A stretch of DNA of 64,000 bases, from contig NZ_CP031012.1 in NCBI RefSeq assembly GCF_009497775.1, positions 806,001 to 870,000 of the forward strand, read 5' to 3'. The notes under the pieces were generated by a model that did not search any database, had not been told where the DNA came from, and was given only the letters and a program-made list of their open reading frames with translations. This document shows positions 1 to 64,000 of this stretch, in pieces; position 1 is the stretch's first letter; the number at the start of each line of letters is the position of its first letter. The stretch comes from Alcaligenes faecalis. Its GTDB lineage: Bacteria; Pseudomonadota; Gammaproteobacteria; Burkholderiales; Burkholderiaceae_B. The position numbers were made by a program, and so were the translations under genes.

Positions 1-588
1 CAGGCTGAAAGGTTCTGCTCCACCGACGTGGACCTCAAAACCTTGTCCGGGCAGAACACGCGCACTGACAAAGGGCGTATTGAAGACCAGCTGGGCACCG
101 TGGTTCTCTGCATCGCCTTGCAGGGCCAGCATCAGGGCATGGGTATCCACAATCCCGGTGGAAGGCGAGAGCAGGGCTGCGCTGCAATTCAAGGCCGGCT
201 CCAGAGCCTGGGCTTGAGCGGCATCCAGCCACTGCAAATCGTTCACACCACAAGCGCGCGCCTGGGCCTGCAACTTCAGCAGGTCGGCTTCCTGTTCGGG
301 CGTGGTCGCCACAATCAGCTTGCCGCAACGGGCGTGGTCGACATGGTGTTCCTGACAGTAGTCATACAGCCGGGCTTTGCCTTCTACGCACAAGCGGGCC
401 TTCAGGCTGCCCGGCGTGTAGTAAATGCCCGCGTGTATGACTTCGGAGTTGCGTGAACTGACGCCATTGCCGATGCTGGCGGTTTGCTCGATCAGCAGAA
501 CCTCCATGCCTTGCTGGGCCATTTGTCGGGCGCAGGCCAAGCCCACGACCCCCGCTCCCAGCACTATGCAATCGACATCGTTTGCCAT
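1..588 (-). CDS. FAD-dependent oxidoreductase, L-2-hydroxyglutarate oxidase-like (partial)
   Basis: Reading leftwards from ATG at 588, an open frame runs off the left edge, so only the N-terminal 196 residues are present. The start reads [20 protein letters not shown], a Rossmann FAD-binding GxGxxG loop, followed by an acidic residue in LLIEQ at the end of the second strand. [14 protein letters not shown] at about residues 44-57 is typical of the LhgO/DAO branch (L-2-hydroxyglutarate or related hydroxyacid/amine oxidases). Members oxidise small hydroxyacids or amines with FAD and pass electrons to quinone or oxygen. The substrate cannot be fixed because the C-terminal substrate-binding part lies outside the window. 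It is the last visible gene of a minus-strand run chaC-pdxH-flavin reductase, 88 nt after the flavin reductase gene. Confidence 0.8.
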
Positions 589-676
589 GAATCAGGACCT
601 TATCGGCGCGTTGGAGCAAAAGGCGTAGTGTACTCCCGCCATGCAGTCGTCGTCAGGGGCGCGTTGCAACACCCCG

Positions 677-1189
677 TCACGCCAGGGAAGGAGTCAGGTC
701 AAAGTCGCCCGCATGGTAGATCAGGGGCTGGTGGGCGCTGCGTTCGCAGTGGGTGACTTCACCGATAAAGATCAGGTGGTCGCCTGCCTCATGCACGGCA
801 TAAGGCTTGCATTCGAACCAGGCACTGCAACGCTCGTCGTCCAGCATCAGCAAGCCATGCGGAGAGCGTTTGGTGGGGTGATCGAGAAAGCGCTCGGCCT
901 GGTCGCCCCAGGCAAAGCGCTTGGCCAGCGATAGCTGACTGGCTCCCAACACGTGAATCACATAGCCTTCGCCGTCCACAAAGTGGGGCAGGGACTGGGA
1001 ACGCTTGGCCAGCGACCACAGCACCAGAGGCGGGTCCAGGGAAACAGAGTTAAAGGAACTGACGGTCAGGCCAATGGCCTGATCCGGATGGTCTTTGTTG
1101 GATCCGGTCACGACCGTCACGCCAGTGGCGAAACGGCCCAGTGCCGAACGGAAGAAGTCGCTATCGAAGGTAGAAGAAAAAACAGTCAT
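677..1189 (-). CDS. Flavin reductase family protein (FMN-binding split barrel)
   Basis: A 170-residue protein that begins MTVFSSTFDSDFFRSALGRF and continues with ATGVTVVTG, the usual opening of flavin-reductase-like split-barrel proteins. Later blocks GLTVSSFNSVSLDPPLVLWS (about residues 40-60) and HLIFIGEVTHCE (about 135-146) match the family pattern for FMN binding. Members reduce FMN or FAD with NAD(P)H, often for a partner monooxygenase, but no such partner is visible here. An upstream TTG at 1219 would add ten residues unlike the family, so I chose ATG at 1189. It lies 39 nt downstream of pdxH on the same strand, in a group rich in flavin enzymes. The exact electron acceptor is not predictable. 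Confidence 0.82.
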   Translation of the reverse strand: MTVFSSTFDSDFFRSALGRFATGVTVVTGSNKDHPDQAIGLTVSSFNSVSLDPPLVLWSLAKRSQSLPHFVDGEGYVIHVLGASQLSLAKRFAWGDQAERFLDHPTKRSPHGLLMLDDERCSAWFECKPYAVHEAGDHLIFIGEVTHCERSAHQPLIYHAGDFDLTPSLA

Positions 1190-1228
1190 TGCATCAAGTC
1201 TGAGGGCAGGCGTCCCCAAGGGAACGTC

Positions 1229-1861
1229 TTAAGGAGCCAGTCGGCTCACCTGCCAGTCAGATGGGTCCTTGCGGTCGAACACCAGCCTGTCGTGCAGGCG
1301 CGAGGCACGGCCTTGCCAGAATTCGACGTGGTCAGGAGTCAGTCGGAAGCCACCCCAGTGTTCAGGGCGGGCGGGATGTTCACCTAAGCTTTCAGTGTAC
1401 TGCTTGGTACGGGCATCCAGCTCTGCGCGGCTGATGGGTTGGCTTTGCGGCGAGGCCCAGGCACCAATGCGCGAGCCCAGAGGACGGCTGTGAAAGTATT
1501 CGTCGGACTCGGCCGCACTGATGCGGCTGATGCGGCCTTCAAAGCGCACCTGGCGCTGCATGGAGGACCAGAAAAAAGACAGGCTGGCCCAGGGGTTGTG
1601 GTCCAGATCCGTGCCCTTGCGAGACTGGTAGTTCGTAAAGAATACCAGGCCCTGTTCGTCGTAACCCTTGAGCAGGACAACGCGCGCCGATGGGCGGCCT
1701 TCTGGGTTCACGGTGGCCAGCGTCATCGCCGTGGGTTCGACTTCCTTCAGTTCAATCGCCTGATCCAGCCAGCGTTGGAATTGCTGGCGGGGATCGGCAC
1801 AGAGTTCGTTTTCGCTCAGGGAAAAGCGTTCGTATTCGTTACGCAAATCGGCAAGGGACAT
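1229..1861 (-). CDS. pdxH: Pyridoxamine/pyridoxine 5'-phosphate oxidase
   Basis: A 210-residue FMN enzyme that oxidises pyridoxamine- or pyridoxine-5'-phosphate to pyridoxal-5'-phosphate with oxygen, the final step of vitamin B6 synthesis and salvage in the cytoplasm. Length and motifs are canonical: [20 protein letters not shown] with SRKG (about residues 60-82) for FMN phosphate, [14 protein letters not shown], then [15 protein letters not shown] (about 126-140). The C-terminal WGGFRLTP and [13 protein letters not shown] hold the substrate-contacting residues. It starts 9 nt downstream of chaC, so the two are probably co-transcribed. Nothing odd is seen. Confidence 0.96.
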
Positions 1862-1870
1862 GGGGCGCTC

Positions 1871-2542
1871 TCAGGCTTGTTGAGGATTAAGCAGTGCAGT
1901 CTGGCTCTGTAGTAATTGAACCACTGATTGCAGGCGTTTATCCAGAATTTTAGAGCGTTGCAGCGCCGAGGCGGTTTCCATGACGTATTCGATGCAAGGG
2001 CCGTTGGTTCCCTGGGCCGAGTACACCACTTGCCGCAGCTGTTCGTCCGGCATACGGGGTACGTAGGCGTCGGTCTTGCGGTTCATGGTAAAGACCAGGG
2101 CCCGAATATCGCCCTGGCTGGTGCGGCAGCGCAACCAGCGGGGAATATAGGCCCCGCTGGGCATTTCGCGCAGCCACAGGGCATCGAAGACCTTTGGTAC
2201 GCTTTCGGCGGGAATACGGAAGGCCATGCCGCGGCAGGAACCGCCTACATCCAGCCCGAAGACCAGACCGGGCTGCTCGGGTGTCCCGCGATTGATGCGT
2301 GACCACAAGCACAGCGCCCGGTGGTAACCACGCAGCAAGGCTTGGCGCTGCTCGGCAAATTCAAAATCGGGACGCCAGATCAGGGAGCCGTAGCCATAGA
2401 CCCACAGGTCCTGTTTTTCACACCACTGCGCCTCTTCCAGAGATTGACGCAAAGAGGCGTTGCGCTCTTCGTCAGTCAGGACACGAAAGCTGCACGGTGT
2501 GGGTACGGCGGAAGGCGATGCGGAAATAGAATCGATGTTCAC
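1871..2542 (-). CDS. chaC: ChaC-family gamma-glutamylcyclotransferase
   Basis: A 223-residue protein with the ChaC-type opening LWVYGYGSLIWRPDFEF (about residues 46-62), the YGSL loop that binds the gamma-glutamyl group. ALWLREMPSGAYIPRWL (about 121-137) carries the expected catalytic glutamate. ChaC enzymes cleave glutathione to 5-oxoproline and cysteinylglycine in the cytoplasm. The first 40 residues are a variable extension rich in Ser/Pro followed by a short helix, as in other proteobacterial ChaC proteins. It is the first gene of the minus-strand run chaC-pdxH-flavin reductase-FAD oxidoreductase. The 252 nt before tcdA must hold divergent promoters, but I saw no convincing hexamer pair there. 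Confidence 0.9.
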   Translation of the reverse strand: MNIDSISASPSAVPTPCSFRVLTDEERNASLRQSLEEAQWCEKQDLWVYGYGSLIWRPDFEFAEQRQALLRGYHRALCLWSRINRGTPEQPGLVFGLDVGGSCRGMAFRIPAESVPKVFDALWLREMPSGAYIPRWLRCRTSQGDIRALVFTMNRKTDAYVPRMPDEQLRQVVYSAQGTNGPCIEYVMETASALQRSKILDKRLQSVVQLLQSQTALLNPQQA

Positions 2543-2794
2543 GGCAAAAAGGGGTGGTAAGCCAAAATCACAGATGCTTGAAACCTATGACAATTGTAGA
2601 GCAAGCACAGTCCACTGTAGCGGGCTTTGATGCTGATAACTAAGGAAAAATACTAATTTGCTTATATGAGTGTTGCTATTTGGCAGAGCACAGTCAAGCC
2701 ACCAGAGCATAAGGCCCGTTTCACGGGCTGGGCAGGGGCAATTAGACGTAGAATTAACGGGTTTGGCCGCATGGGCCGGTGATGGACAGATTGC

Positions 2795-3595
2795 ATGACA
2801 GAGCAGCACAACATGGATGCCGAACGCCGTTTCGGCGGTTTGGATCGTTTGTATGGAGCCGGAGCGCGCGAGCGTCTGGCGGCCGCCCATGTGATGGTGG
2901 CGGGTATCGGGGGCGTGGGAACCTGGGCGGTGGAGGCTCTGGCCCGTTCTGCCGTGGGCCGGATCACCTTGATTGATCTGGATAATATTGCCGAATCGAA
3001 TATCAACCGCCAGCTGCCGGCTCTGGACAGCACTTTGGGGATGGCCAAGATTGAAGCCATGGCCCAGCGCATTGCGCAGATCAACCCGCACTGCCAGCTG
3101 CAATTGATCGAGGACTTTGTTACCGAGGACAATGCGGCCAGCCTGATGGAGCAGCGCCCGGACGTGTTTCTGGATTGCACCGACCAGGCCAGCGCCAAGA
3201 TCGCCCTGATCTTGCAGGCCAAGCGTTGCAAGGTGCCTCTGTTGAGCTGTGGCGGGGCAGGTGGCAAGACCGACCCGCTGACTTTGCGCCGGGGAGACTT
3301 GTCGGTGGCACGCCACGATGCGCTACTGGGCAAGCTGCGTCAGATTCTGCGCAAGCAGCATGGCTTCGCGCGTGGCAGCGATGCCCAGGGCCGTGCCCTG
3401 AAGCGTGTGCCCCGCATGGGGGTGGATTGCTTGTGGTTCGAGCAGGAAACCCGCCTGCCACAAAACTGGACCCAGGCTGACGATGGTGCCCTGCAAGGTT
3501 TGGCCTGTGCAGGCTATGGTTCCGGGGTGACGATTACGGCCAGCATGGGGATGCAGGCCGCTGACTACGCCTTAAACCGGATCCTGAACCAGTAA
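2795..3595 (+). CDS. tcdA: tRNA threonylcarbamoyladenosine dehydratase
   Basis: A 266-residue E1-like protein (TcdA, formerly CsdL) that uses ATP to cyclise t6A37 in tRNA to ct6A, improving decoding of ANN codons. The adenylation fold is clear: RFGGLDRLYG at the N terminus, the nucleotide loop GIGGVGTWAVEALARSAVG (about residues 42-60), then DLDNIAESNINRQLPAL (about 66-82) as in ThiF/MoeB proteins. LDCTDQASAK (about 126-135) carries the conserved Cys-Thr-Asp. The start at 2795 has no strong ribosome-binding site, and ATG at 2813 is a possible alternative. It converges with the pabC-like gene, and the two coding regions overlap by 24 nt at their 3' ends. Confidence 0.93.
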   Translation: MTEQHNMDAERRFGGLDRLYGAGARERLAAAHVMVAGIGGVGTWAVEALARSAVGRITLIDLDNIAESNINRQLPALDSTLGMAKIEAMAQRIAQINPHCQLQLIEDFVTEDNAASLMEQRPDVFLDCTDQASAKIALILQAKRCKVPLLSCGGAGGKTDPLTLRRGDLSVARHDALLGKLRQILRKQHGFARGSDAQGRALKRVPRMGVDCLWFEQETRLPQNWTQADDGALQGLACAGYGSGVTITASMGMQAADYALNRILNQ

Positions 3596-4222
3596 GGCGT
3601 TCTGCCAGCCGCGCAGGGCGTTCGAAACACGAATCGCCCGTGCATGCAGCAAGTCATCCAGAAAAAGCTCCGTTTCACGGGCCAGACCGCTATTCAGAAG
3701 CGCCTGTCGTTGCACGCCAGGCAGGAGCCAGCCTTGTGCAGGTGGCGTCCACCAATGACCCTGCTCATCCTGGATATAGATATTGCTGCGGCTGCCTTCG
3801 CAAACCCGGTTTTGCGTATCCAGAAAAATCACATCAAAGAGTTGGGGATGCTTTTCCAGCAGGGCAGCGGCTTCCTGATACCAGGGGCGATGCGTGGTCT
3901 TGTGCGAGAGCAGGCGGTCCTGGGCAGACAGAGGAGTCTTGGACAGGCACAGTTGCAAAGGCCCTTCCAGAGCGGGCAAGGCCTGTGCCTCGGCCTTCGC
4001 ACTGGCTTTTGCGTTCCATAGAATGCGTAGCCGCAAGGGAGTATTGACGGGAGCCTGGCCCAGCGCCGTATGCATGGCTTGCAGCCAGGTCTGGGCGTCC
4101 CAGTCGTAGCCCAGTTCCGCGCAACTGCGCGCCACGCGTTCCAGGTGCAGTTCCAGCAGGGGGATCTGGCCGTCCGCGTCTACCCGCAAGGTTTCTATCA
4201 ATTCAGGTTTGCTTTGGCTCAT
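3572..4222 (-). CDS. pabC: Class IV aminotransferase, probable aminodeoxychorismate lyase
   Basis: A 216-residue fold-type IV PLP protein. ELIETLRVDADGQIPLLELH at the N terminus, SHKTTHRPWYQEAA (about residues 104-117) with the lysine expected to bind PLP, and EGSRSNIYI (about 140-148) are the standard landmarks, followed by LLPGVQRQALL. The gene starts 10 nt after pabB, which makes 4-amino-4-deoxychorismate, so this protein most likely releases pyruvate to give p-aminobenzoate for folate. In several betaproteobacteria these two activities are fused in one polypeptide; here they are separate but adjacent. It is somewhat short for PabC. A branched-chain or D-amino-acid aminotransferase cannot be excluded by motif alone, but the context favours PabC. 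Confidence 0.82.
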   Translation of the reverse strand: MSQSKPELIETLRVDADGQIPLLELHLERVARSCAELGYDWDAQTWLQAMHTALGQAPVNTPLRLRILWNAKASAKAEAQALPALEGPLQLCLSKTPLSAQDRLLSHKTTHRPWYQEAAALLEKHPQLFDVIFLDTQNRVCEGSRSNIYIQDEQGHWWTPPAQGWLLPGVQRQALLNSGLARETELFLDDLLHARAIRVSNALRGWQNALLVQDPV

Positions 4223-4232
4223 GATGCTGCCT

Positions 4233-5345
4233 TTAAGTCAGTGTTACAGGGGCCTGCAAGACACGTGCTTTCCACAGGCACTCCAGCCATTCCTGGTCCG
4301 GGTCCGAATCCAGCACGATGCCACCACCCACGCCGAACGTCCCCTGGCCTTGATTGTTCAGTTCCAGACTGCGGATGCTGACATTCAGGGACAGGTCGCC
4401 CTGGGGGTTGAGATAACCCACCGAGCCGCAGTAAATACCGCGTCGCTGCGCTTCCAGCTGGCGTATGCATTGCATGGCCGCCAGCTTGGGGGCGCCGGTA
4501 ATCGAACCACAGGGGAACAGGGCGCGCAGCAAGGTTTCCAGGCTGCAGTCCGGGTCTACTTCTGCTTGAATGCTGGAGGTCATGGTCCAGACCGAGGCAT
4601 ATTGTTCTACATCGAACAGGCTGGTGGTGTGCACGGTGCCGGTGCGGGCCACTTGGCCCAGATCGTTACGCAGCAAATCCACAATCATCAGGTTTTCAGC
4701 CCGGTCTTTCAGGCTGCTTTGCAGCTCCTGGGCGTTTTTCTGATCTTGAACAGGGTCGGTATCGCGCGGGCGTGTGCCTTTCATGGGGCGGGTCCGCACG
4801 GTGCTGCCACGTTTTTCCAGAAACAGCTCGGGCGAAAGCGACAGGATATGGCGATCACCCAGATCCAGATAGGCAGCGTAGGCCACCGGGTGGCGGCTGG
4901 CCAGTGCGGTATAGAGCTCACGGGGTGCCATGCCGGATTGAATGCTCAGGGGCATGGTGTAGTTGATCTGGTAAAAATCCCCGGCCTGCAAACCTTGCTG
5001 AACCTGGGCCAGCGCATCCCGATAGTCTTGCTGACTGATTTGCAGGCTGACCTTCAGCTCGGGCTTTGCCTGACTATCCCATAAAGCCACTTCCTGGGCC
5101 TGTTCAAATACCAGCGCGTTCAGGGGCGCATGGGGCGCAGCATCGCGAGCAGGCAGACGGGGTTCGAACAGCTCGGCCAGTTCGTAGTCCAGTGCCAGGG
5201 CTACCCAGTGGCCAGCCTGACGAGCCTGTTCGATTTTTTCAAAAGCAGTACTTAAGTCCTCAGGGCTACGGGCCTGGATATGGCCCAGGTAGCCCTGCAT
5301 TTCCAGCGCATAGCCTTTTAGTCGGTCTTCAAATCGGCCATACAT
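4233..5345 (-). CDS. pabB: Aminodeoxychorismate synthase component I
   Basis: A 370-residue chorismate-utilising enzyme that aminates chorismate to 4-amino-4-deoxychorismate, using ammonia from the PabA glutaminase. The catalytic C-terminal half is complete: RTRPMKGTRPR (about residues 186-196) has the PabB-type lysine in the PxKGT motif, where anthranilate synthases have alanine, which supports PabB over TrpE. IVDLLRNDLGQVARTGTV, PCGSITGAPKLAAM and GIYCGSVGYL follow in order. The N-terminal domain is shorter than in E. coli PabB, as in other compact forms. The ATG at 5345 lies inside the end of the uvrA-like gene (28 nt overlap), suggesting translational coupling. An internal ATG at 5300 is the alternative start. 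Confidence 0.93.
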   Translation of the reverse strand: MYGRFEDRLKGYALEMQGYLGHIQARSPEDLSTAFEKIEQARQAGHWVALALDYELAELFEPRLPARDAAPHAPLNALVFEQAQEVALWDSQAKPELKVSLQISQQDYRDALAQVQQGLQAGDFYQINYTMPLSIQSGMAPRELYTALASRHPVAYAAYLDLGDRHILSLSPELFLEKRGSTVRTRPMKGTRPRDTDPVQDQKNAQELQSSLKDRAENLMIVDLLRNDLGQVARTGTVHTTSLFDVEQYASVWTMTSSIQAEVDPDCSLETLLRALFPCGSITGAPKLAAMQCIRQLEAQRRGIYCGSVGYLNPQGDLSLNVSIRSLELNNQGQGTFGVGGGIVLDSDPDQEWLECLWKARVLQAPVTLT

Positions 5346-8300
5346 GCGCCGTGTTCCTTTAAAAATTCCGCCAGGGCCATGCCGGTATGCGAGGCATGGT
5401 TGGCTTGTACTTGATCCGGCGTGCCTTGCACCACCAGCCTGCCGCCGCCCGAGCCGCCTTCGGGGCCCAGATCGACAATCCAGTCTGCTTCGGCAATCAA
5501 ATCCAGATTATGTTCAATCACCAGTACGGTATGACCGGCATCGACCAGTCGGTGCAGCACCACAATCAGCTTTTCCACATCCGCCATGGACAGACCCACG
5601 CTAGGCTCGTCCAGCACGTATAGGGTGTGTGGAGCCTTGTAGGCGCGGCCGGTACGGGTCAGACCTTCGTCCAGACGAGCCTTGACCAGTTCACTGACCA
5701 GCTTGACGCGCTGCGCCTCGCCACCGGACAGGGTGGGGGAGGGTTGGCCCAGGGTCAGATAGCCCAGGCCCACGCTTTGCATCAGTTGCAGGGGGCGCAA
5801 TATTTTAGGATGTGCAGCAAAGTACTCAACCGCCTCGTCCACATCCATTTGCAAAAGCTGGCCGGCGGAGACGTCGCGCCAGGTCACGGCCAGTGTTTCC
5901 GGATTGAAGCGCTGGCCGTGGCAGGCGTCACAAGGCACCTTCACGTCCGGCAGGAAGCTCATTTCCAGCGTGCGCATGCCCTGGCCTTCGCACAAGGGGC
6001 AACGACCATCGCCCGTATTGAAGGAGAAGCGTGAGGCGCTCCAGCCGCGCAGGCGGGCATCGTTGGTGTTGGCAAACAGTTTGCGCACCTCGTCCCAGAA
6101 GCCGATATAGGTGGCCGGGCAGGAGCGGGGAGTTTTGCCAATCGGGGTCTGGTCCACTTCCAGCACGCGGTCCAGGCTTTCCCAGCCGCTGATGCTGGAG
6201 CAACCCTGCCACACAGGCTTTTCTTTGCTGCCGACAACGCGCTGCAAATTATCCAGCAGCACATCACGGGCAAAGGTGGATTTACCGGAACCTGACACGC
6301 CTGTCACCAGACTGAGCTTGCCCAGCGGAATACCGGCCTGAACCTTGTTCAGGTTGTGCAGGCTGGCATCGTGCACCGTCAGCATGGGCGCATCGGCCTG
6401 GACGGGACGGCGTGCCTGCATGGGGTGCTTGAGCGGCTCGCGCAGATAGCGGCCAGTCAGCGAGTTCGGGTTGGCCTCGATTTCTGCCAGCGTGCCCTGG
6501 GCGATGACTTCACCGCCGCGTTTACCGGCACCGGGGCCCATATCAATAATGTGCTGGGCACGGCGTATGGTGTCTTCATCGTGCTCGACGACCACCAGCG
6601 TATTGCCATTGCCTTCCAGGCGCGCCATGGCGTTCAGCAGAATCTGGTTGTCGCGCGGGTGCAGGCCAATGGTGGGCTCGTCCAGTACATAGCAGACGCC
6701 TTGCAGGTTTGAGCCTAACTGGGCGGCCAGACGGATACGCTGGGCCTCGCCACCCGACAAGGTGGGGGCGGCACGATCCAGCGCCAGATAACCCAGGCCC
6801 ACTTCGTGCATGAAGTCCAGGCGGCTGCGTATCTCGTTCAGAATGTCGCGCGCAATATCGGCTTCGCGGCCACTCATGTTCAGGCTGCCAAAAAAGGTCT
6901 GTGCTTCATCCACGGGCAAACCGGCCAGTTTGGCAATGGATTGGTCGCGCCATTCAAAGGCCAGAGACACCGGGTTCAAGCGTTGGCCGTGGCAGCTTGG
7001 GCATTCCACGGCTTCGCCTTCGTAGCCGTTGTTCCAGCTGTTTTCCTCGCCGGTTTGTTCCTGGTCGAAGCCGGTCAGCTTCAAGCCTGTACCAAAGCAG
7101 TCCTTGCACCAGCCATGCTTGGAGTTGTAGGAGAACATGCGTGGGTCCGGCTCGGGGAAGCTGGTGCCGCAGCAGGGACAAGCCCGTTTCACGGAGAAAT
7201 GTTGCTGACTGGCATTGGATAGCGGCTGACCTTGTCGGCGTTGTTCCAGCGACATGGAGCTCGATGGCGTCAATGGAGCCAACACACTAAAGGAGCCGTG
7301 GCCCAGTTCCAGCGCCTCGCGTATGGCCTGGCGCAGTTGCAGTTCGTGGCGAGGGTCAATAATCAGGTCGGCCACCGGCAGTTCCAGCGTGTGTTCGCTG
7401 TAACGGTCCAGACGGGGCCAAGGATTGACGGGGATGAACTCGCCATCCACACGCAAATGGGTGTAACCCTTGCCCTGCGCCCATTTGGCAAGGTCGGTGT
7501 AGTAACCCTTGCGAGCCGTGACCAGGGGGGCCAGCAAACCAATATGCTCACCCTTGTGATCACGCAGCAGTTGCGCGGCGATTTGCTCGGCGGTCTGCGG
7601 GGCCACAGGCACATGGCAGTCCGGGCAGTATTGGGTGGCCAGCTTCACATACAGCAAGCGCAGGAAGTGGTGGATTTCCGTCATGGTGGCCACGGTGGAC
7701 TTGCGACCCCCACGGCTGGTGCGCTGCTCAATGGCAACGGTAGGCGGAATGCCGTAAATCGCGTCTACATCAGGCTGACCGGCAGGCTGCACAATCGCGC
7801 GTGCATAGGCGTTCAGGGATTCCAGGTAGCGGCGCTGACCTTCGTTAAACAGAATGTCGAAGGCCAGGGTCGATTTGCCCGAACCGGATACCCCCGTCAC
7901 CACTGTGAAGGTGTTGTGCGGGATGTGCACCGAGATGTTTTTCAGGTTGTGCTCGCGCGCATTCAGAATGGCGATCTGGCCATCGTTGCTGCCGCCGGAG
8001 CTGGCCTGGTAGTCCACCTCGGGTTCCTGGAACAGGGCCGAGCCCTTGCCCAGAATGGCCTGCTCGTACTCTTTCAGGGCATGGCCGGTATGTGATTGTG
8101 GCAGCGCCATGATGTCGCCCGGCGTACCTGCTCCCAGCAATTGGCCGCCATGCTCGCCACCTTCGGGGCCCAGATCAATAATCCAGTCTGCCGCGCGGAT
8201 CAGGTCCAGATTGTGCTCAATAATCAGCAGGCTGTGACCGGCGGCCAGCAGCTTGCGGAAGGCGCGCATCAGGCGGGCAATATCGTCAAAGTGCAGGCCG

Positions 8301-11020
8301 GTGGTGGGTTCGTCGAACAGGAACAGATTGCCTTTCTTGGCAACTTTCACCTGGCTTAGACGGGTACGCGAAGCCTGGGCCAGATAAGCCGCCAGCTTCA
8401 GACGCTGCGCCTCACCGCCCGAGAGCGTGGGTACAGGTTGACCCAGTTTCAGGTAGTCCAGACCCACATCGGCCAGCGGAGCCAGGCCGGTTTGCACATC
8501 GCGCAGGCCCTCGAAAAACTCCATGGCCTGATGCACAGTCATGTCCAGCACCTCGTCAATCGAGGCGCTGCGACCAAAGTGTTCGATACGCACTTCCAGC
8601 ACTTCGGGGCGGAAGCGCTTGCCATCGCAATCCGGGCAGCGCAGGTACACATCGGACAGGAACTGCATTTCGATATGTTCAAAGCCCGTGCCACCACACG
8701 TCGGGCAGCGGCCATCGCCACTATTGAAGCTGAAGGTGCCGGGCGTGTAGCTGCGTTCTTTGGACAGCGGGGCCTGGGCAAACAGCTTGCGGATAGGGTC
8801 AAAGGCACCGACATAGCTGGCCGGGTTGGAACGGGCCGTCTTGCCGATAGGTGTCTGGTCCACCATCACCACTTCGGCAATCTGCTCGGCACCCAGCAGG
8901 GCACCGTAAGGGCCAGGGGCTTCCGTCGGTTTGCCTTGTTGTTTCAGAATGGCCGGGTAGAGGACATCCTGAATCAGCGTGGATTTGCCCGAGCCGGAGA
9001 CGCCCGTCACGCAGACCAGACGGCCCAGTGGAATGGATACGGAGATATGGCGCAGATTGTGTGCGCTGACATCTTCCAGCAGCAGGCGGGGTGTGTTCTC
9101 GGCTACCGGCATAGGGCGGGGCGATTCAATGCTCAGCTCGCCACTCAGGTAGCGGCCTGTCAGCGTTTCCGCGCCGCGCAAGGCTTGGGGTGAGCCATCA
9201 AACAGAATCTGACCACCGCGCTCGCCTGGGCCGGGGCCCATGTCCAGAATACGGTCGGCGGCCACCATCACTTGCGGGTCGTGCTCGACCACGACCAGTG
9301 TGTTGCCATTGCCGCGCAGACGGTGCATCACTTCAATAATGCGGTGCATGTCGCGCGGGTGCAGACCAATCGAAGGCTCATCCAGCACGAACAAGGTATT
9401 CACCAGTGAGGTGCCCAATGCCGTGGTCAGGTTGATACGCTGCACTTCACCACCAGACAGGGTGCGGCTTTGGCGGTCCAGAGACAAATAGGACAGGCCT
9501 ACATCGCACAGATAATCCAGGCGGGACAGGGTTTCTTTCAGGAGCAGGTCAATGGCCGCATCGCGTGCGTCGCCAAAGTGCAGACCACGGAAGAAGGTAC
9601 GTACATGCTCAATAGGCAGACGCATCAGGTCCGGGACGCTCAGGCCGGGCATGGCATCCAGTTGTTCGCGCAGCCAGTTGGAATGCACGGGCATGAAGCG
9701 TGGATAGCGGGAGTCGGCGGGGGCTGCCTGATCACCCACACGCCACAAGCTGGCTTCGGGTTTCAGACGAGAGCCCGCGCAGGCCGGGCAGGTGTTGTAG
9801 CTGCGGTATTTGGACAGCAGCACACGCACGTGCATCTTGTAGGCGCGCGATTCCAGCCAGTCGAAAAAGCGTTGTGCGCCGTACCACTGGGTTTTCCAGG
9901 CCTGATTGCCGCCTTTCCAGTCCGGGGTGCCGTTAATCACCCAGTCGCGCTCTTCCTGGCTCAAGTCCTTCCAGGGCACGCCCAGACGGACACCCGCCGC
10001 TGGGGCGTAGCGTTCCATCTCGACCTGACATTCCTTGTAGCTGGCCGTCTGCCAAGGGCGAATTGCGCCTTCCAGCAGGCTTTTGCTGGGGTCGGGAACG
10101 ACCAGACCGTAATCAATGCCCATCACGCGGCCAAAGCCACGGCAGGACTCACACGCGCCCAGGGGCGAGTTGAAGGAGAAGGTGCTGGCAACCGGCGTGC
10201 TGTATTCAATATCGCATTGGGCACAGTGCAGGCCCTGGCTGAAACGCCAGGCGGTTTCCGGGCCATCGGCACTGGCCGAGGCATATACCGTCAACTTGCC
10301 CTGGCCGTGACGCAAGGCCGCTTCGATGGCTTCCATGAAACGTTCCGGCTCTACCGTGCTGGCACGGAAGCGGTCCTGAATCACATAGAGAAGCTTTTGC
10401 TCCGTGGGGACGGCTTTGCTGCTTTTGCCCTTTTTCGTGCTGCTGCTGACCGTGATGGTCTGCGTTTCTTCGTGGTGCAGGCGGGTGTAGCCCTGCTGAT
10501 GCAGCAAAGTTTCAATTTCTTGCTGCGTGAAGTTGGCCGGAACCTTGACCGCAAAGGTCAGGACCAGACGGGGATCGTCATGGTCCTGCGCCAGCTTGCG
10601 AATCTGTTTGGCGATGCTGTCAGCATTGTCGCGGCGCACCGGCTGGGCGCACTGACGGCAATACAGCTCGCCCAGACGGGCGTACAGCAGCTTGATGTAA
10701 TCGTTCAGCTCCGTCATGGTGCCCACGGTACTGCGCGAGTTGCGCACTGGGTTCACCTGGTCAATGGCAATGGCAGGCAAGATGCCTTCAATGCGATCAA
10801 CCTGGGGCTTGTCCATGCGGTCCAGGAACTGGCGCGCATAGGGGGAGAAGGTTTCTACATAGCGCCGCTGGCCTTCCGCATACAGGGTGTCAAAGGCCAG
10901 CGAACTTTTGCCTGAGCCGGAAACGCCGGTAATAACCAATAACTCGCCCGTTTTGATACGTACATTCAGGTTTTTCAGAGTGTTCTGGCGGGCGCCAAAA
11001 ATGCGAATTTCTGAGCTCAT
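5318..11020 (-). CDS. Double-length UvrA-like ABC ATPase (tandem UvrA)
   Basis: A 1,900-residue protein, about twice normal UvrA length, made of two complete UvrA-like units. Four Walker A loops of the form GVSGSGKS lie near residues 33, 675, 1045 and 1575. Four signature motifs (LSGGEVQR, then three LSGGEAQR) lie near 522, 865, 1421 and 1763, each followed by an LDEP or FDEP Walker B. Each half keeps its zinc-type CxxC pairs, for example CAQC...CESC and CPTC...CPDC in the first and CPCC...CKDC and CPLC...CDAC in the second. UvrA scans DNA for damage in nucleotide excision repair; paralogues can act in drug resistance. The second half, with AIYGIPPTVAIEQRTSRGGR, resembles class II UvrA. ATG at 11020 is chosen because the family-like sequence MSSEIRIFGARQNTLKNL begins there; an in-frame TTG at 11080 falls in a hairpin. 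A conventional uvrA should exist elsewhere in the genome. It is followed by overlapping pabB. Confidence 0.93.
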   Translation of the reverse strand: MSSEIRIFGARQNTLKNLNVRIKTGELLVITGVSGSGKSSLAFDTLYAEGQRRYVETFSPYARQFLDRMDKPQVDRIEGILPAIAIDQVNPVRNSRSTVGTMTELNDYIKLLYARLGELYCRQCAQPVRRDNADSIAKQIRKLAQDHDDPRLVLTFAVKVPANFTQQEIETLLHQQGYTRLHHEETQTITVSSSTKKGKSSKAVPTEQKLLYVIQDRFRASTVEPERFMEAIEAALRHGQGKLTVYASASADGPETAWRFSQGLHCAQCDIEYSTPVASTFSFNSPLGACESCRGFGRVMGIDYGLVVPDPSKSLLEGAIRPWQTASYKECQVEMERYAPAAGVRLGVPWKDLSQEERDWVINGTPDWKGGNQAWKTQWYGAQRFFDWLESRAYKMHVRVLLSKYRSYNTCPACAGSRLKPEASLWRVGDQAAPADSRYPRFMPVHSNWLREQLDAMPGLSVPDLMRLPIEHVRTFFRGLHFGDARDAAIDLLLKETLSRLDYLCDVGLSYLSLDRQSRTLSGGEVQRINLTTALGTSLVNTLFVLDEPSIGLHPRDMHRIIEVMHRLRGNGNTLVVVEHDPQVMVAADRILDMGPGPGERGGQILFDGSPQALRGAETLTGRYLSGELSIESPRPMPVAENTPRLLLEDVSAHNLRHISVSIPLGRLVCVTGVSGSGKSTLIQDVLYPAILKQQGKPTEAPGPYGALLGAEQIAEVVMVDQTPIGKTARSNPASYVGAFDPIRKLFAQAPLSKERSYTPGTFSFNSGDGRCPTCGGTGFEHIEMQFLSDVYLRCPDCDGKRFRPEVLEVRIEHFGRSASIDEVLDMTVHQAMEFFEGLRDVQTGLAPLADVGLDYLKLGQPVPTLSGGEAQRLKLAAYLAQASRTRLSQVKVAKKGNLFLFDEPTTGLHFDDIARLMRAFRKLLAAGHSLLIIEHNLDLIRAADWIIDLGPEGGEHGGQLLGAGTPGDIMALPQSHTGHALKEYEQAILGKGSALFQEPEVDYQASSGGSNDGQIAILNAREHNLKNISVHIPHNTFTVVTGVSGSGKSTLAFDILFNEGQRRYLESLNAYARAIVQPAGQPDVDAIYGIPPTVAIEQRTSRGGRKSTVATMTEIHHFLRLLYVKLATQYCPDCHVPVAPQTAEQIAAQLLRDHKGEHIGLLAPLVTARKGYYTDLAKWAQGKGYTHLRVDGEFIPVNPWPRLDRYSEHTLELPVADLIIDPRHELQLRQAIREALELGHGSFSVLAPLTPSSSMSLEQRRQGQPLSNASQQHFSVKRACPCCGTSFPEPDPRMFSYNSKHGWCKDCFGTGLKLTGFDQEQTGEENSWNNGYEGEAVECPSCHGQRLNPVSLAFEWRDQSIAKLAGLPVDEAQTFFGSLNMSGREADIARDILNEIRSRLDFMHEVGLGYLALDRAAPTLSGGEAQRIRLAAQLGSNLQGVCYVLDEPTIGLHPRDNQILLNAMARLEGNGNTLVVVEHDEDTIRRAQHIIDMGPGAGKRGGEVIAQGTLAEIEANPNSLTGRYLREPLKHPMQARRPVQADAPMLTVHDASLHNLNKVQAGIPLGKLSLVTGVSGSGKSTFARDVLLDNLQRVVGSKEKPVWQGCSSISGWESLDRVLEVDQTPIGKTPRSCPATYIGFWDEVRKLFANTNDARLRGWSASRFSFNTGDGRCPLCEGQGMRTLEMSFLPDVKVPCDACHGQRFNPETLAVTWRDVSAGQLLQMDVDEAVEYFAAHPKILRPLQLMQSVGLGYLTLGQPSPTLSGGEAQRVKLVSELVKARLDEGLTRTGRAYKAPHTLYVLDEPSVGLSMADVEKLIVVLHRLVDAGHTVLVIEHNLDLIAEADWIVDLGPEGGSGGGRLVVQGTPDQVQANHASHTGMALAEFLKEHGACMADLKTD

Positions 11021-11070
11021 GGCAAGGTCGGCTTTCTGGAGAGGGCAGGGTAGGGAAGCGGCAGCGAAAA

Positions 11071-11087
11071 GGCCTGTCAAACAGGCC
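11071..11087 (-). other. Attenuator-like hairpin in the uvrA-like leader
   Basis: On the minus strand GGCCTGT-TTG-ACAGGCC forms a perfect 7-bp stem with a 3-nt loop, followed directly by TTTTC. This is the layout of a weak intrinsic terminator or attenuator, about 50 nt upstream of the uvrA-like start codon. No leader peptide or alternative structure was identified, so its role is open. Confidence 0.35.
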
Positions 11088-11149
11088 CCATGCGCCAGTG
11101 AGAGCGGTACATGCCAGCAAGGTGTTGCCAGGGATGCACACTCTAGCCT

Positions 11150-11178
11150 TTGTATCTTAACGCGGATTACGGTAGAAT
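11150..11178 (+). promoter_or_regulatory. Candidate sigma-70 promoter for the small basic ORF
   Basis: TTGTAT at 11150-11155 and TAGAAT at 11173-11178 are separated by 17 nt, upstream of the 42-residue ORF that starts at 11246. The -10 is a good match (5 of 6) and the -35 poor (3 of 6). This is a sequence guess only. Confidence 0.3.
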
Positions 11179-11245
11179 TTCTGGTTAGCTATTGCGCTTT
11201 TGTCGGGATCATCCGGCAGGGCTTACATTAAGATCGGAGATCACC

Positions 11246-11374
11246 ATGGCGGAAATCAAACGCACTCGCCGCAACACGCTGGAGCGTCGTTGCCTGGGTA
11301 AAGCATTCAAACGTCTGTTTGTTCGCGCACCCAAGGGCGTTTTCAAAATGCTGGAAAAGGTCAAGCGCGTCTAA
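11246..11374 (+). CDS. Small highly basic protein, 42 residues, unknown function
   Basis: ATG at 11246 is preceded by CGGAGATCACC, a plausible ribosome-binding site, and the frame ends 42 codons later. The product starts MAEIKRTRRNTLERRCLGKA and ends KMLEKVKRV. About one third of its residues are Lys or Arg, with one cysteine and no membrane segment. A strong hairpin terminator begins 65 nt after the stop, so the ORF sits in its own small transcription unit between the divergent uvrA-like gene and the glycosyltransferase. I do not recognise a family. The charge would suit nucleic-acid or ribosome contact, but that is inference. The own RBS and terminator are the main support that it is a gene. 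Confidence 0.55.
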   Translation: MAEIKRTRRNTLERRCLGKAFKRLFVRAPKGVFKMLEKVKRV

Positions 11375-11439
11375 GTGCCTGGCTTGAGCGGTGTACAAGC
11401 AGAAATCTGATTTTTCAGCTTGAAATCACACCCAGCAGC

Positions 11440-11471
11440 AAAAAAACCACAGGCAAGCCTGTGGTTTTTTT
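11440..11471 (+). terminator. Intrinsic terminator after the small basic ORF
   Basis: AAAAAACCACAGGC-AA-GCCTGTGGTTTTTT is a perfect inverted repeat flanked by A and T runs, so it can work on both strands. It separates the 42-residue ORF from the glycosyltransferase. Confidence 0.9.
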
Positions 11472-11625
11472 GTGCGCGTTTGATTTTGCTTCGGGTTTGC
11501 CAGGAGCCCTGCAGATAGTGTGCTGCACAGCGCTGTGCTTGCCTTATGATAGTGTCATCCTGATGCAGATTTAAGTTGCTGCCCGTAACAATAATCAAAA
11601 CAGTGGTTTATGGGGACACCCGCGT

Positions 11626-12549
11626 ATGGAATGGCGCCATTTGTTCACCGTCCTGACACCCAGTTATAACCGCGCTCATACCCTGGAGCGCGTTTACCGT
11701 TCCTTATGCGAGCAAACCTGCCAGGACTTCGAGTGGGTTGTCGTTGACGATGGTTCCACAGACGGGACGCGGGAACTGGTGCAGGGCTGGCAGCAGCAGG
11801 CCTCTTTTCCGATTCAGTACGCCTGGCAGGAAAATCGTCACAAGAAGGCGGCTTTCAATCACGGCGTGGCTCTGGCTCAAGGTGAGCTGGTCGTTGCGTT
11901 GGATAGTGATGACACCTTGCTGGTCAATGCGCTCTACGATATGGCGCAGATCTGGGCCGACATCCCGGTCTCAGAGCGGGCGGGCTATGCAGGCATTACG
12001 GGCCTGTGTGTGCGCCCGGATGGCAAGGTCGTTGGGGACATGTTTCCCCAGGATGTTTTTGATGCCAGCTCTCTGGACATGAGCTTTCGCTACCACGTGC
12101 GGGGCGAGAAGTTTGGCTGCTTGAGTACCGCCGTGCTGCGCAAGTTTCCCTTTCCCGATCAGATCGAAGGCTTTGTCCCTGAAAGTCTGGTGTGGCGGGC
12201 GATTGCCCGTGCGGGCTACAAGAACCGCTTTGTGAATACCGTCTTCCGCGTCTATCACGACAGCCCGGACTCTTTGTCGGTGCAAGGCAAGACCAGCCAG
12301 CAACATGCCCTGGGTTTGTGGCTGCTGGCGCAGGATACGGTGGTGAAGTGTCTGCCCTGGTTTCGCTACGAGCCCAAGGCTTTCCTGATGGCTGCCGCGC
12401 GTTACACCCGCTTTGGGCTGCACCTGCGCGCCAGTGGGCGCAAGCCACCCACTGGTTACGGCCTGAAGGGGATAGCTTCCTATATGCTGGTGGGCTTGAT
12501 GTGGCCAGTAGGGCTTGCTTTGTATCTGCGTGATAAGCAGCGGGCCTAA
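11626..12549 (+). CDS. Family 2 glycosyltransferase
   Basis: A 307-residue GT-A fold protein. FTVLTPSYNRAHTLERVYRS at residues 7-26 and VVVDDGSTDGTRELV (about 37-51) are the usual nucleotide-sugar binding start. LVVALDSDDTLLVNAL (about 88-103) provides the DxD-type metal site. GFVPESLVWRAIARAGY further on resembles the ED-like acceptor region of GT2 enzymes. The last 60 residues contain one hydrophobic stretch near the C terminus (YMLVGLMWPVGLALYL), which may anchor it to the inner membrane. Such enzymes add sugars to surface polysaccharides or lipids; donor and acceptor are unknown. It stands alone, not in a polysaccharide cluster, with GGGGA about 10 nt upstream of the ATG. Confidence 0.88.
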   Translation: MEWRHLFTVLTPSYNRAHTLERVYRSLCEQTCQDFEWVVVDDGSTDGTRELVQGWQQQASFPIQYAWQENRHKKAAFNHGVALAQGELVVALDSDDTLLVNALYDMAQIWADIPVSERAGYAGITGLCVRPDGKVVGDMFPQDVFDASSLDMSFRYHVRGEKFGCLSTAVLRKFPFPDQIEGFVPESLVWRAIARAGYKNRFVNTVFRVYHDSPDSLSVQGKTSQQHALGLWLLAQDTVVKCLPWFRYEPKAFLMAAARYTRFGLHLRASGRKPPTGYGLKGIASYMLVGLMWPVGLALYLRDKQRA

Positions 12550-12668
12550 GGTTATGGGTATCTAGCCAGTACAGGGAGGGGGCTCGCCTCAGAGCGGCAG
12601 GTAGGTCGGTGTCAAAAAACGGCCCCCACGGTTTTTACATCAGATCCGGGCAAGTGAGCTGGATACGA

Positions 12669-13169
12669 TCAGTGCAGGGTGTGGCCGTGCACACCGGGTT
12701 CCGGACTGTCATCATCGTCCTCGTCGTCGTCTTCATCCGTATCGTCTTCGGCGGCGAAGGCATCTTCGCTCAGGGCGAAAGGCAGCAGTTCTTCCAGGGT
12801 TTCGGTCCAGGCGACTTCCTCGCCTTCTTCGTCCACTTTGATAAAGCGCACGGGCTCGGCATCGCTTAACTGGATGGCCCACAGGTAACGGCAGGCGTAG
12901 ACAGCATTGTCTTTGGGGTCCAGACCGCCGCGGTTGCCCACGATGCGGGCTTGTTCGCCGCCTACCTGCACAATCGTGAATTCGCTTTCGTCTTCATTCT
13001 TGTCCAGAGGCATGGCAAAGATGACCCATTCAAAGCCGGTTTCTTCCGCGCCCACGATCTCGGCCAGGACGGCGCGACCCAGGTAGGCGCTCAACGCATC
13101 GGCGGTGCGGCCCAGGGTTTCGATCTCTTCGGTGGTAAATACAAGTTCAGGGGCGTCAGGTGTGGACAT
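12669..13169 (-). CDS. Hypothetical protein with acidic C-terminal tail
   Basis: A 166-residue cytoplasmic-type protein with no signal peptide or membrane segment. The first 125 residues look globular (for example FEWVIFAMPLDKNEDESEFT and VGGEQARIVGNRGGLDPKDN). The tail from about residue 137 is a run of Asp and Glu (EDDTDEDDDEDDDD) ending in the His-containing GVHGHTLH. I do not recognise the family. The gene is convergent with the glycosyltransferase and divergent from ettA, so it is probably monocistronic. The 119 nt between it and the glycosyltransferase show no convincing terminator. A DNA- or metal-mimicking role for the acidic tail would be speculation. Confidence 0.75.
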   Translation of the reverse strand: MSTPDAPELVFTTEEIETLGRTADALSAYLGRAVLAEIVGAEETGFEWVIFAMPLDKNEDESEFTIVQVGGEQARIVGNRGGLDPKDNAVYACRYLWAIQLSDAEPVRFIKVDEEGEEVAWTETLEELLPFALSEDAFAAEDDTDEDDDEDDDDSPEPGVHGHTLH

Positions 13170-13331
13170 GGCGTTTTTGGATTGTCAGCAAAAGTGAGTA
13201 TATTACCTGAGACAGGCCTGCACTCAGGCCGGGTGTTTCGTTCTGGACCCGACAGAAGCGCACCTTTTGGGCGCCAAACGCCTACAATCCCAGTTTTCCG
13301 AACACGACCTGTTTTTCCTTTTTAGGTTTAT

Positions 13332-15005
13332 ATGGCTCAATACGTTTATTCGATGAACCGCGTGGGCAAAATCGTGCCGCCCAAGCGGCAGATTCTGCGC
13401 AATATCTCCTTGTCTTTTTTTCCAGGTGCCAAGATCGGTGTACTGGGCCTGAACGGCTCGGGTAAATCCACCTTGCTCAAGATCATGGCCGGGGTAGATA
13501 CCGAGATCGAGGGCGAAGCCGTCCCCATGGCGGGGATCAAAATCGGTTACCTGCCACAAGAACCTCAACTGAATCCCGAACACAGCGTGCGCGAAGCCGT
13601 GCAGGCTGGTTTGGGTCAGGTGTTCGAGGCGCGTCAGCGTCTGGAACAGGTCTACGCCGAATACGCCGAGCCTGATGCGGACTTTGACGCACTGGCTGCC
13701 GAGCAGGCCGAGCTGGAATCCATTATTGCCGCCGCCGCGACCAGCGGTGCTGATGACATCGAAACCCAGATGGAAATTGCAGCTGATGCGCTGCGTTTGC
13801 CACCTTGGGATGCCTCCATTGCCAACCTGTCCGGTGGTGAAAAGCGCCGCGTGGCCCTGTGCCAGTTGCTGCTGTCCAAGCCCGATATGTTGCTGCTGGA
13901 CGAGCCAACCAACCACCTGGACGCGGAAAGTGTGGACTGGCTGGAAGTGTTCCTGCGCCAGTTCCCCGGCACTGTTGTGGCGGTGACCCACGATCGTTAC
14001 TTCCTGGACAACGCTGCTGAGTGGATTCTGGAACTGGACCGTGGCCACGGTATCCCCTGGAAGGGCAACTACAGCTCCTGGCTGGAGCAGAAGGACGACC
14101 GTCTGAAGCAGGAAGAGGCTTCGGAAAGTGCTCGTCAGCGCACCATCAAGAAAGAGCTGGAGTGGGTACGTCAGAACCCCAAGGGACGTCAGGCCAAAGC
14201 CAAGGCCCGTCTGGCCCGCTTCGAGGAACTGTCCTCGCACGAATACCAGAAGCGCAACGAAACCCAGGAAATCTTTATTCCGGTGGCCGAGCGTCTGGGT
14301 AATGAAGTTATTGAATTTGAAAACGTCAGCAAGGGCTATGGCGACCGCCTCTTGATCGATAACCTGAGCTTCAAGGTGCCTGCCGGTGCCATCGTCGGGA
14401 TTATTGGTCCTAACGGTGCGGGTAAGTCCACTTTGTTCCGCATGCTGGCTGGTAAAGAGCAGCCTGATTCCGGTACGGTCAAACTGGGCCAAACCGTCAA
14501 GCTGGCTTATGTAGACCAGTCGCGTGATGCGCTGGCCAACGAGAAAACCGTGTTTGATGCGATTGCCGACGGCGCAGACCTGCTGACCGTAGGTCGCTTT
14601 GAAATGCCCTCGCGTGCATACCTGGGCCGCTTCAACTTCAAGGGCGCGGATCAGAACAAGATCGTGGGCAATCTGTCCGGCGGGGAGCGCGGTCGTCTGC
14701 ACCTGGCCAAGACCCTGATTGCCGGTGGTAACGTCTTGCTGCTGGACGAACCGTCCAACGACCTGGACGTGGAAACTCTGCGTGCCCTGGAAGATGCCTT
14801 GCTGGAGTTTGCCGGCTCGGTCATGGTGATCAGTCACGATCGCTGGTTCCTGGACCGTATCGCCACCCACATTCTGGCTTTTGAGGGTGACTCGGAAGTC
14901 GTATTCTTTGATGGCAACTATCAGGAATACGAAGCAGACAAGAAGAAACGTCTGGGCGAAGATGCTGCCAAACCCCGTCGTATCCGCTACAAATCCCTGA
15001 AATAA
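13332..15005 (+). CDS. ettA: Energy-dependent translational throttle protein EttA (ABC-F)
   Basis: A 557-residue ABC-F protein with two ATP-binding domains and no membrane part. Walker A loops GLNGSGKSTLLKIMAG (near residue 38) and GPNGAGKSTLFRMLAG (near 358) and signatures LSGGEKRRVALCQLL (near 165) and LSGGERGRLHLAKTL (near 447) are intact, each with LLLDEP. The interdomain arm region with KGRQAKAKARLARFEEL (near 280) is typical of EttA. The N terminus MAQYVYSMNRVGKIVPPKRQ also matches EttA rather than Uup. EttA binds the ribosomal E site and gates entry into elongation according to the ADP/ATP ratio. It is followed 10 nt later by the isochorismatase-like gene, probably one transcript. Confidence 0.96.
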   Translation: MAQYVYSMNRVGKIVPPKRQILRNISLSFFPGAKIGVLGLNGSGKSTLLKIMAGVDTEIEGEAVPMAGIKIGYLPQEPQLNPEHSVREAVQAGLGQVFEARQRLEQVYAEYAEPDADFDALAAEQAELESIIAAAATSGADDIETQMEIAADALRLPPWDASIANLSGGEKRRVALCQLLLSKPDMLLLDEPTNHLDAESVDWLEVFLRQFPGTVVAVTHDRYFLDNAAEWILELDRGHGIPWKGNYSSWLEQKDDRLKQEEASESARQRTIKKELEWVRQNPKGRQAKAKARLARFEELSSHEYQKRNETQEIFIPVAERLGNEVIEFENVSKGYGDRLLIDNLSFKVPAGAIVGIIGPNGAGKSTLFRMLAGKEQPDSGTVKLGQTVKLAYVDQSRDALANEKTVFDAIADGADLLTVGRFEMPSRAYLGRFNFKGADQNKIVGNLSGGERGRLHLAKTLIAGGNVLLLDEPSNDLDVETLRALEDALLEFAGSVMVISHDRWFLDRIATHILAFEGDSEVVFFDGNYQEYEADKKKRLGEDAAKPRRIRYKSLK

Positions 15006-15015
15006 GGAAAGTGCC

Positions 15016-15552
15016 ATGCCTGTGCTCAATGCTCACCAGTCTTTCGTCTTGATTGTTGATATGCAAACGGGCTTGTTGCCCGCCATTGCAGACCACCAAG
15101 CCTTGGTCGAACGGGCCGGGAAATTGGCACAGGCGGCTCGACTTTTAGGGGTGCCGGTTCTGGCAACCGAGCACTGGGCCGAGAAAATCGGCCCAACAGA
15201 TCCGGCCCTGTTGCCGCATGTAGACAAAGTGCTGCATAAAACCCACTTCGATGCCACGCGCGAAGCCGATTTTGTGCCCGCTTTGCCTGTCGGACGCACA
15301 CGCGTCTTGTTACTGGGTACAGAGTCTCATGTGTGTGTGTTACAAACTGGCCTGGGTCTGATGGAGCGTGGTTACGAGCCGGTGCTGGTCGGAGATTGTG
15401 TAGGCTCGCGCCATCCCGAGTCCCGTCAGGCGGCCTGGGATCGCTGGGCGATGCATGGACTGGAGCGCGTTAGCGCCGAAATGGCCATGTTTGAATGGCT
15501 GGAAACACCGGCCAATCCTGCATTCAAGCAGGTTCTGGCCTTGATCAAATAA
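15016..15552 (+). CDS. Isochorismatase-family cysteine hydrolase
   Basis: A 178-residue protein with the expected Asp-Lys-Cys triad: Asp in LIVDMQTGLLPAI (about residues 12-24), Lys in DKVLHKTHFDA (about 71-81) and Cys in LLGTESHVCVLQTGLGL (about 98-114). It resembles the YcaC branch, cytoplasmic hydrolases of small amides or related substrates whose physiological substrate is often unknown. It is only 10 nt after ettA, with GGAAAG before the ATG, so expression is probably linked to ettA without an obvious functional tie. A role in isochorismate metabolism is unlikely without partner genes. Confidence 0.85.
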   Translation: MPVLNAHQSFVLIVDMQTGLLPAIADHQALVERAGKLAQAARLLGVPVLATEHWAEKIGPTDPALLPHVDKVLHKTHFDATREADFVPALPVGRTRVLLLGTESHVCVLQTGLGLMERGYEPVLVGDCVGSRHPESRQAAWDRWAMHGLERVSAEMAMFEWLETPANPAFKQVLALIK

Positions 15553-15677
15553 ACTGAACAAAAGCTGAATTACATCTGTTGCGTTGCCTAACAATAGGGT
15601 CTGGACTAATCGGCTCCAGAGGGTGAAGATAGACTTTAATGCCGTGTTAAGCACGGATACTTCACGGAGGTTTACGG

Positions 15678-15905
15678 ATGAAAATGACGACTATCACTAA
15701 AGTGGGTATGGCCACGGTTCTGGCCGTCGTGATGGCGGGCTGCTCTTCCTGGGATGGCATGAGCAAACGTCAAAAAGGTGCCGTAACCGGCGCGGGTCTG
15801 GGTGGTGTTGCCGGTGCAGTAATTACTGATGGCGGCATTCTGGGTACGGTCGGTGGCGCTGCGATTGGTGGCGTAATCGGCGATCAGGTCGGCAAGAACC
15901 GCTAA
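15678..15905 (+). CDS. OsmB-like glycine-zipper lipoprotein
   Basis: A 75-residue protein with an N-terminal signal ending in the lipobox MAGC (Cys at residue 21). The mature part has the glycine-zipper pattern GAGLGGVAGAVITDGG and GGAAIGGVIGDQVGK, very close to my recollection of E. coli OsmB. It is expected to be exported, lipidated and held at the outer membrane. OsmB-type proteins respond to osmotic or envelope stress. The ATG follows GGAGG at a good distance, and a 12-bp terminator lies 40 nt after the stop, so it is a monocistronic unit. Confidence 0.85.
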   Translation: MKMTTITKVGMATVLAVVMAGCSSWDGMSKRQKGAVTGAGLGGVAGAVITDGGILGTVGGAAIGGVIGDQVGKNR

Positions 15906-15943
15906 ATTCAAATTTTCTGTATGAGCTGAACGCTCATCGGAAT

Positions 15944-15990
15944 AAAGCCTCAAAGCTTGGGACAGGAGTCCTGGCTTTGAGGCTTTTTTT
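15944..15990 (+). terminator. Strong terminator after the OsmB-like gene
   Basis: AAAGCCTCAAAGC and GCTTTGAGGCTTT pair perfectly across a 17-nt loop and are followed by more T residues. It lies between convergent genes (OsmB-like on plus, Rieske oxygenase on minus) and may serve both. Confidence 0.88.
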
Positions 15991-16025
15991 ATGGGTTCGA
16001 GTATCAGCTGAGCGGTTCTTATGCC

Positions 16026-17174
16026 TTAGGGGCGGTGGCCCTCGTCCATCATGGAGCGATACCACTCGTGAAAGTGTTTCATGCCGTCTTCCAGCGGTGA
16101 CTGGTAGGGGCCCACTTCGCAGACTCCGCGCTCCATCAGGGCGCGGCGTCCAGCATCCATGCGCTCGGCAATCTCGTCATCCTCCACTGCCGTTTCCATA
16201 TAGGCGGCGCGTTGTGCTTCTACAAAGTCACGTTCGAAGGCCACGATGTCTTCGGGGTAGTAGAACTCCACCACATTCATGGTTTCCTGCGGCCCCTTGG
16301 GGTAGAGCGTGGAGAGCACCAGCACATGTGGATAGATCTCGATCATGTGGGTGGGGAAGTAGGTTACCCAGACGGCTCCGAAGTCCGGCGCTTCGCCCTG
16401 GCGGTAAGTCAGCAGATTGTCATGCCATTGGCGATAGGTGGGAGAGCCCGGATTGGCCAGGGCCTGATGCACGCCGACGCGCTGCAGGCTGTACCAGTCG
16501 CTGAACTCCCACTCCAGATCGTCACAGGTCACGAACTGACCCAGGCCAGGGTGGAAGGGGGCGACGTGATAGTCCTCCAGATAGACCTCGATAAAGGTCT
16601 TCCAGTTGTAGTTGCACTGGTGGATTTCGACGTGATCCAGCACATAGTCCTGAAAGTCGAACTCGGGGCGGCTGAACAGGGCGGCCATATCCTTGGCTGG
16701 ATCGCGCGGGCCTTCAAACAGCAGGCCATGGCAATCTCGCAAGGGATAGCGTTCCAGGTTCAGACAGGGCTTGTCCTTGAAGCGGGGTGCCGCCAGCAAG
16801 TCGCCTTGGGCGTTATAGGTCCAGTTGTGCAGGGGACAGACAATATGGCCACCCGTGCTGCTCAGGGAGCCGTGGCTGGCCTGATTGGGTTGGCCGGGCA
16901 TGTCGCCCAGCATCAGGGCCTGACGGTGTCTGCAGACGTTGGAGAGCAGTTCTACGCCATATTGGCTGCGTATCAGTGTACGGGCCGCGTTTTCCTGAAG
17001 CAGGGTGCGCCAGTCGCCGGGTTCGGGAACAAACTTTTCATTGCCGACGTACAAGGCCGACTGCTGAAAAATACGCTCTTGTTCGCGCTCGAACAGAGCG
17101 TGGTCAAAGTAGGCGCTAACAGGAAGCTGGGGGTGAGCAGGCACAAGACGTGCCATCTGACCTAGCTCGGTCAT
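16026..17174 (-). CDS. Rieske non-heme iron oxygenase, alpha-subunit type
   Basis: A 382-residue protein. The Rieske 2Fe-2S site is present as CRHRQ (Cys-x-His, about residues 80-84) and CPLHNW (Cys-x2-His, about 112-117). The mononuclear iron site is seen in EVYLEDYHVAPFHPG (about 195-209) with the usual Asp/His/His pattern. It belongs to the aromatic-ring-hydroxylating oxygenase alpha group, which also includes choline and carnitine monooxygenases, so the substrate is open. ATG at 17174 is chosen because GGAGGG sits 6 nt before it. An upstream in-frame start at 17228 lacks such a site. No reductase or ferredoxin gene is adjacent, so electrons must come from a partner encoded elsewhere. Confidence 0.87.
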   Translation of the reverse strand: MTELGQMARLVPAHPQLPVSAYFDHALFEREQERIFQQSALYVGNEKFVPEPGDWRTLLQENAARTLIRSQYGVELLSNVCRHRQALMLGDMPGQPNQASHGSLSSTGGHIVCPLHNWTYNAQGDLLAAPRFKDKPCLNLERYPLRDCHGLLFEGPRDPAKDMAALFSRPEFDFQDYVLDHVEIHQCNYNWKTFIEVYLEDYHVAPFHPGLGQFVTCDDLEWEFSDWYSLQRVGVHQALANPGSPTYRQWHDNLLTYRQGEAPDFGAVWVTYFPTHMIEIYPHVLVLSTLYPKGPQETMNVVEFYYPEDIVAFERDFVEAQRAAYMETAVEDDEIAERMDAGRRALMERGVCEVGPYQSPLEDGMKHFHEWYRSMMDEGHRP

Positions 17175-17373
17175 GATTCCCTCCGCATGGGTCAATAAGC
17201 CAGGCCCCAGGAGGGCGATCAGTGGCACTACTAGCCATCTCTGGCGCGAAGAAAAATCGGAACTGGCCGATTACCAAGGCGAAATTGTACCTGATCTATT
17301 AGCCGCCTAGCCGCATGGCGCCAGCCCTTCATGGTGTTTTTCGGGAGGCTTTTGGTATATGAAACAGCCAAGA

Positions 17374-17401
17374 AAATGGCCATCCGAAGGGATGGCCATT
17401 T
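17374..17401 (-). terminator. Terminator downstream of minE
   Basis: AAATGGCCATCC and GGATGGCCATTT form a perfect 12-bp stem with a 4-nt loop. On the minus strand it is followed by TTCTT. It begins 32 nt after the minE stop. Confidence 0.82.
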
Positions 17402-17433
17402 CAAGCAGCAAGGGTTTGCCTGTCAGCAACGCT

Positions 17434-17712
17434 TTACTTGTTTTCCAGCGTGCTGGCATCAATTTGCGGCATTTCGATTTTGACTTCCAGCACTTCCAGC
17501 GAGTCCTGGCGATCAAGGTTCACCTTGATGTCATCGGGATTAATCTTCACGTAGCGCGAGATCACTTCGACCAGCTCTTTTTGCAAGCGGGGCAAGTAGT
17601 CCGGGGCAACACCCCCTTGGCCACGTTCGTTAATAAGGATCAGTTGCAGACGGTCCTTGGCAACTGTTGCCGACGTTTTCTTGTGACCGAGCAGGAAGGA
17701 CAGGAAAGACAT
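17434..17712 (-). CDS. minE: Cell division topological specificity factor MinE
   Basis: A 92-residue protein starting [20 protein letters not shown], the amphipathic membrane-targeting N terminus, followed by [12 protein letters not shown] (about residues 20-31), the MinD-binding and ATPase-stimulating segment. The C-terminal part, with [12 protein letters not shown] and [11 protein letters not shown], forms the dimeric topological domain. MinE drives the pole-to-pole oscillation of MinCD so that the Z ring forms at mid-cell. ATG at 17712 is preceded by GGAGGAAAG and lies 1 nt after the minD stop, so the two are translationally linked. Confidence 0.96.
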
Positions 17713-17713
17713 A

Positions 17714-18529
17714 TTACTTTCCTCCGAACAGGCGCTTGAACAGACCTGGCTTTTCGTAATCCACAAAACGCAATGGTTTTTCGCCACCCAGGTAACGATC
17801 TACGATGTCCTGATAGGCCTGGGACACATCACTTTCCTTGATATGGATAACGGGTACTCCTTGGTTGGATGCTTGCAGCACGGTTTCCGACTCGGGGGTG
17901 ACCCCAATCAGTTTGATGCGCAAGATATCTTCAACGTCTTGCAGGGACAGCATCTCGCCGTCCGACACGCGTTTGGGGCTGTAACGGGTCAGCAGCAAAT
18001 ATTCTTTGATGGGCTCTTTGCCCTGTTCACCGCGTCGCGATTTGGCGGCCAGAATGCCCAGGATGCGGTCCGAGTCACGAACCGAGGACACTTCGGGGTT
18101 GGTCACCACCAGGGCATCGTCTGCAAAGTAGGAGGCCATCAAAGCGCCGGTTTCGATACCTGCGGGCGAATCGCACACAATGTATTCAAAACCCATGCCC
18201 TTGAGCTCTTCCAGTACTTTCTCCACGCCTTCGCGGGTCAGGGCGTCTTTGTCACGCGTCTGGGAAGCGGGCAGGATGAACAGATTTTCCAGCTGCTTGT
18301 CACGGATCAGGGCCTGGTTCAATGTTGCTTCGCCCTGGATCACGTTGACGAAGTCATACACCACGCGTCGCTCGCAACCCATGATCAGATCCAGGTTGCG
18401 CAAACCGACGTCAAAGTCGATGACCACGGTCTTGTGACCGCGCATCGCAAGACCAGATGCAAAACTGGCACTGGTGGTGGTTTTGCCCACGCCACCCTTG
18501 CCGGAGGTCACTACAACTATACGCGCCAT
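17714..18529 (-). CDS. minD: Septum site-determining ATPase MinD
   Basis: A 271-residue deviant Walker A ATPase of the ParA/MinD family. [20 protein letters not shown] holds the KGGVGKTT loop with the signature lysine; [16 protein letters not shown] and [13 protein letters not shown] follow. The C terminus [13 protein letters not shown] is the amphipathic membrane-targeting helix. MinD binds ATP and membrane, recruits MinC and is released by MinE. AAGGAA precedes the ATG. Unlike the compact minCDE operon of E. coli, 223 nt including a terminator separate it from minC, so it probably has its own promoter within 18530-18714; I could not place this confidently. Confidence 0.97.
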
Positions 18530-18714
18530 GACAATCGGATTCCTTTGTTTTTCAAGTCACATAATCGTAAAGCATAACGGGCCTAATTTTGACATCCGTT
18601 CTGCCACTTAGCCTACTGCTTAGAAACAAAACATATCAATTGCTTTGTTCCGTGTCAGCTTACACGGTTGCGCTTGCACTTGCTTGCTCTCATGCGGGCT
18701 CTCAGTGCAAGCCA

Positions 18715-18745
18715 CTATAAAAAGCGCCGGCAAAAGCCGGCGCCT
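18715..18745 (-). terminator. Intrinsic terminator between minC and minD
   Basis: On the minus strand GCGCCGGC-TTTT-GCCGGCGC is a perfect 8-bp GC stem followed by TTTTTATAG. It starts about 9 nt after the minC stop and should end the glnS-minC transcript. Confidence 0.87.
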
Positions 18746-18752
18746 TGTACTG

Positions 18753-19523
18753 CTAGGAGCTCAGGGGATCAAATCTGAGCGTGTCCTCTTCCAGCGTGAC
18801 CACGGCCGGTTTGTTGCGCAGTTGCGCATCCAGTCGGGTTTCAATAATGCGATACACACCGGCAATGGCGATCAGTTCCGGGTCCAGCTCGGTGGTGAAG
18901 ATGCGCGCTTTCGCATCGCCACGGGCACCGGCCATGGCCTTGCCGCGCAGGGGACCGTAGACGTGGATATTGCCATCGGCCACCACTTCCGCACCTTGGC
19001 TGACCGCACCGATCACGATCAGGTCCGTATGGCGGGCGTAGATACGCTGGCCGGAGCGCAACTGACGGTTGATGATGAGCGCAGCCGGAGCAATAGCGGG
19101 TGGCGGCGGGGCGGCTGCCGCGGGGGCTTCCTGCTGGGCAGCCTGCGACAACACAGGCACTTCCTTGTCCGGCGCAGCCTGTGCTTGTGGGCGGGCAGGC
19201 GGGTTGGACAGTTCGACGTGTGGCAAGCCACTGTCGATGGCGTTGTCGGCATGATTGGGGTGAGCAATGATGCCCACCGGATGCAGCTTGTGCTGACGCA
19301 GTGCGTCCGCCAGTGCGGCCCAGTCCACCGGCGCGTCAATGGCGCTGGCATCAATGACGACGGGCTCGTCCTCAAAGAAGGAGCCAGCGTCTTTCATGCG
19401 TTGAGCCAGTGCGGCTAACTGCTCGGCCGTGTCAGCCGAGCGCAGCACTACCCGTACGGCGTACAGTGTGGCGCTTTTGAAATCCAGGGCCTGTGGCCCT
19501 TTGGCATGAGTCTGATCGTTCAC
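18753..19523 (-). CDS. minC: Septum site-determining protein MinC
   Basis: A 256-residue protein with an N-terminal domain (residues 1 to about 110, including [20 protein letters not shown]), a Pro/Ala-rich linker (around 115-150) and a C-terminal beta-helix domain with [20 protein letters not shown] and [20 protein letters not shown]. The last two are typical of the MinD-binding, FtsZ-antagonising MinC_C. It starts with GTG at 19523, preceded by AAGG at 8 nt spacing. It is only 10 nt after glnS, so it is co-transcribed with the tRNA synthetase, while a terminator separates it from minDE. Confidence 0.95.
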
Positions 19524-19533
19524 GTTAATAGCC

Positions 19534-21291
19534 TTAGACCCAGGTGTCTTTCAGAGTCGTGGTGCGGTTAAGAACGGGTTTTTCCGGGGTGGAGTCCACA
19601 CGGTCCGCCACAAAGTAGCCCAGACGTTCAAACTGCCAGCGGGCATCGGGCGTGGCCTGGGTGCCGGGTTCCAGCCAACCTTGAATCACGCGCAGCGAGT
19701 TCGGGTTGATGTGCTCCAGGAAGTCCTGGTCGGCCGCATCGGGCTGAGGATGAGCAAAGAGACGGTCGTACAGACGAATCTCGGCTGCAATCGCGTGCTC
19801 GGCGCTGATCCAGGTGATATTGCCCTTGACCTTGACCGAGTCCGCACCGGGCGTGCCGCTCTTGGTGTCGGGCAGGTATTCAGCCAGCACCTGGGTGACA
19901 TTGCCTTGCTCGTCCTTGACGCAGCCGGTGCAACGCACCACATAGCCGTACTTCAGACGCACGGTATTGCCGGGGAACAGGCGGAAGTACTTTTTGGGTG
20001 GCTCTTCCTTGAAGTCCTCGCGCTCGATGTACAGGCGACCGGAGAAGGGGAACTCGCGTTGACCGGCTTCCGGATTGTGCGGATTGCGCGGTGCGTGGCA
20101 CAGCTCGCTTTGGCCTTCAGGGTAATTGGTAATGATCAGTTCGATCGGGTCCAGAATGGCAACGCTGCGGTCGGCCACCGGGTCCAGATCATCGCGCAGG
20201 GCTTGTTCCAGCAGGCTGTAGTCCACGTGCTGGGCTGCTTTGGACACACCCAGACGGTCCGTGAACAGACGAATGGCACCGGCGCTGTAGCCACGGCGGC
20301 GCAAACCGGCCAGGGTGGGCATGCGCGGATCATCCCAACCGGACACATGGTTTTCCTGAACCAACTGGCGCAGCTTGCGCTTGCTGGTCACCACATAGGA
20401 CAGGTTCAGACGCGAGAACTCGTACTGCTTGGGCAGCGGGTCGGATAACTGACCCAGCTCGACCAGGCGCTCCAGAATCCAATTGTAGAACGGGCGCTGG
20501 TCTTCAAATTCCAGGGTGCACAGGCTGTGGGTGATGCGCTCCAGCGCGTCTTCCACGGGGTGTGCCCAGCTGTACATGGGGTAGATGCACCATTTGTCGC
20601 CAGTGCGATGGTGTTCGGCGTGGCGGATACGGTACATGACCGGGTCGCGCATATTGATATTGGGCGAGCCCATATCAATCTTGGCACGCAGGGCCATGCT
20701 GCCATCGGGGTGCTTGCCGTCGCGCATTTCGCGCAGCAGCTTGATGGATTCTTCGGCAGAGCGGTCGCGCCAGCGCGAGTTCACGCCTTTTTCGGTCAGG
20801 GTGCCACGGTTGGTGCGCATTTCTTCAGCGCTTTGCTCGTCGACGTAGGCATAGCCTGCATTTACCAGCGCTTCAGCGAACTGGTACATATAGTCGAAGT
20901 AGTCGCTGGCAAAGTACAGGTTCTCTTCTTTCTTGAAGGTCCAGTCAAAGCCCAGCCATTTCACCATGTCGATAATGGCGTCCACGTATTCCTGTTCTTC
21001 TTTTTCAGGATTGGTGTCGTCAAAGCGCAGGTGGCAGGCACCCTGGTAGTCGCTGGCCAGTCCGAAGTTCAAACAGATACTTTTGGCGTGCCCAATGTGC
21101 AGATAGCCGTTGGGCTCGGGGGGGAAGCGCGTACGGATACGCGCGGCATCAACAGCCGCCCCTTCCTGGGTACTGGCCGGGCCTGGCTGACCGGCCCAGG
21201 ATTTTTGTGCGTAACGGCCAGCGCTCAGATCCTGGTCGATGATCGTGCGCAGAAAATTAGATACGGGAGCGGGAGTGGTGTCAGAGGTCAT
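19534..21291 (-). CDS. glnS: Glutaminyl-tRNA synthetase
   Basis: A 585-residue class I synthetase that attaches glutamine to tRNA-Gln in the cytoplasm. [20 protein letters not shown] (about residues 50-69) holds the HIGH motif. [12 protein letters not shown] and the KMSKS-equivalent VTSKRKL (about 298-304) are present, and the C-terminal anticodon-binding beta-barrels follow. An extension of about 25 residues precedes the usual GlnRS start ([14 protein letters not shown]), slightly longer than in E. coli. ATG at 21291 is chosen over an upstream in-frame start at 21339, because [20 protein letters not shown] is the family-like N terminus. minC follows after 10 nt. Confidence 0.97.
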
Positions 21292-21353
21292 ACACGTTTG
21301 AAATAAAGAAGCCGACAGACTAATCGGCCATTTTGCCACGTTCTTGTTTTAGA

Positions 21354-21367
21354 GGGGTATTTACCCC
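21354..21367. promoter_or_regulatory. Inverted repeat in the glnS / bd-like divergent promoter region
   Basis: GGGGTA-TT-TACCCC is a perfect 6-bp inverted repeat in the 161-nt gap between divergent glnS and the cytochrome bd-like operon. A further GGGGTA occurs at 21401-21406. It could be an operator, but no known regulator site is matched. Confidence 0.3.
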
Positions 21368-21452
21368 ATGAACGGGTTCTAAAAAATCAGGGGAGAACTT
21401 GGGGTAGTATGGTGGCGTTTGCAGGCCAATTCACCCTACACTAGCGCTCATT

Positions 21453-22793
21453 ATGACGCACTCCGCCCTTTCTCTGTCTCATGCCCAGTTTTTCCTTAGC
21501 CTGGGCTTCATGCTGCTGTTTCTGGCTCTGGAGCTGGGACTGGCTTGGGTGCTGCTGTATTTCAAGGTCAGAACCTTCGGCAACAATGCGACGGCCTGGA
21601 TGGGGGCGTACCGTTTTTGGGTGCGTCTGTTCGCGCTGGCGTTTATTTTAAGCTTTGCCGCGTCCATGCCCGTGCTGATTCAGTTTGGCAGTGTCTGGCC
21701 GGGTCTGATGGAGCAGGTGGGTGATGTCATCGGCCCCATGCTGGCCGCCTCCATGCTGTCCCTGTTCATTTTCAAATCCTGCTTTCTGGGCGTGATGCTG
21801 TTTGCCCAGCGCATGCTCTCCAATCTGGTTCATACCCTGGTGGTGCTGATGGTGGCCCTGGGTGTGACCGTCACTGCATTCTGGCTGGTGGCGATTGTGG
21901 CCTGGATGCAAGTGCCGACCGGCGTGGATGTTATTGAAGGCCATTACGTGGTGATGGAATGGCTGGATGTGCTCAGCACACCGGCCTTGCCCTGGTATGC
22001 CGGTCTTTTATTTGCAGGCAGTTTGCTGACGGTGGCCTTTTTCATGCTGGGTGTGACTTGCGCCCAGACCATGCAAAAGCCGGTTACCGATCAGGAACGC
22101 CTGGCTTTTCGCAGCGCCTTGTTCCTGGGTGTGGTGGCCTGGCTGGCTTTGGTGTCCGCCGTTGTAGGTAATGGTTTCATGACTGCCGAGCATCAGCCTG
22201 CCAAGGCAGCGGCAGCGGCGGCGTATTGGGAAAGCGGCTCGCAGCCTGATCTGATTCTGGTGGCGGCACCCTCTGCCATGCAGGACAGTGTTCTGGGTGT
22301 GTTGCGCTGGTCCCATGCGGGTGGACGATGGCTGGGTCGCAATGACAGCGGCATTCTGATGGGCCTGGATCAGTTTTCCGACGCCATGCCGCCCGTCACC
22401 TTGACCTTCTGGTCCTTCCGCGTGGCTGTGCTGGCCGGGGCCTTGATGCTCTTCCTGCTTCTGTGGGTCTTGTTGCGTACCCGTCGTTATGGCCTGGACC
22501 CGCACTCTCTTTCTTATAGAGAGCGTCAGATCATGGTGGCCGCCTCGGTGCTGGGCTGGATCATGTTGCTGGGCGGTGCAGCCTACGTCTTGTTGGGCTT
22601 TCTGCCTTATCTGGTAGGTAACGATATTCAGGCTGTGCAAGTGCAAAGTACCGAAAGCGTCTTTACCGTTGGGCTGGGTTTGCTCTGTTACGGCCTGGTC
22701 TACGTCTTGTGCATGATTGGTTTTTTCCAGAAGTTGCGACATGCCGTTCGTTTTGGTGTGGTACCGATCGCGCGTCATCGGGGGCGGGCATGA
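21453..22793 (+). CDS. Cytochrome bd subunit I (CydA)-like protein lacking all heme ligands
   Basis: A 446-residue integral membrane protein. By eye it aligns without gaps to E. coli CydA over residues 1-113 (SHAQF near the N terminus, RFWVRLF, LIQFGSVW, QVGDVIGP). It aligns again at ALGVTVTAFWLVAIVAWMQ, in FWSFR and at the C-terminal GWIML...LPYLVG block. The residues that bind heme are replaced: H19 is Met20, E99 is Ser100, E107 is Lys108, H186 is Leu, M393 is Ala (FWSFRVAV), E445 is Leu and GRQPW reads GFLPY. In the short quinol loop K252 is kept but E257 is Ala. The protein is shorter than CydA (about 520). It should therefore not form the b558/b595/d heme centres and is unlikely to reduce oxygen. 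It overlaps the CydB-like gene by 4 nt. Function unknown. Confidence 0.9.
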   Translation: MTHSALSLSHAQFFLSLGFMLLFLALELGLAWVLLYFKVRTFGNNATAWMGAYRFWVRLFALAFILSFAASMPVLIQFGSVWPGLMEQVGDVIGPMLAASMLSLFIFKSCFLGVMLFAQRMLSNLVHTLVVLMVALGVTVTAFWLVAIVAWMQVPTGVDVIEGHYVVMEWLDVLSTPALPWYAGLLFAGSLLTVAFFMLGVTCAQTMQKPVTDQERLAFRSALFLGVVAWLALVSAVVGNGFMTAEHQPAKAAAAAAYWESGSQPDLILVAAPSAMQDSVLGVLRWSHAGGRWLGRNDSGILMGLDQFSDAMPPVTLTFWSFRVAVLAGALMLFLLLWVLLRTRRYGLDPHSLSYRERQIMVAASVLGWIMLLGGAAYVLLGFLPYLVGNDIQAVQVQSTESVFTVGLGLLCYGLVYVLCMIGFFQKLRHAVRFGVVPIARHRGRA

Positions 22794-23839
22794 TTGATTC
22801 TTTTGCAAATGCGCTGGGCCTGGGTGCCCATGATCCGGCGTTCTGGATGCCCTTGGCGTTTCTGGCCCTGTTCTTTCTGATTATTGTGGCCGGTACGGTT
22901 CTGGACGGCTTCGATATTGGCGTGGGTTGCTTGTCCTTGCTGGCTCCGGATTCCTTGCGTCCCCGCATGTTGTCCTTGTTGAGCCCATGGCGCGACGCCA
23001 ACGAGTTCTGGCTGTTTCTGGGCCTGGGCTTGTTTGTTTGCGCTTTCCCCAAAGCCTGGGGGGCGGTGATGGGCGGGCTGTATGGGCCTTTATGTGCTTT
23101 GGGTGTCGGCGTCTTTGCCCGTTCCGTATCCTTTGAGTTCCGCCTGCGTGCGCCGGTAGAGCGTCAGTCCCGCTGGCAAATGGGTTTTGCCCTGGGCTCC
23201 TGGTTGACGGCGTTCTCCCACGGTGTCTTGCTGGCTCAGGTCGTGGTGGGTTTCCAAAGCGATTCAGGCTATATCTGGTTCTCTATTTTCATGGGCTTTT
23301 GCGCCATCGCCGCGTACTGCTTGCTGGGGGCCAGCTGGCTCATCATGCGCGAGGCAGGCGAGCTGCGCGCCCGTGCGGTGAACTGGGGCCGTCGTTCGGT
23401 GCGCTGGTTTGCAGCTGGTGCCGTAGGTGTGTCCGTCGTGCTGGCTTTTGTAAATGCCGGCGTGCTGCTGAAATGGAGTGATGGACCGTACTGGGGACTG
23501 GTGCTGTTTTTGTGGGCCTTGATTCTTAGCTGCTTTGTGTCGATTGAGATGAGCCTGCAGCGCATGATCAACAGCAGCTATCGCACAACAACCTTGCCTT
23601 TTTTGCTGACTCTGTTCGTGATGGTTTCCGTCATGGCGGGGCTGGCGTTCAGTTTCTTCCCCTATCTGATTCTGGACGAGATGACGATCTGGGACGCCGC
23701 TGCCGGGGTGCCTGCCCTGAGCCTGATCCTGTCAGCGATTGTGATTACCTTGCCCATCGTCTTGATTTTCAACGTGTGGGTGTATTGGCGCATGTTTGGA
23801 TTGTCCCGCCCACCTTTGCCGCCCAGCTTTAAAGGCTGA
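22790..23839 (+). CDS. Cytochrome bd subunit II (CydB)-like protein
   Basis: A 349-residue membrane protein that starts in an ATGA overlap with the CydA-like gene. IIVAGTVLDGFDIGVGCLSL (about residues 25-44), LSPWRDANEFWLFLGLGLFV and FARSVSFEFR match the CydB family. The C terminus DEMTIWDAAAG...NVWVYWRMFG is also the usual ending. CydB has no heme ligands of its own in E. coli; it pairs with CydA and helps form the proton path. The acidic residues DGFD and RDAN are kept, so this partner is better preserved than the subunit I protein. The complex may retain proton or ion conduction without redox chemistry, which is inference. Confidence 0.9.
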   Translation: MIDSFANALGLGAHDPAFWMPLAFLALFFLIIVAGTVLDGFDIGVGCLSLLAPDSLRPRMLSLLSPWRDANEFWLFLGLGLFVCAFPKAWGAVMGGLYGPLCALGVGVFARSVSFEFRLRAPVERQSRWQMGFALGSWLTAFSHGVLLAQVVVGFQSDSGYIWFSIFMGFCAIAAYCLLGASWLIMREAGELRARAVNWGRRSVRWFAAGAVGVSVVLAFVNAGVLLKWSDGPYWGLVLFLWALILSCFVSIEMSLQRMINSSYRTTTLPFLLTLFVMVSVMAGLAFSFFPYLILDEMTIWDAAAGVPALSLILSAIVITLPIVLIFNVWVYWRMFGLSRPPLPPSFKG

Positions 23840-23847
23840 CCTTTTTT

Positions 23848-25620
23848 ATGATTGCCCATTCCGTGCTGTCGATGCGCAAGCGTCTGCAGGGTTTCAAGTG
23901 GTTGTCTGATATGCCCGCCATGCTGGCGTGGGCAGTCTTGGCCGGCATTTTGGGAGCCTTGGCTACGCTAGCCTTTCATCAGGGCATGCGCTTTGTGCAG
24001 CAAGTGGTCACGGGGCAGCACGGCGGCATCGTTGCGGTAACGGAAAGCCTGCCCTGGTACATGCGCCTCCTGTTTCCTACCCTGGGCGGTTTGTGCGCCG
24101 GTATCCTGCTGTGGCTGGCCGGGCGTCTGCCCTCGGGAAGTAACTCGGACTATATGGAAGCCGTGGCCATTGGCGACGGCCGCTTGTCCATCCGCCAGGG
24201 CTTGCTGCGATCCTTGTCCTCCCTGATGACGGTAGCGTCGGGCGGTTCGATTGGTCGGGAAGGGGCGATGGTGCATTTGGCCTCCTTGTCCGCTTCTGCG
24301 ATAGGCCGTTTCACCTTGTTCGGTGAAGCCCGCCTGCGTTTGCTGGTGGCCTGTGGTGCCGCTGCCGGTGTGGCTGCGGCTTATGGGGCCCCGATTGCCG
24401 GTGCCGTATTTGTGGCCGAGATTGTGCTGGGCACCATGACCATGAGTAGCTTCGGCCCCCTGTTGATGGCGGCTGTCAGTGCTCACCTGACCATGCGCAT
24501 GCTGGGTGGCTATCACGCCCCCTATGAAATGACGAATGTTCAGGCCGTTGCGGGTTGGGACATCTTGCCCTTTCTGGTTCTGGGTGTGCTGATTGGTCTG
24601 GCTGCACCCGCTTTCCTGAAATTGCTGAATTTGTTTCGTACCCTGTTCAAGCGTACCGGCCTGGGTTTGCCTTTGCGTCTGGCTTTGGGTGGCTTGCTGC
24701 TGGGACTGTTGCTGATCCTCATGCCGCGCGTGGCGGGTAATGGCTTCAGCGTGGTGTCCTCCATGCTGCACAGTGACTGGGCCTGGTACAGCGTACTGCT
24801 TATTCTGGTGTTCAAGGTTCTGGCTACAGGGTTGACGGTGGGCTCGGGCGCAGTCGGTGGTGTGTTTACCCCTGCCATCTTTGTGGGAGCGGCCTTTGGC
24901 ACCCTGTTTGGTCAACTGACCTTGTTGATTCTGCCGGGTCTGGATTTGCCTTTGTACCTGTTCACGCTGGTGGGCATGGGTGCGTTCCTGGGGGCTGCGA
25001 CCAGTGCGCCCTTCATGGCCATTCTGATGTTGTTTGAAATGACCTTGAGCTATCAACTGGTACTGCCGCTGATCGTGGCCTGTGTCATGGCTTATTTTGT
25101 GTCGCGTGGTGTGGCTGAAGTGGCCATGTATGAAGTTACCTTGGTGCGCGAGCGCGATGCCTTGCTGCGTCACAAGCTGCGTCATACCACCCTGGCTGAG
25201 CTGGTCCGTCCGGCGGACACCGTGGTCAGCACCACCACCCAAATGCGCGATGCCTTGCAGATGTTCCTGGATTACCCCGTGCGCTATTTGTATGTGGTGA
25301 ACGAGGAGCAGGTTTATCAAGGTGTGATTGCCCAGCCCGACCTGACGCGTATGTTGCTGGACGACAACGCTGCCCAGGAACGTGTGGTGGGGGATATTTT
25401 GCGTATGGATTTCGTCAAGACGCTCTACCCGAACATGAGTCTGGACGAGGCTCAGGAACACTTCGTGAGCTTTGCCGGAGAGCGCCTGCCGGTATTGAAT
25501 GGTGACGGCTCGGGTCGCCTGATTGGTGTAGTCTATAAGTCTGCTGTGCTGGAAAAATACTCCGCCATCAAACGCTCCCTGGATGCGAGCGGCGAAGTGA
25601 TGCTGGATGCCCGGCGCTAA
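23848..25620 (+). CDS. ClC-family chloride channel/transporter with CBS domains
   Basis: A 590-residue ClC protein with about ten hydrophobic segments and a cytoplasmic C-terminal CBS pair (about residues 440-575). The gating-glutamate motif is GGSIGREGAMVHLA (about 131-144), with Ala where most ClCs have Pro after Glu-Gly. GSGAVGGVFTPAIFVG (about 332-347) is the second selectivity motif. In APIAGAVFVAEIVLG the position matching the internal proton glutamate of E. coli ClcA (E203) appears to be Ile, so proton coupling may differ; this rests on an alignment by eye. The gene begins 8 nt after the CydB-like stop and belongs to the same probable operon. Chloride or fluoride cannot be told apart firmly, although the CBS tail favours chloride. 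Confidence 0.92.
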   Translation: MIAHSVLSMRKRLQGFKWLSDMPAMLAWAVLAGILGALATLAFHQGMRFVQQVVTGQHGGIVAVTESLPWYMRLLFPTLGGLCAGILLWLAGRLPSGSNSDYMEAVAIGDGRLSIRQGLLRSLSSLMTVASGGSIGREGAMVHLASLSASAIGRFTLFGEARLRLLVACGAAAGVAAAYGAPIAGAVFVAEIVLGTMTMSSFGPLLMAAVSAHLTMRMLGGYHAPYEMTNVQAVAGWDILPFLVLGVLIGLAAPAFLKLLNLFRTLFKRTGLGLPLRLALGGLLLGLLLILMPRVAGNGFSVVSSMLHSDWAWYSVLLILVFKVLATGLTVGSGAVGGVFTPAIFVGAAFGTLFGQLTLLILPGLDLPLYLFTLVGMGAFLGAATSAPFMAILMLFEMTLSYQLVLPLIVACVMAYFVSRGVAEVAMYEVTLVRERDALLRHKLRHTTLAELVRPADTVVSTTTQMRDALQMFLDYPVRYLYVVNEEQVYQGVIAQPDLTRMLLDDNAAQERVVGDILRMDFVKTLYPNMSLDEAQEHFVSFAGERLPVLNGDGSGRLIGVVYKSAVLEKYSAIKRSLDASGEVMLDARR

Positions 25621-25641
25621 ACTCTTTTTGTGACATAAATC

Positions 25642-26778
25642 ATGCGTACAAAAGCTTGCCAGCGAGGCTTGGCAGGCGGGCTGATTGTCGGTCTTGCCAT
25701 GCTGTTCGCTGTTCCATTGGCCACCGCTCAAAACCGTGTCGGATTGGAAAACCTGTCCGCCACGCGTGTGTATGGTGTGGATGAGGCTCAGGCGATTCCT
25801 CCTCAGGAGCTTCCCCCGGTAGAGCCGTTTTTTGATGCCTCGCAATGGCATCGCCAGGGCGACCAGGGTTTGGTCAACCCAGCCACGTCCATTGGTTTTT
25901 CTTTTTCTGATTTCAGCCTGAGCGGTTCCAGTACCGCCAGTCTGGCTCGCTCCATTCAATATAGTCAGCAGTCCTCGCCGATCTGGAGTGCACGCTGGTT
26001 GAGCAGTGCGCCCGATCAGGTCTGGCAGTTTGGCGAGCGCAATTGGCGCTACGTCAATGAAGATGGTTTGCAGTTAACCTTGGGCAATGACACGGTAACC
26101 GCCCCGGATTGGGCGCGGCCTGTGGAACTGGGCGGGATCAATATTACCCAGCAGTTTGAACAAGGCCCGGCCGGGCCCTGGCGCTATGCCTTGGCCGTGG
26201 GTGCGCTGGACATAACAGGCAAGCAGGACAACGGTGATCTGGTGTACGGATCGTCGGCGAGCAGTCTGATGGTCAGTACCGATATCACCAGTCGCACCAG
26301 CATTGATACCCAAATGGAAAGTGCGCGTGATTTTGGCTTGACCGGGGTGGGTGCCACTTATCGCTCGCCGGATTTTGGCGTGTGGCAGGCCAGTGTGGCC
26401 AAAGCTTCCCATTCCGTGGGACAGGGGTGGCGTTATCAGGCCGCCTATGGCCTGGATGTGCTGGACGATTTGCATCTGCAATGGCAGGGCGAGCGGTACC
26501 AGGACAACTTCCTGGATTTAAGCCGTTATCAGGGCATGAAGGTCGACGCGGCCAGCAGCCGGCAGGTGGTGGGTTTGTCCATGCCCCTGCGCCGCTGGGG
26601 TGAAGTAAAGACGCAGTACGAGGTGCAGCAGGTAGTTGCCGGGGGGGAGAACCGCTACCTTGGGGTCACGCAGCAGTTCTGGTACAGTCCCCACCTTAGG
26701 GTGGGTTTGCAAGCTCGCCGTCATCTGGAAAGTCGTCAGTCGAACATCGCGCTGCGTTTTTCTATTCCGATTTTTTAA
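25642..26778 (+). CDS. Probable outer-membrane beta-barrel protein of unknown family
   Basis: A 378-residue protein with a Sec signal peptide (LIVGLAMLFAVPLATAQ, cleavage near residue 29). The mature part has many alternating polar/hydrophobic strands, for example WRYQAAYGLDVLDDLHLQWQ and RRWGEVKTQYEVQQ. It ends NIALRFSIPIF, with the terminal phenylalanine that the BAM complex recognises in outer-membrane proteins. There are no cysteines and no plug or TonB box. I do not recognise the family. It lies 21 nt after the ClC gene and 9 nt before recQ in the same direction, so it is probably co-expressed with the bd-like/ClC genes. Confidence 0.72.
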   Translation: MRTKACQRGLAGGLIVGLAMLFAVPLATAQNRVGLENLSATRVYGVDEAQAIPPQELPPVEPFFDASQWHRQGDQGLVNPATSIGFSFSDFSLSGSSTASLARSIQYSQQSSPIWSARWLSSAPDQVWQFGERNWRYVNEDGLQLTLGNDTVTAPDWARPVELGGINITQQFEQGPAGPWRYALAVGALDITGKQDNGDLVYGSSASSLMVSTDITSRTSIDTQMESARDFGLTGVGATYRSPDFGVWQASVAKASHSVGQGWRYQAAYGLDVLDDLHLQWQGERYQDNFLDLSRYQGMKVDAASSRQVVGLSMPLRRWGEVKTQYEVQQVVAGGENRYLGVTQQFWYSPHLRVGLQARRHLESRQSNIALRFSIPIF

Positions 26779-26787
26779 GCAGGCGGC

Positions 26788-28614
26788 ATGGCCCAGTCAG
26801 CACTTGAGGTTCTTCAGGAAGTTTTTGGTTATGACAGTTTTCGTGGCTCTCAGCACGAGATTATCGAGACCCTGATCCAAGGCGGTGACGCCCTGGTCTT
26901 GATGCCCACGGGCGGCGGCAAGTCGCTGTGTTACCAGATTCCTGCTTTGGTGCGACCCGGCACCGGCGTGGTCGTGTCCCCCCTGATTGCCTTGATGCAG
27001 GATCAGGTGGATGCCCTCAATGAGCTGGGTGTTAATGCTGCCTATCTGAACTCCACCCAGGATTGGCAAACCGCCCGCGAGGTCGAGCGCGAGTTTCTGA
27101 CGGGGCAGCTGGATCTGCTCTATGTGGCTCCCGAGCGTTTGCTGACAGACCGTTGCCTGGATTTGCTGGCACGCGGCCAGATTTCCCTGTTTGCCATTGA
27201 CGAAGCCCACTGCGTATCGCAATGGGGCCACGACTTCCGCCCGGAATACCTGGGCCTGGATTTGCTGGCCCAGCGCTGGCCGGGAGTGCCACGGGTTGCC
27301 TTGACGGCGACTGCCACTCAGTTGACGCGGGTAGAAATTGCCCAGCGCCTGAAGCTGGAAGAGGCCCGGCATTTTGTCGCCAGTTTTGATCGCCCTAATA
27401 TTTGCTATCGCATCATCGAAAAGAACGAGGTGCGCAAGCAGCTCTTGAGCTTCATTCAGGAAGAGCACTCCGGTGATGCGGGGATTGTGTATTGCCTGTC
27501 GCGCTCGCGCGTGGAAGATACCGCCGAGTTTCTGTGCAAGAACGGTATCCATGCCTTGCCCTACCATGCAGGGCTGGATGCGCAGCAACGCGCCATCAAC
27601 CAGGCCCGCTTTCTTCGAGAAGAAGGGGTGGTCATGGTGGCAACCATTGCCTTTGGCATGGGTGTCAATAAACCAGATGTGCGCTTTGTAGCCCACATTG
27701 ACCTGCCCAAATCGGTGGAGGGGTATTACCAGGAAACCGGGCGGGCAGGGCGCGATGGTGAAGTGGCCACGGCCTGGCTGGCCTATGGTTTGCAAGACGT
27801 GGTGCAATTGCACCGCATGATTAACCAGTCGCAAGGCGATGCGGCACACCGACGCCAGCAAGGCCAGGCGCTGGATGCCATGTTGGGCCTGTGCGAAACC
27901 ATTTCCTGCCGCCGCCAGCGCTTGTTGGCGTATTTCGATCAGCAGATCGAGCCTTGCGGTAACTGCGATACCTGCCTGGAAGCGCCGGAAGCCTGGGATG
28001 GTACGGTGGCAGCGCAGAAAATGCTCTCTACAATCTATAGATTGTGGCGCGAGCGCGGTCAGCGCTTCGGGGCCGGACACCTGATCGACATCCTGCTGGG
28101 CAAGCTGACGGACCGTGTCAAAGAGCACGAGCATGACAAGCTCACCGTCTTTGGCGTGGGCAAGGATCTGACCGATCAAGCCTGGCGTGGGGTACTGCGC
28201 CAGTTGCTGGCACATAGTCTGGTCACGGTGGACCTGGAAGGGTACGGCACCTTGTTGCTGACCGAGGCCAGCCGCGAAGTGCTCAAAGGGGAACGCACTT
28301 TAATGTTGCGGCGCGAAACCGTAACACGCGGACCCGCTGCACACCGAGTAAAAGGTCAGGCGCCTGCCGGACCTGCGCTGGAGCCCGATCAGCAGCGACG
28401 ATTCGAGGCTTTGCGTGCCTGGCGTGCCGCGACCGCCCGCGAACATGGCGTCCCCGCCTATGTCATTTTCCATGATGCCACTTTGCGTGAAGTGGCCATC
28501 CGCTGCCCCAGCTCAGAGGCTGATCTGGAGCCGATTACAGGCATAGGTGTACGCAAAAGAGAGGCCTATGGCGAGGCTTTGCTGCGCTGCGTTCAAGAGT
28601 TCCAGACGCAATAG
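26788..28614 (+). CDS. recQ: ATP-dependent DNA helicase RecQ
   Basis: A 608-residue helicase of normal RecQ length. [20 protein letters not shown] is the RecQ motif 0 region, [15 protein letters not shown] (about residues 40-54) the Walker A, and [19 protein letters not shown] (about 136-154) the DEAH box with the aromatic-rich loop. Helicase motif VI reads [10 protein letters not shown] (about 315-324). The zinc subdomain has Cys in SCRRQRLL and CGNCDTC (about 372-396), followed by winged-helix and HRDC domains (the latter from about 530). RecQ unwinds 3'-5' in recombination repair and fork processing. Its place at the end of the bd-like/ClC run suggests co-transcription without obvious functional relation. 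Confidence 0.96.
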
Positions 28615-28686
28615 GAAATTGTTAGCAGAGCAAAGATTGGTTGCATTTTTATGCGCTGAATCTGCTCGGCAGTCACAAAACGACTA

Positions 28687-28715
28687 TTCGCTCAATCCGC
28701 TATATGTAGTAGAAT
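28687..28715 (+). promoter_or_regulatory. Candidate nrdA promoter
   Basis: TTCGCT (28687-28692) and TAGAAT (28710-28715) are separated by 17 nt upstream of nrdA. The -10 is good (5 of 6) and the -35 weak (3 of 6). The first NrdR box overlaps the spacer and -10, which suits repression by NrdR. Confidence 0.45.
28697..28712 (+). promoter_or_regulatory. NrdR box 1
   Basis: CCGCTATATGTAGTAG matches the NrdR consensus acaCwAtATaTwGtgt at 11 of 16 positions, including the CTATAT core. It begins exactly 31 bp before box 2, i.e. three helical turns, the usual spacing of paired NrdR sites. Confidence 0.65.
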
Positions 28716-28727
28716 GACGCCAATATC

Positions 28728-28743
28728 ACACTATATATGGTGT
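28728..28743 (+). promoter_or_regulatory. NrdR box 2
   Basis: ACACTATATATGGTGT matches the NrdR consensus acaCwAtATaTwGtgt at 15 of 16 positions. NrdR is the ATP/dATP-sensing repressor of ribonucleotide reductase genes. Confidence 0.85.
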
Positions 28744-28812
28744 GCATCAAATGACGCTGGCGGCTGCAAAAGCCGCGTCTTCCGTCAATCACCATCGATT
28801 TCCGAGACTGAA

Positions 28813-31092
28813 ATGCAATCAACCGAACAGTTAATGGTCACTAAGCGAGATGGCCGTACAGAACCTATTAACCTCGACAAGATTCACCGAGTGGTTGATT
28901 GGGCCGCTGAAGGTCTGAGTAATGTGTCCGTCTCTCAAGTAGAGCTGCGCTCTCACATTCAGTTCTACAACGGCATTCGCACTAGCGACATCCACGAAAC
29001 CATCATCAAGTCGGCTGCGGATCTGATCTCCGAAGATACGCCTGACTACCAATATCTGGCTGCCCGTCTGGCGATTTTCCATCTGCGCAAAATCGCTTTT
29101 GGTCAGTTTGAACCCCCCAGCCTGTTCGATCACGTGACCTTGCAAACCAAGGAAGGTCGCTACGATCCGCATCTGTTGCAAGACTACACGCGCGCTGAAT
29201 TCGATGAGCTGGATGCTCATCTGGATCACTGGCGTGACATGAATTTCTCCTACGGTGCCGTCAAGCAGCTGGAAGGCAAGTACCTGATTCAGAACCGCGT
29301 GACCAAGCGCATCTACGAAAGCCCCCAGTTCCTGTACATGCTGGTGGCCATGTGTCTGTTCGCCCGTTACCCTGCCGACACACGTCTGAGCTTCATCAAG
29401 CGCTTTTACGACGCCGTATCGCAATTCAAGATTTCCTTGCCCACGCCCATCATGGCTGGCGTGCGCACACCCACCCGTCAGTTCAGCTCTTGCGTGCTGA
29501 TCGAATGTGACGACAGCCTGGACAGCATCAACGCCACGACCAGCGCCATTGTTCGTTACGTGTCACAGCGTGCCGGTATCGGTATCAACGGTGGCCGCAT
29601 TCGCGCCGTAGGCAGCGAGATTCGTGGTGGTGAAGCACAACACACGGGCTGCCTGCCGTTCTTCAAGATGTTCCAGGCGGCGGTGAAGTCGTGCTCGCAA
29701 GGTGGTGTGCGCGGTGGTGCTGCAACCTTGTTCTACCCCATGTGGCACCTGGAAGTGGAAACACTGCTGGTCCTCAAGAACAACCGTGGTGTGGAAGAAA
29801 ACCGTATCCGTCATCTGGACTACGGCGTTCAGATCAACCGCTTGCTGTACCAACGTCTGATCAAGGGCAGCCACATCACGCTGTTCTCGCCGCATGACGT
29901 GCCCGGCCTGTACGACGCGTTCTTCGCAGACCAGGACGAGTTCGAGCGTCTGTACGAAATGTACGAGCAGGATCCTGCCATCCGCAAGCGCAGCCTGCCT
30001 GCCGTGGAGCTGTTCTCCCTGCTGATGCAAGAGCGTGCCAGCACCGGCCGTATCTACATTCAGAACGTGGACCACTGCAATACGCACAGCCCATTCCAGG
30101 CCGACCGCGCTCCTGTGCGCCAGTCCAACCTGTGCATGGAAATCGCTCTGCCTACCAAGCCTTTGAACGATCTGAACGATGCCGAAGGCGAAATCGCCCT
30201 GTGCACGCTGTCGGCGTTCAACCTGGGCGCTCTGGAGTCTCTGGACGAGCTGGACGGCCTGGCTGAACTGATTGTTCGTGCTCTGGATGCTTTGCTGGAC
30301 TACCAGGATTACCCGGTCAAGGCCGCGCTGAATGCAACCAACAAGCGTCGTTCCCTGGGCGTTGGCGTCATCAACTACGCTTACTACCTGGCCAAGAACG
30401 GCACCCGCTACTCCGATCCCGCTGCCTTGGGCCTGACCCACCGCACGTTTGAAGCCATCCAGTACTACCTGTTGAAGGCTTCGGTGCAGTTGTCGCGTGA
30501 ATACGGTCCTTGCGATGCCTTCGACGAAACGACGTATGCCGCTGGTTTGCTGCCTACCGACACCTACAAGAAAGATGTGGACGGTATCTGCAACGAGCCG
30601 CTGCACCTGGATTGGGAAGCCCTGCGTGCTGACATCGTCAAGCACGGTCTGCGCAACTCGACCCTGACAGCCCTGATGCCTTCGGAAACCTCCAGTCAGA
30701 TCGCCAATGCCACCAACGGTATTGAGCCTCCGCGTGGCCTGGTGTCCGTCAAGCAGTCCAAGGACGGTATCTTGCGTCAGGTGGTGCCTGAATTTGAAAA
30801 ATATAAGGATCAGTACGAATTGCTGTGGCAAATGCCTGGCAACGACGACTACCTGAAGTTGGTTGGCGTGATGCAGAAGTTTGTTGACCAGTCGATCTCT
30901 GCGAACACCAACTATGACCCACAGCGGTTCGAGGGTGGTCGCGTACCGATGAAGCAACTGCTCAAGGACCTGCTGCTGGCCTACAAATACGGTGTGAAGA
31001 CCTTGTACTACCACAACACCCGCGACGGTGCCGATGATTCGCATGGCGAAGTAGAGGACGACGGTTGCGCAGGCGGCGCGTGCAAGATCTAA
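28813..31092 (+). CDS. nrdA: Class Ia ribonucleoside-diphosphate reductase, alpha subunit
   Basis: A 759-residue enzyme that reduces ribonucleoside diphosphates to deoxy forms. The N terminus (about residues 7-95, LMVTKRDGRTEPINLDKI onward) is the ATP-cone that senses dATP/ATP. Active-site cysteines are visible in FSSCVLIECDD (about residue 225) and NLCMEIALPTKP (about 440). The C-terminal redox pair lies in DDGCAGGACKI. ATG at 28813 is chosen because MQSTEQLMVTKRDGR is the family-like start; an upstream in-frame ATG at 28714 would lie within the operator region. It is controlled by the tandem NrdR boxes and followed 18 nt later by nrdB. Confidence 0.97.
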   Translation: MQSTEQLMVTKRDGRTEPINLDKIHRVVDWAAEGLSNVSVSQVELRSHIQFYNGIRTSDIHETIIKSAADLISEDTPDYQYLAARLAIFHLRKIAFGQFEPPSLFDHVTLQTKEGRYDPHLLQDYTRAEFDELDAHLDHWRDMNFSYGAVKQLEGKYLIQNRVTKRIYESPQFLYMLVAMCLFARYPADTRLSFIKRFYDAVSQFKISLPTPIMAGVRTPTRQFSSCVLIECDDSLDSINATTSAIVRYVSQRAGIGINGGRIRAVGSEIRGGEAQHTGCLPFFKMFQAAVKSCSQGGVRGGAATLFYPMWHLEVETLLVLKNNRGVEENRIRHLDYGVQINRLLYQRLIKGSHITLFSPHDVPGLYDAFFADQDEFERLYEMYEQDPAIRKRSLPAVELFSLLMQERASTGRIYIQNVDHCNTHSPFQADRAPVRQSNLCMEIALPTKPLNDLNDAEGEIALCTLSAFNLGALESLDELDGLAELIVRALDALLDYQDYPVKAALNATNKRRSLGVGVINYAYYLAKNGTRYSDPAALGLTHRTFEAIQYYLLKASVQLSREYGPCDAFDETTYAAGLLPTDTYKKDVDGICNEPLHLDWEALRADIVKHGLRNSTLTALMPSETSSQIANATNGIEPPRGLVSVKQSKDGILRQVVPEFEKYKDQYELLWQMPGNDDYLKLVGVMQKFVDQSISANTNYDPQRFEGGRVPMKQLLKDLLLAYKYGVKTLYYHNTRDGADDSHGEVEDDGCAGGACKI

Positions 31093-31110
31093 GCAAGGGT
31101 AAAGAGCATC

Positions 31111-32247
31111 ATGACTACCTATAGTACTTTTTCTAAAACGGATAACGACCAGCTCAAGGAACCCATGTTCTTTGGGCAGCCGGTTAACGTGGCTCGCTAC
31201 GACCAGCAAAAATATCCGATTTTTGAAAAGCTGATTGAAAAGCAGTTGTCCTTCTTCTGGCGTCCGGAAGAAGTGGACATCACCCAGGACCGGATCGACT
31301 ACCAGAACCTGCCTGACCACGAAAAGCATATTTTCATCAGCAATCTGAAGTATCAGACCTTGCTGGATTCCATCCAGGGCCGCAGCCCCAACGTGGCCTT
31401 CCTGCCTCTGGTTTCCATTCCAGAGCTGGAAACCTGGATTGAAACCTGGGCTTTTTCCGAGACGATTCACTCGCGCTCGTACACGCACATCATTCGCAAT
31501 ATTGCCAATGACCCGTCCGTTATTTTTGACGACATCGTGCGCAACGAGAACATTCAGCTGCGTGCTGCCGACATTTCCTCGTACTACGATGATCTGATCA
31601 GCGACACCATGTTGTACGCCCAACTGGGTGCAGGCGAACACGAGATCAACGGTGAAACCCGTACGCTCAGCGTGTATGAGCTCAAGAAGAAGTTGTACCT
31701 GTGCATGATGAGCGTCAATATTCTTGAGGCCATCCGCTTTTATGTCAGCTTTGCCTGCTCCTTCGCCTTTGCCGAGCGCAAGCTGATGGAAGGCAATGCC
31801 AAGATCATTCGCCTGATTGCGCGTGATGAAGCGCTGCACCTGACTGGCACGCAGCACATCATCAATATCCTGCGTTCCGGCAGCGACGATCCCGAGTTCG
31901 CTCAGATCGCCCGTGAACTGGAGCCGGTTTGCTTTGCCATGTTCAAGGATGCCGCCGAGCAGGAGAAGCAGTGGGCGGATTACCTGTTCCGCGACGGTTC
32001 CATGATTGGTCTGAACAAGGACATTCTGGGGCAGTACGTGGAGTACATCACCAATATCCGTATGGGTGCAGTGGGCCTGAAGCCTGCGTTTGAGTCCGTC
32101 AAACATAACCCCATTCCATGGATCAACACCTGGCTGTCCTCGGACACCGTGCAGGTGGCACCTCAAGAGGTGGAACTGAGCTCTTACCTGGTCGGCCAGA
32201 TCGACTCGGCCGTGTCGGCCGGCGACTTCGACGGTATTGAGTTATGA
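31111..32247 (+). CDS. nrdB: Class Ia ribonucleoside-diphosphate reductase, beta subunit
   Basis: A 378-residue R2 subunit that houses the diiron centre and the tyrosyl radical. [17 protein letters not shown] carries iron ligands and the radical tyrosine, in a block nearly the same as the E. coli one. [12 protein letters not shown] supplies the later Glu/His ligands. The C-terminal tail ending GDFDGIEL is the part that docks on NrdA. A tyrosine at the radical site and the E. coli-like sequence argue for class Ia rather than the manganese Ib or radical-lacking Ic types. It overlaps yfaE by 4 nt. Confidence 0.97.
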
Positions 32248-32552
32248 GTCAAGTCCGGACAACTGATCATGACTTTCAGTTGCGGGACGGCGAAACTTTG
32301 TTGGAAGGTTTGGAACGAACCGGCCATCAGGTTGAGTATCAATGCAGGAGCGGCTATTGCGGCTCCTGCCGTATTCCTCTTGTGTATGGAAAGGTTGCTT
32401 ATAAAGAGCAGCCTTTAGCGTATGTCGGCCCAGGCGAGGTTTTGCCGTGCTGTTGCACGGTACTCGAACCGATCATGGTTGATTGTCAGCGCATTGCCCG
32501 GATTGAGGAGGAACCAGAGGATCAGTTCGGCTTTACCGGGCTGAACCCCTGA
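32244..32552 (+). CDS. yfaE: 2Fe-2S ferredoxin for ribonucleotide reductase maintenance (YfaE type)
   Basis: A 102-residue plant-type ferredoxin. [16 protein letters not shown] (Cys at about residues 34, 39 and 42) with a fourth Cys in [10 protein letters not shown] (about 72-74) forms the 2Fe-2S site. The ATGA overlap with nrdB and the E. coli-like order nrdA-nrdB-yfaE point to the role of delivering electrons for assembly and repair of the NrdB diferric-tyrosyl cofactor. It is slightly longer than E. coli YfaE (84 residues), with an acidic C-terminal tail ([10 protein letters not shown]). Confidence 0.92.
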
Positions 32553-32567
32553 TTCCTTTGTCTTCCT

Positions 32568-34388
32568 TTAGCTGGCCAGGCGTTTTTCTTCCAGCTTTTC
32601 CCAGCGCTCAAATAACTGCTCCAGGTCCGTGTTGAGCTGATCCAGTTTTTGGTTGATCTCGTCAGCTCGAGCGGAACCGTCTTTATACAGATCCGGCGCG
32701 CTCAGTTGTTCTGCCAGTTCGGCTTGCTGGCTTTCTATGGCTGCAATTTTCTCGGGCAGCGCTTCCAGTTCCTTTTCTTCCCATGACGCCAGACGGCTTA
32801 CCTTGGTTGCTTTGACACCGCGCTCGGCAGTTGGTTTGGCGGCGGCAGGAGCGGGTGCTGCGTTGCTGGCTGATGCCTGCGTCGCTGCGTTGGCCTGAGG
32901 ACGTTGCGCCAGCCATTCGTCGTAGCCACCCACATATTCGCCCCAAAGGCCTTGGCCTTCAGCGGCAATGACCTGAGTGACCACATTGTCCAGGAAGGTT
33001 CGGTCGTGGCTGACCAGCAGCACGGTGCCGGTGTAGTCCTGAATCAGGTCTTCCAGCAGTTCCAGGGTTTCAATGTCCAGGTCGTTGGTCGGCTCATCCA
33101 GTACTAATACATTAGTAGGTTGAGCAAACATGCGTGCCAGCGCCAGTCGGGCTCGCTCGCCACCGGACAGGCTGCGTACGGGGGAGTGGGCGCGGGCGGC
33201 TGGAAACAGGAAGTCCTCCAGATAGCTCATGATGTGCTTGCGCTGATTGCCGATTTCTACCCATTCGCTACCGGGGCTGATGGTGTCGGCCAGCGTGGCG
33301 TTTTCATCCAGACGGCTGCGCATCTGGTCAAAGTAGCCAATATTGAGTTTGGTGCCGTGGCGCACAACGCCGGAATTGGGTTCTTGCAAGCCCAGCATGA
33401 TACGCAGCAAGGTGGTTTTGCCTGCGCCGTTGTGCCCGATCAGGCCAATACGGTCGCCGCGCATCAACACGGTCGAGAAATCCTTGATCAGTACGCGGCC
33501 ATCGTAGCCGTGGCTGACATCCTGTAATTCGGCGACCAGCTTGCCGGAGCGCTGGCCCTCGGAAATGGCGAATTTGACGTCGCCCGAACGTTCGCGACGC
33601 TCGGCACGGTCGCGGCGCAATTGCTCCAGGCGGCGCACGCGGCCTTCGTCGCGCGTGCGACGCGCCTGTACGCCTTTGCGTATCCAGACTTCTTCCTGGG
33701 CCAGAAATTTATCAAACTTGGCGTTTTGTTGCTTTTCTGCCTCCAGGAACTCGGCTTTGCGTTCCTGCCATTGGCTGAAGTTGCCGGGAAAGCTGAAGAG
33801 TTTCCCTCGATCCAGCTCGATGATGCGGGTGGTCACTACATCCAGGAATCGGCGATCGTGGGTAATGATGACGGCACTGCCGCGAAAATCCAGCAGCAGT
33901 TGTTCCAGCCAAAGAATGCCATCAAAGTCCAGGTGGTTGGTGGGCTCGTCCAGCAAGAGCAGATCGGGTTCTTCCACCAGTGCATTGGCCAGGGCCACGC
34001 GTTTGCGCTGGCCGCCAGACAGGCTGCCGGTCAGGGCGTCGGGGTCCAGCCCCAGCTTGTCCATCAAGGCATTGACGCGGGCAGGGCGCTGCCAATCTTC
34101 GGTTTCAGTGAAATCGCCACACAGAAAATCGTAAATGCTGACTTCGGGATCCAGCTCGGGTTCTTGTTCGACGGTGGCAATTTTCAGCCCACCCAGTCGT
34201 TTGACCTGGCCGTCGTCGGGAACCTGGCGTTGATCCAAAATTTTCAAAAGTGATGATTTACCAGCACCATTGCGCCCGATCAGACCGATGCGTTCGTTTC
34301 TTTGTATGACCAGATCGGCATGGTCCAGCAAGGGATGGTGGCCGAATGCCAATTGGACATCGGTCAGGGAAATCAGATTATTGGACAT
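32568..34388 (-). CDS. uup: ABC-F ATPase Uup
   Basis: A 606-residue ABC-F protein with two ATPase domains: Walker A GRNGAGKSSLLKILDQ (near residue 35) and GHNGAGKTTLLRIMLG (near 325), signatures LSGGQRKRVALANAL and LSGGERARLALARMF, each with LLLDEPTNHLD or VLDEPTNDLD. The arm region is arginine-rich (RRTRDEGRVRRLEQLRRDRA). An Ala-rich linker (about 500-530) leads to a C-terminal coiled coil (EKIAAIESQQAELAEQL...), which in Uup binds DNA or the ribosome. Uup affects transposon excision and ribosome function. The gene converges on yfaE with a 15-nt gap and diverges from rnpB. Confidence 0.94.
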   Translation of the reverse strand: MSNNLISLTDVQLAFGHHPLLDHADLVIQRNERIGLIGRNGAGKSSLLKILDQRQVPDDGQVKRLGGLKIATVEQEPELDPEVSIYDFLCGDFTETEDWQRPARVNALMDKLGLDPDALTGSLSGGQRKRVALANALVEEPDLLLLDEPTNHLDFDGILWLEQLLLDFRGSAVIITHDRRFLDVVTTRIIELDRGKLFSFPGNFSQWQERKAEFLEAEKQQNAKFDKFLAQEEVWIRKGVQARRTRDEGRVRRLEQLRRDRAERRERSGDVKFAISEGQRSGKLVAELQDVSHGYDGRVLIKDFSTVLMRGDRIGLIGHNGAGKTTLLRIMLGLQEPNSGVVRHGTKLNIGYFDQMRSRLDENATLADTISPGSEWVEIGNQRKHIMSYLEDFLFPAARAHSPVRSLSGGERARLALARMFAQPTNVLVLDEPTNDLDIETLELLEDLIQDYTGTVLLVSHDRTFLDNVVTQVIAAEGQGLWGEYVGGYDEWLAQRPQANAATQASASNAAPAPAAAKPTAERGVKATKVSRLASWEEKELEALPEKIAAIESQQAELAEQLSAPDLYKDGSARADEINQKLDQLNTDLEQLFERWEKLEEKRLAS

Positions 34389-34439
34389 AAGACTCCAGAT
34401 AAAACAGCGCGTCCTGCGAATTTCTCTATTGTCGCAGGT

Positions 34440-34445
34440 TACAAT
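34440..34445 (+). promoter_or_regulatory. -10 element of the rnpB promoter
   Basis: TACAAT ends 6 nt before the inferred 5' end of RNase P RNA at 34452, the expected distance. I saw no good -35 hexamer at 16-18 nt, so only the -10 is called. Confidence 0.5.
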
Positions 34446-34451
34446 GCATCT

Positions 34452-34862
34452 GTGAGGCAGGCTGGGCAGTCGCGGTACGCAAGTATCGAGGAAGGTCCGG
34501 ACTCCATAGAGCAGGGTAGCGGCTAACAGCCGTCCGGCAAGGCTGGCATCACGTCAGATAAGCCGAGGACCAGGGCCACAGAGACGAGACCACAGCAAGG
34601 GCTTGCGCAAGCAGGCACAGATACGGCCACTTCCGTGTTTTCTTGCACTTCGGTGCAAAGTGCTGTGGGGTGAAACGCGGTAACCTCTACCCGGAGCAAT
34701 ACCAAATAGGCATACGCAGGCTTTTTAGCCGATAGGCGGCTCGTCTTAGTATGCGGGTAGGTAGCTAGAACCGGCCAGCAATGGTCGGTCCAGAGGAATG
34801 ATTGCCGGTCAGCGGGTTCCCGCTGGCATACAGAATCCGGCCTATAGGCCTGTCTCACACTT
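34452..34862 (+). ncRNA. rnpB: RNase P RNA, bacterial type A
   Basis: This is the catalytic RNA that, with RnpA, trims the 5' ends of tRNA precursors. Conserved blocks occur in order: GAGGAAGGTCCGGACTCC (34489-34506), GCAGGGT, GAGACCACAGCAAGG, GGTAACCTCTACCCGGAGCA, CAAATAGG, GGTAGGTAGCTAGAACC and CAGAATCCGGCCTATAGG near the 3' end. P1 forms from GTGAGGCAGGC at the 5' end and GCCTGTCTCAC at 34848-34858, which fixes both ends to within a few bases. A GC-rich P12-like hairpin (CTTGCACTTCGGTGCAAAG) is seen in the middle. Length is about 410 nt, as expected. No clear terminator follows before the mraZ leader. Confidence 0.94.
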
Positions 34863-35106
34863 CTCCTGGCATTCGCCACCAATTGCACCGATTTCGTACA
34901 TTTGAAAGCAATTGTTAAGGATGTTGAATCCTTGGCAAGAGTCGCTTGTGCGCGTTTTTATAACAATTCACTTTTAATGCGCCCCGCAATTTCTTGATTT
35001 CACACAGTATTTTTTTTTAGCCACTTCTAGGATAGTGCGCTAAGTGCTTGTTGTGATTGAAAAAATTGCAACCACTGCCTTGACCGCAAAGGCTTTCCCC
35101 CGTAGA

Positions 35107-35146
35107 GTGGGGAAAAGTAGGAAATAGTGTAAAAAAGTGGGGGAAA
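35107..35146 (+). promoter_or_regulatory. MraZ operator (four 10-bp-phased repeats)
   Basis: GTGGGGAAAA, GTAGGAAATA, GTGTAAAAAA and GTGGGGGAAA begin at 35107, 35117, 35127 and 35137, exactly 10 bp apart. This is the pattern of MraZ-binding sites (GTGGG boxes with 5-nt A-rich spacers) found upstream of dcw clusters. The last repeat doubles as the ribosome-binding site of mraZ, so MraZ binding would touch both transcription and the leader. Confidence 0.82.
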
Positions 35147-35149
35147 AAA

Positions 35150-35578
35150 GTGTTCCAAGGCAGCAGCGCACTCACACTGGATGCTAAGGGTCGGATGTCC
35201 ATTCCGACTCGGCACCGTGACGCGCTTTTGCAGCAGGAACAAGGCCGCTTGACCCTCACTCGCCATCCCGACGGCTGTTTGCTGGTGTATCCGCGCAGTG
35301 TGTGGGAAGAAAAGCGCGAACAAATTGCCCGCTTTCCCATGAGTGCCCGTTTCTTGCAACGCCTGCTGCTGGGCAGTGCTCAGGACGTTGATCTGGACTC
35401 CGCTGGTCGGATATTGATCGCTCCCGAACTGCGCACCGCAGTGGGGCTGGAGCGCGACGCCATGCTGCTGGGTATGGCCACCCATTTTGAGTTGTGGAAT
35501 GCGCAGGAACTGGAACGCCGACAGGCCCAGGATCTGGCTGAAAACTCCACAGACGTATTCGACACTTTTTCTTTCTGA
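35150..35578 (+). CDS. mraZ: Transcriptional regulator MraZ
   Basis: A 142-residue AbrB-like protein with two MraZ repeats: FQGSSALTLDAKGRMSIPTR (residues 2-21) and AQDVDLDSAGRILIAPELR (about 79-97), each with the conserved DxxGR. MraZ forms ring-shaped oligomers and represses the dcw promoter by binding GTGGG repeats. It starts with GTG at 35150, immediately downstream of the MraZ operator, whose last repeat GTGGGGGA serves as RBS. rsmH follows after 7 nt. It is the first gene of the division and cell-wall cluster. Confidence 0.96.
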   Translation: MFQGSSALTLDAKGRMSIPTRHRDALLQQEQGRLTLTRHPDGCLLVYPRSVWEEKREQIARFPMSARFLQRLLLGSAQDVDLDSAGRILIAPELRTAVGLERDAMLLGMATHFELWNAQELERRQAQDLAENSTDVFDTFSF

Positions 35579-35585
35579 GTAAGTC

Positions 35586-36656
35586 ATGACGCTGGTACAT
35601 CGATCCGTGCTGCTGGAGCCTACGGTGGCGGCCCTCGTGGATCCGTCCTTTGAGGCCCGGCGCTGGGCGCAAAACCCCGAAATCCAGGGTTTGGTCGATG
35701 GTGTGTACGTAGATTGCACCTTTGGTCGTGGTGGTCACAGCCGTCTGTTGTTGTCGCACTTGAGCCCCCAGGGACGCCTGATCGTGATCGACAAGGATCC
35801 TCAGGCGATCGCCGTGGCCCAGGAGCTGGCGGCACAAGATAGCCGTGTGACGGTTGTACATAGTGGTTTTGGTGATCTGGCCCAGGCTCTGGACGAGCTG
35901 GATGTGGGGCCATTGCAAGGCGTCATGATGGATTTGGGCATTTCCTCGCCACAAATCGACGACGCAGAACGAGGTTTCTCTTTTATGCGCGAAGGTCCTC
36001 TGGACATGCGCATGGATACCAGCGGTGGTTTGACCGCTGAACAGTGGCTGGCCGAGGTCAGTGTAGAAGTTTTAAAGGAGGTCATTGCAGAATATGGCGA
36101 AGAACGGTTTGCTTTCCAGATTGCAAAGGCGATTGTTGATCGCCGCCAATCCCGCCCGCTACATACAACGCGTGATCTCGCCGAGCTCGTCGCCGGTGTC
36201 GTCCGCACGCGCGAAAAGGGTCAACATCCGGCAACCAGGACCTTCCAGGCTATACGGATTTACCTCAATCGTGAGCTCGAAGAGCTCGCGCACGCGCTTC
36301 CGTCAATTCTGAGTCGATTGGCGACTCGGGGCAGGCTTGCGGTGATTGCATTTCATTCACTGGAGGACCGCATGGTCAAACAGTTCATGAACGCAGCTGC
36401 GCGTCCCGCGCAGGAACAGTCACGTCTACCTATTCTTGAAAAAGACTTGCCCCAGCCTCTGGTGCAGTCTTTGGGCAGAATCTTGCCCACCGACGAGGAG
36501 TCCAGCGATAACCCCCGAGCCCGCTCGGCGGTATTACGTGTGGTGCAACGCACCGACACCCCCATCCCCCAGGACTGGATGCGCAGCGCCAGCGAGCGTC
36601 TGCTGCAACAGGCCGCCTATAGCCGACAGCCCGCCGGCAAGCGAGGCCGCCGATGA
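35586..36656 (+). CDS. rsmH: 16S rRNA (cytosine1402-N4)-methyltransferase
   Basis: A 356-residue SAM enzyme that methylates N4 of C1402 in the decoding site of 16S r[22 protein letters not shown] (about residues 41-59) is the SAM-binding start. [20 protein letters not shown] (about 114-133) holds the catalytic region, and the family-specific [20 protein letters not shown] and [16 protein letters not shown] follow. About 12 extra residues ([12 protein letters not shown]) are inserted near residue 19 relative to common forms. It overlaps ftsL by 4 nt. Confidence 0.96.
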
Positions 36657-36955
36657 TGCGCCTGGTCATCACCCTCTCTTTGGTGTTGATGCTTTCGGCC
36701 ATCTCTTTGGTGACGGCGCGCTATCAGGCGCGCGAGCTGTTTGTGCAAACCGATCGTCTGGTCACCAAAGCCGGTGAACTGGATACGGACTGGCGTCGTC
36801 TGCAACTGGAGCGTGCCGAGCTGGCTCGCAACGCCCGGGTGGATGACATTGGTCGCAATGATCTGGGCCTGGTGCTCAGCACCCCTGAGCGCACCCTGTA
36901 TCTGCAAGGTGGTCAGCTGAGCTCGAATCTGGCTCAGCCCGGAGGGCGGCCATGA
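36653..36955 (+). CDS. ftsL: Cell division protein FtsL
   Basis: A 100-residue bitopic protein with one N-terminal membrane segment ([19 protein letters not shown]) and a periplasmic coiled coil (about residues 30-65, [20 protein letters not shown]). FtsL forms the FtsQLB complex that activates FtsWI at the septum. Sequence conservation in this family is low, so the call rests on size, topology and position between rsmH and ftsI, with ATGA-type overlaps on both sides. Confidence 0.92.
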
Positions 36956-38691
36956 GACGATTCGGCTATCACGATAATCCTGTTTTAAGCGTCCAGATTC
37001 CATTCTGGCGTTCGCGTTTGGTCCTGGTGCTTCTGTTCCTGGGCTTTGGCGCATTGATCGTCAAGGCCTTGTACTTGCAGGGCCTGTCTACCGAATTTCT
37101 GCAGCAGCAAGGCGAGCGTCGTTACGAGCGCACCCAGGTTCTGCCGCCCATGCGTGGGAAGGTTTTTGATCGTTCCGGGTCCGTGGTGCTGGCCTCCAGC
37201 GTGCCCGTCAAGGCAATCTGGGCCATTCCGGATGACGCCCGCAATGCCAAACCCGAGCAGATTGCTCAACTGGCCAAGTTGCTGGGTATGGGGCAGTCCG
37301 ATATCGACCGTCGCCTGTCCGTTGAAGATCGCAACTTTGTCTACATCAAGCGTCAGGTAGACGTGGATGTGGCTGCCCAGATTGCCGAACTGAAGATTCC
37401 CGGTATTCACCAGCAGGAAGAAATGCGCCGCTTCTATCCCGAAGGGGATGTGATGGCGCACATTGTGGGTTTCACCAATATTGAAGACCAGGGCATTGAA
37501 GGCATTGAGCTGGCCTTTAATTCGGCCTTGTCGGGTACGCCCGGCTCGCGCCGCGTGATTCGTGACCGCCTGGGCCGTGTGGTTGAGGACGTGCGCGCCA
37601 TTATCCCGCCTACGCATGGTCAGGATTTGCACCTGTCCATTGATGCCGGTTTGCAGTTTGATGCCTACACCGCGCTGAAAAAGGGGATGGAAGACGTCAA
37701 GGCCAATGCGGCTGCCGCTGTGGTCATGGATGTAAAAACCGGGGAAATTCTGGCCCTGGTGAACCTGCCTACCTATAACCCCAACGACAGGGACGACCGC
37801 AAAGGTCCGGCCCTGCGTAACCGTGCCCTGACTGACACTTTTGAGCCCGGCTCCATCATGAAGCCGTTCACCGTCGCCTTGGCGCTGGACATCAACCGCA
37901 TCACCACCGCCACCCAGTTCAATACAGGCAATGGTCAGTATCGCTACCAGGGCAGTGTGATCAGCGACGTTAGCCGTAACAACGGCATGCTGGATGCCGC
38001 CGGCATTTTGCGACGCTCCAGCAATATTGGCATGACCATGATTTCCGAGCGTCTGACTTCTCAGGAAATGTGGAATAAATTTACCGAGCTAGGTTTTGGT
38101 CGTTCTCCTCAGGCTGACTTCCCCGGTATTGCCAGCGGACGGCTGCGCCCCTGGGAGCGCTGGCGTCCCATCGAGCGCGCCACCATGTCGTATGGCTATG
38201 GCCTGTCGGTTTCCCTGCTGCAAATTGCCCATGCCTACACGGCGTTTGCGCGTAATGGCGACATGGTTTCCATGACACTGCTCAAGCGGGACGGCAAACC
38301 TGCCAGCGTTCAGGTTTACACCCCCAAAGTGGCCGCCGAAGTGCGCGCCATGCTGGAAGCGGCCGCTGGTCCGGCCGGTGCCCGTCTGGCCCAGGTACAA
38401 GGCTATCGCGTGGCTGGCAAGAGCGGTACGGCCCGCAAGATCGTGGATGGCCGTTACAGCAAATCCCTGTATCGCGGCTCTTTTGTAGGCTTTGCTCCTG
38501 TCTCCGATCCTCGCATTGTGGTGGCCGTCACGATTGACGAACCACATAGCTCTAATTATTACGGCGGGCGTATTGCCGCGCCGATTTTTTCAGAAATTGT
38601 GGCCCGGAGCTTGCGACGCCTAGGCGTCCAGCCTGATGCGCCCATAGATTCGCTGGTGGCCGTTGGCCCCGGTGCGGAGAGAGTACGATGA
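36952..38691 (+). CDS. ftsI: Septal peptidoglycan transpeptidase FtsI (PBP3)
   Basis: A 579-residue class B penicillin-binding protein. A short cytoplasmic tail and one membrane helix (LVLVLLFLGFGALIVKALYL) precede the pedestal domain with MRGKVFDRSG (about residues 65-74). The transpeptidase motifs are EPGSIMKPFTVALAL (catalytic Ser in SxxK, near 303), SSNIGM (SxN, near 355) and GKSGTARK (KSGT, near 487). It cross-links septal peptidoglycan with FtsW. The expected periplasmic catalytic domain is complete. Overlaps of 4 nt occur with ftsL and murE-murF. Confidence 0.97.
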   Translation: MRRFGYHDNPVLSVQIPFWRSRLVLVLLFLGFGALIVKALYLQGLSTEFLQQQGERRYERTQVLPPMRGKVFDRSGSVVLASSVPVKAIWAIPDDARNAKPEQIAQLAKLLGMGQSDIDRRLSVEDRNFVYIKRQVDVDVAAQIAELKIPGIHQQEEMRRFYPEGDVMAHIVGFTNIEDQGIEGIELAFNSALSGTPGSRRVIRDRLGRVVEDVRAIIPPTHGQDLHLSIDAGLQFDAYTALKKGMEDVKANAAAAVVMDVKTGEILALVNLPTYNPNDRDDRKGPALRNRALTDTFEPGSIMKPFTVALALDINRITTATQFNTGNGQYRYQGSVISDVSRNNGMLDAAGILRRSSNIGMTMISERLTSQEMWNKFTELGFGRSPQADFPGIASGRLRPWERWRPIERATMSYGYGLSVSLLQIAHAYTAFARNGDMVSMTLLKRDGKPASVQVYTPKVAAEVRAMLEAAAGPAGARLAQVQGYRVAGKSGTARKIVDGRYSKSLYRGSFVGFAPVSDPRIVVAVTIDEPHSSNYYGGRIAAPIFSEIVARSLRRLGVQPDAPIDSLVAVGPGAERVR

Positions 38692-41465
38692 ACGCCGCAG
38701 CAATATTGGAGTGGCTGGCGCAGCATGTCGCGCCCACGGCTAATCTGTGTTTGGATTCCCGCCAGATCAAGGCGGGTGATGCGTTTTTTGCCTGCCGCGG
38801 CCATCAGGGTGATGGTCGTGAGTACGAAGTTCAGGCTGTGCAACAAGGTGCGGTTGCGATTGTGCGCGAGCAGGGCGATCAGGCGGTAGATCCCGGTGTA
38901 CCTGTTTTGCAAGTTGCCAACCTCAGTGCCTTGTTGGGTGAAGTGGCTCATCAGTGGTGGGGTCGTCCTTCCGAGGAAATGACGGTCGTCGCGGTGACCG
39001 GAACCAATGGCAAGACCTCCACGGTGCAATGGGTGGCTTCGGCTCTGAACCATTCCCAAGTGCCTTGCGGCACCATTGGTACGCTGGGCGTGACCTTGCC
39101 TGACGGCTCCAATCTGGGTGGCGTACTGACGACGCCGGACGTGCTGACCGTACATCGCAGCTTGGCCGCCATTCGCGCCCAAGGTGGTAATGCCGTGGCG
39201 CTGGAAGCCTCGTCGATTGGCCTGGAGCAAGGCCGCCTGGACGGTGTCCGTATTGATATTGCCGGGTTCACCAACCTGACGCATGACCATCTGGACTATC
39301 ACCACAGCATGGAAGAATACAAGCAGGCCAAGCTGCGCCTGTTTGGCTGGCCCGGTCTGCGTAGCGCTGTGGTGAACGCCGACGATGAAACTGGCCGTGA
39401 ATTGATGCAGGCTGGTCTGGCTGCTCGTGTGATTTCGTACTCCATGAGCCAGCCTGGCGTGGATCTGCTGGCGCAAGACGTGCATACCGGCGCTGATGGC
39501 CAGGTATTCAATCTGGTCACTGCTCACGGTACTGCTCAAATTCTGACTCACCTGCTGGGCGAGCATAACGTCGCCAACCTCCTGCTGGTGGCCGGTGTGC
39601 TGCAAGAAGTGGGTTGGCCTGTGTCCAAGATCGCCCGCATCATGGACAAGCTGGAATCCGTTCCTGGCCGTCTGCAAATTGTGACGCCCAAGAGCACTGC
39701 CGGTCGTCAGCCTCTGCCTTTGGTAGTAGTCGATTACGCTCACACCGCTGATGCGTTAGAGCGTGCCCTGCAAGCGCTGCGTGAAGTGGCCAGCGTACGT
39801 GGCGGCAAGCTGATTTGCGTATTTGGTTGCGGCGGTAATCGCGACACCGCCAAGCGCCCCATCATGGGTGAAGTGGCTGCCCGTCTGGCCGACAGCGTTC
39901 TGGTTACGACCGACAACCCACGTTTTGAAGATCCTGCCGAAATCATTCGTCAGATTGTGGCCGGCATGCCTGAAGCGCCTGCCGTGCAAATGGATCGTGC
40001 TCGCGCCATCCTGTCTTCGATCTGGGCTGCCAGCCCCGAAGATATTGTCTTGCTGGCTGGTAAAGGCCACGAAACCTATCAGGAAGTGCAGGGCGAGCGC
40101 TCTGTGTTTGATGATTCCGACTGGGCCAAAGCCGCCTTGCTGTGGTTGCGTGGCGTGCGTTTGAGCACCGATTCCCGCAGCCTGACCAAAGGTGATGTGT
40201 TCCTGGCCCTGAGCGGCGAGCAGTTCGACGGCCACCGCTATCTGGAAAAAGCGAAAGAGCAGGGTGCGGTTGCCGCCATCGTGGCTCAGCGTGATGTCGA
40301 AGTCGAATTGCCACAAATTGTGCTGGGCGATACGCGTCGTGCCCTGATGACCTTGGCTACCGAATGGCGTTCGCGCTTTGACATCCCTGTCATTGGCGTG
40401 ACCGGCAGCAATGGCAAGACCACGACTAAGGAAATGATTGCCGCTATCTTGCGCGCCTGGTTGGGCGAAGCAGAAAGTCTGGCAACTCGCGGTAATTTGA
40501 ACAACGATCTGGGCGTCCCCCTGTCCATTCTGCGCTTGGGCTCCGGGCACAAGGCCGCCGTTCTGGAAATGGGCATGAACCACCCCGGCGAAATTGCCGT
40601 GCTGGCGTCCATGGCTCGCCCCACGATTGCCCTGATCAATAACGCGCAGCGCGAACACCAGGAGTTCATGCACAGCGTGGAAGCCGTGGCGCGTGAAAAC
40701 GGTGCTGTTATCGACGCGCTGCCACAAGATGGTGCGCTGGTGATTCCTGATGACGATGCGTTCAGCGCCATGTGGGCTGAGCAAGCCGGTCAGCGCTCCG
40801 TATTGCGTTTTGGCCTGAGTGGTCAGGAAACCGTTTTTGCTGCCGATATGTTTGTCGAGCCCGCTCAAACCCGCTTTGTGCTGTATGTGGCAGGCCAGTC
40901 CTCTGCGCTGACCTTGCACAGCCCCGGTATCCATAACCTGCGTAATGCTTTGGCGGCTGCCGCTTGCGCCCATGCAGCCGGTGCTCCTTTGAGCGCGATT
41001 GTGCAGGGTCTGGAAAGCTTCCGTCCTGTTACGGGTCGTATGCAGCCCAAGCAGCTGTCTTCCGGTTACCAATTGATTGATGACACCTACAACGCCAACC
41101 CGGATTCGGTACGTGCTGCCATTGATGTGCTGGCACAGCTGAAAGGCCGCAAGGTGCTGGTGCTGGGCAATATGGCCGAGATCGGTGACAACAGCTCCGA
41201 ATTGCACGCTGAAGTCGGTGCCTACGCCAAAGAGCGTGGCATGGATGAATTGCTGACCTTGGGTGGCGATGCCAGCCATGCCGCCCAGGCTTTTGGTGCG
41301 CGTGCGCACCAGTTCGAGACGCTGGAGGACATGGTGGCTTACCTGCTGGCTCTGGAGCCGTCCCATGTACTGATCAAGGGATCGCGCAGCGCCCGTATGG
41401 AGCGTGTGGTTGCCGCCCTGGAAAACCACTTCTCCCATAACGAAGGGGCCACTCATGCTTCTTGA
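38688..41465 (+). CDS. murE-murF: MurE-MurF fusion: UDP-MurNAc-tripeptide synthetase / tripeptide-D-Ala-D-Ala ligase
   Basis: A single 925-residue frame holds two complete Mur ligases. The MurE half (1 to about 475) has [13 protein letters not shown] (near residue 103), the carbamylated-lysine region [10 protein letters not shown] and [10 protein letters not shown] (near 408), where DNPR indicates meso-diaminopimelate as substrate. The MurF half (about 480-925) has its own N-terminal UDP-binding part ([20 protein letters not shown]), [13 protein letters not shown] (near 571) and [14 protein letters not shown]. The protein adds m-DAP and then D-Ala-D-Ala to the UDP-MurNAc peptide. There is no stop or frameshift at the joint. 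A fused murE-murF is known from Bordetella, which supports the family assignment. It overlaps mraY by 11 nt. Confidence 0.96.
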
Positions 41466-42627
41466 ACTGGCACGTTGGCTATCGGACGATCATATTCGCG
41501 CCTTTGGGGTGTTTGAGTACATCACCCTGCGTGCTATTTTGGCCAGCGCCACCGCGCTGGCGATTGGCTTGTTGGCAGGTCCCTGGGTGATTCGCAAGCT
41601 GACCGAACTGAAGATTGGTCAGGCTGTACGCGCTTACGGCCCTGAATCGCATTTGCAAAAGAATGGCACCCCCACCATGGGTGGCGTCCTGATCCTGATT
41701 TCTATCGGTATCAGTACCTTGTTGTGGGCAGACTGGACCAACCGCTTTGTGTGGGTTGTTCTGCTGGTGACTTTCGGTTTTGGCTGGATCGGTTGGGCAG
41801 ACGACTACAAGAAAGTCGTCAACCGTGATCCCGAAGGCATGTCCTCGCGTCAGAAATTCTTCTGGCAAGCCCTGATCGGTATGGTTGCGGCTGTGTACCT
41901 GAGCTTTGCTGTTTCGGTGCCTGCCAATACTGAACTTTGGCCCTTGTTCAAAGAGTGGGTCTGGAGCGGCTTCACCATGCCACTGCCTACTCAGGCTGAC
42001 CTGATCGTGCCGTTCTTCAAGTCCGTCAGCTACCCGCTGGGTGTGCTGGGCTTTGTGGTGCTGACCTGGGCGGTGATTGTTGGCTCCAGTAACGCCGTCA
42101 ACCTGACGGACGGTCTGGACGGTCTGGCCATCATGCCTACCGTGCTGGTGGGCGCTGCCCTGGGCATTTTTGCCTATGTGGTTGGCCGGGTCGACTACTC
42201 CAAATATCTCTTGTTCCCTTATATCCCCGGCGCGGGCGAGCTGATGGTGATCTGTGCGGCCATTGCCGGTGCAGGTCTGGCCTTTCTGTGGTTCAACGCC
42301 TATCCCGCCCAAGTGTTCATGGGCGATGTGGGTGCCTTGGCCCTGGGTGGCGCGCTGGGCACGATCGCTGTGATCGTTCGCCAGGAAATCGTGCTGTTCA
42401 TCATGGGTGGCGTGTTTGTGGTGGAAACCTTGTCGGTGATGTTGCAGGTGACCTGGTTCAAGTACACCAAAAAACGCTACGGGCAGGGCAGACGAATATT
42501 CCGTATGGCGCCGCTGCACCATCACTTTGAAGTCAGCGGCTGGAAAGAAACACAGGTGGTGGTTCGTTTCTGGATCATCACCATGATGCTGGTCATGGTT
42601 GGCCTGTCTACATTGAAACTGCGATGA
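41455..42627 (+). CDS. mraY: Phospho-N-acetylmuramoyl-pentapeptide transferase MraY
   Basis: A 390-residue polytopic inner-membrane enzyme that transfers phospho-MurNAc-pentapeptide to undecaprenyl phosphate, giving lipid [15 protein letters not shown] (about residues 72-85), [20 protein letters not shown] (about 118-137) with the catalytic Asp pair, [16 protein letters not shown] and the histidine motif [11 protein letters not shown] are all present. ATG at 41455 lies inside the end of murE-murF and is chosen because [20 protein letters not shown] is the family N terminus. It overlaps murD by 4 nt. Confidence 0.97.
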
Positions 42628-44153
42628 ATGCTTTGAGTTTTCCTTCGATCCGTAAAGACGGTCTCATGCTTATCCTGGGGTTAGGCGAGACAGGCTTTGC
42701 TGCGGCTCGCTGGTCTTTGGCCCAGGGGGCCAGCATTCGTTTGGCGGATACGCGCGAAAACGTGCAGGGTCTGGACAAGCTTCAGGCTCTGAGCAGCTCG
42801 CCTCTGGATGTACGTCTGGGGCAGAACGCCTTGCAGGCTGATAGCCTGAACGATGTGCACACCCTGGTGATCAGCCCCGGCTTGTCGCCTTTGGATCCGG
42901 CTCTGGCTGCCTTTTTTGCCCAGGCGCGTGATCGTGGAATCGAAGTCATTGGCGAGATCGAACTGTTCGCCCGTGCCTTGAAAGACCTGGCCGATCAAGG
43001 CCATGAAAGCCGTGTGGTGGCCATTACCGGCACCAATGGCAAGACTACCGTCACAGCCATGACACGCCACTTGCTGGAGCAAGCAGGTGTTTCTGCACTG
43101 GCCGTGGGCAATATCAGCCCTGCTGCGCTGACTGCTCTGTGCGACGCTCTGGAAAGCAATGCCTTGCCCCAAGTCTGGGTGCTGGAACTGTCCAGCTTTC
43201 AATTGGACAGCACCTTCAGCTTGCAGGCTGATGCTGGCGTTGTACTGAATATCTCCCAGGATCACCTGGACTGGCACGGCGGCATGGACGCCTATGTCGA
43301 GTCCAAACAACGCATGTACGGCATGTGCGATGTGACCTTGGTCAATCGCGATGATCCCGCCGTCATGGCCATGGTTCCCGATGCCAGCCAGGAGTCGGTA
43401 CGCAGCTTCGGTTTGGACAAGCCTGCCTTGTTGGGCGATATGGGCTTGCTGACGGATGGCGGCATGCAATGGTTGGTGGCCAATGAGCCTACCGATTTTG
43501 AGCTGCCAGCCACCGGTCTGAAAAAACGTAATGCGCCGGCTGAGCCTGCCGTGCGTGGCAAGGGCGGCTTGAAACGCCTGATGCCGGTTGAGGCTTTGCA
43601 GATCAAGGGGCGTCACAACGCCTTGAATGCTCAAGCCGCCTTGTTGCTGGCTCGCTGCCTGGGTCTGGGTTGGGCTGAATTGCTCAACGGTCTGCGTACT
43701 TATCAAGGTGAACCGCACCGTGTCGAACTGGTGCGTGTGCTGGATGGTGTTCAGTATCTGGACGACAGCAAGGGCACCAACGTCGGTGCGACCGTCGCTG
43801 CCTTGCGTGGTTTTGATCAGCGTGTCTGGCTGATTGCCGGTGGTTTGGGCAAGGGTCAGGATTTTGAGCCGCTGGCTGTTGCCGCCGCCTCGAATGTGGC
43901 CGAAGTGTTTTTGATTGGGCAGGACGCCAAGCTGATCGCAGCTGAGCTGGACGCCCACGATGTCCGTCACCGTTTCTGCGATGGCCTGGAAGCCGCTGTG
44001 CAAGCCGCTGCCGAGCAGGCACGTTCGGGCGATGTGGTCTTGCTGTCCCCAGCTTGCGCCAGCATGGATATGTTCAAAAGCTATCACCACCGCGGCATGT
44101 GCTTTGTTGCCGCCGTGACCGAGATGGCACTGGATAGAGGAGAGCCGGCATGA
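42624..44153 (+). CDS. murD: UDP-N-acetylmuramoyl-L-alanine-D-glutamate ligase
   Basis: A 509-residue Mur ligase that adds D-glutamate to UDP-MurNAc-L-Ala. [20 protein letters not shown] (about residues 17-36) is the UDP-binding start, [15 protein letters not shown] (about 134-148) the ATP loop, and [17 protein letters not shown] the C-terminal domain motif. It is about 70 residues longer than E. coli MurD. Part of the excess is an insertion around residues 290-330 (region with [15 protein letters not shown] and [11 protein letters not shown]), just before [15 protein letters not shown]. All key motifs are kept, so it should be active. 4-nt overlaps occur on both sides. Confidence 0.96.
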
Positions 44154-45343
44154 GTCTGTTTGCTGAGCTGACCTCGGGTGTCAATGCCGTACGTCCAGGA
44201 CGCACGGCATTGCCTGCGTTTGATCGCCCCTTGCTGGCCGCTACGCTGATGCTGACTCTGTTTGGTCTGCTGATGGTGTATTCGGCCTCGATCGCCTTGG
44301 CAGACGGACCGCGCTATGAAAGCTACGGTCGCTATTACTTTGTCATTCGCCACGCCTTGTTCATCGTGGTGGGTGTGGTGCTGGCCATGTTTACCGCTAC
44401 CGTGCCCTTGCGCGTGTGGCAGAAGCTGGCTGTGCCCTTGTTTGCACTGGCTATTTTCCTCTTGATGGTCGTGTTGATTCCCGGAATTGGCCGTGAAGTG
44501 AACGGCGCACGTCGCTGGTTGCCATTGGGCATCATCAACTTCCAGCCCTCGGAACTGATGAAAGTGGCCATGGTGCTGTACGCCGCCGATTACACCGTGC
44601 GCAAGCAGCAGCACCTGCATACGTTTATACGAGGTTTCCTGCCCATGGCGGTGGCTCTGGGCCTGGTCGGTGTTCTGCTGTTGATGGAGCCTGACCTGGG
44701 TGCCTTCATGGTCATTGTGGCCATTGCGGTGGGCATTCTGTTCATTGGCGGAATTAACGGCAAGCTGTTCTCTGCCTTGCTGGGCATCATGGTCAGCAGC
44801 TTCCTCTTGCTGATCTGGCTTTCGCCCTGGCGTCGTGAACGTCTGTTCGTGTACCTGGACCCCTGGAATCCTGACAATGCCTATGGCAGTGCGTATCAGT
44901 TGTCGCACTCGCTGATTGCCTTGGGCCGTGGTGAATGGTTCGGCGTGGGCCTGGGTTCCAGCGTGGAAAAACTGCATTACCTGCCTGAAGCCCATACCGA
45001 CTTTATCGTCGCGGTGATTGGTGAAGAGCTGGGCTTTGTCGGCGTGGCCGCCCTGATCCTGACTTTTGGCTTTGTCGTATGGCGCAGCTTCAATATCGGT
45101 CGTCAGGCCAGTGCCATGGATCGCTTGTTCAGCGGTGTGGTTGCTCAAGGTGTGGCGCTGTGGTTTGGCGTGCAGGCCTTTATCAATATCGGTGTGGTGC
45201 TGGGTCTTTTGCCTACCAAGGGTCTGACCTTGCCTTTGGTCAGTTACGGTGGTTCGGGCATTGTGATGAATCTGGTGGCTTTCGCCTTGTTGCTGCGGGT
45301 TGATTTTGAAAACCGGCAAATGATGCGAGGTAAGCGCACATGA
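44150..45343 (+). CDS. ftsW: Septal peptidoglycan glycosyltransferase FtsW
   Basis: A 397-residue SEDS protein with about ten membrane helices. [34 protein letters not shown] (about residues 126-145), [20 protein letters not shown] (about 250-269) and [20 protein letters not shown] (about 280-299, with the catalytic-loop Asp) are typical. [16 protein letters not shown] ends the core. FtsW polymerises lipid II at the septum with FtsI. A cytoplasmic N-terminal extension of about 25 residues precedes the first helix. It lies in the usual place between murD and murG. Confidence 0.97.
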
Positions 45344-46413
45344 GCACTCCAACCATCCTGATCATGGCAGGCGGCACAGGCGGGCACATCATGCCCGGAC
45401 TGGCCGTAGCCGAAGCCATGCAGCAACGTGGCTGGCAAGTGTTGTGGCTGGGTCATCCCGAGCGTATGGAAGGTAGCTTGGTCCCACAGCATGGGATTAA
45501 AATGCTGCCTCTGCGATTTTCCGGATTACGAGGCAAAGGCGTGAAGGCATTGCTCTCTTTACCCTTTACCTTGATCAGTGCCTGCTGGCAGGCACATCGC
45601 TGCCTGCAAGAAGCCAAGCCGGATGTGGTCCTGGGTATGGGCGGCTACGTGGCCTTCCCCGGTGGTCTGATGTCTTTTGTCTCGCGTCGCCCACTGGTAG
45701 TGCACGAGCAAAATGCGGTGGCCGGAACGGCGAATCGCTATCTGGCCAAAATGGCGACCAGCGTATTGACTGGCTTCCCCGGTGCCTTGCCTGGTGCTGT
45801 CACCGTGGGCAACCCTGTGCGCGATGCGTTCGTAGGCCAGGGCCCAGCAGCGGAGCGTTACGCCAAACGTAGTGGACCACTGCGCATTCTGGTGGTGGGC
45901 GGCAGCCTGGGTGCCGCAGCGCTGAATAAAGTGGTGCCTGAAGCCATGGCGCTGATCCCTGCCGAGCAGCGGCCGCATGTCACGCATCAGTCGGGTCAGC
46001 AGCATCTGGAAAGCCTGCAGCAAAGCTACGCCGACAATCAGGTACAGGCCGACTGCAAAGCCTTTATTGGCGATATGGCCCAGGCCATGAAAGAGGCCGA
46101 TGTGCTGATTTGCCGTGCCGGCGCCATGACCGTCGCGGAAGTCGCCGCAATCGGTGTTGCAGCCTTGTTTGTGCCGCTGCCGCACGCGATTGACGATCAC
46201 CAGACAGCCAACGCCCGTTACCTGAGCGAATGCTCGGGTGCGTGGCTCAAGAAACAATCGGAGTTGACGGCCCAGTGGCTTGCACAGTGGTTGCAAGGAC
46301 TGGACCGTGAAGAATTAAGTCGTGTGGCAAGCCACGCGCAAGAACATGCACAGTTGAATGCCACGCAGCAGATTGCCGAAGCATGTCAGCAGGCGGCAAG
46401 GAGGGTGGGATGA
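45340..46413 (+). CDS. murG: UDP-GlcNAc:lipid I N-acetylglucosaminyltransferase MurG
   Basis: A 357-residue peripheral GT28 enzyme that makes lipid II from lipid I at the inner face of the membrane. [20 protein letters not shown] (about residues 6-25) is the first glycine-rich loop. [15 protein letters not shown] and [18 protein letters not shown] follow; [13 protein letters not shown] (about 187-199) and [20 protein letters not shown] form the UDP-GlcNAc site, with [20 protein letters not shown]. Length is standard. It shares an ATGA overlap with murC and a 4-nt overlap with ftsW. Confidence 0.97.
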
Positions 46414-47816
46414 AACACCGCATTCAACGTATTCATTTTGTAGGGATAGGCGGCTCGGGCATGAGCGGTATTGCCGAAGTCATGCTGAACCTGGGCTTTG
46501 CCATCAGTGGTTCGGATATTCAGGAAACGGCGGTGACCCGTCGTCTGGAACAGCTGGGTGCTCGTATCGTGATCGGCCATAAAGCCGAGAACGTCGCTGG
46601 CATGGGCGCTATCGTCACTTCCACTGCCATTGCGGGCGACAACCCCGAAGTGCTGGCCGCGCGTGCTGCCCGTATTCCGGTGGTGCCTCGCGCCCTGATG
46701 CTGGCCGAGCTGATGCGCCTGAAGCGCGGCATTGCCGTGGCCGGTACGCACGGCAAGACCACCACCACCAGCCTGGTAGCCAGCCTGCTGGGCGCGGCTG
46801 ATCTGGACCCCACTTTTGTGATCGGTGGCCGCCTGAATTCGGCCGGTGCCAATGCCCGTCTGGGGCAGGGTGACTATATCGTGGTGGAAGCCGACGAGTC
46901 CGATGCTTCTTTCTTGAATCTGTTGCCGGTGATGGCCATCATCACCAATATCGACGTAGACCATATGGACACCTATGGTCATGACGTTGCCCGACTGAAA
47001 AGCGCCTTCATCGACTTCACGCACCGCCTGCCGTTTTACGGCAGCGCCATCGTGTGCAACGACGATGCGAATGTGCGCGAAATCATTCCTTTTGTATCGC
47101 GCCCTGTCACGACTTACGGCATTGATACCGATGCCCAGGTCCGCGCGGTCAACATCGAAAGCCGTGGCACCACCATGTGTTTTGACGTGCAGCGCAAAGG
47201 AGCCACAGGCGATCTTCCTCTGCTGTCCGTGTGCCTGAATCTGCCCGGAAAACACAATGTACTCAATGCCTTGGCAGCCATTGCGGTGGCCACTGAACTG
47301 GGTGTCAGCGACGAGGTTATTGCCCGTGGCCTGAAAGAGTTCACTGGCGTAGGTCGTCGCTTCTCCATGGTGGGTGACTTCCCGGTTTCCCAGGCGCAAG
47401 GCGGTGGCACGTTTACCGTTGTTGACGATTATGGTCACCATCCTGTCGAAATGGCTGCTACCTTGGCGGCCGCACGGGGTGCTTGGCCTGATCGCCGTAT
47501 CGTGTTGGCCTTCCAGCCACACCGTTACACGCGTACCCGTGATTGCTTTGAAGATTTCGTGCAGGTACTTAGCCAGGCCGACGCGGTCCTCCTTGGAGAG
47601 GTCTATCCCGCAGGCGAGGCTCCCCTTGTGGCCGCCGATGGCCGTGCCTTGAGTCGCGCAGTGCGTGTGCTCGGCAAGGTCGAACCCATTTTCGTGGCCG
47701 AAATCAGCGATATGGCACAAGCCGTTCTGGACTTTGTCCGTGACGGTGATGTGGTGTTGGTAATGGGTGCAGGGTCCATCAGCCGGATCCCTGCTCAATT
47801 GGGAGAAATGGCATGA
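46410..47816 (+). CDS. murC: UDP-N-acetylmuramate-L-alanine ligase
   Basis: A 468-residue Mur ligase that attaches L-alanine to UDP-MurNAc. [20 protein letters not shown] (residues 7-26) is the classical MurC N terminus, [20 protein letters not shown] (about 110-129) the ATP loop, [15 protein letters not shown] the metal region and [20 protein letters not shown] the C-terminal motif. ATG at 46410 overlaps the murG stop; AAGGAGGG lies a few bases upstream, and the family-like sequence starts there, so I preferred it to the in-frame ATG at 46383. Length is normal. Confidence 0.97.
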
Positions 47817-48763
47817 CAGCGGATTTTGGTCGAGTCGGCGTGTTGTACGGCGGCAAGTCCGCCGAACGTGAAGTGTCCTTGATGTCTGGCGCAGGCGTGC
47901 ATGAAGCCCTGTGCAGCATGGGCGTGGACGCGCATTTGTTCGATATGGGCGAGAAAGGACTGACCGAACTGGCTCAGGCCGGTTTTGACCGCGTGTTTAT
48001 TGCTTTGCATGGTCGTTACGGCGAAGACGGCACCTTGCAGGGTGCTCTGGAATGGATGGGCATCCCTTACACCGGCAGCGGTGTGATGGCCTCCGGCCTG
48101 GCCATGGACAAGATCATGACCAAGCACGTCTGGCAGCACCTGGGCTTGCCCACTCCCGGCTTTGCGCAACTGGATCATGTCAGCCAGGTTGCTGCGGCAG
48201 TCGAGCGTCTGGGTGTGCCCCTGATCATGAAACCGCCCCATGAAGGTTCCACCGTGGGTGTGGTGCGTGTGGATCGCGCCGAAGAAGCTGTTGCCGCCTT
48301 TGAAACCGCCATGCATTACGACACAGTCGTGCTGGCTGAGCAATTCATTCGTGGTCGCGAGCTGACAGTGCCCATCATCGGCGTGGGTGCCCAGGCACGT
48401 GCCTTGCCCGTGATCGACATCGTGGCCCCGCAAGGCAATTACGACTTTGAGCACAAGTACTACTCGGATGAAACCCAATACTTCTGTCCCGCTGATCTGT
48501 CGCCTGAACTGACGGCGCATATCCAGGATTTGTCGGTTCGTGCTTTTAATGCACTGGGCTGTGAAGGCTGGGGCCGTGCCGACTTTATGCTGGACGAGCA
48601 GAACCGCCCCTGGCTGCTGGAGATGAACACCTCTCCTGGCATGACCAGCCACTCTTTGGTGCCGATGGCGGCCAAAGCAGAGGGCACCAGCTATGCCCAG
48701 TTGTGCGTGAACATTTTGGCAACGGCGCGCTGCAAAGTGCAGGCCATTGCTCGCAGCCTATAG
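47813..48763 (+). CDS. ddlB: D-alanine-D-alanine ligase
   Basis: A 316-residue ATP-grasp enzyme that joins two D-alanines for the MurF step. [19 protein letters not shown] (about residues 7-25) and [20 protein letters not shown] (about 64-83) are the DDL N-terminal blocks. [26 protein letters not shown] and [20 protein letters not shown] (about 261-280) are ATP and magnesium sites, followed by [16 protein letters not shown]. Typical length; the start is a 4-nt overlap with murC, and ftsQ follows after 17 nt. Confidence 0.96.
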
Positions 48764-48780
48764 AACGGGGAGCCTGATTC

Positions 48781-49572
48781 ATGTTTTCCGATGCACGTCT
48801 GACCAACCTGATCGCCAATACGCTGGCTTTGCTAGCGGTATCGGCATTGGTGATCGGTGTTGTGTTCTGGGCTGTGCGTCGTCCGTACTTCAATATCGAG
48901 CGCATTCAGATCGAGTCCTCGCAAGGTGAGCCCTTGGCGTATGTGACTCCTGAAGGGGTGAAAGCCACGATCGCCGGTCGCCTGCAAGGTAACTTCTTCA
49001 CGGTAGATCTGGACAAGTCCCGCGCTTTGATTGAAACGGCCCCTTGGGTGCGACGCGCGCAGATTCGCCGCGTCTGGCCCAACAGCCTGTCGGTACGGAT
49101 TGAAGAACAGCAGCCGCTGGCTTATTGGAACGAAGACGAAATGATCAACACCTGGGGTGAATCATTTTCGGCCAATAAAGCCGTGGTGCCTGACGATGTG
49201 GATTTGCCCCAGTTAAGCGGTCCTCCGAATTCGGAGCGTCTGGTGGTGCAACGGTATGCCGAGCTGGCCCGCTGGTTTGGCCCCCTGGATGTGCAGGTCA
49301 GCGAAGTGACCCTGAGCCCGCGCTATGCCTGGGATGTGGTGTTGTCTAACGGTATGCAGTTGAGCCTGGGCCGTGACCCGGCCGCTGATATTGCAGACCC
49401 TCACGGCCGTAAAGGGGCTTTGCCCTTTGCGGTACGAATTGAACGATTTGTGCAGGCATGGCCTGCCTTGATGCAGCGGCTTGGCGACCGTGCTTTGCAA
49501 AGTGCCGACTTACGTTACCCGAATGGCTTTGCGATAACGCTGGCTCCGGTTTCATCTACCCCTGTGAAGTAA
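48781..49572 (+). CDS. ftsQ: Cell division protein FtsQ
   Basis: A 263-residue bitopic protein. A membrane helix (LIANTLALLAVSALVIGVVF, about residues 10-29) is followed by the POTRA domain (YFNIERIQIESSQGEPLAYV to LIETAPWVRRAQIRRVWPN) and the FtsQ beta domain (SLSVRIEEQQPLAYWNEDE onward, with LAEL-type ARWFGPLD). FtsQ recruits FtsL and FtsB to the divisome. The C terminus ends soon after the ALQSADLRYPNGFAI strand, as in the family. It sits in the standard ddlB-ftsQ-ftsA order, 7 nt before ftsA. Confidence 0.95.
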   Translation: MFSDARLTNLIANTLALLAVSALVIGVVFWAVRRPYFNIERIQIESSQGEPLAYVTPEGVKATIAGRLQGNFFTVDLDKSRALIETAPWVRRAQIRRVWPNSLSVRIEEQQPLAYWNEDEMINTWGESFSANKAVVPDDVDLPQLSGPPNSERLVVQRYAELARWFGPLDVQVSEVTLSPRYAWDVVLSNGMQLSLGRDPAADIADPHGRKGALPFAVRIERFVQAWPALMQRLGDRALQSADLRYPNGFAITLAPVSSTPVK

Positions 49573-49579
49573 AGAACAT

Positions 49580-50806
49580 ATGACTCGTGACATCAAAGAC
49601 CTGATCGTTGCATTGGACATCGGCACCAGCAAAGTCGTTGCGGTGGTGGCCGAAGTGCTGCCGGAAGGCCGGTTTGAAGTGCTTGGTCTGGGCCAGCATG
49701 AATCCCAGGGCATGCGCAAAGGGGTAGTCGTCAATATCGAGACGACGGTCAATTCCATCCAGCGCGCTCTGGAAGAGGCGGAGCTGATGGCCGATTGCAA
49801 GATCCGTGAGGTCTATACCGGAATTGCAGGCAGCCACATCACCAGCTTCAACTCCAGCGGCATGGTGGCGGTGAAAGACAAGGAAGTAACGGCAACCGAT
49901 GTGGCGCGTGTGATCGAAACGGCCAAGGCCGTGAACATCCCCACCGACCAGCAAGTGCTGCATGTGCTGACGCAGGAATTCATTGTGGATTCGCAGGAAG
50001 ACATCCGCGAGCCCATCGGCATGAGTGGTCTGCGTCTGGAAGTGCGGGTGCACATTGTGACCGGTGCCGTCAGTGCGGCGCAGAACATCGTCAAGTGCGT
50101 GCGTCGTTGCGGTCTGGAAGTGCAGGATCTGATTTTGCAGCCTCTGGCCTCCAGCCTGTCCTGCCTGACGGCGGACGAGAAAGAGCTGGGCGTGGTGCTG
50201 GTGGACATTGGTGGCGGCACGACCGACATCGCCATCTACACCGGCGGTGCGATCCGTCATACCGACGTGATCCCGATCGCGGGCGACCAGATCACCAGCG
50301 ATATTGCCGCCATGTTGCGTACGCCTACGCCGGATGCGGAAGAGATCAAGTTGCGCTTTGGTGTGGCCAAGCAATCGCTGGCCCATCCGGAAGAAATGAT
50401 TGAAGTGCCCGGCTTGGGTGATCGCCCCAACCGTCAGGTCAAGCGCCAGGCTTTGGGTGCCGTGATCGAGCCGCGTGTGGAAGAGCTGTTCACCTTTGTG
50501 CAGCAAAGCCTGCGCGAGTCGGGCTACGAAGATTTGTTGTCCTCGGGCGTGGTGCTGACCGGTGGTACGGCCATGTTGCCGGGCATCGTGGAGTTGGCCG
50601 AGGACGTGTTCCTGAAACCTGTGCGTATCGCCGTGCCCAGCTACGAAGGCAGCCTGGCCGATGTGATGCGCAACCCACGTTTTTCGACAGTGATGGGTCT
50701 GCTGACCGAAGCACGTCTGCAAAGCGCTCGTGGCCGCAAAGTGGCCCAGCAAAAGGGCAGCGTGAAAGGTCTGATGGCACGCATGAAGGAATGGTTCATG
50801 AATTAA
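49580..50806 (+). CDS. ftsA: Cell division protein FtsA
   Basis: A 408-residue actin-like ATPase. LIVALDIGTSKVVAVVAEVL (residues 7-26) is phosphate loop 1, VVLVDIGGGTTDIAIYTGGA (about 208-227) phosphate loop 2, and GVVLTGGTAMLPGI (about 320-333) the adenosine motif. The C terminus GLMARMKEWFMN is the amphipathic membrane-targeting helix. The 1C domain sequence is present between the first two motifs. FtsA tethers FtsZ filaments to the membrane. The 171 nt before ftsZ have TTGAGC-17-TGTATC at 50898-50926, a weak promoter candidate. Confidence 0.97.
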   Translation: MTRDIKDLIVALDIGTSKVVAVVAEVLPEGRFEVLGLGQHESQGMRKGVVVNIETTVNSIQRALEEAELMADCKIREVYTGIAGSHITSFNSSGMVAVKDKEVTATDVARVIETAKAVNIPTDQQVLHVLTQEFIVDSQEDIREPIGMSGLRLEVRVHIVTGAVSAAQNIVKCVRRCGLEVQDLILQPLASSLSCLTADEKELGVVLVDIGGGTTDIAIYTGGAIRHTDVIPIAGDQITSDIAAMLRTPTPDAEEIKLRFGVAKQSLAHPEEMIEVPGLGDRPNRQVKRQALGAVIEPRVEELFTFVQQSLRESGYEDLLSSGVVLTGGTAMLPGIVELAEDVFLKPVRIAVPSYEGSLADVMRNPRFSTVMGLLTEARLQSARGRKVAQQKGSVKGLMARMKEWFMN

Positions 50807-50977
50807 GGGCGTTGCAAGACGCTCAGGTCGGGCAGCCTGAAAGGGCGGTCCAGGAGGCAGTTCAAACCGGTTGCGAACCCCTTGGTTGGCAGGTGTTTTG
50901 AGCTGATTCCAAATTTCAGTTGTATCGGGGAAGTACGTAGAAACTTGACTAATTAAGTGTTTGAGTGGGAGTCAATC

Positions 50978-52144
50978 ATGATGAACTTTGAAATGTTAGA
51001 TACCAGCAGTAGCGGCACGGTCATCAAGGTCGTGGGCGTGGGCGGCGCAGGCGGCAACGCTGTGACGCATATGATCAACTCTGGTGTTCAGGGCGTTGAT
51101 TTCATCTGCGCCAATACCGACTCGCAGGCTCTGGCCAGCAGTGATGCACCTATCCAGATCCGTCTGGGCCGCAGCGGCCTGGGCGCCGGTGCCAAGCCTG
51201 ACCAAGGCCGTGCGGCTGCTGAAACGGCTCGCGAAGAAATTCGTGCAGCTTTGAACGGTGCCAATATGGTGTTTATCACGGCCGGTATGGGCGGTGGCAC
51301 CGGTACGGGCGCCAGCCCCGTTGTGGCTGAAGTGGCCAAGGAATTGGGCATTTTGACCGTGGGCGTGGTCACCAAACCTTTCTCTTTTGAAGGCAACCGC
51401 CGTTTGCGCATGGCCGAAGAAGGGATCGAGGAGCTGAGCAAGCATGTTCACTCCCTGATCGTTGTATTGAACGAAAACCTGTACGACTTGATGGATGAGG
51501 ACGCAACACAGTCCGATTGCTTCAAGGCAGCTGACGATGTCTTGCACAATGCCTGCGCCGGTATTGCCGAGATCATCAATGTTGAAGGTAACGTGAACGT
51601 CGACTTTGAAGACGTGAAGACCATCATGGGTGAGCAAGGCCAGGCCATGATGGGTACGGCAGTGGCTTCCGGCTCGAACCGCGCTCGTGAAGCGGCCGAG
51701 CGTGCCATCGCTTGCCCATTGCTGGAAGGTGTGGACCTGCACGGTGCCCGCGGCATGCTGGTGAACATCACGTCCTCGGCATCCCTGAAGATGCGCGAAA
51801 CGCGCGAAATCATGGACACCATCCGTGGCTACGCTGCAGAAGACGCCACCGTTATCTTCGGTACGGCTTACGATGAATCCATGGGCGACAGCCTGCGTGT
51901 TACTGTTGTGGCTACCGGCCTGGGTCGCAAACAAGCGCGCCCACAGTTGGTACAAAACAACGAAGAAGTGTTACGTACAGGTACGGACAACATGCCTGTC
52001 ATCGGTGTGGATTACGCCAACGCCGACGTGCCAGCCGTCATCCGCAACCCACGCAGCCAGGCCTCGGCCCAGGTACGTGCTTTGGAGACAGCCGGTATGG
52101 ATCACTTCGATATTCCGGCGTTCTTGCGCAAGCAGGCTGATTAA
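50978..52144 (+). CDS. ftsZ: Cell division GTPase FtsZ
   Basis: A 388-residue tubulin homologue that forms the Z ring. VVGVGGAGGNAVTHMIN (about residues 18-34), the GTP signature GMGGGTGTGASPVVAEVAKE (about 103-122) and NVDFEDVKTIMGEQGQAMMG (about 208-227) are standard. The C-terminal peptide DHFDIPAFLRKQAD binds FtsA and, in other bacteria, MinC. The linker before it is short. ATG at 50978 is chosen since GGGAG lies 6 nt upstream; GTG at 50957 and the next ATG at 50981 are alternatives. Confidence 0.98.
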   Translation: MMNFEMLDTSSSGTVIKVVGVGGAGGNAVTHMINSGVQGVDFICANTDSQALASSDAPIQIRLGRSGLGAGAKPDQGRAAAETAREEIRAALNGANMVFITAGMGGGTGTGASPVVAEVAKELGILTVGVVTKPFSFEGNRRLRMAEEGIEELSKHVHSLIVVLNENLYDLMDEDATQSDCFKAADDVLHNACAGIAEIINVEGNVNVDFEDVKTIMGEQGQAMMGTAVASGSNRAREAAERAIACPLLEGVDLHGARGMLVNITSSASLKMRETREIMDTIRGYAAEDATVIFGTAYDESMGDSLRVTVVATGLGRKQARPQLVQNNEEVLRTGTDNMPVIGVDYANADVPAVIRNPRSQASAQVRALETAGMDHFDIPAFLRKQAD

Positions 52145-52195
52145 AAATCAGGTTCGGCGATTACCCGAGTTGCCAATTTGATTTCTCCCACGACT

Positions 52196-52221
52196 CCCCC
52201 TGGGCGTTCGCGCTCAGGGGG
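52196..52221 (+). other. Stable hairpin with TTCG loop after ftsZ
   Basis: CCCCCTGGGCG-TTCG-CGCTCAGGGGG forms an 11-bp stem (one G-T pair) closed by a UUCG loop, 51 nt after the ftsZ stop. No T run follows, so it may mark a processed or Rho-dependent 3' end rather than an intrinsic terminator. Confidence 0.6.
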
Positions 52222-52354
52222 CGTAAGTGCCTTGTTGTGTCGTGGTGTTTGACGCTTGACAATTGCGTATGTTTTTAGAAAGCGTATAGTGGATAACCCG
52301 TATTACGGTTACAATAGTCTTTGCGAACAACACTTTACAAATACAAGAATAGCC

Positions 52355-53278
52355 ATGCTTCGTCAGCGCACCATTAAAAATGTCATCAGTACCAAAGGGG
52401 TCGGCCTGCACTCCGGTCGTCGTGTCGAACTGACATTACGCCCTGCCGCGCCTGACACGGGTATTGTGTTTCACCGTATTGATCTGCCGGAAATCGTGGA
52501 TTTACCCGCGCAAGCCGACAAGGTCGGTGGCACGCGTATGGCTTCGGTGCTGATCAAGGACAATGTCCGGGTTTCAACCGTAGAGCATCTGATGTCCGCC
52601 ATTGCTGGCCTGGGCATTGATAATCTGCACGTGGACCTGACGGCTGAAGAAGTGCCCATCATGGATGGCAGCGCCGGCACATTCGTGTATTTGTTGCGTT
52701 CGGCGGGCTTGCAAGAGCAGGAAGCCGCCAAGAAGTTTTTGCGTGTCCTCAAACCCATTGAAGTCTCCGAAGGCGAGGGACAGGACATCAAGTGGGCCCG
52801 TCTGGAGCCCTACGAAGGCTTTGCCCTTCAGTTTTCTATCGATTTTCACCACCCGGCTATTGATGCAACGGCCAATTTTGCCGAGGTGGATTTTGCGCAT
52901 GACTCGTACGTGAAGACCATCTCACGTGCGCGCACTTTCGGGTTCGCCAGCGAAGTGGAAGCTTTGCGTGCGGCCGGTCTGGCCCGTGGCGGCAGTTTGG
53001 ACAATGCCATCGTCATGGACGAGTACCGTGTTCTGAATAGCGACGGTCTGCGTTACGAGGACGAGTTCGTCAAGCACAAGATTCTTGATGCCATTGGCGA
53101 CTTGTACCTGATTGGCCACCCCCTGATTGCACGCTATGTGGCGTGCAAATCCGGCCATGGTTTGAACAACCAGTTGGCGCGCGCCTTGCTCGCCGCCCAG
53201 GATAGCTGGGAAATGGTGACTTTCGAGTCTGCTGCCAGTGCACCCCACGCTTTTTCCAGCGAGTGGAAATTCGCTTGA
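52355..53278 (+). CDS. lpxC: UDP-3-O-acyl-N-acetylglucosamine deacetylase
   Basis: A 307-residue zinc amidase that commits UDP-acyl-GlcNAc to lipid A synthesis. [20 protein letters not shown] (residues 1-20) is the family N terminus. [20 protein letters not shown] (about 74-93) carries the first zinc histidine, [19 protein letters not shown] (about 235-253) another zinc His and Asp, and the catalytic histidine lies in the last segment [16 protein letters not shown] is also present. ATG at 52355 was chosen on homology; an in-frame ATG at 52256 would add 33 unrelated residues in the promoter region. The leader contains TATAGT at 52285. It follows ftsZ as in other proteobacteria. Confidence 0.97.
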
Positions 53279-53310
53279 TGCTTGCGTAGGGGCCCACCTT
53301 GGTGCTGTGT

Positions 53311-53793
53311 TTAGCCGCGATGATGACGCAACAAGCGTTCGATGGCTTGCGCCAAGGGACCTTGCGGCAATGAGTCATGCAGCTTTTCAAATGATTCCAA
53401 GGCCCGTTCGTCCAGGACTTGTACCTGGCGTGCGGGCTTTTCTGTCACAGCTGCAAACAAATGGGCTTGCACGTGGACCAGCGCCTCGCTAATGTTCCAG
53501 CCAGCGGCATTCATCTGCCGTGTGACAGTAGGCAAAAGCTGACGCAGCTTGGCTGCATGCGCCGCGCTGGGAACTGCCAGCGTCAATTGCTGTCTGTCTA
53601 TACGGGCTACTTTACAAGCCTTGCCCAAAGCAGGTGGCAAGGCTTTGCTTACATGGGTCTGAGCCGCCATCAGCTGCCGGGCCATTTCCAGTACCTGGGA
53701 ACCTTGCTGGTCGCTGGCCAGCCAACCCAAAGCGTGGCTTTGCCCGCTACTGCGTTTTGGCGCGGATGAGGAAAAAGGGGGCTTCCAGGTCAT
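53311..53793 (-). CDS. DUF721 (DciA-like) protein
   Basis: A protein of about 160 residues. After a Ser/Lys-rich start it has ALGWLASDQQGSQVLEMARQ and VARIDRQQLTLAVPSAAHAA with KLRQLLPTVTRQMNAAGW, the pattern of DUF721, whose characterised members (DciA) help load the replicative helicase. It ends in a helical segment (SFEKLHDSLPQGPLAQAIER). I chose ATG at 53793; an upstream in-frame ATG at 53823 has AAGGA at a rather long spacing and would overlap the divergent M23 gene. It faces lpxC tail-to-tail and diverges from the peptidase. I do not claim that it is the helicase loader of this organism. Confidence 0.68.
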   Translation of the reverse strand: MTWKPPFSSSAPKRSSGQSHALGWLASDQQGSQVLEMARQLMAAQTHVSKALPPALGKACKVARIDRQQLTLAVPSAAHAAKLRQLLPTVTRQMNAAGWNISEALVHVQAHLFAAVTEKPARQVQVLDERALESFEKLHDSLPQGPLAQAIERLLRHHRG

Positions 53794-53811
53794 GTTCGAG
53801 GTTATACGAGA

Positions 53812-54744
53812 GTGGATCAACATAAAGACTATACGTCCTTAGATAGTAAAGCCAAAGGGGTGCGCCGCACGGTGATCGCCCTGGTGGCTTTGGTATCGCT
53901 GGGCGTTTCCGCCGCCGCGGGAGCTCTGGTGCAGTCGCACTGGGGGGACCGCAGCGGCGTGTCGCTGGACGCGGATATGGCCCAAAGCCAGGCCGCTGCC
54001 ATGCAGGACAACGTTACCCGTCTGGCTGAAAAAGTCGGCGGTTTGCAGGCCAAGCTGATCGAGATGGACGGAGTCAGCAAGCGCGTGGCCAAGGCGGCCG
54101 GGATCGAATACACCGATCCGGAGCTGGCCGGTGCCATGCCCGTGCAGGATCTGGCCGTCATGGACAGCATGGATGGCGCTGACCTGGTCTGGAACGCCGA
54201 CCGTTTGGGCGAGCAGCTGGATAATCTGGCCAAACAGATGTCCGAGCAGCAGGACTGGTTCCAGATGCTGGATACGGTGCTGACCGAGCGCACCGGCAAC
54301 GAAGCCCGCCTGCCCAATTATCGTCCAGTGGATTATGACGAGGTGGCTTCCTCCTTTGGCTGGCGTCGTCACCCGATTTCGGGTCGCCACGCCTTGCACG
54401 AGGGGCTGGATTTCCCGGCTCCCAAGGGCACGCCTATTTATGCGGCTTCTGGCGGAGTCGTGTCCGAAGCCCGCTATATGACAGGCTACGGCAAGCTGGT
54501 GGAAATCAATCACGGCAATGGCATGAGCACGCGATACGCCCATGCGTCATCAATCGTTGTTAAATTAGGCGACGTAGTAGAAAAAGGGCAGTTGATCGCC
54601 CGCGTCGGATCTACCGGGCAGTCCACAGGCTCACACCTGCACTTTGAAGTGCGTATGGCCGGACATGCGCTGGATCCCAAGCTTTTTCTGCCGGCGCGTG
54701 AGTATGTAGAACAGCAGATCGCGCAATTGGATTCGGACAAGTAG
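53812..54744 (+). CDS. M23-family metallopeptidase (LytM-type)
   Basis: A 310-residue exported or inner-membrane-anchored protein. A single hydrophobic segment (TVIALVALVSLGVSAAAGAL, about residues 20-39) is followed by a coiled coil (about 55-90) and a linker. The C-terminal LytM/Peptidase_M23 domain has HEGLDFPAPKG (zinc His/Asp, about 199-209) and SHLHFEVRMAG (HxH, about 276-286). Both halves of the zinc site are intact, so it should be an active endopeptidase on peptide cross-links, unlike degenerate LytM activators. It starts with GTG at 53812 with GAGG 10 nt upstream. It lies between the DUF721 gene and secA, where E. coli has secM. Confidence 0.9.
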   Translation: MDQHKDYTSLDSKAKGVRRTVIALVALVSLGVSAAAGALVQSHWGDRSGVSLDADMAQSQAAAMQDNVTRLAEKVGGLQAKLIEMDGVSKRVAKAAGIEYTDPELAGAMPVQDLAVMDSMDGADLVWNADRLGEQLDNLAKQMSEQQDWFQMLDTVLTERTGNEARLPNYRPVDYDEVASSFGWRRHPISGRHALHEGLDFPAPKGTPIYAASGGVVSEARYMTGYGKLVEINHGNGMSTRYAHASSIVVKLGDVVEKGQLIARVGSTGQSTGSHLHFEVRMAGHALDPKLFLPAREYVEQQIAQLDSDK

Positions 54745-54863
54745 TTCCGTCTTGCAGCATGTGCGTTAAACTGATTGTTTGCTTGCGCATCCCTTTTAAC
54801 CAGAGATAGGCTCGAGGCACAGATTCAAGCCCTTGCGGCCTCGCCTACATTGACGACACAAGA

Positions 54864-57590
54864 ATGGTTTCATTGCTGAAAAAGCTTATTGGCAGTCGTA
54901 ACGACCGACTGCTCAAACAGTACCGTAAGCAGGTCGCCCAGATTAATGCTCTTGAGCCTACTATTCAGGGCCTGAGTGACGAGGCCTTGGCAGCCAAGAC
55001 GCAGGAGCTGCGTCAACGTGTTCAGGATGGCGCCTCGCTTAACTCGCTCTTGCCCGAGGCTTTTGCCATCGTGCGCGAGGCGGGTATCCGTGTATTTGGC
55101 ATGCGCCACTTTGACGTGCAGATGCTCGGTGCCATTGCCTTGCACAACGGCAAGATTTCCGAAATGCGTACGGGTGAGGGTAAAACCCTGACCGCGACCC
55201 TGGCCGTGTACCTGAATGCACTGTCCGGCAAGGGCGTGCACGTGGTGACCGTCAACGATTACCTGGCACGACGCGACGCGGGCTGGATGGGCCGTCTGTA
55301 CAACTTCCTGGGTCTGAGCGTGGGTGTGGTGGTTCCCCAGCAAGACAATGCCGAGAAGATTGCCGCCTACCAGGCCGACATTACCTACGGTACCAATAAC
55401 GAATTTGGTTTTGACTACCTGCGCGACAATATGGAATACCGCGCCGAGGATCGCCGCCAGCGCGGTTTGTCCTACGCGATTGTCGACGAAGTTGACTCCA
55501 TCCTGATCGACGAAGCCCGTACTCCGCTGATTATCTCCGGCCAGGCCGAAGACAATACCGAGCTGTACGTGCGCATGAACGTGGTTCCGCCCATGCTGAC
55601 CCGCATGACGCAAGAGCCTCGTCCACACGAGCCCGAGCCCGAAGGCGACTTCTGGGTCGACGAAAAGGGCCAGCAGGTTCATATCTCCGAAGCCGGCCAC
55701 GAGCGTGCCGAGCAGATTCTGACCGACATTGGTCTGCTGCCCGAAGGCGAATCGCTGTACGAGCCACGCCACATTTCCCTGATGCACCACCTGATGGTCG
55801 CTCTGCGCGCCCACAACCTGTTCTTCCGCGACCAGCAATACGTGGTCCAGGACGGCGAAGTGGTGATCGTGGATGAATTCACGGGCCGCTTGATGGCAGG
55901 TCGCCGTTGGTCCGATGGCTTGCACCAGGCCGTGGAAGCCAAGGAAGGCGTTCGCATCCAGAACGAAAACCAGACACTGGCTTCGATTACCTTCCAGAAC
56001 TACTTCCGTATGTACGACAAGCTGTCCGGCATGACGGGTACGGCCGATACCGAAGCCTACGAGTTCCAGGAAATCTATAGCCTTGAAACCGTCATCATTC
56101 CACCGAATCGTCCGCTCGCCCGTAAGGACCAGAACGACCAGGTCTTCAAAACCGATGACGAAAAATTCAATGCCATTCTGAAAGACATTCAGGACTGCCA
56201 CGAACGTGGTCAGCCTGTTCTGGTGGGTACCACCAGCATTGAAAACTCCGAGCTGATCTCCACGCGCCTGAACGCCGCTGGCGTCAAGCACGAGGTTCTG
56301 AACGCCAAGCAACACGCCCGTGAAGCCGATATCGTGGCTGAAGCCGGTATGCCTGGCCACGTGACTATCGCCACCAATATGGCCGGTCGTGGTACGGACA
56401 TTGTGCTGGGCGGCAGCATCGAGCGTGCCATTTCCCAGGTGCGTGAAGACGAATCCCTGAGCGCTGAGCAGAAAGAATCCCAGATTCAGGCTATTCGTGC
56501 TGCGTGGGAGCCATTGAACCAGCAGGTCAAACAGGCTGGTGGTTTGCGCATTATTGGTACCGAGCGTCACGAATCCCGCCGTATCGACAACCAGTTGCGT
56601 GGTCGTGCCGGTCGTCAGGGTGACCCAGGCTCCTCGCGTTTTTACCTGTCGCTGGAAGATTCGCTGATGCGCATCTTCGCTGGTGATCGTGTGCGCGCCA
56701 TTATGGAACGTCTGCGTTTGCCGGAAGGCGAGCCTATCGAAGCCCGCATGGTGACCCGTTCCATCGAGTCGGCCCAGCGCAAGGTTGAAGCCCGCAACTT
56801 CGATATTCGTAAACAGCTGTTGCAGTACGACGACGTGGCCAATGATCAGCGCAAGGTGATCTACGCCCAGCGTAACGAAGTGCTGGAATCGGCTGATATT
56901 GCCGACACCATCAGCAGCCTGCGTGAAGCCGCCGTCAGCCGTCTGTTCCGTGAATACGTGCCGCAAGACACGATGGAAGAGCAATGGGATATCCCTGGCC
57001 TGACCACTGCTTTGCAAAGCACCTTCCAGATTGAGCTGCCTTTGGCTGAAATGCTGGAGAAAGAGTCCAATCTGACCGACGACGATTTGCATGATCGCGT
57101 CATCGAAGAATCCCAGCGTCTGCTGCAAGCCAAGATTGACCTGGTGGGCCAGCCTAACTGGGGCAACTTCGAGCGTTCCGTGCTTCTGCAGTCCATTGAT
57201 ACGCAATGGCGTGGCCATTTGCAGGCTCTGGACCACCTGCGTCAGGGTATTCATCTGCGCGGTTACGCCCAGAAAGACCCCAAACAGGAATACAAGCGCG
57301 AAGCTTTCGAGCTGTTCTCCGACATGCTGGACCGTGTGCGTGATGAAGTGGTCAAAGTGCTGATGACCGTGCGCATCCAGACACCGGAGCAGGTCGAGGA
57401 AGCGGCTGTTGAAGTTCCTGCCAATTCCAATGTCCGTTTCCATCATTCTGATTACGACGCTGCCCTGAGCGGTGAAGATCCCGGTCTGGATGAAGCGGCC
57501 AAGGGCGAAGTGCCACGCGTGGGCCGTAACGATCCTTGCCCATGCGGCAGCGGCAAGAAATACAAGCAGTGCCACGGACGTTTGAGCTGA
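54864..57590 (+). CDS. secA: Preprotein translocase ATPase SecA
   Basis: A 908-residue motor that pushes unfolded preproteins through Sec[23 protein letters not shown] (about residues 99-118) is the Walker [21 protein letters not shown] (about 203-222) the DEVD box, and the preprotein-binding domain, helical wing and scaffold follow at normal length. [14 protein letters not shown] (about 506-519) and [18 protein letters not shown] are helicase-like motifs. The C-terminal zinc motif [17 protein letters not shown] binds SecB. It is preceded by a 119-nt leader without a SecM-like ORF, so arrest-based control as in E. coli is not evident. Confidence 0.98.
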
Positions 57591-57628
57591 TTCAGGCTCA
57601 AGCCGCCCAGCCTGCAGGCTGTTAGCAG

Positions 57629-57665
57629 CAAACCCCATGTGCCTCTGGCCCATGGGGTTTTTTCT
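57629..57665 (+). terminator. Terminator after secA
   Basis: AAACCCCATG and CATGGGGTTT pair across a 12-nt loop and are followed by TTTCTT, 38 nt after the secA stop. This is a convincing intrinsic terminator. Confidence 0.85.
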
Positions 57666-57805
57666 TGGGCGACGGCCTTGTTTTTGCTGGCTGATGTCAG
57701 GTTAGGTGCATCGTGATCATCTGGAGCCTTATTTCCCTGTAAGCTACGGGTCGCAGCCTGGTGGTTACCGGCTGCGGCTTATCGTTTTTTCTGTGTATTT
57801 CTTCT

Positions 57806-58699
57806 ATGACAACATCTCCCTTATTGCATCGCGTTGCCCTGATCGGGGCGGGCGAAGTCGCGCGGTTTTATAGCGCAGCCTTGAAGTCGGCGGGTGTGCA
57901 GGTGCCATTTATCCTGGTGCGCCGGGAGAGTGCGGCAGCCAGTGAACTGGCCCAGCAATTGGGAGCACAGCTGTGTTCGCAGGCGGATGCGCGCTGGCAG
58001 GATCTGGACGGGGTGTTGTCGGCTGTCACGGGGACGCAGGCATATGTAGTGGCCAAGGCCGTCATGCCGCACTTGTCCGCAGGGACCTTGTACATGGATT
58101 TGTGTACGGCCGAGCCTCAGGACATGGAAAGCATGGACGTTCTGGCGCAACAGCAGGGAATCGAGCTGGCTGATCTGGCGATTATGGGCTCCGTGCCCTC
58201 TACAGGCGCTCAGACAGCTTTGTTGGCAGCAGGGCAGGGGGCAGGCAGGGCAGCGACCTTCTGGCAGGCTCAAGGCGCTCCTGTGCGTATCTTGCCGGGA
58301 CAGGCTGGGGATGCGATGCGCCTGAAGCTGCTGCGCAGCCTGATGACCAAGGGGCTGGAGGCCTTGGGGATTGAAAACCTGATGCTGGCCGAACGCATGG
58401 GCTTGCGGGCCGAGCTGTATGAAGTGCTGGAGGATTTGAACCAGCGGGGCTTGCAGGACTTTATGGAATCCTGCTTGCGTAGCCATCTGGTGCACGGCGT
58501 GCGCCGCCGTGACGAGGTTCTGCAAGTGCGTCGTCAGCTGGAGCTGGCAGGCATCGCACCAAGAGTGACCAATGGCGTACTGGATTTCTTTGAGCACACA
58601 GCGCAGACTGAGTCTCTGCAAAGAGCTCAGGCCGTGGGGACGCAGGAGAGTCTGGAAGTGTTTCTGGAAGAGGCCCGGCTGCCGTCTTCTCGGTCTTAG
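57806..58699 (+). CDS. NAD(P)-dependent dehydrogenase with DUF1932 C-terminal domain
   Basis: A 297-residue protein of the 6-phosphogluconate/3-hydroxyisobutyrate dehydrogenase type. LLHRVALIGAGEVARFYSAA (residues 6-25) contains a GxGxxA dinucleotide loop. LYMDLCTAEPQDMESMDVLA and ADLAIMGSVPSTGAQTALLA are the usual mid-region blocks, and the helical DUF1932-like end (LLRSLMTKGLEALGIENLML) follows, with the conserved Lys-type position. The substrate is unknown. ATG at 57806 was preferred to an in-frame start at 57761 on homology. It stands between terminators at 57629 and 58763, so it is monocistronic. Confidence 0.8.
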   Translation: MTTSPLLHRVALIGAGEVARFYSAALKSAGVQVPFILVRRESAAASELAQQLGAQLCSQADARWQDLDGVLSAVTGTQAYVVAKAVMPHLSAGTLYMDLCTAEPQDMESMDVLAQQQGIELADLAIMGSVPSTGAQTALLAAGQGAGRAATFWQAQGAPVRILPGQAGDAMRLKLLRSLMTKGLEALGIENLMLAERMGLRAELYEVLEDLNQRGLQDFMESCLRSHLVHGVRRRDEVLQVRRQLELAGIAPRVTNGVLDFFEHTAQTESLQRAQAVGTQESLEVFLEEARLPSSRS

Positions 58700-58762
58700 T
58701 TGCCTGGAAGGACAGTTTGGTGCTCGCGTCAGATGCTTCGCGTCTGAGTGTGAGGCAGACAT

Positions 58763-58792
58763 AAAAAAACCGGCCAGGAGCCGGTTTTTTTA
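58763..58792. terminator. Bidirectional terminator between the DUF1932 gene and mgtE
   Basis: AAAAAAACCGGC-CAGGA-GCCGGTTTTTTT is a perfect inverted repeat between two convergent genes and can end both transcripts. Confidence 0.9.
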
Positions 58793-58810
58793 ATCATGCC
58801 CGCGGGCGAT

Positions 58811-60292
58811 TTACAGCAGGAACACCGTCGCCAGTCCCAGGAACAGCAGGAAGCCCAGCGAGTCCGTCGCAAAGGTCAGCAGTACCGAGGAACCCACAGC
58901 GGGGTCATTACCAAAGCGGTCACGCAGAATCGGGATCATTACGCCCAGTGCCGCGCCAATCAGCATATTGCCGATCATGGCGGCCATCATCACGGCGGCA
59001 ATTGCGATCGAGCCGGAGATGAACCAGGCAAAGAAAGCCGTCACCGCACTGCCACAGACACCGACCAGAAAGGTCACCAGCAGCTCGCGCTTGATCAGTG
59101 GCAGGACGTTGGACCCCGTGACACGGCCTGTGGCAATGGCACGAATAATCATGGTCATGGTCTGGTTGCCGGAGTTGCCGCCAATACCGGCCACAATCGA
59201 CATCAGGAAAGCCAGGATCACGATGTGGCTGACGGTGTCCTCAAAGCGCGAGGCAATGAACGAAGCCGTTGCCGCCGTACAGAGGTTGATCAGCAGCCAG
59301 GGAGCCCGGTTGCGGATAGCCGTACGGATAGGCGAGAAAATGTCGTCCTCTTGCAGACCGGCGCGAGACAGGGCTTGTTCCTCCGAGTCCTCTTGCAGCA
59401 CGTCCACCACTTCGTCAATGGTGACTCGGCCAATCAGGCGGCCAATATCGTCCACCACGGGTGCAGACACCAAGTCATAACGCTCAAATGCCCCGGCAGT
59501 ATCCGAGTCCGAATCCAGCGGATTCAAAGCCAGATAATCGGTGGACATGACAGAGGACACCAGCGTTTCAGGTTCGCTGACCAGCATGCGGGTCAGGGAT
59601 AGCGTGCCTTGCAGTTTGTCGGCACGGTCCACCACGAAAATCTGGTCAGTATGGTCGGGCAGTTCCTGCAAACGACGCAGGTAACGCAAGACCACTTCCA
59701 GGGTCACGTCCTCGCGCACACGCACCATGTCAAAGTCCATGATGGCACCCACCGTATCTTCGGGGTAGCCCATGGCTTCGATCAGTTGCGCACGCTCTTC
59801 GTCTGTCAGGCCGCGCTGCACGGCTGCCACCACATCGGGCGGCAAGTCAGGCACCAGGTCGGCAATCTCGTCGGCATCCATATTGCCGGCGGCGGCGATC
59901 AGGTCCGCGGCGTCCATGGAGCGAATCAGCGACTCACGCGCCCAGTCCGCTACTTCCAGCAGCACGTCTGCATCGTGCTCGGCATCCACCAACTGCCAGA
60001 TGGCCTGGCGTTCCAGCTCGGGCAAGGACTCCAGAATGAAGGCAATGTCGGCCGGGTGCAGATCGTTCAGGATGGACTTGATCTCGCTCTCATGCTGGCG
60101 ATGGATCAAGCCCTCAAGCAGGTTGGAGCGGTCGTCGTCCTCGAACTGGCGCTGGGCCAGTGACTCTACGACTTCCTGGCGCTTGAGGATGTTCTTCAGG
60201 CGATAAAGTGCCTGCTGCGCATCCTCGGGCTCCAGGCGGCGTGGCTTGGGAGTGTCACTGGGCGAAGTAGGGGGTACCAGGTTTTCCTGCAT
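58811..60292 (-). CDS. mgtE: Magnesium transporter MgtE
   Basis: A 493-residue MgtE channel. The N domain (about residues 30-140, with ILNDLHPADIAFILESLPEL) and the two CBS domains (about 145-270, including MSTDYLALNPLDSDSDTAGA) form the cytoplasmic magnesium sensor. They are followed by five membrane helices with the pore motif MSIVAGIGGNSGNQTMTMII (about 380-399). The gate opens when cytosolic magnesium falls. ATG at 60292 is preferred; a GTG at 60307 is the alternative. The gene is 21 nt after the thioesterase gene on the same strand and is probably co-transcribed with it. Confidence 0.95.
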   Translation of the reverse strand: MQENLVPPTSPSDTPKPRRLEPEDAQQALYRLKNILKRQEVVESLAQRQFEDDDRSNLLEGLIHRQHESEIKSILNDLHPADIAFILESLPELERQAIWQLVDAEHDADVLLEVADWARESLIRSMDAADLIAAAGNMDADEIADLVPDLPPDVVAAVQRGLTDEERAQLIEAMGYPEDTVGAIMDFDMVRVREDVTLEVVLRYLRRLQELPDHTDQIFVVDRADKLQGTLSLTRMLVSEPETLVSSVMSTDYLALNPLDSDSDTAGAFERYDLVSAPVVDDIGRLIGRVTIDEVVDVLQEDSEEQALSRAGLQEDDIFSPIRTAIRNRAPWLLINLCTAATASFIASRFEDTVSHIVILAFLMSIVAGIGGNSGNQTMTMIIRAIATGRVTGSNVLPLIKRELLVTFLVGVCGSAVTAFFAWFISGSIAIAAVMMAAMIGNMLIGAALGVMIPILRDRFGNDPAVGSSVLLTFATDSLGFLLFLGLATVFLL

Positions 60293-60313
60293 AGGCCTGC
60301 CTGTCACGAATAC

Positions 60314-60715
60314 TTAGAGAGGGGGCAGCGGGCGGCTGCGGCGCTCGTCATCGGTGGCCACATAGGTCAGTGTGGCTTCCGTTACCTTGACCGTTTCCAG
60401 TTGCAGGCGTTTGCGTTCTGCATACACTTCCACCGACACCGTAATGGAGGTGCGGCCGGTTTTGATGATTTCCGTGTAGAAGCTCAGCAAATCACCCACA
60501 AACACGGGCTGCTTGAAGGTGAAGGCATTCACGGAAATCGTGGCAACCCGGCCTTGGGCGCGTCGTGTTGCAGGAATCGCTCCGGCAATGTCCACCTGGG
60601 ACATGATCCAGCCACCAAACACGTCACCGTGAATATTGGCGTCCGTGGGCATGGGCATGACGCGCAGGGTGGGGGCTCCGTCCGGGAGCGCAGAGATGTT
60701 GCTTGAAGTAGTCAC
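60314..60715 (-). CDS. yciA: Acyl-CoA thioesterase (YciA type, hot-dog fold)
   Basis: A 133-residue hot-dog thioesterase. TDANIHGDVFGGWIMSQVDI (about residues 24-43) holds the catalytic Asn/Asp region. VATISVNAFTFKQPVFVGDL (about 57-76) and GRTSITVSVEVYAERKRLQL complete the YciA/BACH pattern. Members hydrolyse a broad range of acyl-CoAs in the cytoplasm. It lies between the M20 amidohydrolase gene and mgtE on the minus strand. The exact chain-length preference cannot be told. Confidence 0.9.
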   Translation of the reverse strand: MTTSSNISALPDGAPTLRVMPMPTDANIHGDVFGGWIMSQVDIAGAIPATRRAQGRVATISVNAFTFKQPVFVGDLLSFYTEIIKTGRTSITVSVEVYAERKRLQLETVKVTEATLTYVATDDERRSRPLPPL

Positions 60716-60843
60716 AAATACTCCCGTATTGGAAGAAAGGGTGGTGGGACAGATGCCCGTCGCGCGGGACGCACGCCGTCAACAATAGAACCTGCCATTG
60801 TAACGACAAGCTTTGGTCCCGCTATGAAACATTTGTTAAAGCA

Positions 60844-62043
60844 TCAACGGTGTTGTGCCAGCCAGTCCAGAGCCAGTTTGGCCCAGTAGCTGGCGCCAAT
60901 GGGGATCAGGGCGTCGTTGAAGTCGTAGCTGCCGTTGTGCAGCATGCACGGGCCCATGCCGTGGCCCTGGCTGCGATGGTCGCCATCACCATTGCCTAGC
61001 CAGACATAGCAGCCGGGGACTTCCTGCAACATGAAGGAGAAATCTTCGGCACCCATGGAAGGGCGGATGTCCTGACGCAGCTTGTCGGGGCCGACCAGCT
61101 CCCGGATGACTTGCGCGCAAAAGGCCGCTTGTTCGGGATTATTGATGGTAGGAGGGTAGCGGCGGTCAAAGTCGAACTCGGCCTTGCAACCCTGGGCGGC
61201 ACAGCTTTGCTCACACAGTTCGCGCATGCGGGTCTCGACCAGGTCCAGCGCTTCGGTGGAAAAGGTGCGTACCGTGCCGCGCATGACGGCCTCGTTGGGG
61301 ATGACGTTGTCGGCAGAGCCGGCATGAATCTGGGTAATGCTCAGCACCACGGGTTCCAGCGGGTCCACATTGCGGCTGACAATGGTTTGCAGACTTTGTG
61401 CCAGCTGCACTGCCGCCATGATGGGGTCCACGCCCAGATGGGGCATGCCACCGTGGGCACCTTTGCCTTCAATACGAATTTCAAAGGTATTGCTGGAGGC
61501 CATCATGCCACCTGGCAAGACGCCGAAGGTGCCAGCGGGCATGCCGGGCCAGTTATGCAGGCCAAAGACAGCTTGCATGGGGAACAGCGTGAACAAGCCG
61601 TCCTTGATCATTTCACGTGCGCCGCCAAAACCTTCTTCGGCAGGCTGGAAAATCAGATAGATGGTGCCCGCAAAATCACGGTGCTCGGACAGGTAGCGCG
61701 CTGCGCCCAGCAGCATGGCGGTATGCCCATCGTGTCCACAGGCATGCATCTTGCCGTCGTGACGGCTTTTGTGTTCGAACTCGTTCAGCTCCTGCATGGG
61801 CAGGGCGTCCATATCGGCGCGCAGTCCGACGGATGGGCCCTCGCCGCCTGTCCCTTTCAGGATACCGACAACGCCCGTCACGCCCAGGCCACGATGTACC
61901 GGAATGTCCCATTTCTCCAGCCAGGATGCGACCTGATCGGCCGTCCGGGTTTCCTCGAAAGCCAGTTCGGGGTAGGTGTGGAGATCACGCCGGATGGCCG
62001 CAATTTCATGGGACCAGGCGGAAATGGGATCAAACAGCTTCAT
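60844..62043 (-). CDS. M20D-family amidohydrolase (hippurate/N-acyl amino acid type)
   Basis: A 399-residue metallohydrolase. HACGHDGHTAMLLGAARYL (about residues 97-115) supplies metal ligands, FQPAEEGFGGAREMI (about 131-145) the catalytic Glu pair, and GKGAHGGMPHLGVDPI (about 184-199) the dimerisation-domain His. NDNVIPNEA-like DNVIPNEAVMRGTVRTFS and SMGAEDFSFML near the C terminus complete the site. The N terminus MKLFDPISAWSHEIAAIRRD is typical. Such enzymes cleave N-acyl or N-benzoyl amino acids; related ones include HipO and N-acetylcysteine deacetylase. It is divergent from the FadD-type gene, 80 nt apart. Confidence 0.92.
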   Translation of the reverse strand: MKLFDPISAWSHEIAAIRRDLHTYPELAFEETRTADQVASWLEKWDIPVHRGLGVTGVVGILKGTGGEGPSVGLRADMDALPMQELNEFEHKSRHDGKMHACGHDGHTAMLLGAARYLSEHRDFAGTIYLIFQPAEEGFGGAREMIKDGLFTLFPMQAVFGLHNWPGMPAGTFGVLPGGMMASSNTFEIRIEGKGAHGGMPHLGVDPIMAAVQLAQSLQTIVSRNVDPLEPVVLSITQIHAGSADNVIPNEAVMRGTVRTFSTEALDLVETRMRELCEQSCAAQGCKAEFDFDRRYPPTINNPEQAAFCAQVIRELVGPDKLRQDIRPSMGAEDFSFMLQEVPGCYVWLGNGDGDHRSQGHGMGPCMLHNGSYDFNDALIPIGASYWAKLALDWLAQHR

Positions 62044-62123
62044 GATGCGGGCTTGTCCTTGGGCTTGAACAATAAAGTAGAGTAGAGTTAACCATAAATA
62101 AACACGTATTAGGTGACAAGCCC

Positions 62124-63821
62124 TTGGATACTCAGCAAAAACCTTGGCTCGAGCATTATCCGGCCTCCGTGCCCCATGACATTCAGCTAGGCGCCGAGCA
62201 GACCTTGATCGATTGTCTGGATGCCGCCATGAAAAAGCATAAGGACAGGACCGCGCTGACCTTTATGGGGCATGACATTTCCTATGAACATCTGGACCGC
62301 AGCGCGGATGCCTTTGCGGCCTGGCTGCAGGCACAGGGTCTGGAGCGTGGCAGCCGTGTGATGCTGATGCTGCCCAATGGTTTGCCCTTCCTGATTTGCC
62401 TGCTGGGCACGATGCGAGCGGGCATGGTGGGTGTCAACACCAACCCCCAGTACACCGAACGTGAACTGGAGTTTCAGCTGGCCGATAGCCAGGCCCAGGT
62501 CATTGTGATTCTGGAAACCTTTGCGCATGTGCTGCAGCAGGTTCCAGCCAATGTGAAGCCCCCTCATGTGGTCTTGAGTACCGTCGGTGACCTGATGGGC
62601 TTCAAGGGCAGCGTGGTGAATTTTGCCGTGCGTTATTTGAAACGCATGGTGCCGTCTTATTCCTTGCCCGGTTCGCGTAGCCTGGAGACCGTGCTGGAGC
62701 AGGGCAGCAAGTTAAGCCTGAATCGCCTGCCCGCCAAACCCGATGATCTGGCGCTGTTGCAATACACAGGCGGCACAACGGGTCGCCCTAAAGGCGCCAT
62801 GCTGAGCCAGCGCAATCTGATGGCCAATGTCCTGCAAGTGGAAGCCGTGGGCTTTCCTGCTTTGGGTGACTTCAAAGGCCCGGCCTACACCATGATGGTG
62901 GCCTTGCCGCTGTATCACATCTTTGCGCTGACGGTTTGCGGCCTGTTCGCCATGTATGCCGGCATGCATATGGTGCTGGTGATGAATCCGCGCGATCTCA
63001 ATTCGGTTTACAAGGCCTGGAAACGCAATCCGCCTGAAGTCGTTCCGGCGGTGAATACCTTGTTCAATGCGCTGGCGAATCACGAAAAATTCCGTACCTT
63101 GCCTTTTGCGCAGCTCAAGCTGTGTCTGGCGGGTGGCGCCGCTTTGCAAAAAGCCGTGGCCGAGCGTTGGCTGGCCGTGACGGGCTGCCCTTTGATCGAG
63201 GGCTATGGCCTGTCGGAAACCTCGCCGGTGGTGGCGGTGAACTCGACGGACTCACGCGAGTACAGCGGCACGATTGGCTTTCCTTTGCCCTCTACCGATG
63301 TGCTCTTGCTGGATGAGCAAGGCCAACCCGTTGCCATGGGTGAACAGGGCGAGCTGGCCGTTAAAGGGCCACAGGTCATGTCGGCTTACTGGAACCAGCC
63401 AGAGGAAACCGCCAATGTCTTTACGCCCAATGGTTTCCTGAAGACGGGCGATATTGGTGTCATGGATCAGCAGGGGCGAATTCGCCTGGTGGATCGCAAG
63501 AAAGACATGATTCTGGTGTCGGGCTTCAACGTCTATCCGAACGAAATTGAAGACGTGGTCGCAGCTCACCCTGATGTGCTGGAAGTGGCGGCGGTGGGCG
63601 TGCCCAGCGAGCACAGCGGTGAAAGCATCAAGCTGTTTGTGGTGAAGCGTAATCCGTCGTTGACAGAGGCTGATATCAAGCAGTGGTGCAAAGAGCGCCT
63701 GACGGCGTACAAGCGGCCGCGCATTATTGAGTTCCGGGATGAACTGCCCAAGAGCAATGTGGGCAAGATCTTGCGCCGAGTCCTGCGAGACGAGGAAGCC
63801 AAGCCTAAAGCGCAGGCTTGA
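62124..63821 (+). CDS. fadD: Long-chain fatty acid-CoA ligase
   Basis: A 565-residue ANL-superfamily ligase. LLQYTGGTTGRPKGAMLSQR (about residues 210-229) is the AMP/ATP loop, EGYGLSETSPVV (about 357-368) the A5 motif, LKTGDIGVMDQQGRIRLVDR (about 437-456) the A7/A8 region, and SNVGKILRRVLRD holds the C-terminal catalytic lysine. Length and MVALPLYHIFALTVCGLFAM match FadD rather than short-chain acyl-CoA synthetases. It starts with TTG at 62124, with AGGTG about 8 nt upstream; no family-compatible ATG occurs earlier or close by. It activates fatty acids for degradation or lipid use. Confidence 0.93.
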   Translation: MDTQQKPWLEHYPASVPHDIQLGAEQTLIDCLDAAMKKHKDRTALTFMGHDISYEHLDRSADAFAAWLQAQGLERGSRVMLMLPNGLPFLICLLGTMRAGMVGVNTNPQYTERELEFQLADSQAQVIVILETFAHVLQQVPANVKPPHVVLSTVGDLMGFKGSVVNFAVRYLKRMVPSYSLPGSRSLETVLEQGSKLSLNRLPAKPDDLALLQYTGGTTGRPKGAMLSQRNLMANVLQVEAVGFPALGDFKGPAYTMMVALPLYHIFALTVCGLFAMYAGMHMVLVMNPRDLNSVYKAWKRNPPEVVPAVNTLFNALANHEKFRTLPFAQLKLCLAGGAALQKAVAERWLAVTGCPLIEGYGLSETSPVVAVNSTDSREYSGTIGFPLPSTDVLLLDEQGQPVAMGEQGELAVKGPQVMSAYWNQPEETANVFTPNGFLKTGDIGVMDQQGRIRLVDRKKDMILVSGFNVYPNEIEDVVAAHPDVLEVAAVGVPSEHSGESIKLFVVKRNPSLTEADIKQWCKERLTAYKRPRIIEFRDELPKSNVGKILRRVLRDEEAKPKAQA

Positions 63822-63899
63822 TTGGGTGGGTTCAAGGAGGGGCGATTGTTCAGCAAATCGCCAAACCTGGCCTGCAACCCGATCTGCATAAAACCTGCA

Positions 63900-63937
63900 T
63901 AAAAAAAGCGAGCCATTTAAAACGGCTCGCTTTTTTA
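63900..63937. terminator. Bidirectional terminator after the fatty acid-CoA ligase
   Basis: AAAAAAAGCGAGCC and GGCTCGCTTTTTT pair across a 9-nt loop with A and T runs on the flanks, about 80 nt after the ligase stop. Confidence 0.88.
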
Positions 63938-64000
63938 TCGGGCGATGAAGATCGGACCAGGAAGTCCGACCACTAGCCCCGGATAAGGCGTTAAGGCTTG
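63935..64000 (-). CDS. Possible 3' end of a minus-strand gene (partial)
   Basis: Read leftwards from the right edge, an open frame gives QALTPYPGLVVGLPGPIFIA followed by Arg and a TAA stop at 63937-63935, directly against the bidirectional terminator. The stop-then-hairpin layout fits the end of a gene that enters from the right. Only 21 residues are visible and I do not recognise them; 21 open codons alone would not be evidence. Confidence 0.35.
   Translation of the reverse strand, partial: QALTPYPGLVVGLPGPIFIAR

What the first reader, a model, noticed from the sequence alone, without database searches (positions are those of the whole stretch)
21453..23839. Cytochrome bd-like complex that has lost every heme ligand
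The subunit I protein aligns without gaps to E. coli CydA over the first 113 residues and again at WMQ, FWSFR and the C-terminal block. Every axial heme ligand is changed: H19 to Met20, H186 to Leu, M393 to Ala, E445 to Leu. E99 is Ser100, E107 is Lys108, and GRQPW is GFLPY. K252 of the quinol loop is kept while E257 is Ala. The frame is open, about 446 codons, with an ATGA overlap to a better-preserved CydB-like gene, so it looks like a maintained protein and not a decaying pseudogene. Known bd oxidases need these ligands, so this complex should neither bind the three hemes nor reduce oxygen. I recall ligand-poor CydA-like paralogues being described in Archaea, but not one in this setting. 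It may conduct protons or ions, bind quinol, or regulate a true oxidase; all are inference.
Basis: partly seen in the sequence, partly recalled or inferred. Interest (0 to 1): 0.82.

Follow-up and report, generated by a model that had tools for sequence, protein, structure and literature searches.

The report
Heme-less cytochrome bd-like membrane complex
Alcaligenes and many related bacteria keep, at one fixed chromosomal place, a two-part membrane protein that descends from an oxygen-consuming respiratory enzyme but has lost the residues that hold its hemes and has a rebuilt proton channel, so databases that call it an oxidase are probably wrong and its real job is unknown.

Summary
The window (an Alcaligenes chromosome) holds cydA'-cydB' at 21453-23839. 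CydA' matches Pfam PF01654 (253 bits) but lacks H19, H186, M393, E445, E99 and E107. It is not one odd gene: it belongs to one clade, seen only in the window's GTDB family (including Bordetella and Achromobacter); none of 190 loci inspected outside it is of this type. It lies beside glnS in 38 of 38 loci, branches from CIO-type oxidase, and is under purifying selection (cydA' dN/dS 0.035-0.116). Loss of H186 and E99 and the change E107 to Lys map once, to the stem. H19, M393 and E445 went later, repeatedly; partly ligated relatives survive. The proton channel was rewired in both subunits on the same stem: 6 of 8 channel positions switched, against 37 of 745 elsewhere. Three genomes (99% complete) carry it with no other CydA, so it is not an obligate partner of a bd oxidase. 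The Bordetella bronchiseptica "bd oxidase" cydAB3 is very probably this pair (inferred from size and elimination). Best reading: a heme-free, non-oxidase membrane complex with a Lys/Arg-rich interface; its ligand and output are unknown. New variant of a known kind.

The parts
21436..21443 (+). Conserved octamer CTACACTA (family consensus CTA[AC]ACT[AT]), a -10-like box 9 nt before the ATG; near-leaderless start
   Evidence: Present 5-14 nt before a start codon in 33 of 38 family loci; 36 octamers in all in the 40 loci (1.19 Mb counting both strands). Promoter function is inference; the sigma-70 scan of 21200-23950 found none.
21453..22793 (+). cydA': CydA-like subunit I, 446 aa, without heme ligands
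21510..21512 (+). M20 at the position of E. coli CydA H19 (heme ligand)
21624..21626 (+). R58 at K57 of the proton channel
   Evidence: R in 267 of 269 (2 gaps); CIO-type: K 26, R 2 of 28
21675..21677 (+). L75 at E74 of the proton channel
   Evidence: L in 251 of 269; CIO-type S 28 of 28
21750..21752 (+). S100 at E99
   Evidence: E kept in 0 of 269; position
21774..21776 (+). K108 at E107, terminal proton donor in bd oxidases
   Evidence: K in 266 of 269 (2 R, 1 gap); CIO-type E 28 of 28
21780..21782 (+). C110, newly conserved cysteine of the KSC motif
   Evidence: C in 262 of 269
21810..21812 (+). R120 at D119, channel entrance
   Evidence: R in 262 of 269; CIO-type G 10, S 6 of 28, others fewer
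22005..22007 (+). L185 at H186 (heme b558 ligand)
   Evidence: H kept in 0 of 230 homologues
22203..22205 (+). K251 at K252 of the Q-loop (kept)
   Evidence: K in 224, R in 30 of 269
22419..22421 (+). R323 at R391 (kept)
   Evidence: R in 269 of 269
22425..22427 (+). A325 at M393 (heme b558 ligand)
22590..22592 (+). L380 at E445 (heme b595 ligand)
22790..23839 (+). cydB': CydB-like subunit II, 349 aa
   Evidence: PF02322 197 bits; ATGA overlap
22991..22993 (+). CydB' R68 at W57, next to the kept channel residue D58 (D69)
   Evidence: R in 39 of 39; CIO-type W 27 of 27
23135..23137 (+). CydB' E116 at channel residue D105
   Evidence: E in 39 of 39; CIO-type D 26 of 27
23147..23149 (+). CydB' R120 at channel residue K109
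   Evidence: R in 39 of 39; CIO-type K 27 of 27
19534..21339 (-). glnS, divergent neighbour fixed across the family (start codon not settled)
   Evidence: divergent and upstream of cydA' in 38 of 38 loci; gene name from similarity and recall
23848..25620 (+). ClcB-like chloride channel; neighbour, not an obligate partner
   Evidence: NF002505 713 bits; found in 15 of 38 fetched stretches, directly after cydB' in 4

Best explanation
CydA'B' is a heme-free or nearly heme-free, non-oxidase descendant of a CIO-type cytochrome bd oxidase. SHOWN by sequence: it is a single, vertically inherited, selected family in which (step 1, once, on the stem) E107 became Lys, E99 and the b558 ligand H186 were lost, and proton-channel residues at the CydA-CydB interface were exchanged in both subunits. 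Then (step 2, several times, later) H19, E445 and M393 were lost too. INFERRED: step 1 ended oxygen reduction (no quinol-oxidising heme b558, no terminal proton donor), after which the remaining hemes became dispensable. The part still under strong constraint is the rebuilt Lys/Arg-Asp/Glu network at the interface. I think it most likely that this network seals the former proton channel and forms a fixed binding site for a ligand (an anion, or a quinone or lipid filling the vacated heme clefts, as ubiquinone-8 does in E. coli CydB). The pair would then act as a membrane accessory or sensor rather than as a respiratory enzyme. The ligand and the output are not identified.
For: Ligand losses. 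One clade, support 100/100, with Bordetella-type CIO as sister (100/99, rooted on other CIO; SH-aLRT 92 when rooted on E. coli bd-I). E107, E99 and H186 change once, H19 3, E445 3, M393 7 times. Channel: 6 of 8 alignable channel positions switched against 37 of 745 elsewhere, Fisher p 6e-7; the eight intermediates examined carry the CydA changes, and the four with CydB in hand carry the CydB changes, while keeping some heme ligands. Channel residues are named in passages of PMC6853902 and PMC13189123. Purifying selection. Synteny. Start-proximal box. Three genomes at 99% completeness have no other CydA. bd fold retained. Ubiquinone-8 in CydB at the heme positions: PMC6853902. In B. bronchiseptica a strain with only cyd3 left could not be made, which also held for four other loci (PMC11257404).
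Against: No biochemistry exists. Some members keep up to three heme ligands (H19, M393, E445 in L055, P0203, P0230), so part of the family may still bind heme. K252 and R391 are kept, which could mean a residual quinone site or only structure. The channel set was compiled after E107K was known (from two papers), and K57R, K109R and D105E are conservative changes. Deletion of the probable B. bronchiseptica orthologue gave no growth phenotype, its transcripts were low, and the locus is broken in 7 of 14 B. pertussis strains, so any function is conditional. Step 2 could include regains. AlphaFold was run on CydA' alone; neither cavity nor interface was inspected.
Confidence: 0.65

Rival explanations
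1. Positively charged conduit: the former proton channel now carries or gates an anion (chloride, bicarbonate, nitrite or similar), possibly together with ClcB in Alcaligenes.
For: E107K, D119R, W57R(B), K57R and K109R(B) make the channel Lys/Arg-rich and are near-invariant. clcB lies directly downstream in the window.
Against: clcB is found in only 15 of 38 fetched family stretches and directly next to cydB' in 4. No transport data exist, and a sealed salt-bridge network explains the same residues.
Confidence: 0.15
2. Still a heme protein: it binds one or more hemes through other residues (for example M20, C110 or H127), or keeps a reduced heme set in the intermediates.
For: C110 (262 of 269) and H127 (264 of 269) are conserved. 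L055, P0203, P0220 and P0230 keep H19 and E445; L055, P0203 and P0230 keep M393 too.
Against: H186 and E99 are kept in none of 269 rows and E107 in none (1 gap each for E99 and E107). H127 is also conserved in ligand-complete oxidases (28 of 28), so it is not a replacement. R448 is kept in 8 and W441 in 97 of 269.
Confidence: 0.12
3. Regulatory or assembly partner of a true bd or CIO oxidase, for example by subunit exchange.
For: The own genome has a canonical bd-I, and many genus representatives have a second, high-scoring CydA.
Against: G006, G042 and G128 (99% complete) have the heme-less CydA as their only CydA.
Confidence: 0.1
4. NrfD-like role: a cofactor-free, quinone-interacting, ion-translocating membrane subunit working with an unknown redox partner.
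Against: No Pfam match other than PF01654 at E<=1. I saw no electron-transfer genes among the neighbours labelled; most ORFs were not annotated. Canonical bd subunits might give similar fold matches (control not run).
Confidence: 0.1
5. Non-functional relic drifting to loss.
For: Half of 14 B. pertussis strains carry a broken copy of the probable orthologue, and its deletion in B. bronchiseptica had no growth phenotype (PMC11257404).
Against: dN/dS 0.035-0.116; near-invariant new residues; conserved synteny and box; no stop inside any listed match (list cut).
Confidence: 0.03

Closest known systems
Cyanide-insensitive quinol oxidase CioAB (CIO-type cytochrome bd)
   Same: Nearest ligand-complete relatives by tree; same two-subunit architecture and gene order; short Q-loop. 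The label CIO for these loci is mine, from short Q-loop and recall; no curated CIO model was run.
   Different: The CIO-type copies keep H19, H186, M393, E445, E99 and E107 (28 of 28 used as the comparison set); CydA'B' has lost them and has a rewired proton channel
Cytochrome bd-I / bd-II (E. coli CydAB, AppCB)
   Different: No heme ligands, no GRQPW motif, shorter CydA (446 against 522 aa). In B. bronchiseptica cydX is reported for the cyd1 operon
Archaeal CydAA' and OR-N type CydAA' (Murali et al. 2021: paper not held, content recalled; OR-N seen in passages of PMC10839748 and PMC12342949)
   Same: CydA paralogues that have diverged within the bd superfamily
   Different: There two CydA-type paralogues are thought to pair with each other and are described as (putative) oxygen reductases; here the divergent CydA' keeps a CydB-type partner and appears to lack all heme
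Bordetella bronchiseptica cydAB3 (BB4012-4011), PMC11257404
   Same: Very probably the orthologue: its 2373-bp deletion implies a cydA3 of about 446 codons overlapping cydB3, as here; it is the third bd-type locus besides bd-I and CIO
   Different: Treated there as a high-affinity bd oxidase and listed as bd-type in the review PMC13367067; the word 'ligand' does not occur in the former's main text. Orthology is inferred from size and elimination; I did not see its sequence
NrfD-like subunits (ActC, PsrC)
   Same: Cofactor-free, two four-helix bundles, quinone-interacting (PMC8076601); next-best fold
   Different: No sequence family match; no known redox partner genes seen

Membership tests
Cytochrome bd oxidase (CydAB quinol:O2 oxidoreductase) | PF01654 and PF02322 domains in an AB gene pair | tested here: met
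   253 and 197 bits, both over cut-off
Cytochrome bd oxidase (CydAB quinol:O2 oxidoreductase) | Heme b558 ligands H186 and M393 | tested here: not met
   L185 and A325; H186 kept in 0 of 230 homologues, M393 in 24
Cytochrome bd oxidase (CydAB quinol:O2 oxidoreductase) | Heme d / b595 ligands H19 and E445, and E99 | tested here: not met
   M20, L380, S100; H19 kept in 5 and E445 in 5 of 230
Cytochrome bd oxidase (CydAB quinol:O2 oxidoreductase) | Terminal proton donor E107 and its channel | tested here: not met
   K108; channel rewired, though CydB D58 is kept
Cytochrome bd oxidase (CydAB quinol:O2 oxidoreductase) | Q-loop residues K252 and E257 | tested here: inconclusive
   K251 kept, E257 is A256
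Cytochrome bd oxidase (CydAB quinol:O2 oxidoreductase) | bd fold of subunit I | tested here: met
Cytochrome bd oxidase (CydAB quinol:O2 oxidoreductase) | Heme content and oxygen reduction | not testable with these tools
   needs purified protein
CIO (CioAB) subtype | Falls among CIO-type CydA in a tree | tested here: inconclusive
   Nested beside Bordetella-type CIO but as its own clade on a long stem (0.59)
CIO (CioAB) subtype | All heme ligands kept | tested here: not met
Archaeal / OR-N CydAA' | A second CydA paralogue takes the place of CydB | tested here: not met
   Partner is PF02322 CydB-type
NrfD-like membrane subunits | NrfD sequence family | tested here: not met
   Only PF01654 at E<=1
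NrfD-like membrane subunits | NrfD-like fold | tested here: inconclusive

The most novel reading that the evidence does not exclude
A respiratory oxygen reductase was converted, by rewiring its proton channel first and shedding its hemes afterwards, into a cofactor-free membrane device whose Lys/Arg-rich interface conduit binds or conducts an anion (or senses membrane energy or quinone state). This would be a new functional class inside the cytochrome bd superfamily, kept across a bacterial family that includes Bordetella and Achromobacter, with living intermediates of the conversion.
Probability: 0.2. Interest if true: 0.9.

Novelty: new variant of a known kind. Interest (0 to 1): 0.72.

Why it matters
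If right, a locus counted as a terminal oxidase in Alcaligenaceae genomes, apparently including a published Bordetella oxidase inventory, is not one, so respiratory capacity is over-counted there. It would also give a natural series from full oxidase through partly ligated forms to none, on which the order of losing oxygen chemistry, proton delivery and heme binding can be tested. Finally, it poses a clear question: what does a bd fold do without heme?

Tried and rejected
Register-shift artefact: rejected; PDB alignments and MAFFT agree. Pseudogene: rejected by dN/dS, synteny and near-invariant residues. ClcB as fixed partner: rejected; present in 15 of 38 fetched family stretches, directly adjacent in 4. 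EnvZ/OmpR-like two-component system as fixed partner: it lies beside cydB' in many relatives (identified by NCBIfam only for L063; others by the look of the first residues), but the own genome has no close copy of the kinase (best 32% over residues 175-486). Wider taxonomic spread: the order sample (399 genomes, E<=1e-60) and class sample (369 genomes, E<=1e-70) gave no match above 420 bits outside the window's family. Since a divergent family member (L144, 345 bits) scores inside the CIO range, I also read residues: 110 of 126 listed order matches outside the family and all 80 further listed class matches keep E99, E107, H186, H19 and M393, and E445 where present (one contig fragment, L205, ends before it). 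The other 16 order matches and anything below the cut-offs were not read. Replacement heme ligands: no newly conserved His was found; H127 is also in CIO-type copies. Rfam over 19000-29000: no match. Consensus promoter scan: none. The Murali 2021 paper on CydAA' was not held; what I say of it is recalled, plus its title in a reference list. Literature searches for a heme-less CydA and for the Bordetella, Alcaligenes and Achromobacter loci showed, in their listings and the passages I opened, no report of ligand loss in this clade.

Results against my reading: M393 is kept in 24 of 230 homologues, H19 in 5 and E445 in 5. The probable orthologue has no single-deletion growth phenotype in B. bronchiseptica and is broken in 7 of 14 B. 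pertussis strains. That a strain with only cyd3 could not be made is weak evidence, because the same held for cco, cio, ctaD2 and cyo2. Transcripts of cyd3 were low. 11 of 43 genus representatives show no K107-type CydA.

Rows dropped or flawed: L051 was left out of the tree (truncated start). CIO-type locus L113 gave no CydB. L055 CydB was missed and added. P proteins and loci overlap in part, so the 269 rows are not independent. The script stopped inside the pair L074/L083 after minC; L052/L053, L063/L065 and L072/L077 were not computed; window/L046 gave saturated dS for cydA' and cydB'; the cydB' figures for the Alcaligenes pairs include 27 codons upstream of its ATG. In one search eleven loci were first read on the wrong strand and were redone.
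Full report
WHAT IS THERE. The window comes from a 4.16-Mb single-contig genome. The nearest named records are Alcaligenes sp. SORT26, A. pakistanensis and A. faecalis AU14, 94-97% identical in CydA'. At 21453-22793 lies a 446-aa CydA-like gene and at 22790-23839 a 349-aa CydB-like gene, overlapping by ATGA. Both match PF01654 and PF02322 over nearly the whole models. Every substitution in the finding is correct: H19->M20, H186->L185, M393->A325, E445->L380, E99->S100, E107->K108, E257->A256, GRQPW->GFLPY; K252 and R391 are kept. The same genome has a separate canonical bd-I pair at C1:3597484-3600159 with all ligands.

IT IS A FAMILY. Protein searches (best 120 hits listed each) gave homologues labelled Alcaligenes, Pusillimonas, Parapusillimonas, Candidimonas, Allopusillimonas, Achromobacter, Orrella and Bordetella (petrii, holmesii, avium, trematum, bronchialis and others). 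Of the 230 proteins listed by the first two, 202 keep none of the six canonical residues, 24 keep one, 2 keep two and 2 keep three. E107 is K in 228 (1 R, 1 gap); H186 is kept in none; E99 is kept in none (1 gap); H19 is kept in 5, E445 in 5 and M393 in 24. A search of 250 genomes of the same GTDB family lists 146 with a match of 438 bits or more, above the best ligand-complete copy in that list (436.1 bits, L078); the list was cut at 426 bits, so this is a lower bound (counted by hand). Among one representative from each of 43 genera, 32 have a K107-type CydA: 31 were checked by residues and one (G038) by score only. Outside the family I read residues in 110 of the 126 listed matches of the order sample (399 genomes) and in all 80 further listed matches of the class sample (369 genomes): all keep E99, E107, H186, H19 and M393, and E445 where the contig reaches it. 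More divergent heme-less forms, below the cut-offs or in unsampled genomes, could exist.

VERTICAL, SELECTED, PROBABLY EXPRESSED. I fetched 40 stretches, most of 15 kb; 38 hold the K107-type pair and 2 (L061, L078) a ligand-complete CIO-type pair. In 38 of 38, glnS lies divergently upstream of cydA', and minC lies beyond glnS or, in L055, on the other side. What follows cydB' varies: clcB, recQ, or a two-component system (the L063 copy is EnvZ/OmpR-like). The Alcaligenes genome has no close copy of that kinase, and clcB directly follows cydB' in only 4 of 38, so neither is an obligate partner. Nei-Gojobori dN/dS for cydA' is 0.035-0.051 in four pairs of Alcaligenes species, 0.116 in an Achromobacter-type pair (L048/L049) and 0.086 in a Bordetella-type pair (L074/L083); cydB' is 0.008-0.076 and glnS 0.022-0.078. 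A box CTA[AC]ACT[AT] sits 5-14 nt before a start codon at cydA' in 33 of 38 loci, while only 36 such octamers occur in all 40 loci (1.19 Mb counting both strands). It looks like a -10 element with a near-leaderless start; that function is inference.

HOW IT AROSE. A tree of 65 CydA sequences, with the six ligand columns removed, puts the 49 K/R107 rows in one clade (bootstrap/SH-aLRT 100/100) next to the Bordetella-type CIO pair (100/99), rooted on other CIO-type rows; rooted on E. coli bd-I the same sister relation has SH-aLRT 92. 'CIO-type' is my label for the ligand-complete, short-Q-loop relatives. E107, E99 and H186 change once; H19 and E445 need 3 changes each and M393 needs 7. So the proton donor and the quinol-side heme ligand were given up first, and the other ligands eroded later in parallel. 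Living intermediates exist: L055 keeps H19, M393, E445, R448, Q449 and W441; L080 keeps H19 and E445; L079 and L084 keep H19.

THE PROTON CHANNEL WAS REWIRED. Two structural papers (passages read: PMC6853902; PMC13189123) name the cytoplasmic proton channel of E. coli bd-I: CydA K53, K57, E74, E107 and D119; CydB D58, D105, K109 and Y379 (the last not alignable here). In the family CydA K57 is R (267 of 269), E74 is L (251), E107 is K (266) and D119 is R (262); CydB D105 is E (39 of 39), K109 is R (39 of 39) and D58 is kept (39 of 39), while W57 next to D58 is R (39 of 39; W in 27 of 27 CIO-type). Of 8 alignable channel positions, 6 are switch positions (at least 90% one residue in the family, under 20% of that residue in CIO-type), against 37 of 745 elsewhere (Fisher p 6e-7). 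The set was compiled after E107K was known, and K57R, K109R and D105E are conservative changes, so I read this as strong but not decisive. The eight intermediates examined carry the CydA changes, and the four of them with CydB in hand carry the CydB changes, so rewiring came before the last ligand losses.

LINK TO PUBLISHED WORK. McKay et al. 2024 (PMC11257404; abstract, sections 7, 8, 10, 12, 18 and passages read) list eight oxidase loci in B. bronchiseptica RB50, with bd-type loci cydAB1, cydAB3 (BB4012-4011) and cioAB. Their cydAB3 deletion (41 nt upstream to nt 994 of cydB3, 2373 bp) implies a cydA3 of 1342 nt if the genes overlap by 4 nt as here, one base from 446 codons plus stop. That is the length of this family (444-447 aa in the named Bordetella rows) and not of bd-I (522 aa in E. 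coli). With bd-I and CIO accounted for, cydAB3 is very probably the heme-less pair. They found no growth phenotype for its single deletion, could not make a strain with only cyd3 (nor with only cco, cio, ctaD2 or cyo2), saw low transcripts, and found it broken in 7 of 14 B. pertussis strains. They treat it as a bd oxidase, as does the review PMC13367067 (passages). I did not see the BB4012 sequence.

WHAT IT LIKELY DOES. It is very unlikely to be a bd oxidase: the b558 His needed on the quinol side and the E107 proton donor are gone in every member read. It is not an obligate partner of a bd oxidase: in G006, G042 and G128 (99% complete) it is the only CydA. The most constrained new feature is the Lys/Arg-rich interface. 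My best guess is a sealed former channel with a fixed ligand site, acting as an accessory or sensor; an anion conduit or an NrfD-like quinone-linked role cannot be excluded. Function is not shown.

VERDICT. Observation confirmed; interpretation partly supported. A new variant within the cytochrome bd superfamily. The nine literature searches that ran showed no report of it in their listings or in the passages I opened; most subscription papers are not in that library.

Noticed in passing
window 21436-21443 and 38 family loci: Octamer CTA[AC]ACT[AT] 5-14 nt before a start codon at cydA' in 33 of 38 loci, suggesting a near-leaderless transcript.
   Followed up: partly
window 21354-21367: Palindrome GGGGTATTTACCCC between glnS and cydA', intact in L005 and L007, broken in L006; possible operator.
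   Followed up: no
L063 3545-5778 and many relatives: EnvZ/OmpR-like two-component system convergent with cydB' in many relatives; no close copy of the kinase in the window's genome.
   Followed up: partly
CydA' C110; CydB' C171: Two newly conserved cysteines, rare in CIO-type copies (262 of 269; 38 of 38); unexplained.
   Followed up: no
CydA' residues 433-446: Conserved C-terminal tail (YGVVPVARRRGRA or YGVVPVRKxGG), not seen in the CIO-type copies.
   Followed up: no
P0001: A protein named Providencia rettgeri is 96% identical to the window protein; probably a mislabelled or contaminated record.
   Followed up: no
window 25642-26778: 378-aa ORF with no Pfam or NCBIfam match, evolving a little faster than its neighbours (dN/dS 0.042-0.059 between Alcaligenes species).
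   Followed up: no
window 16026-17228: Rieske-type oxygenase-like protein beside minE; weak to the glycine betaine monooxygenase model (72.5 bits, cut-off 670).
   Followed up: no
L144 (G031): Divergent K107-type CydA in a 585-aa open frame, with W at H186 and E at both E445 and D119; may be a second subtype.
   Followed up: no
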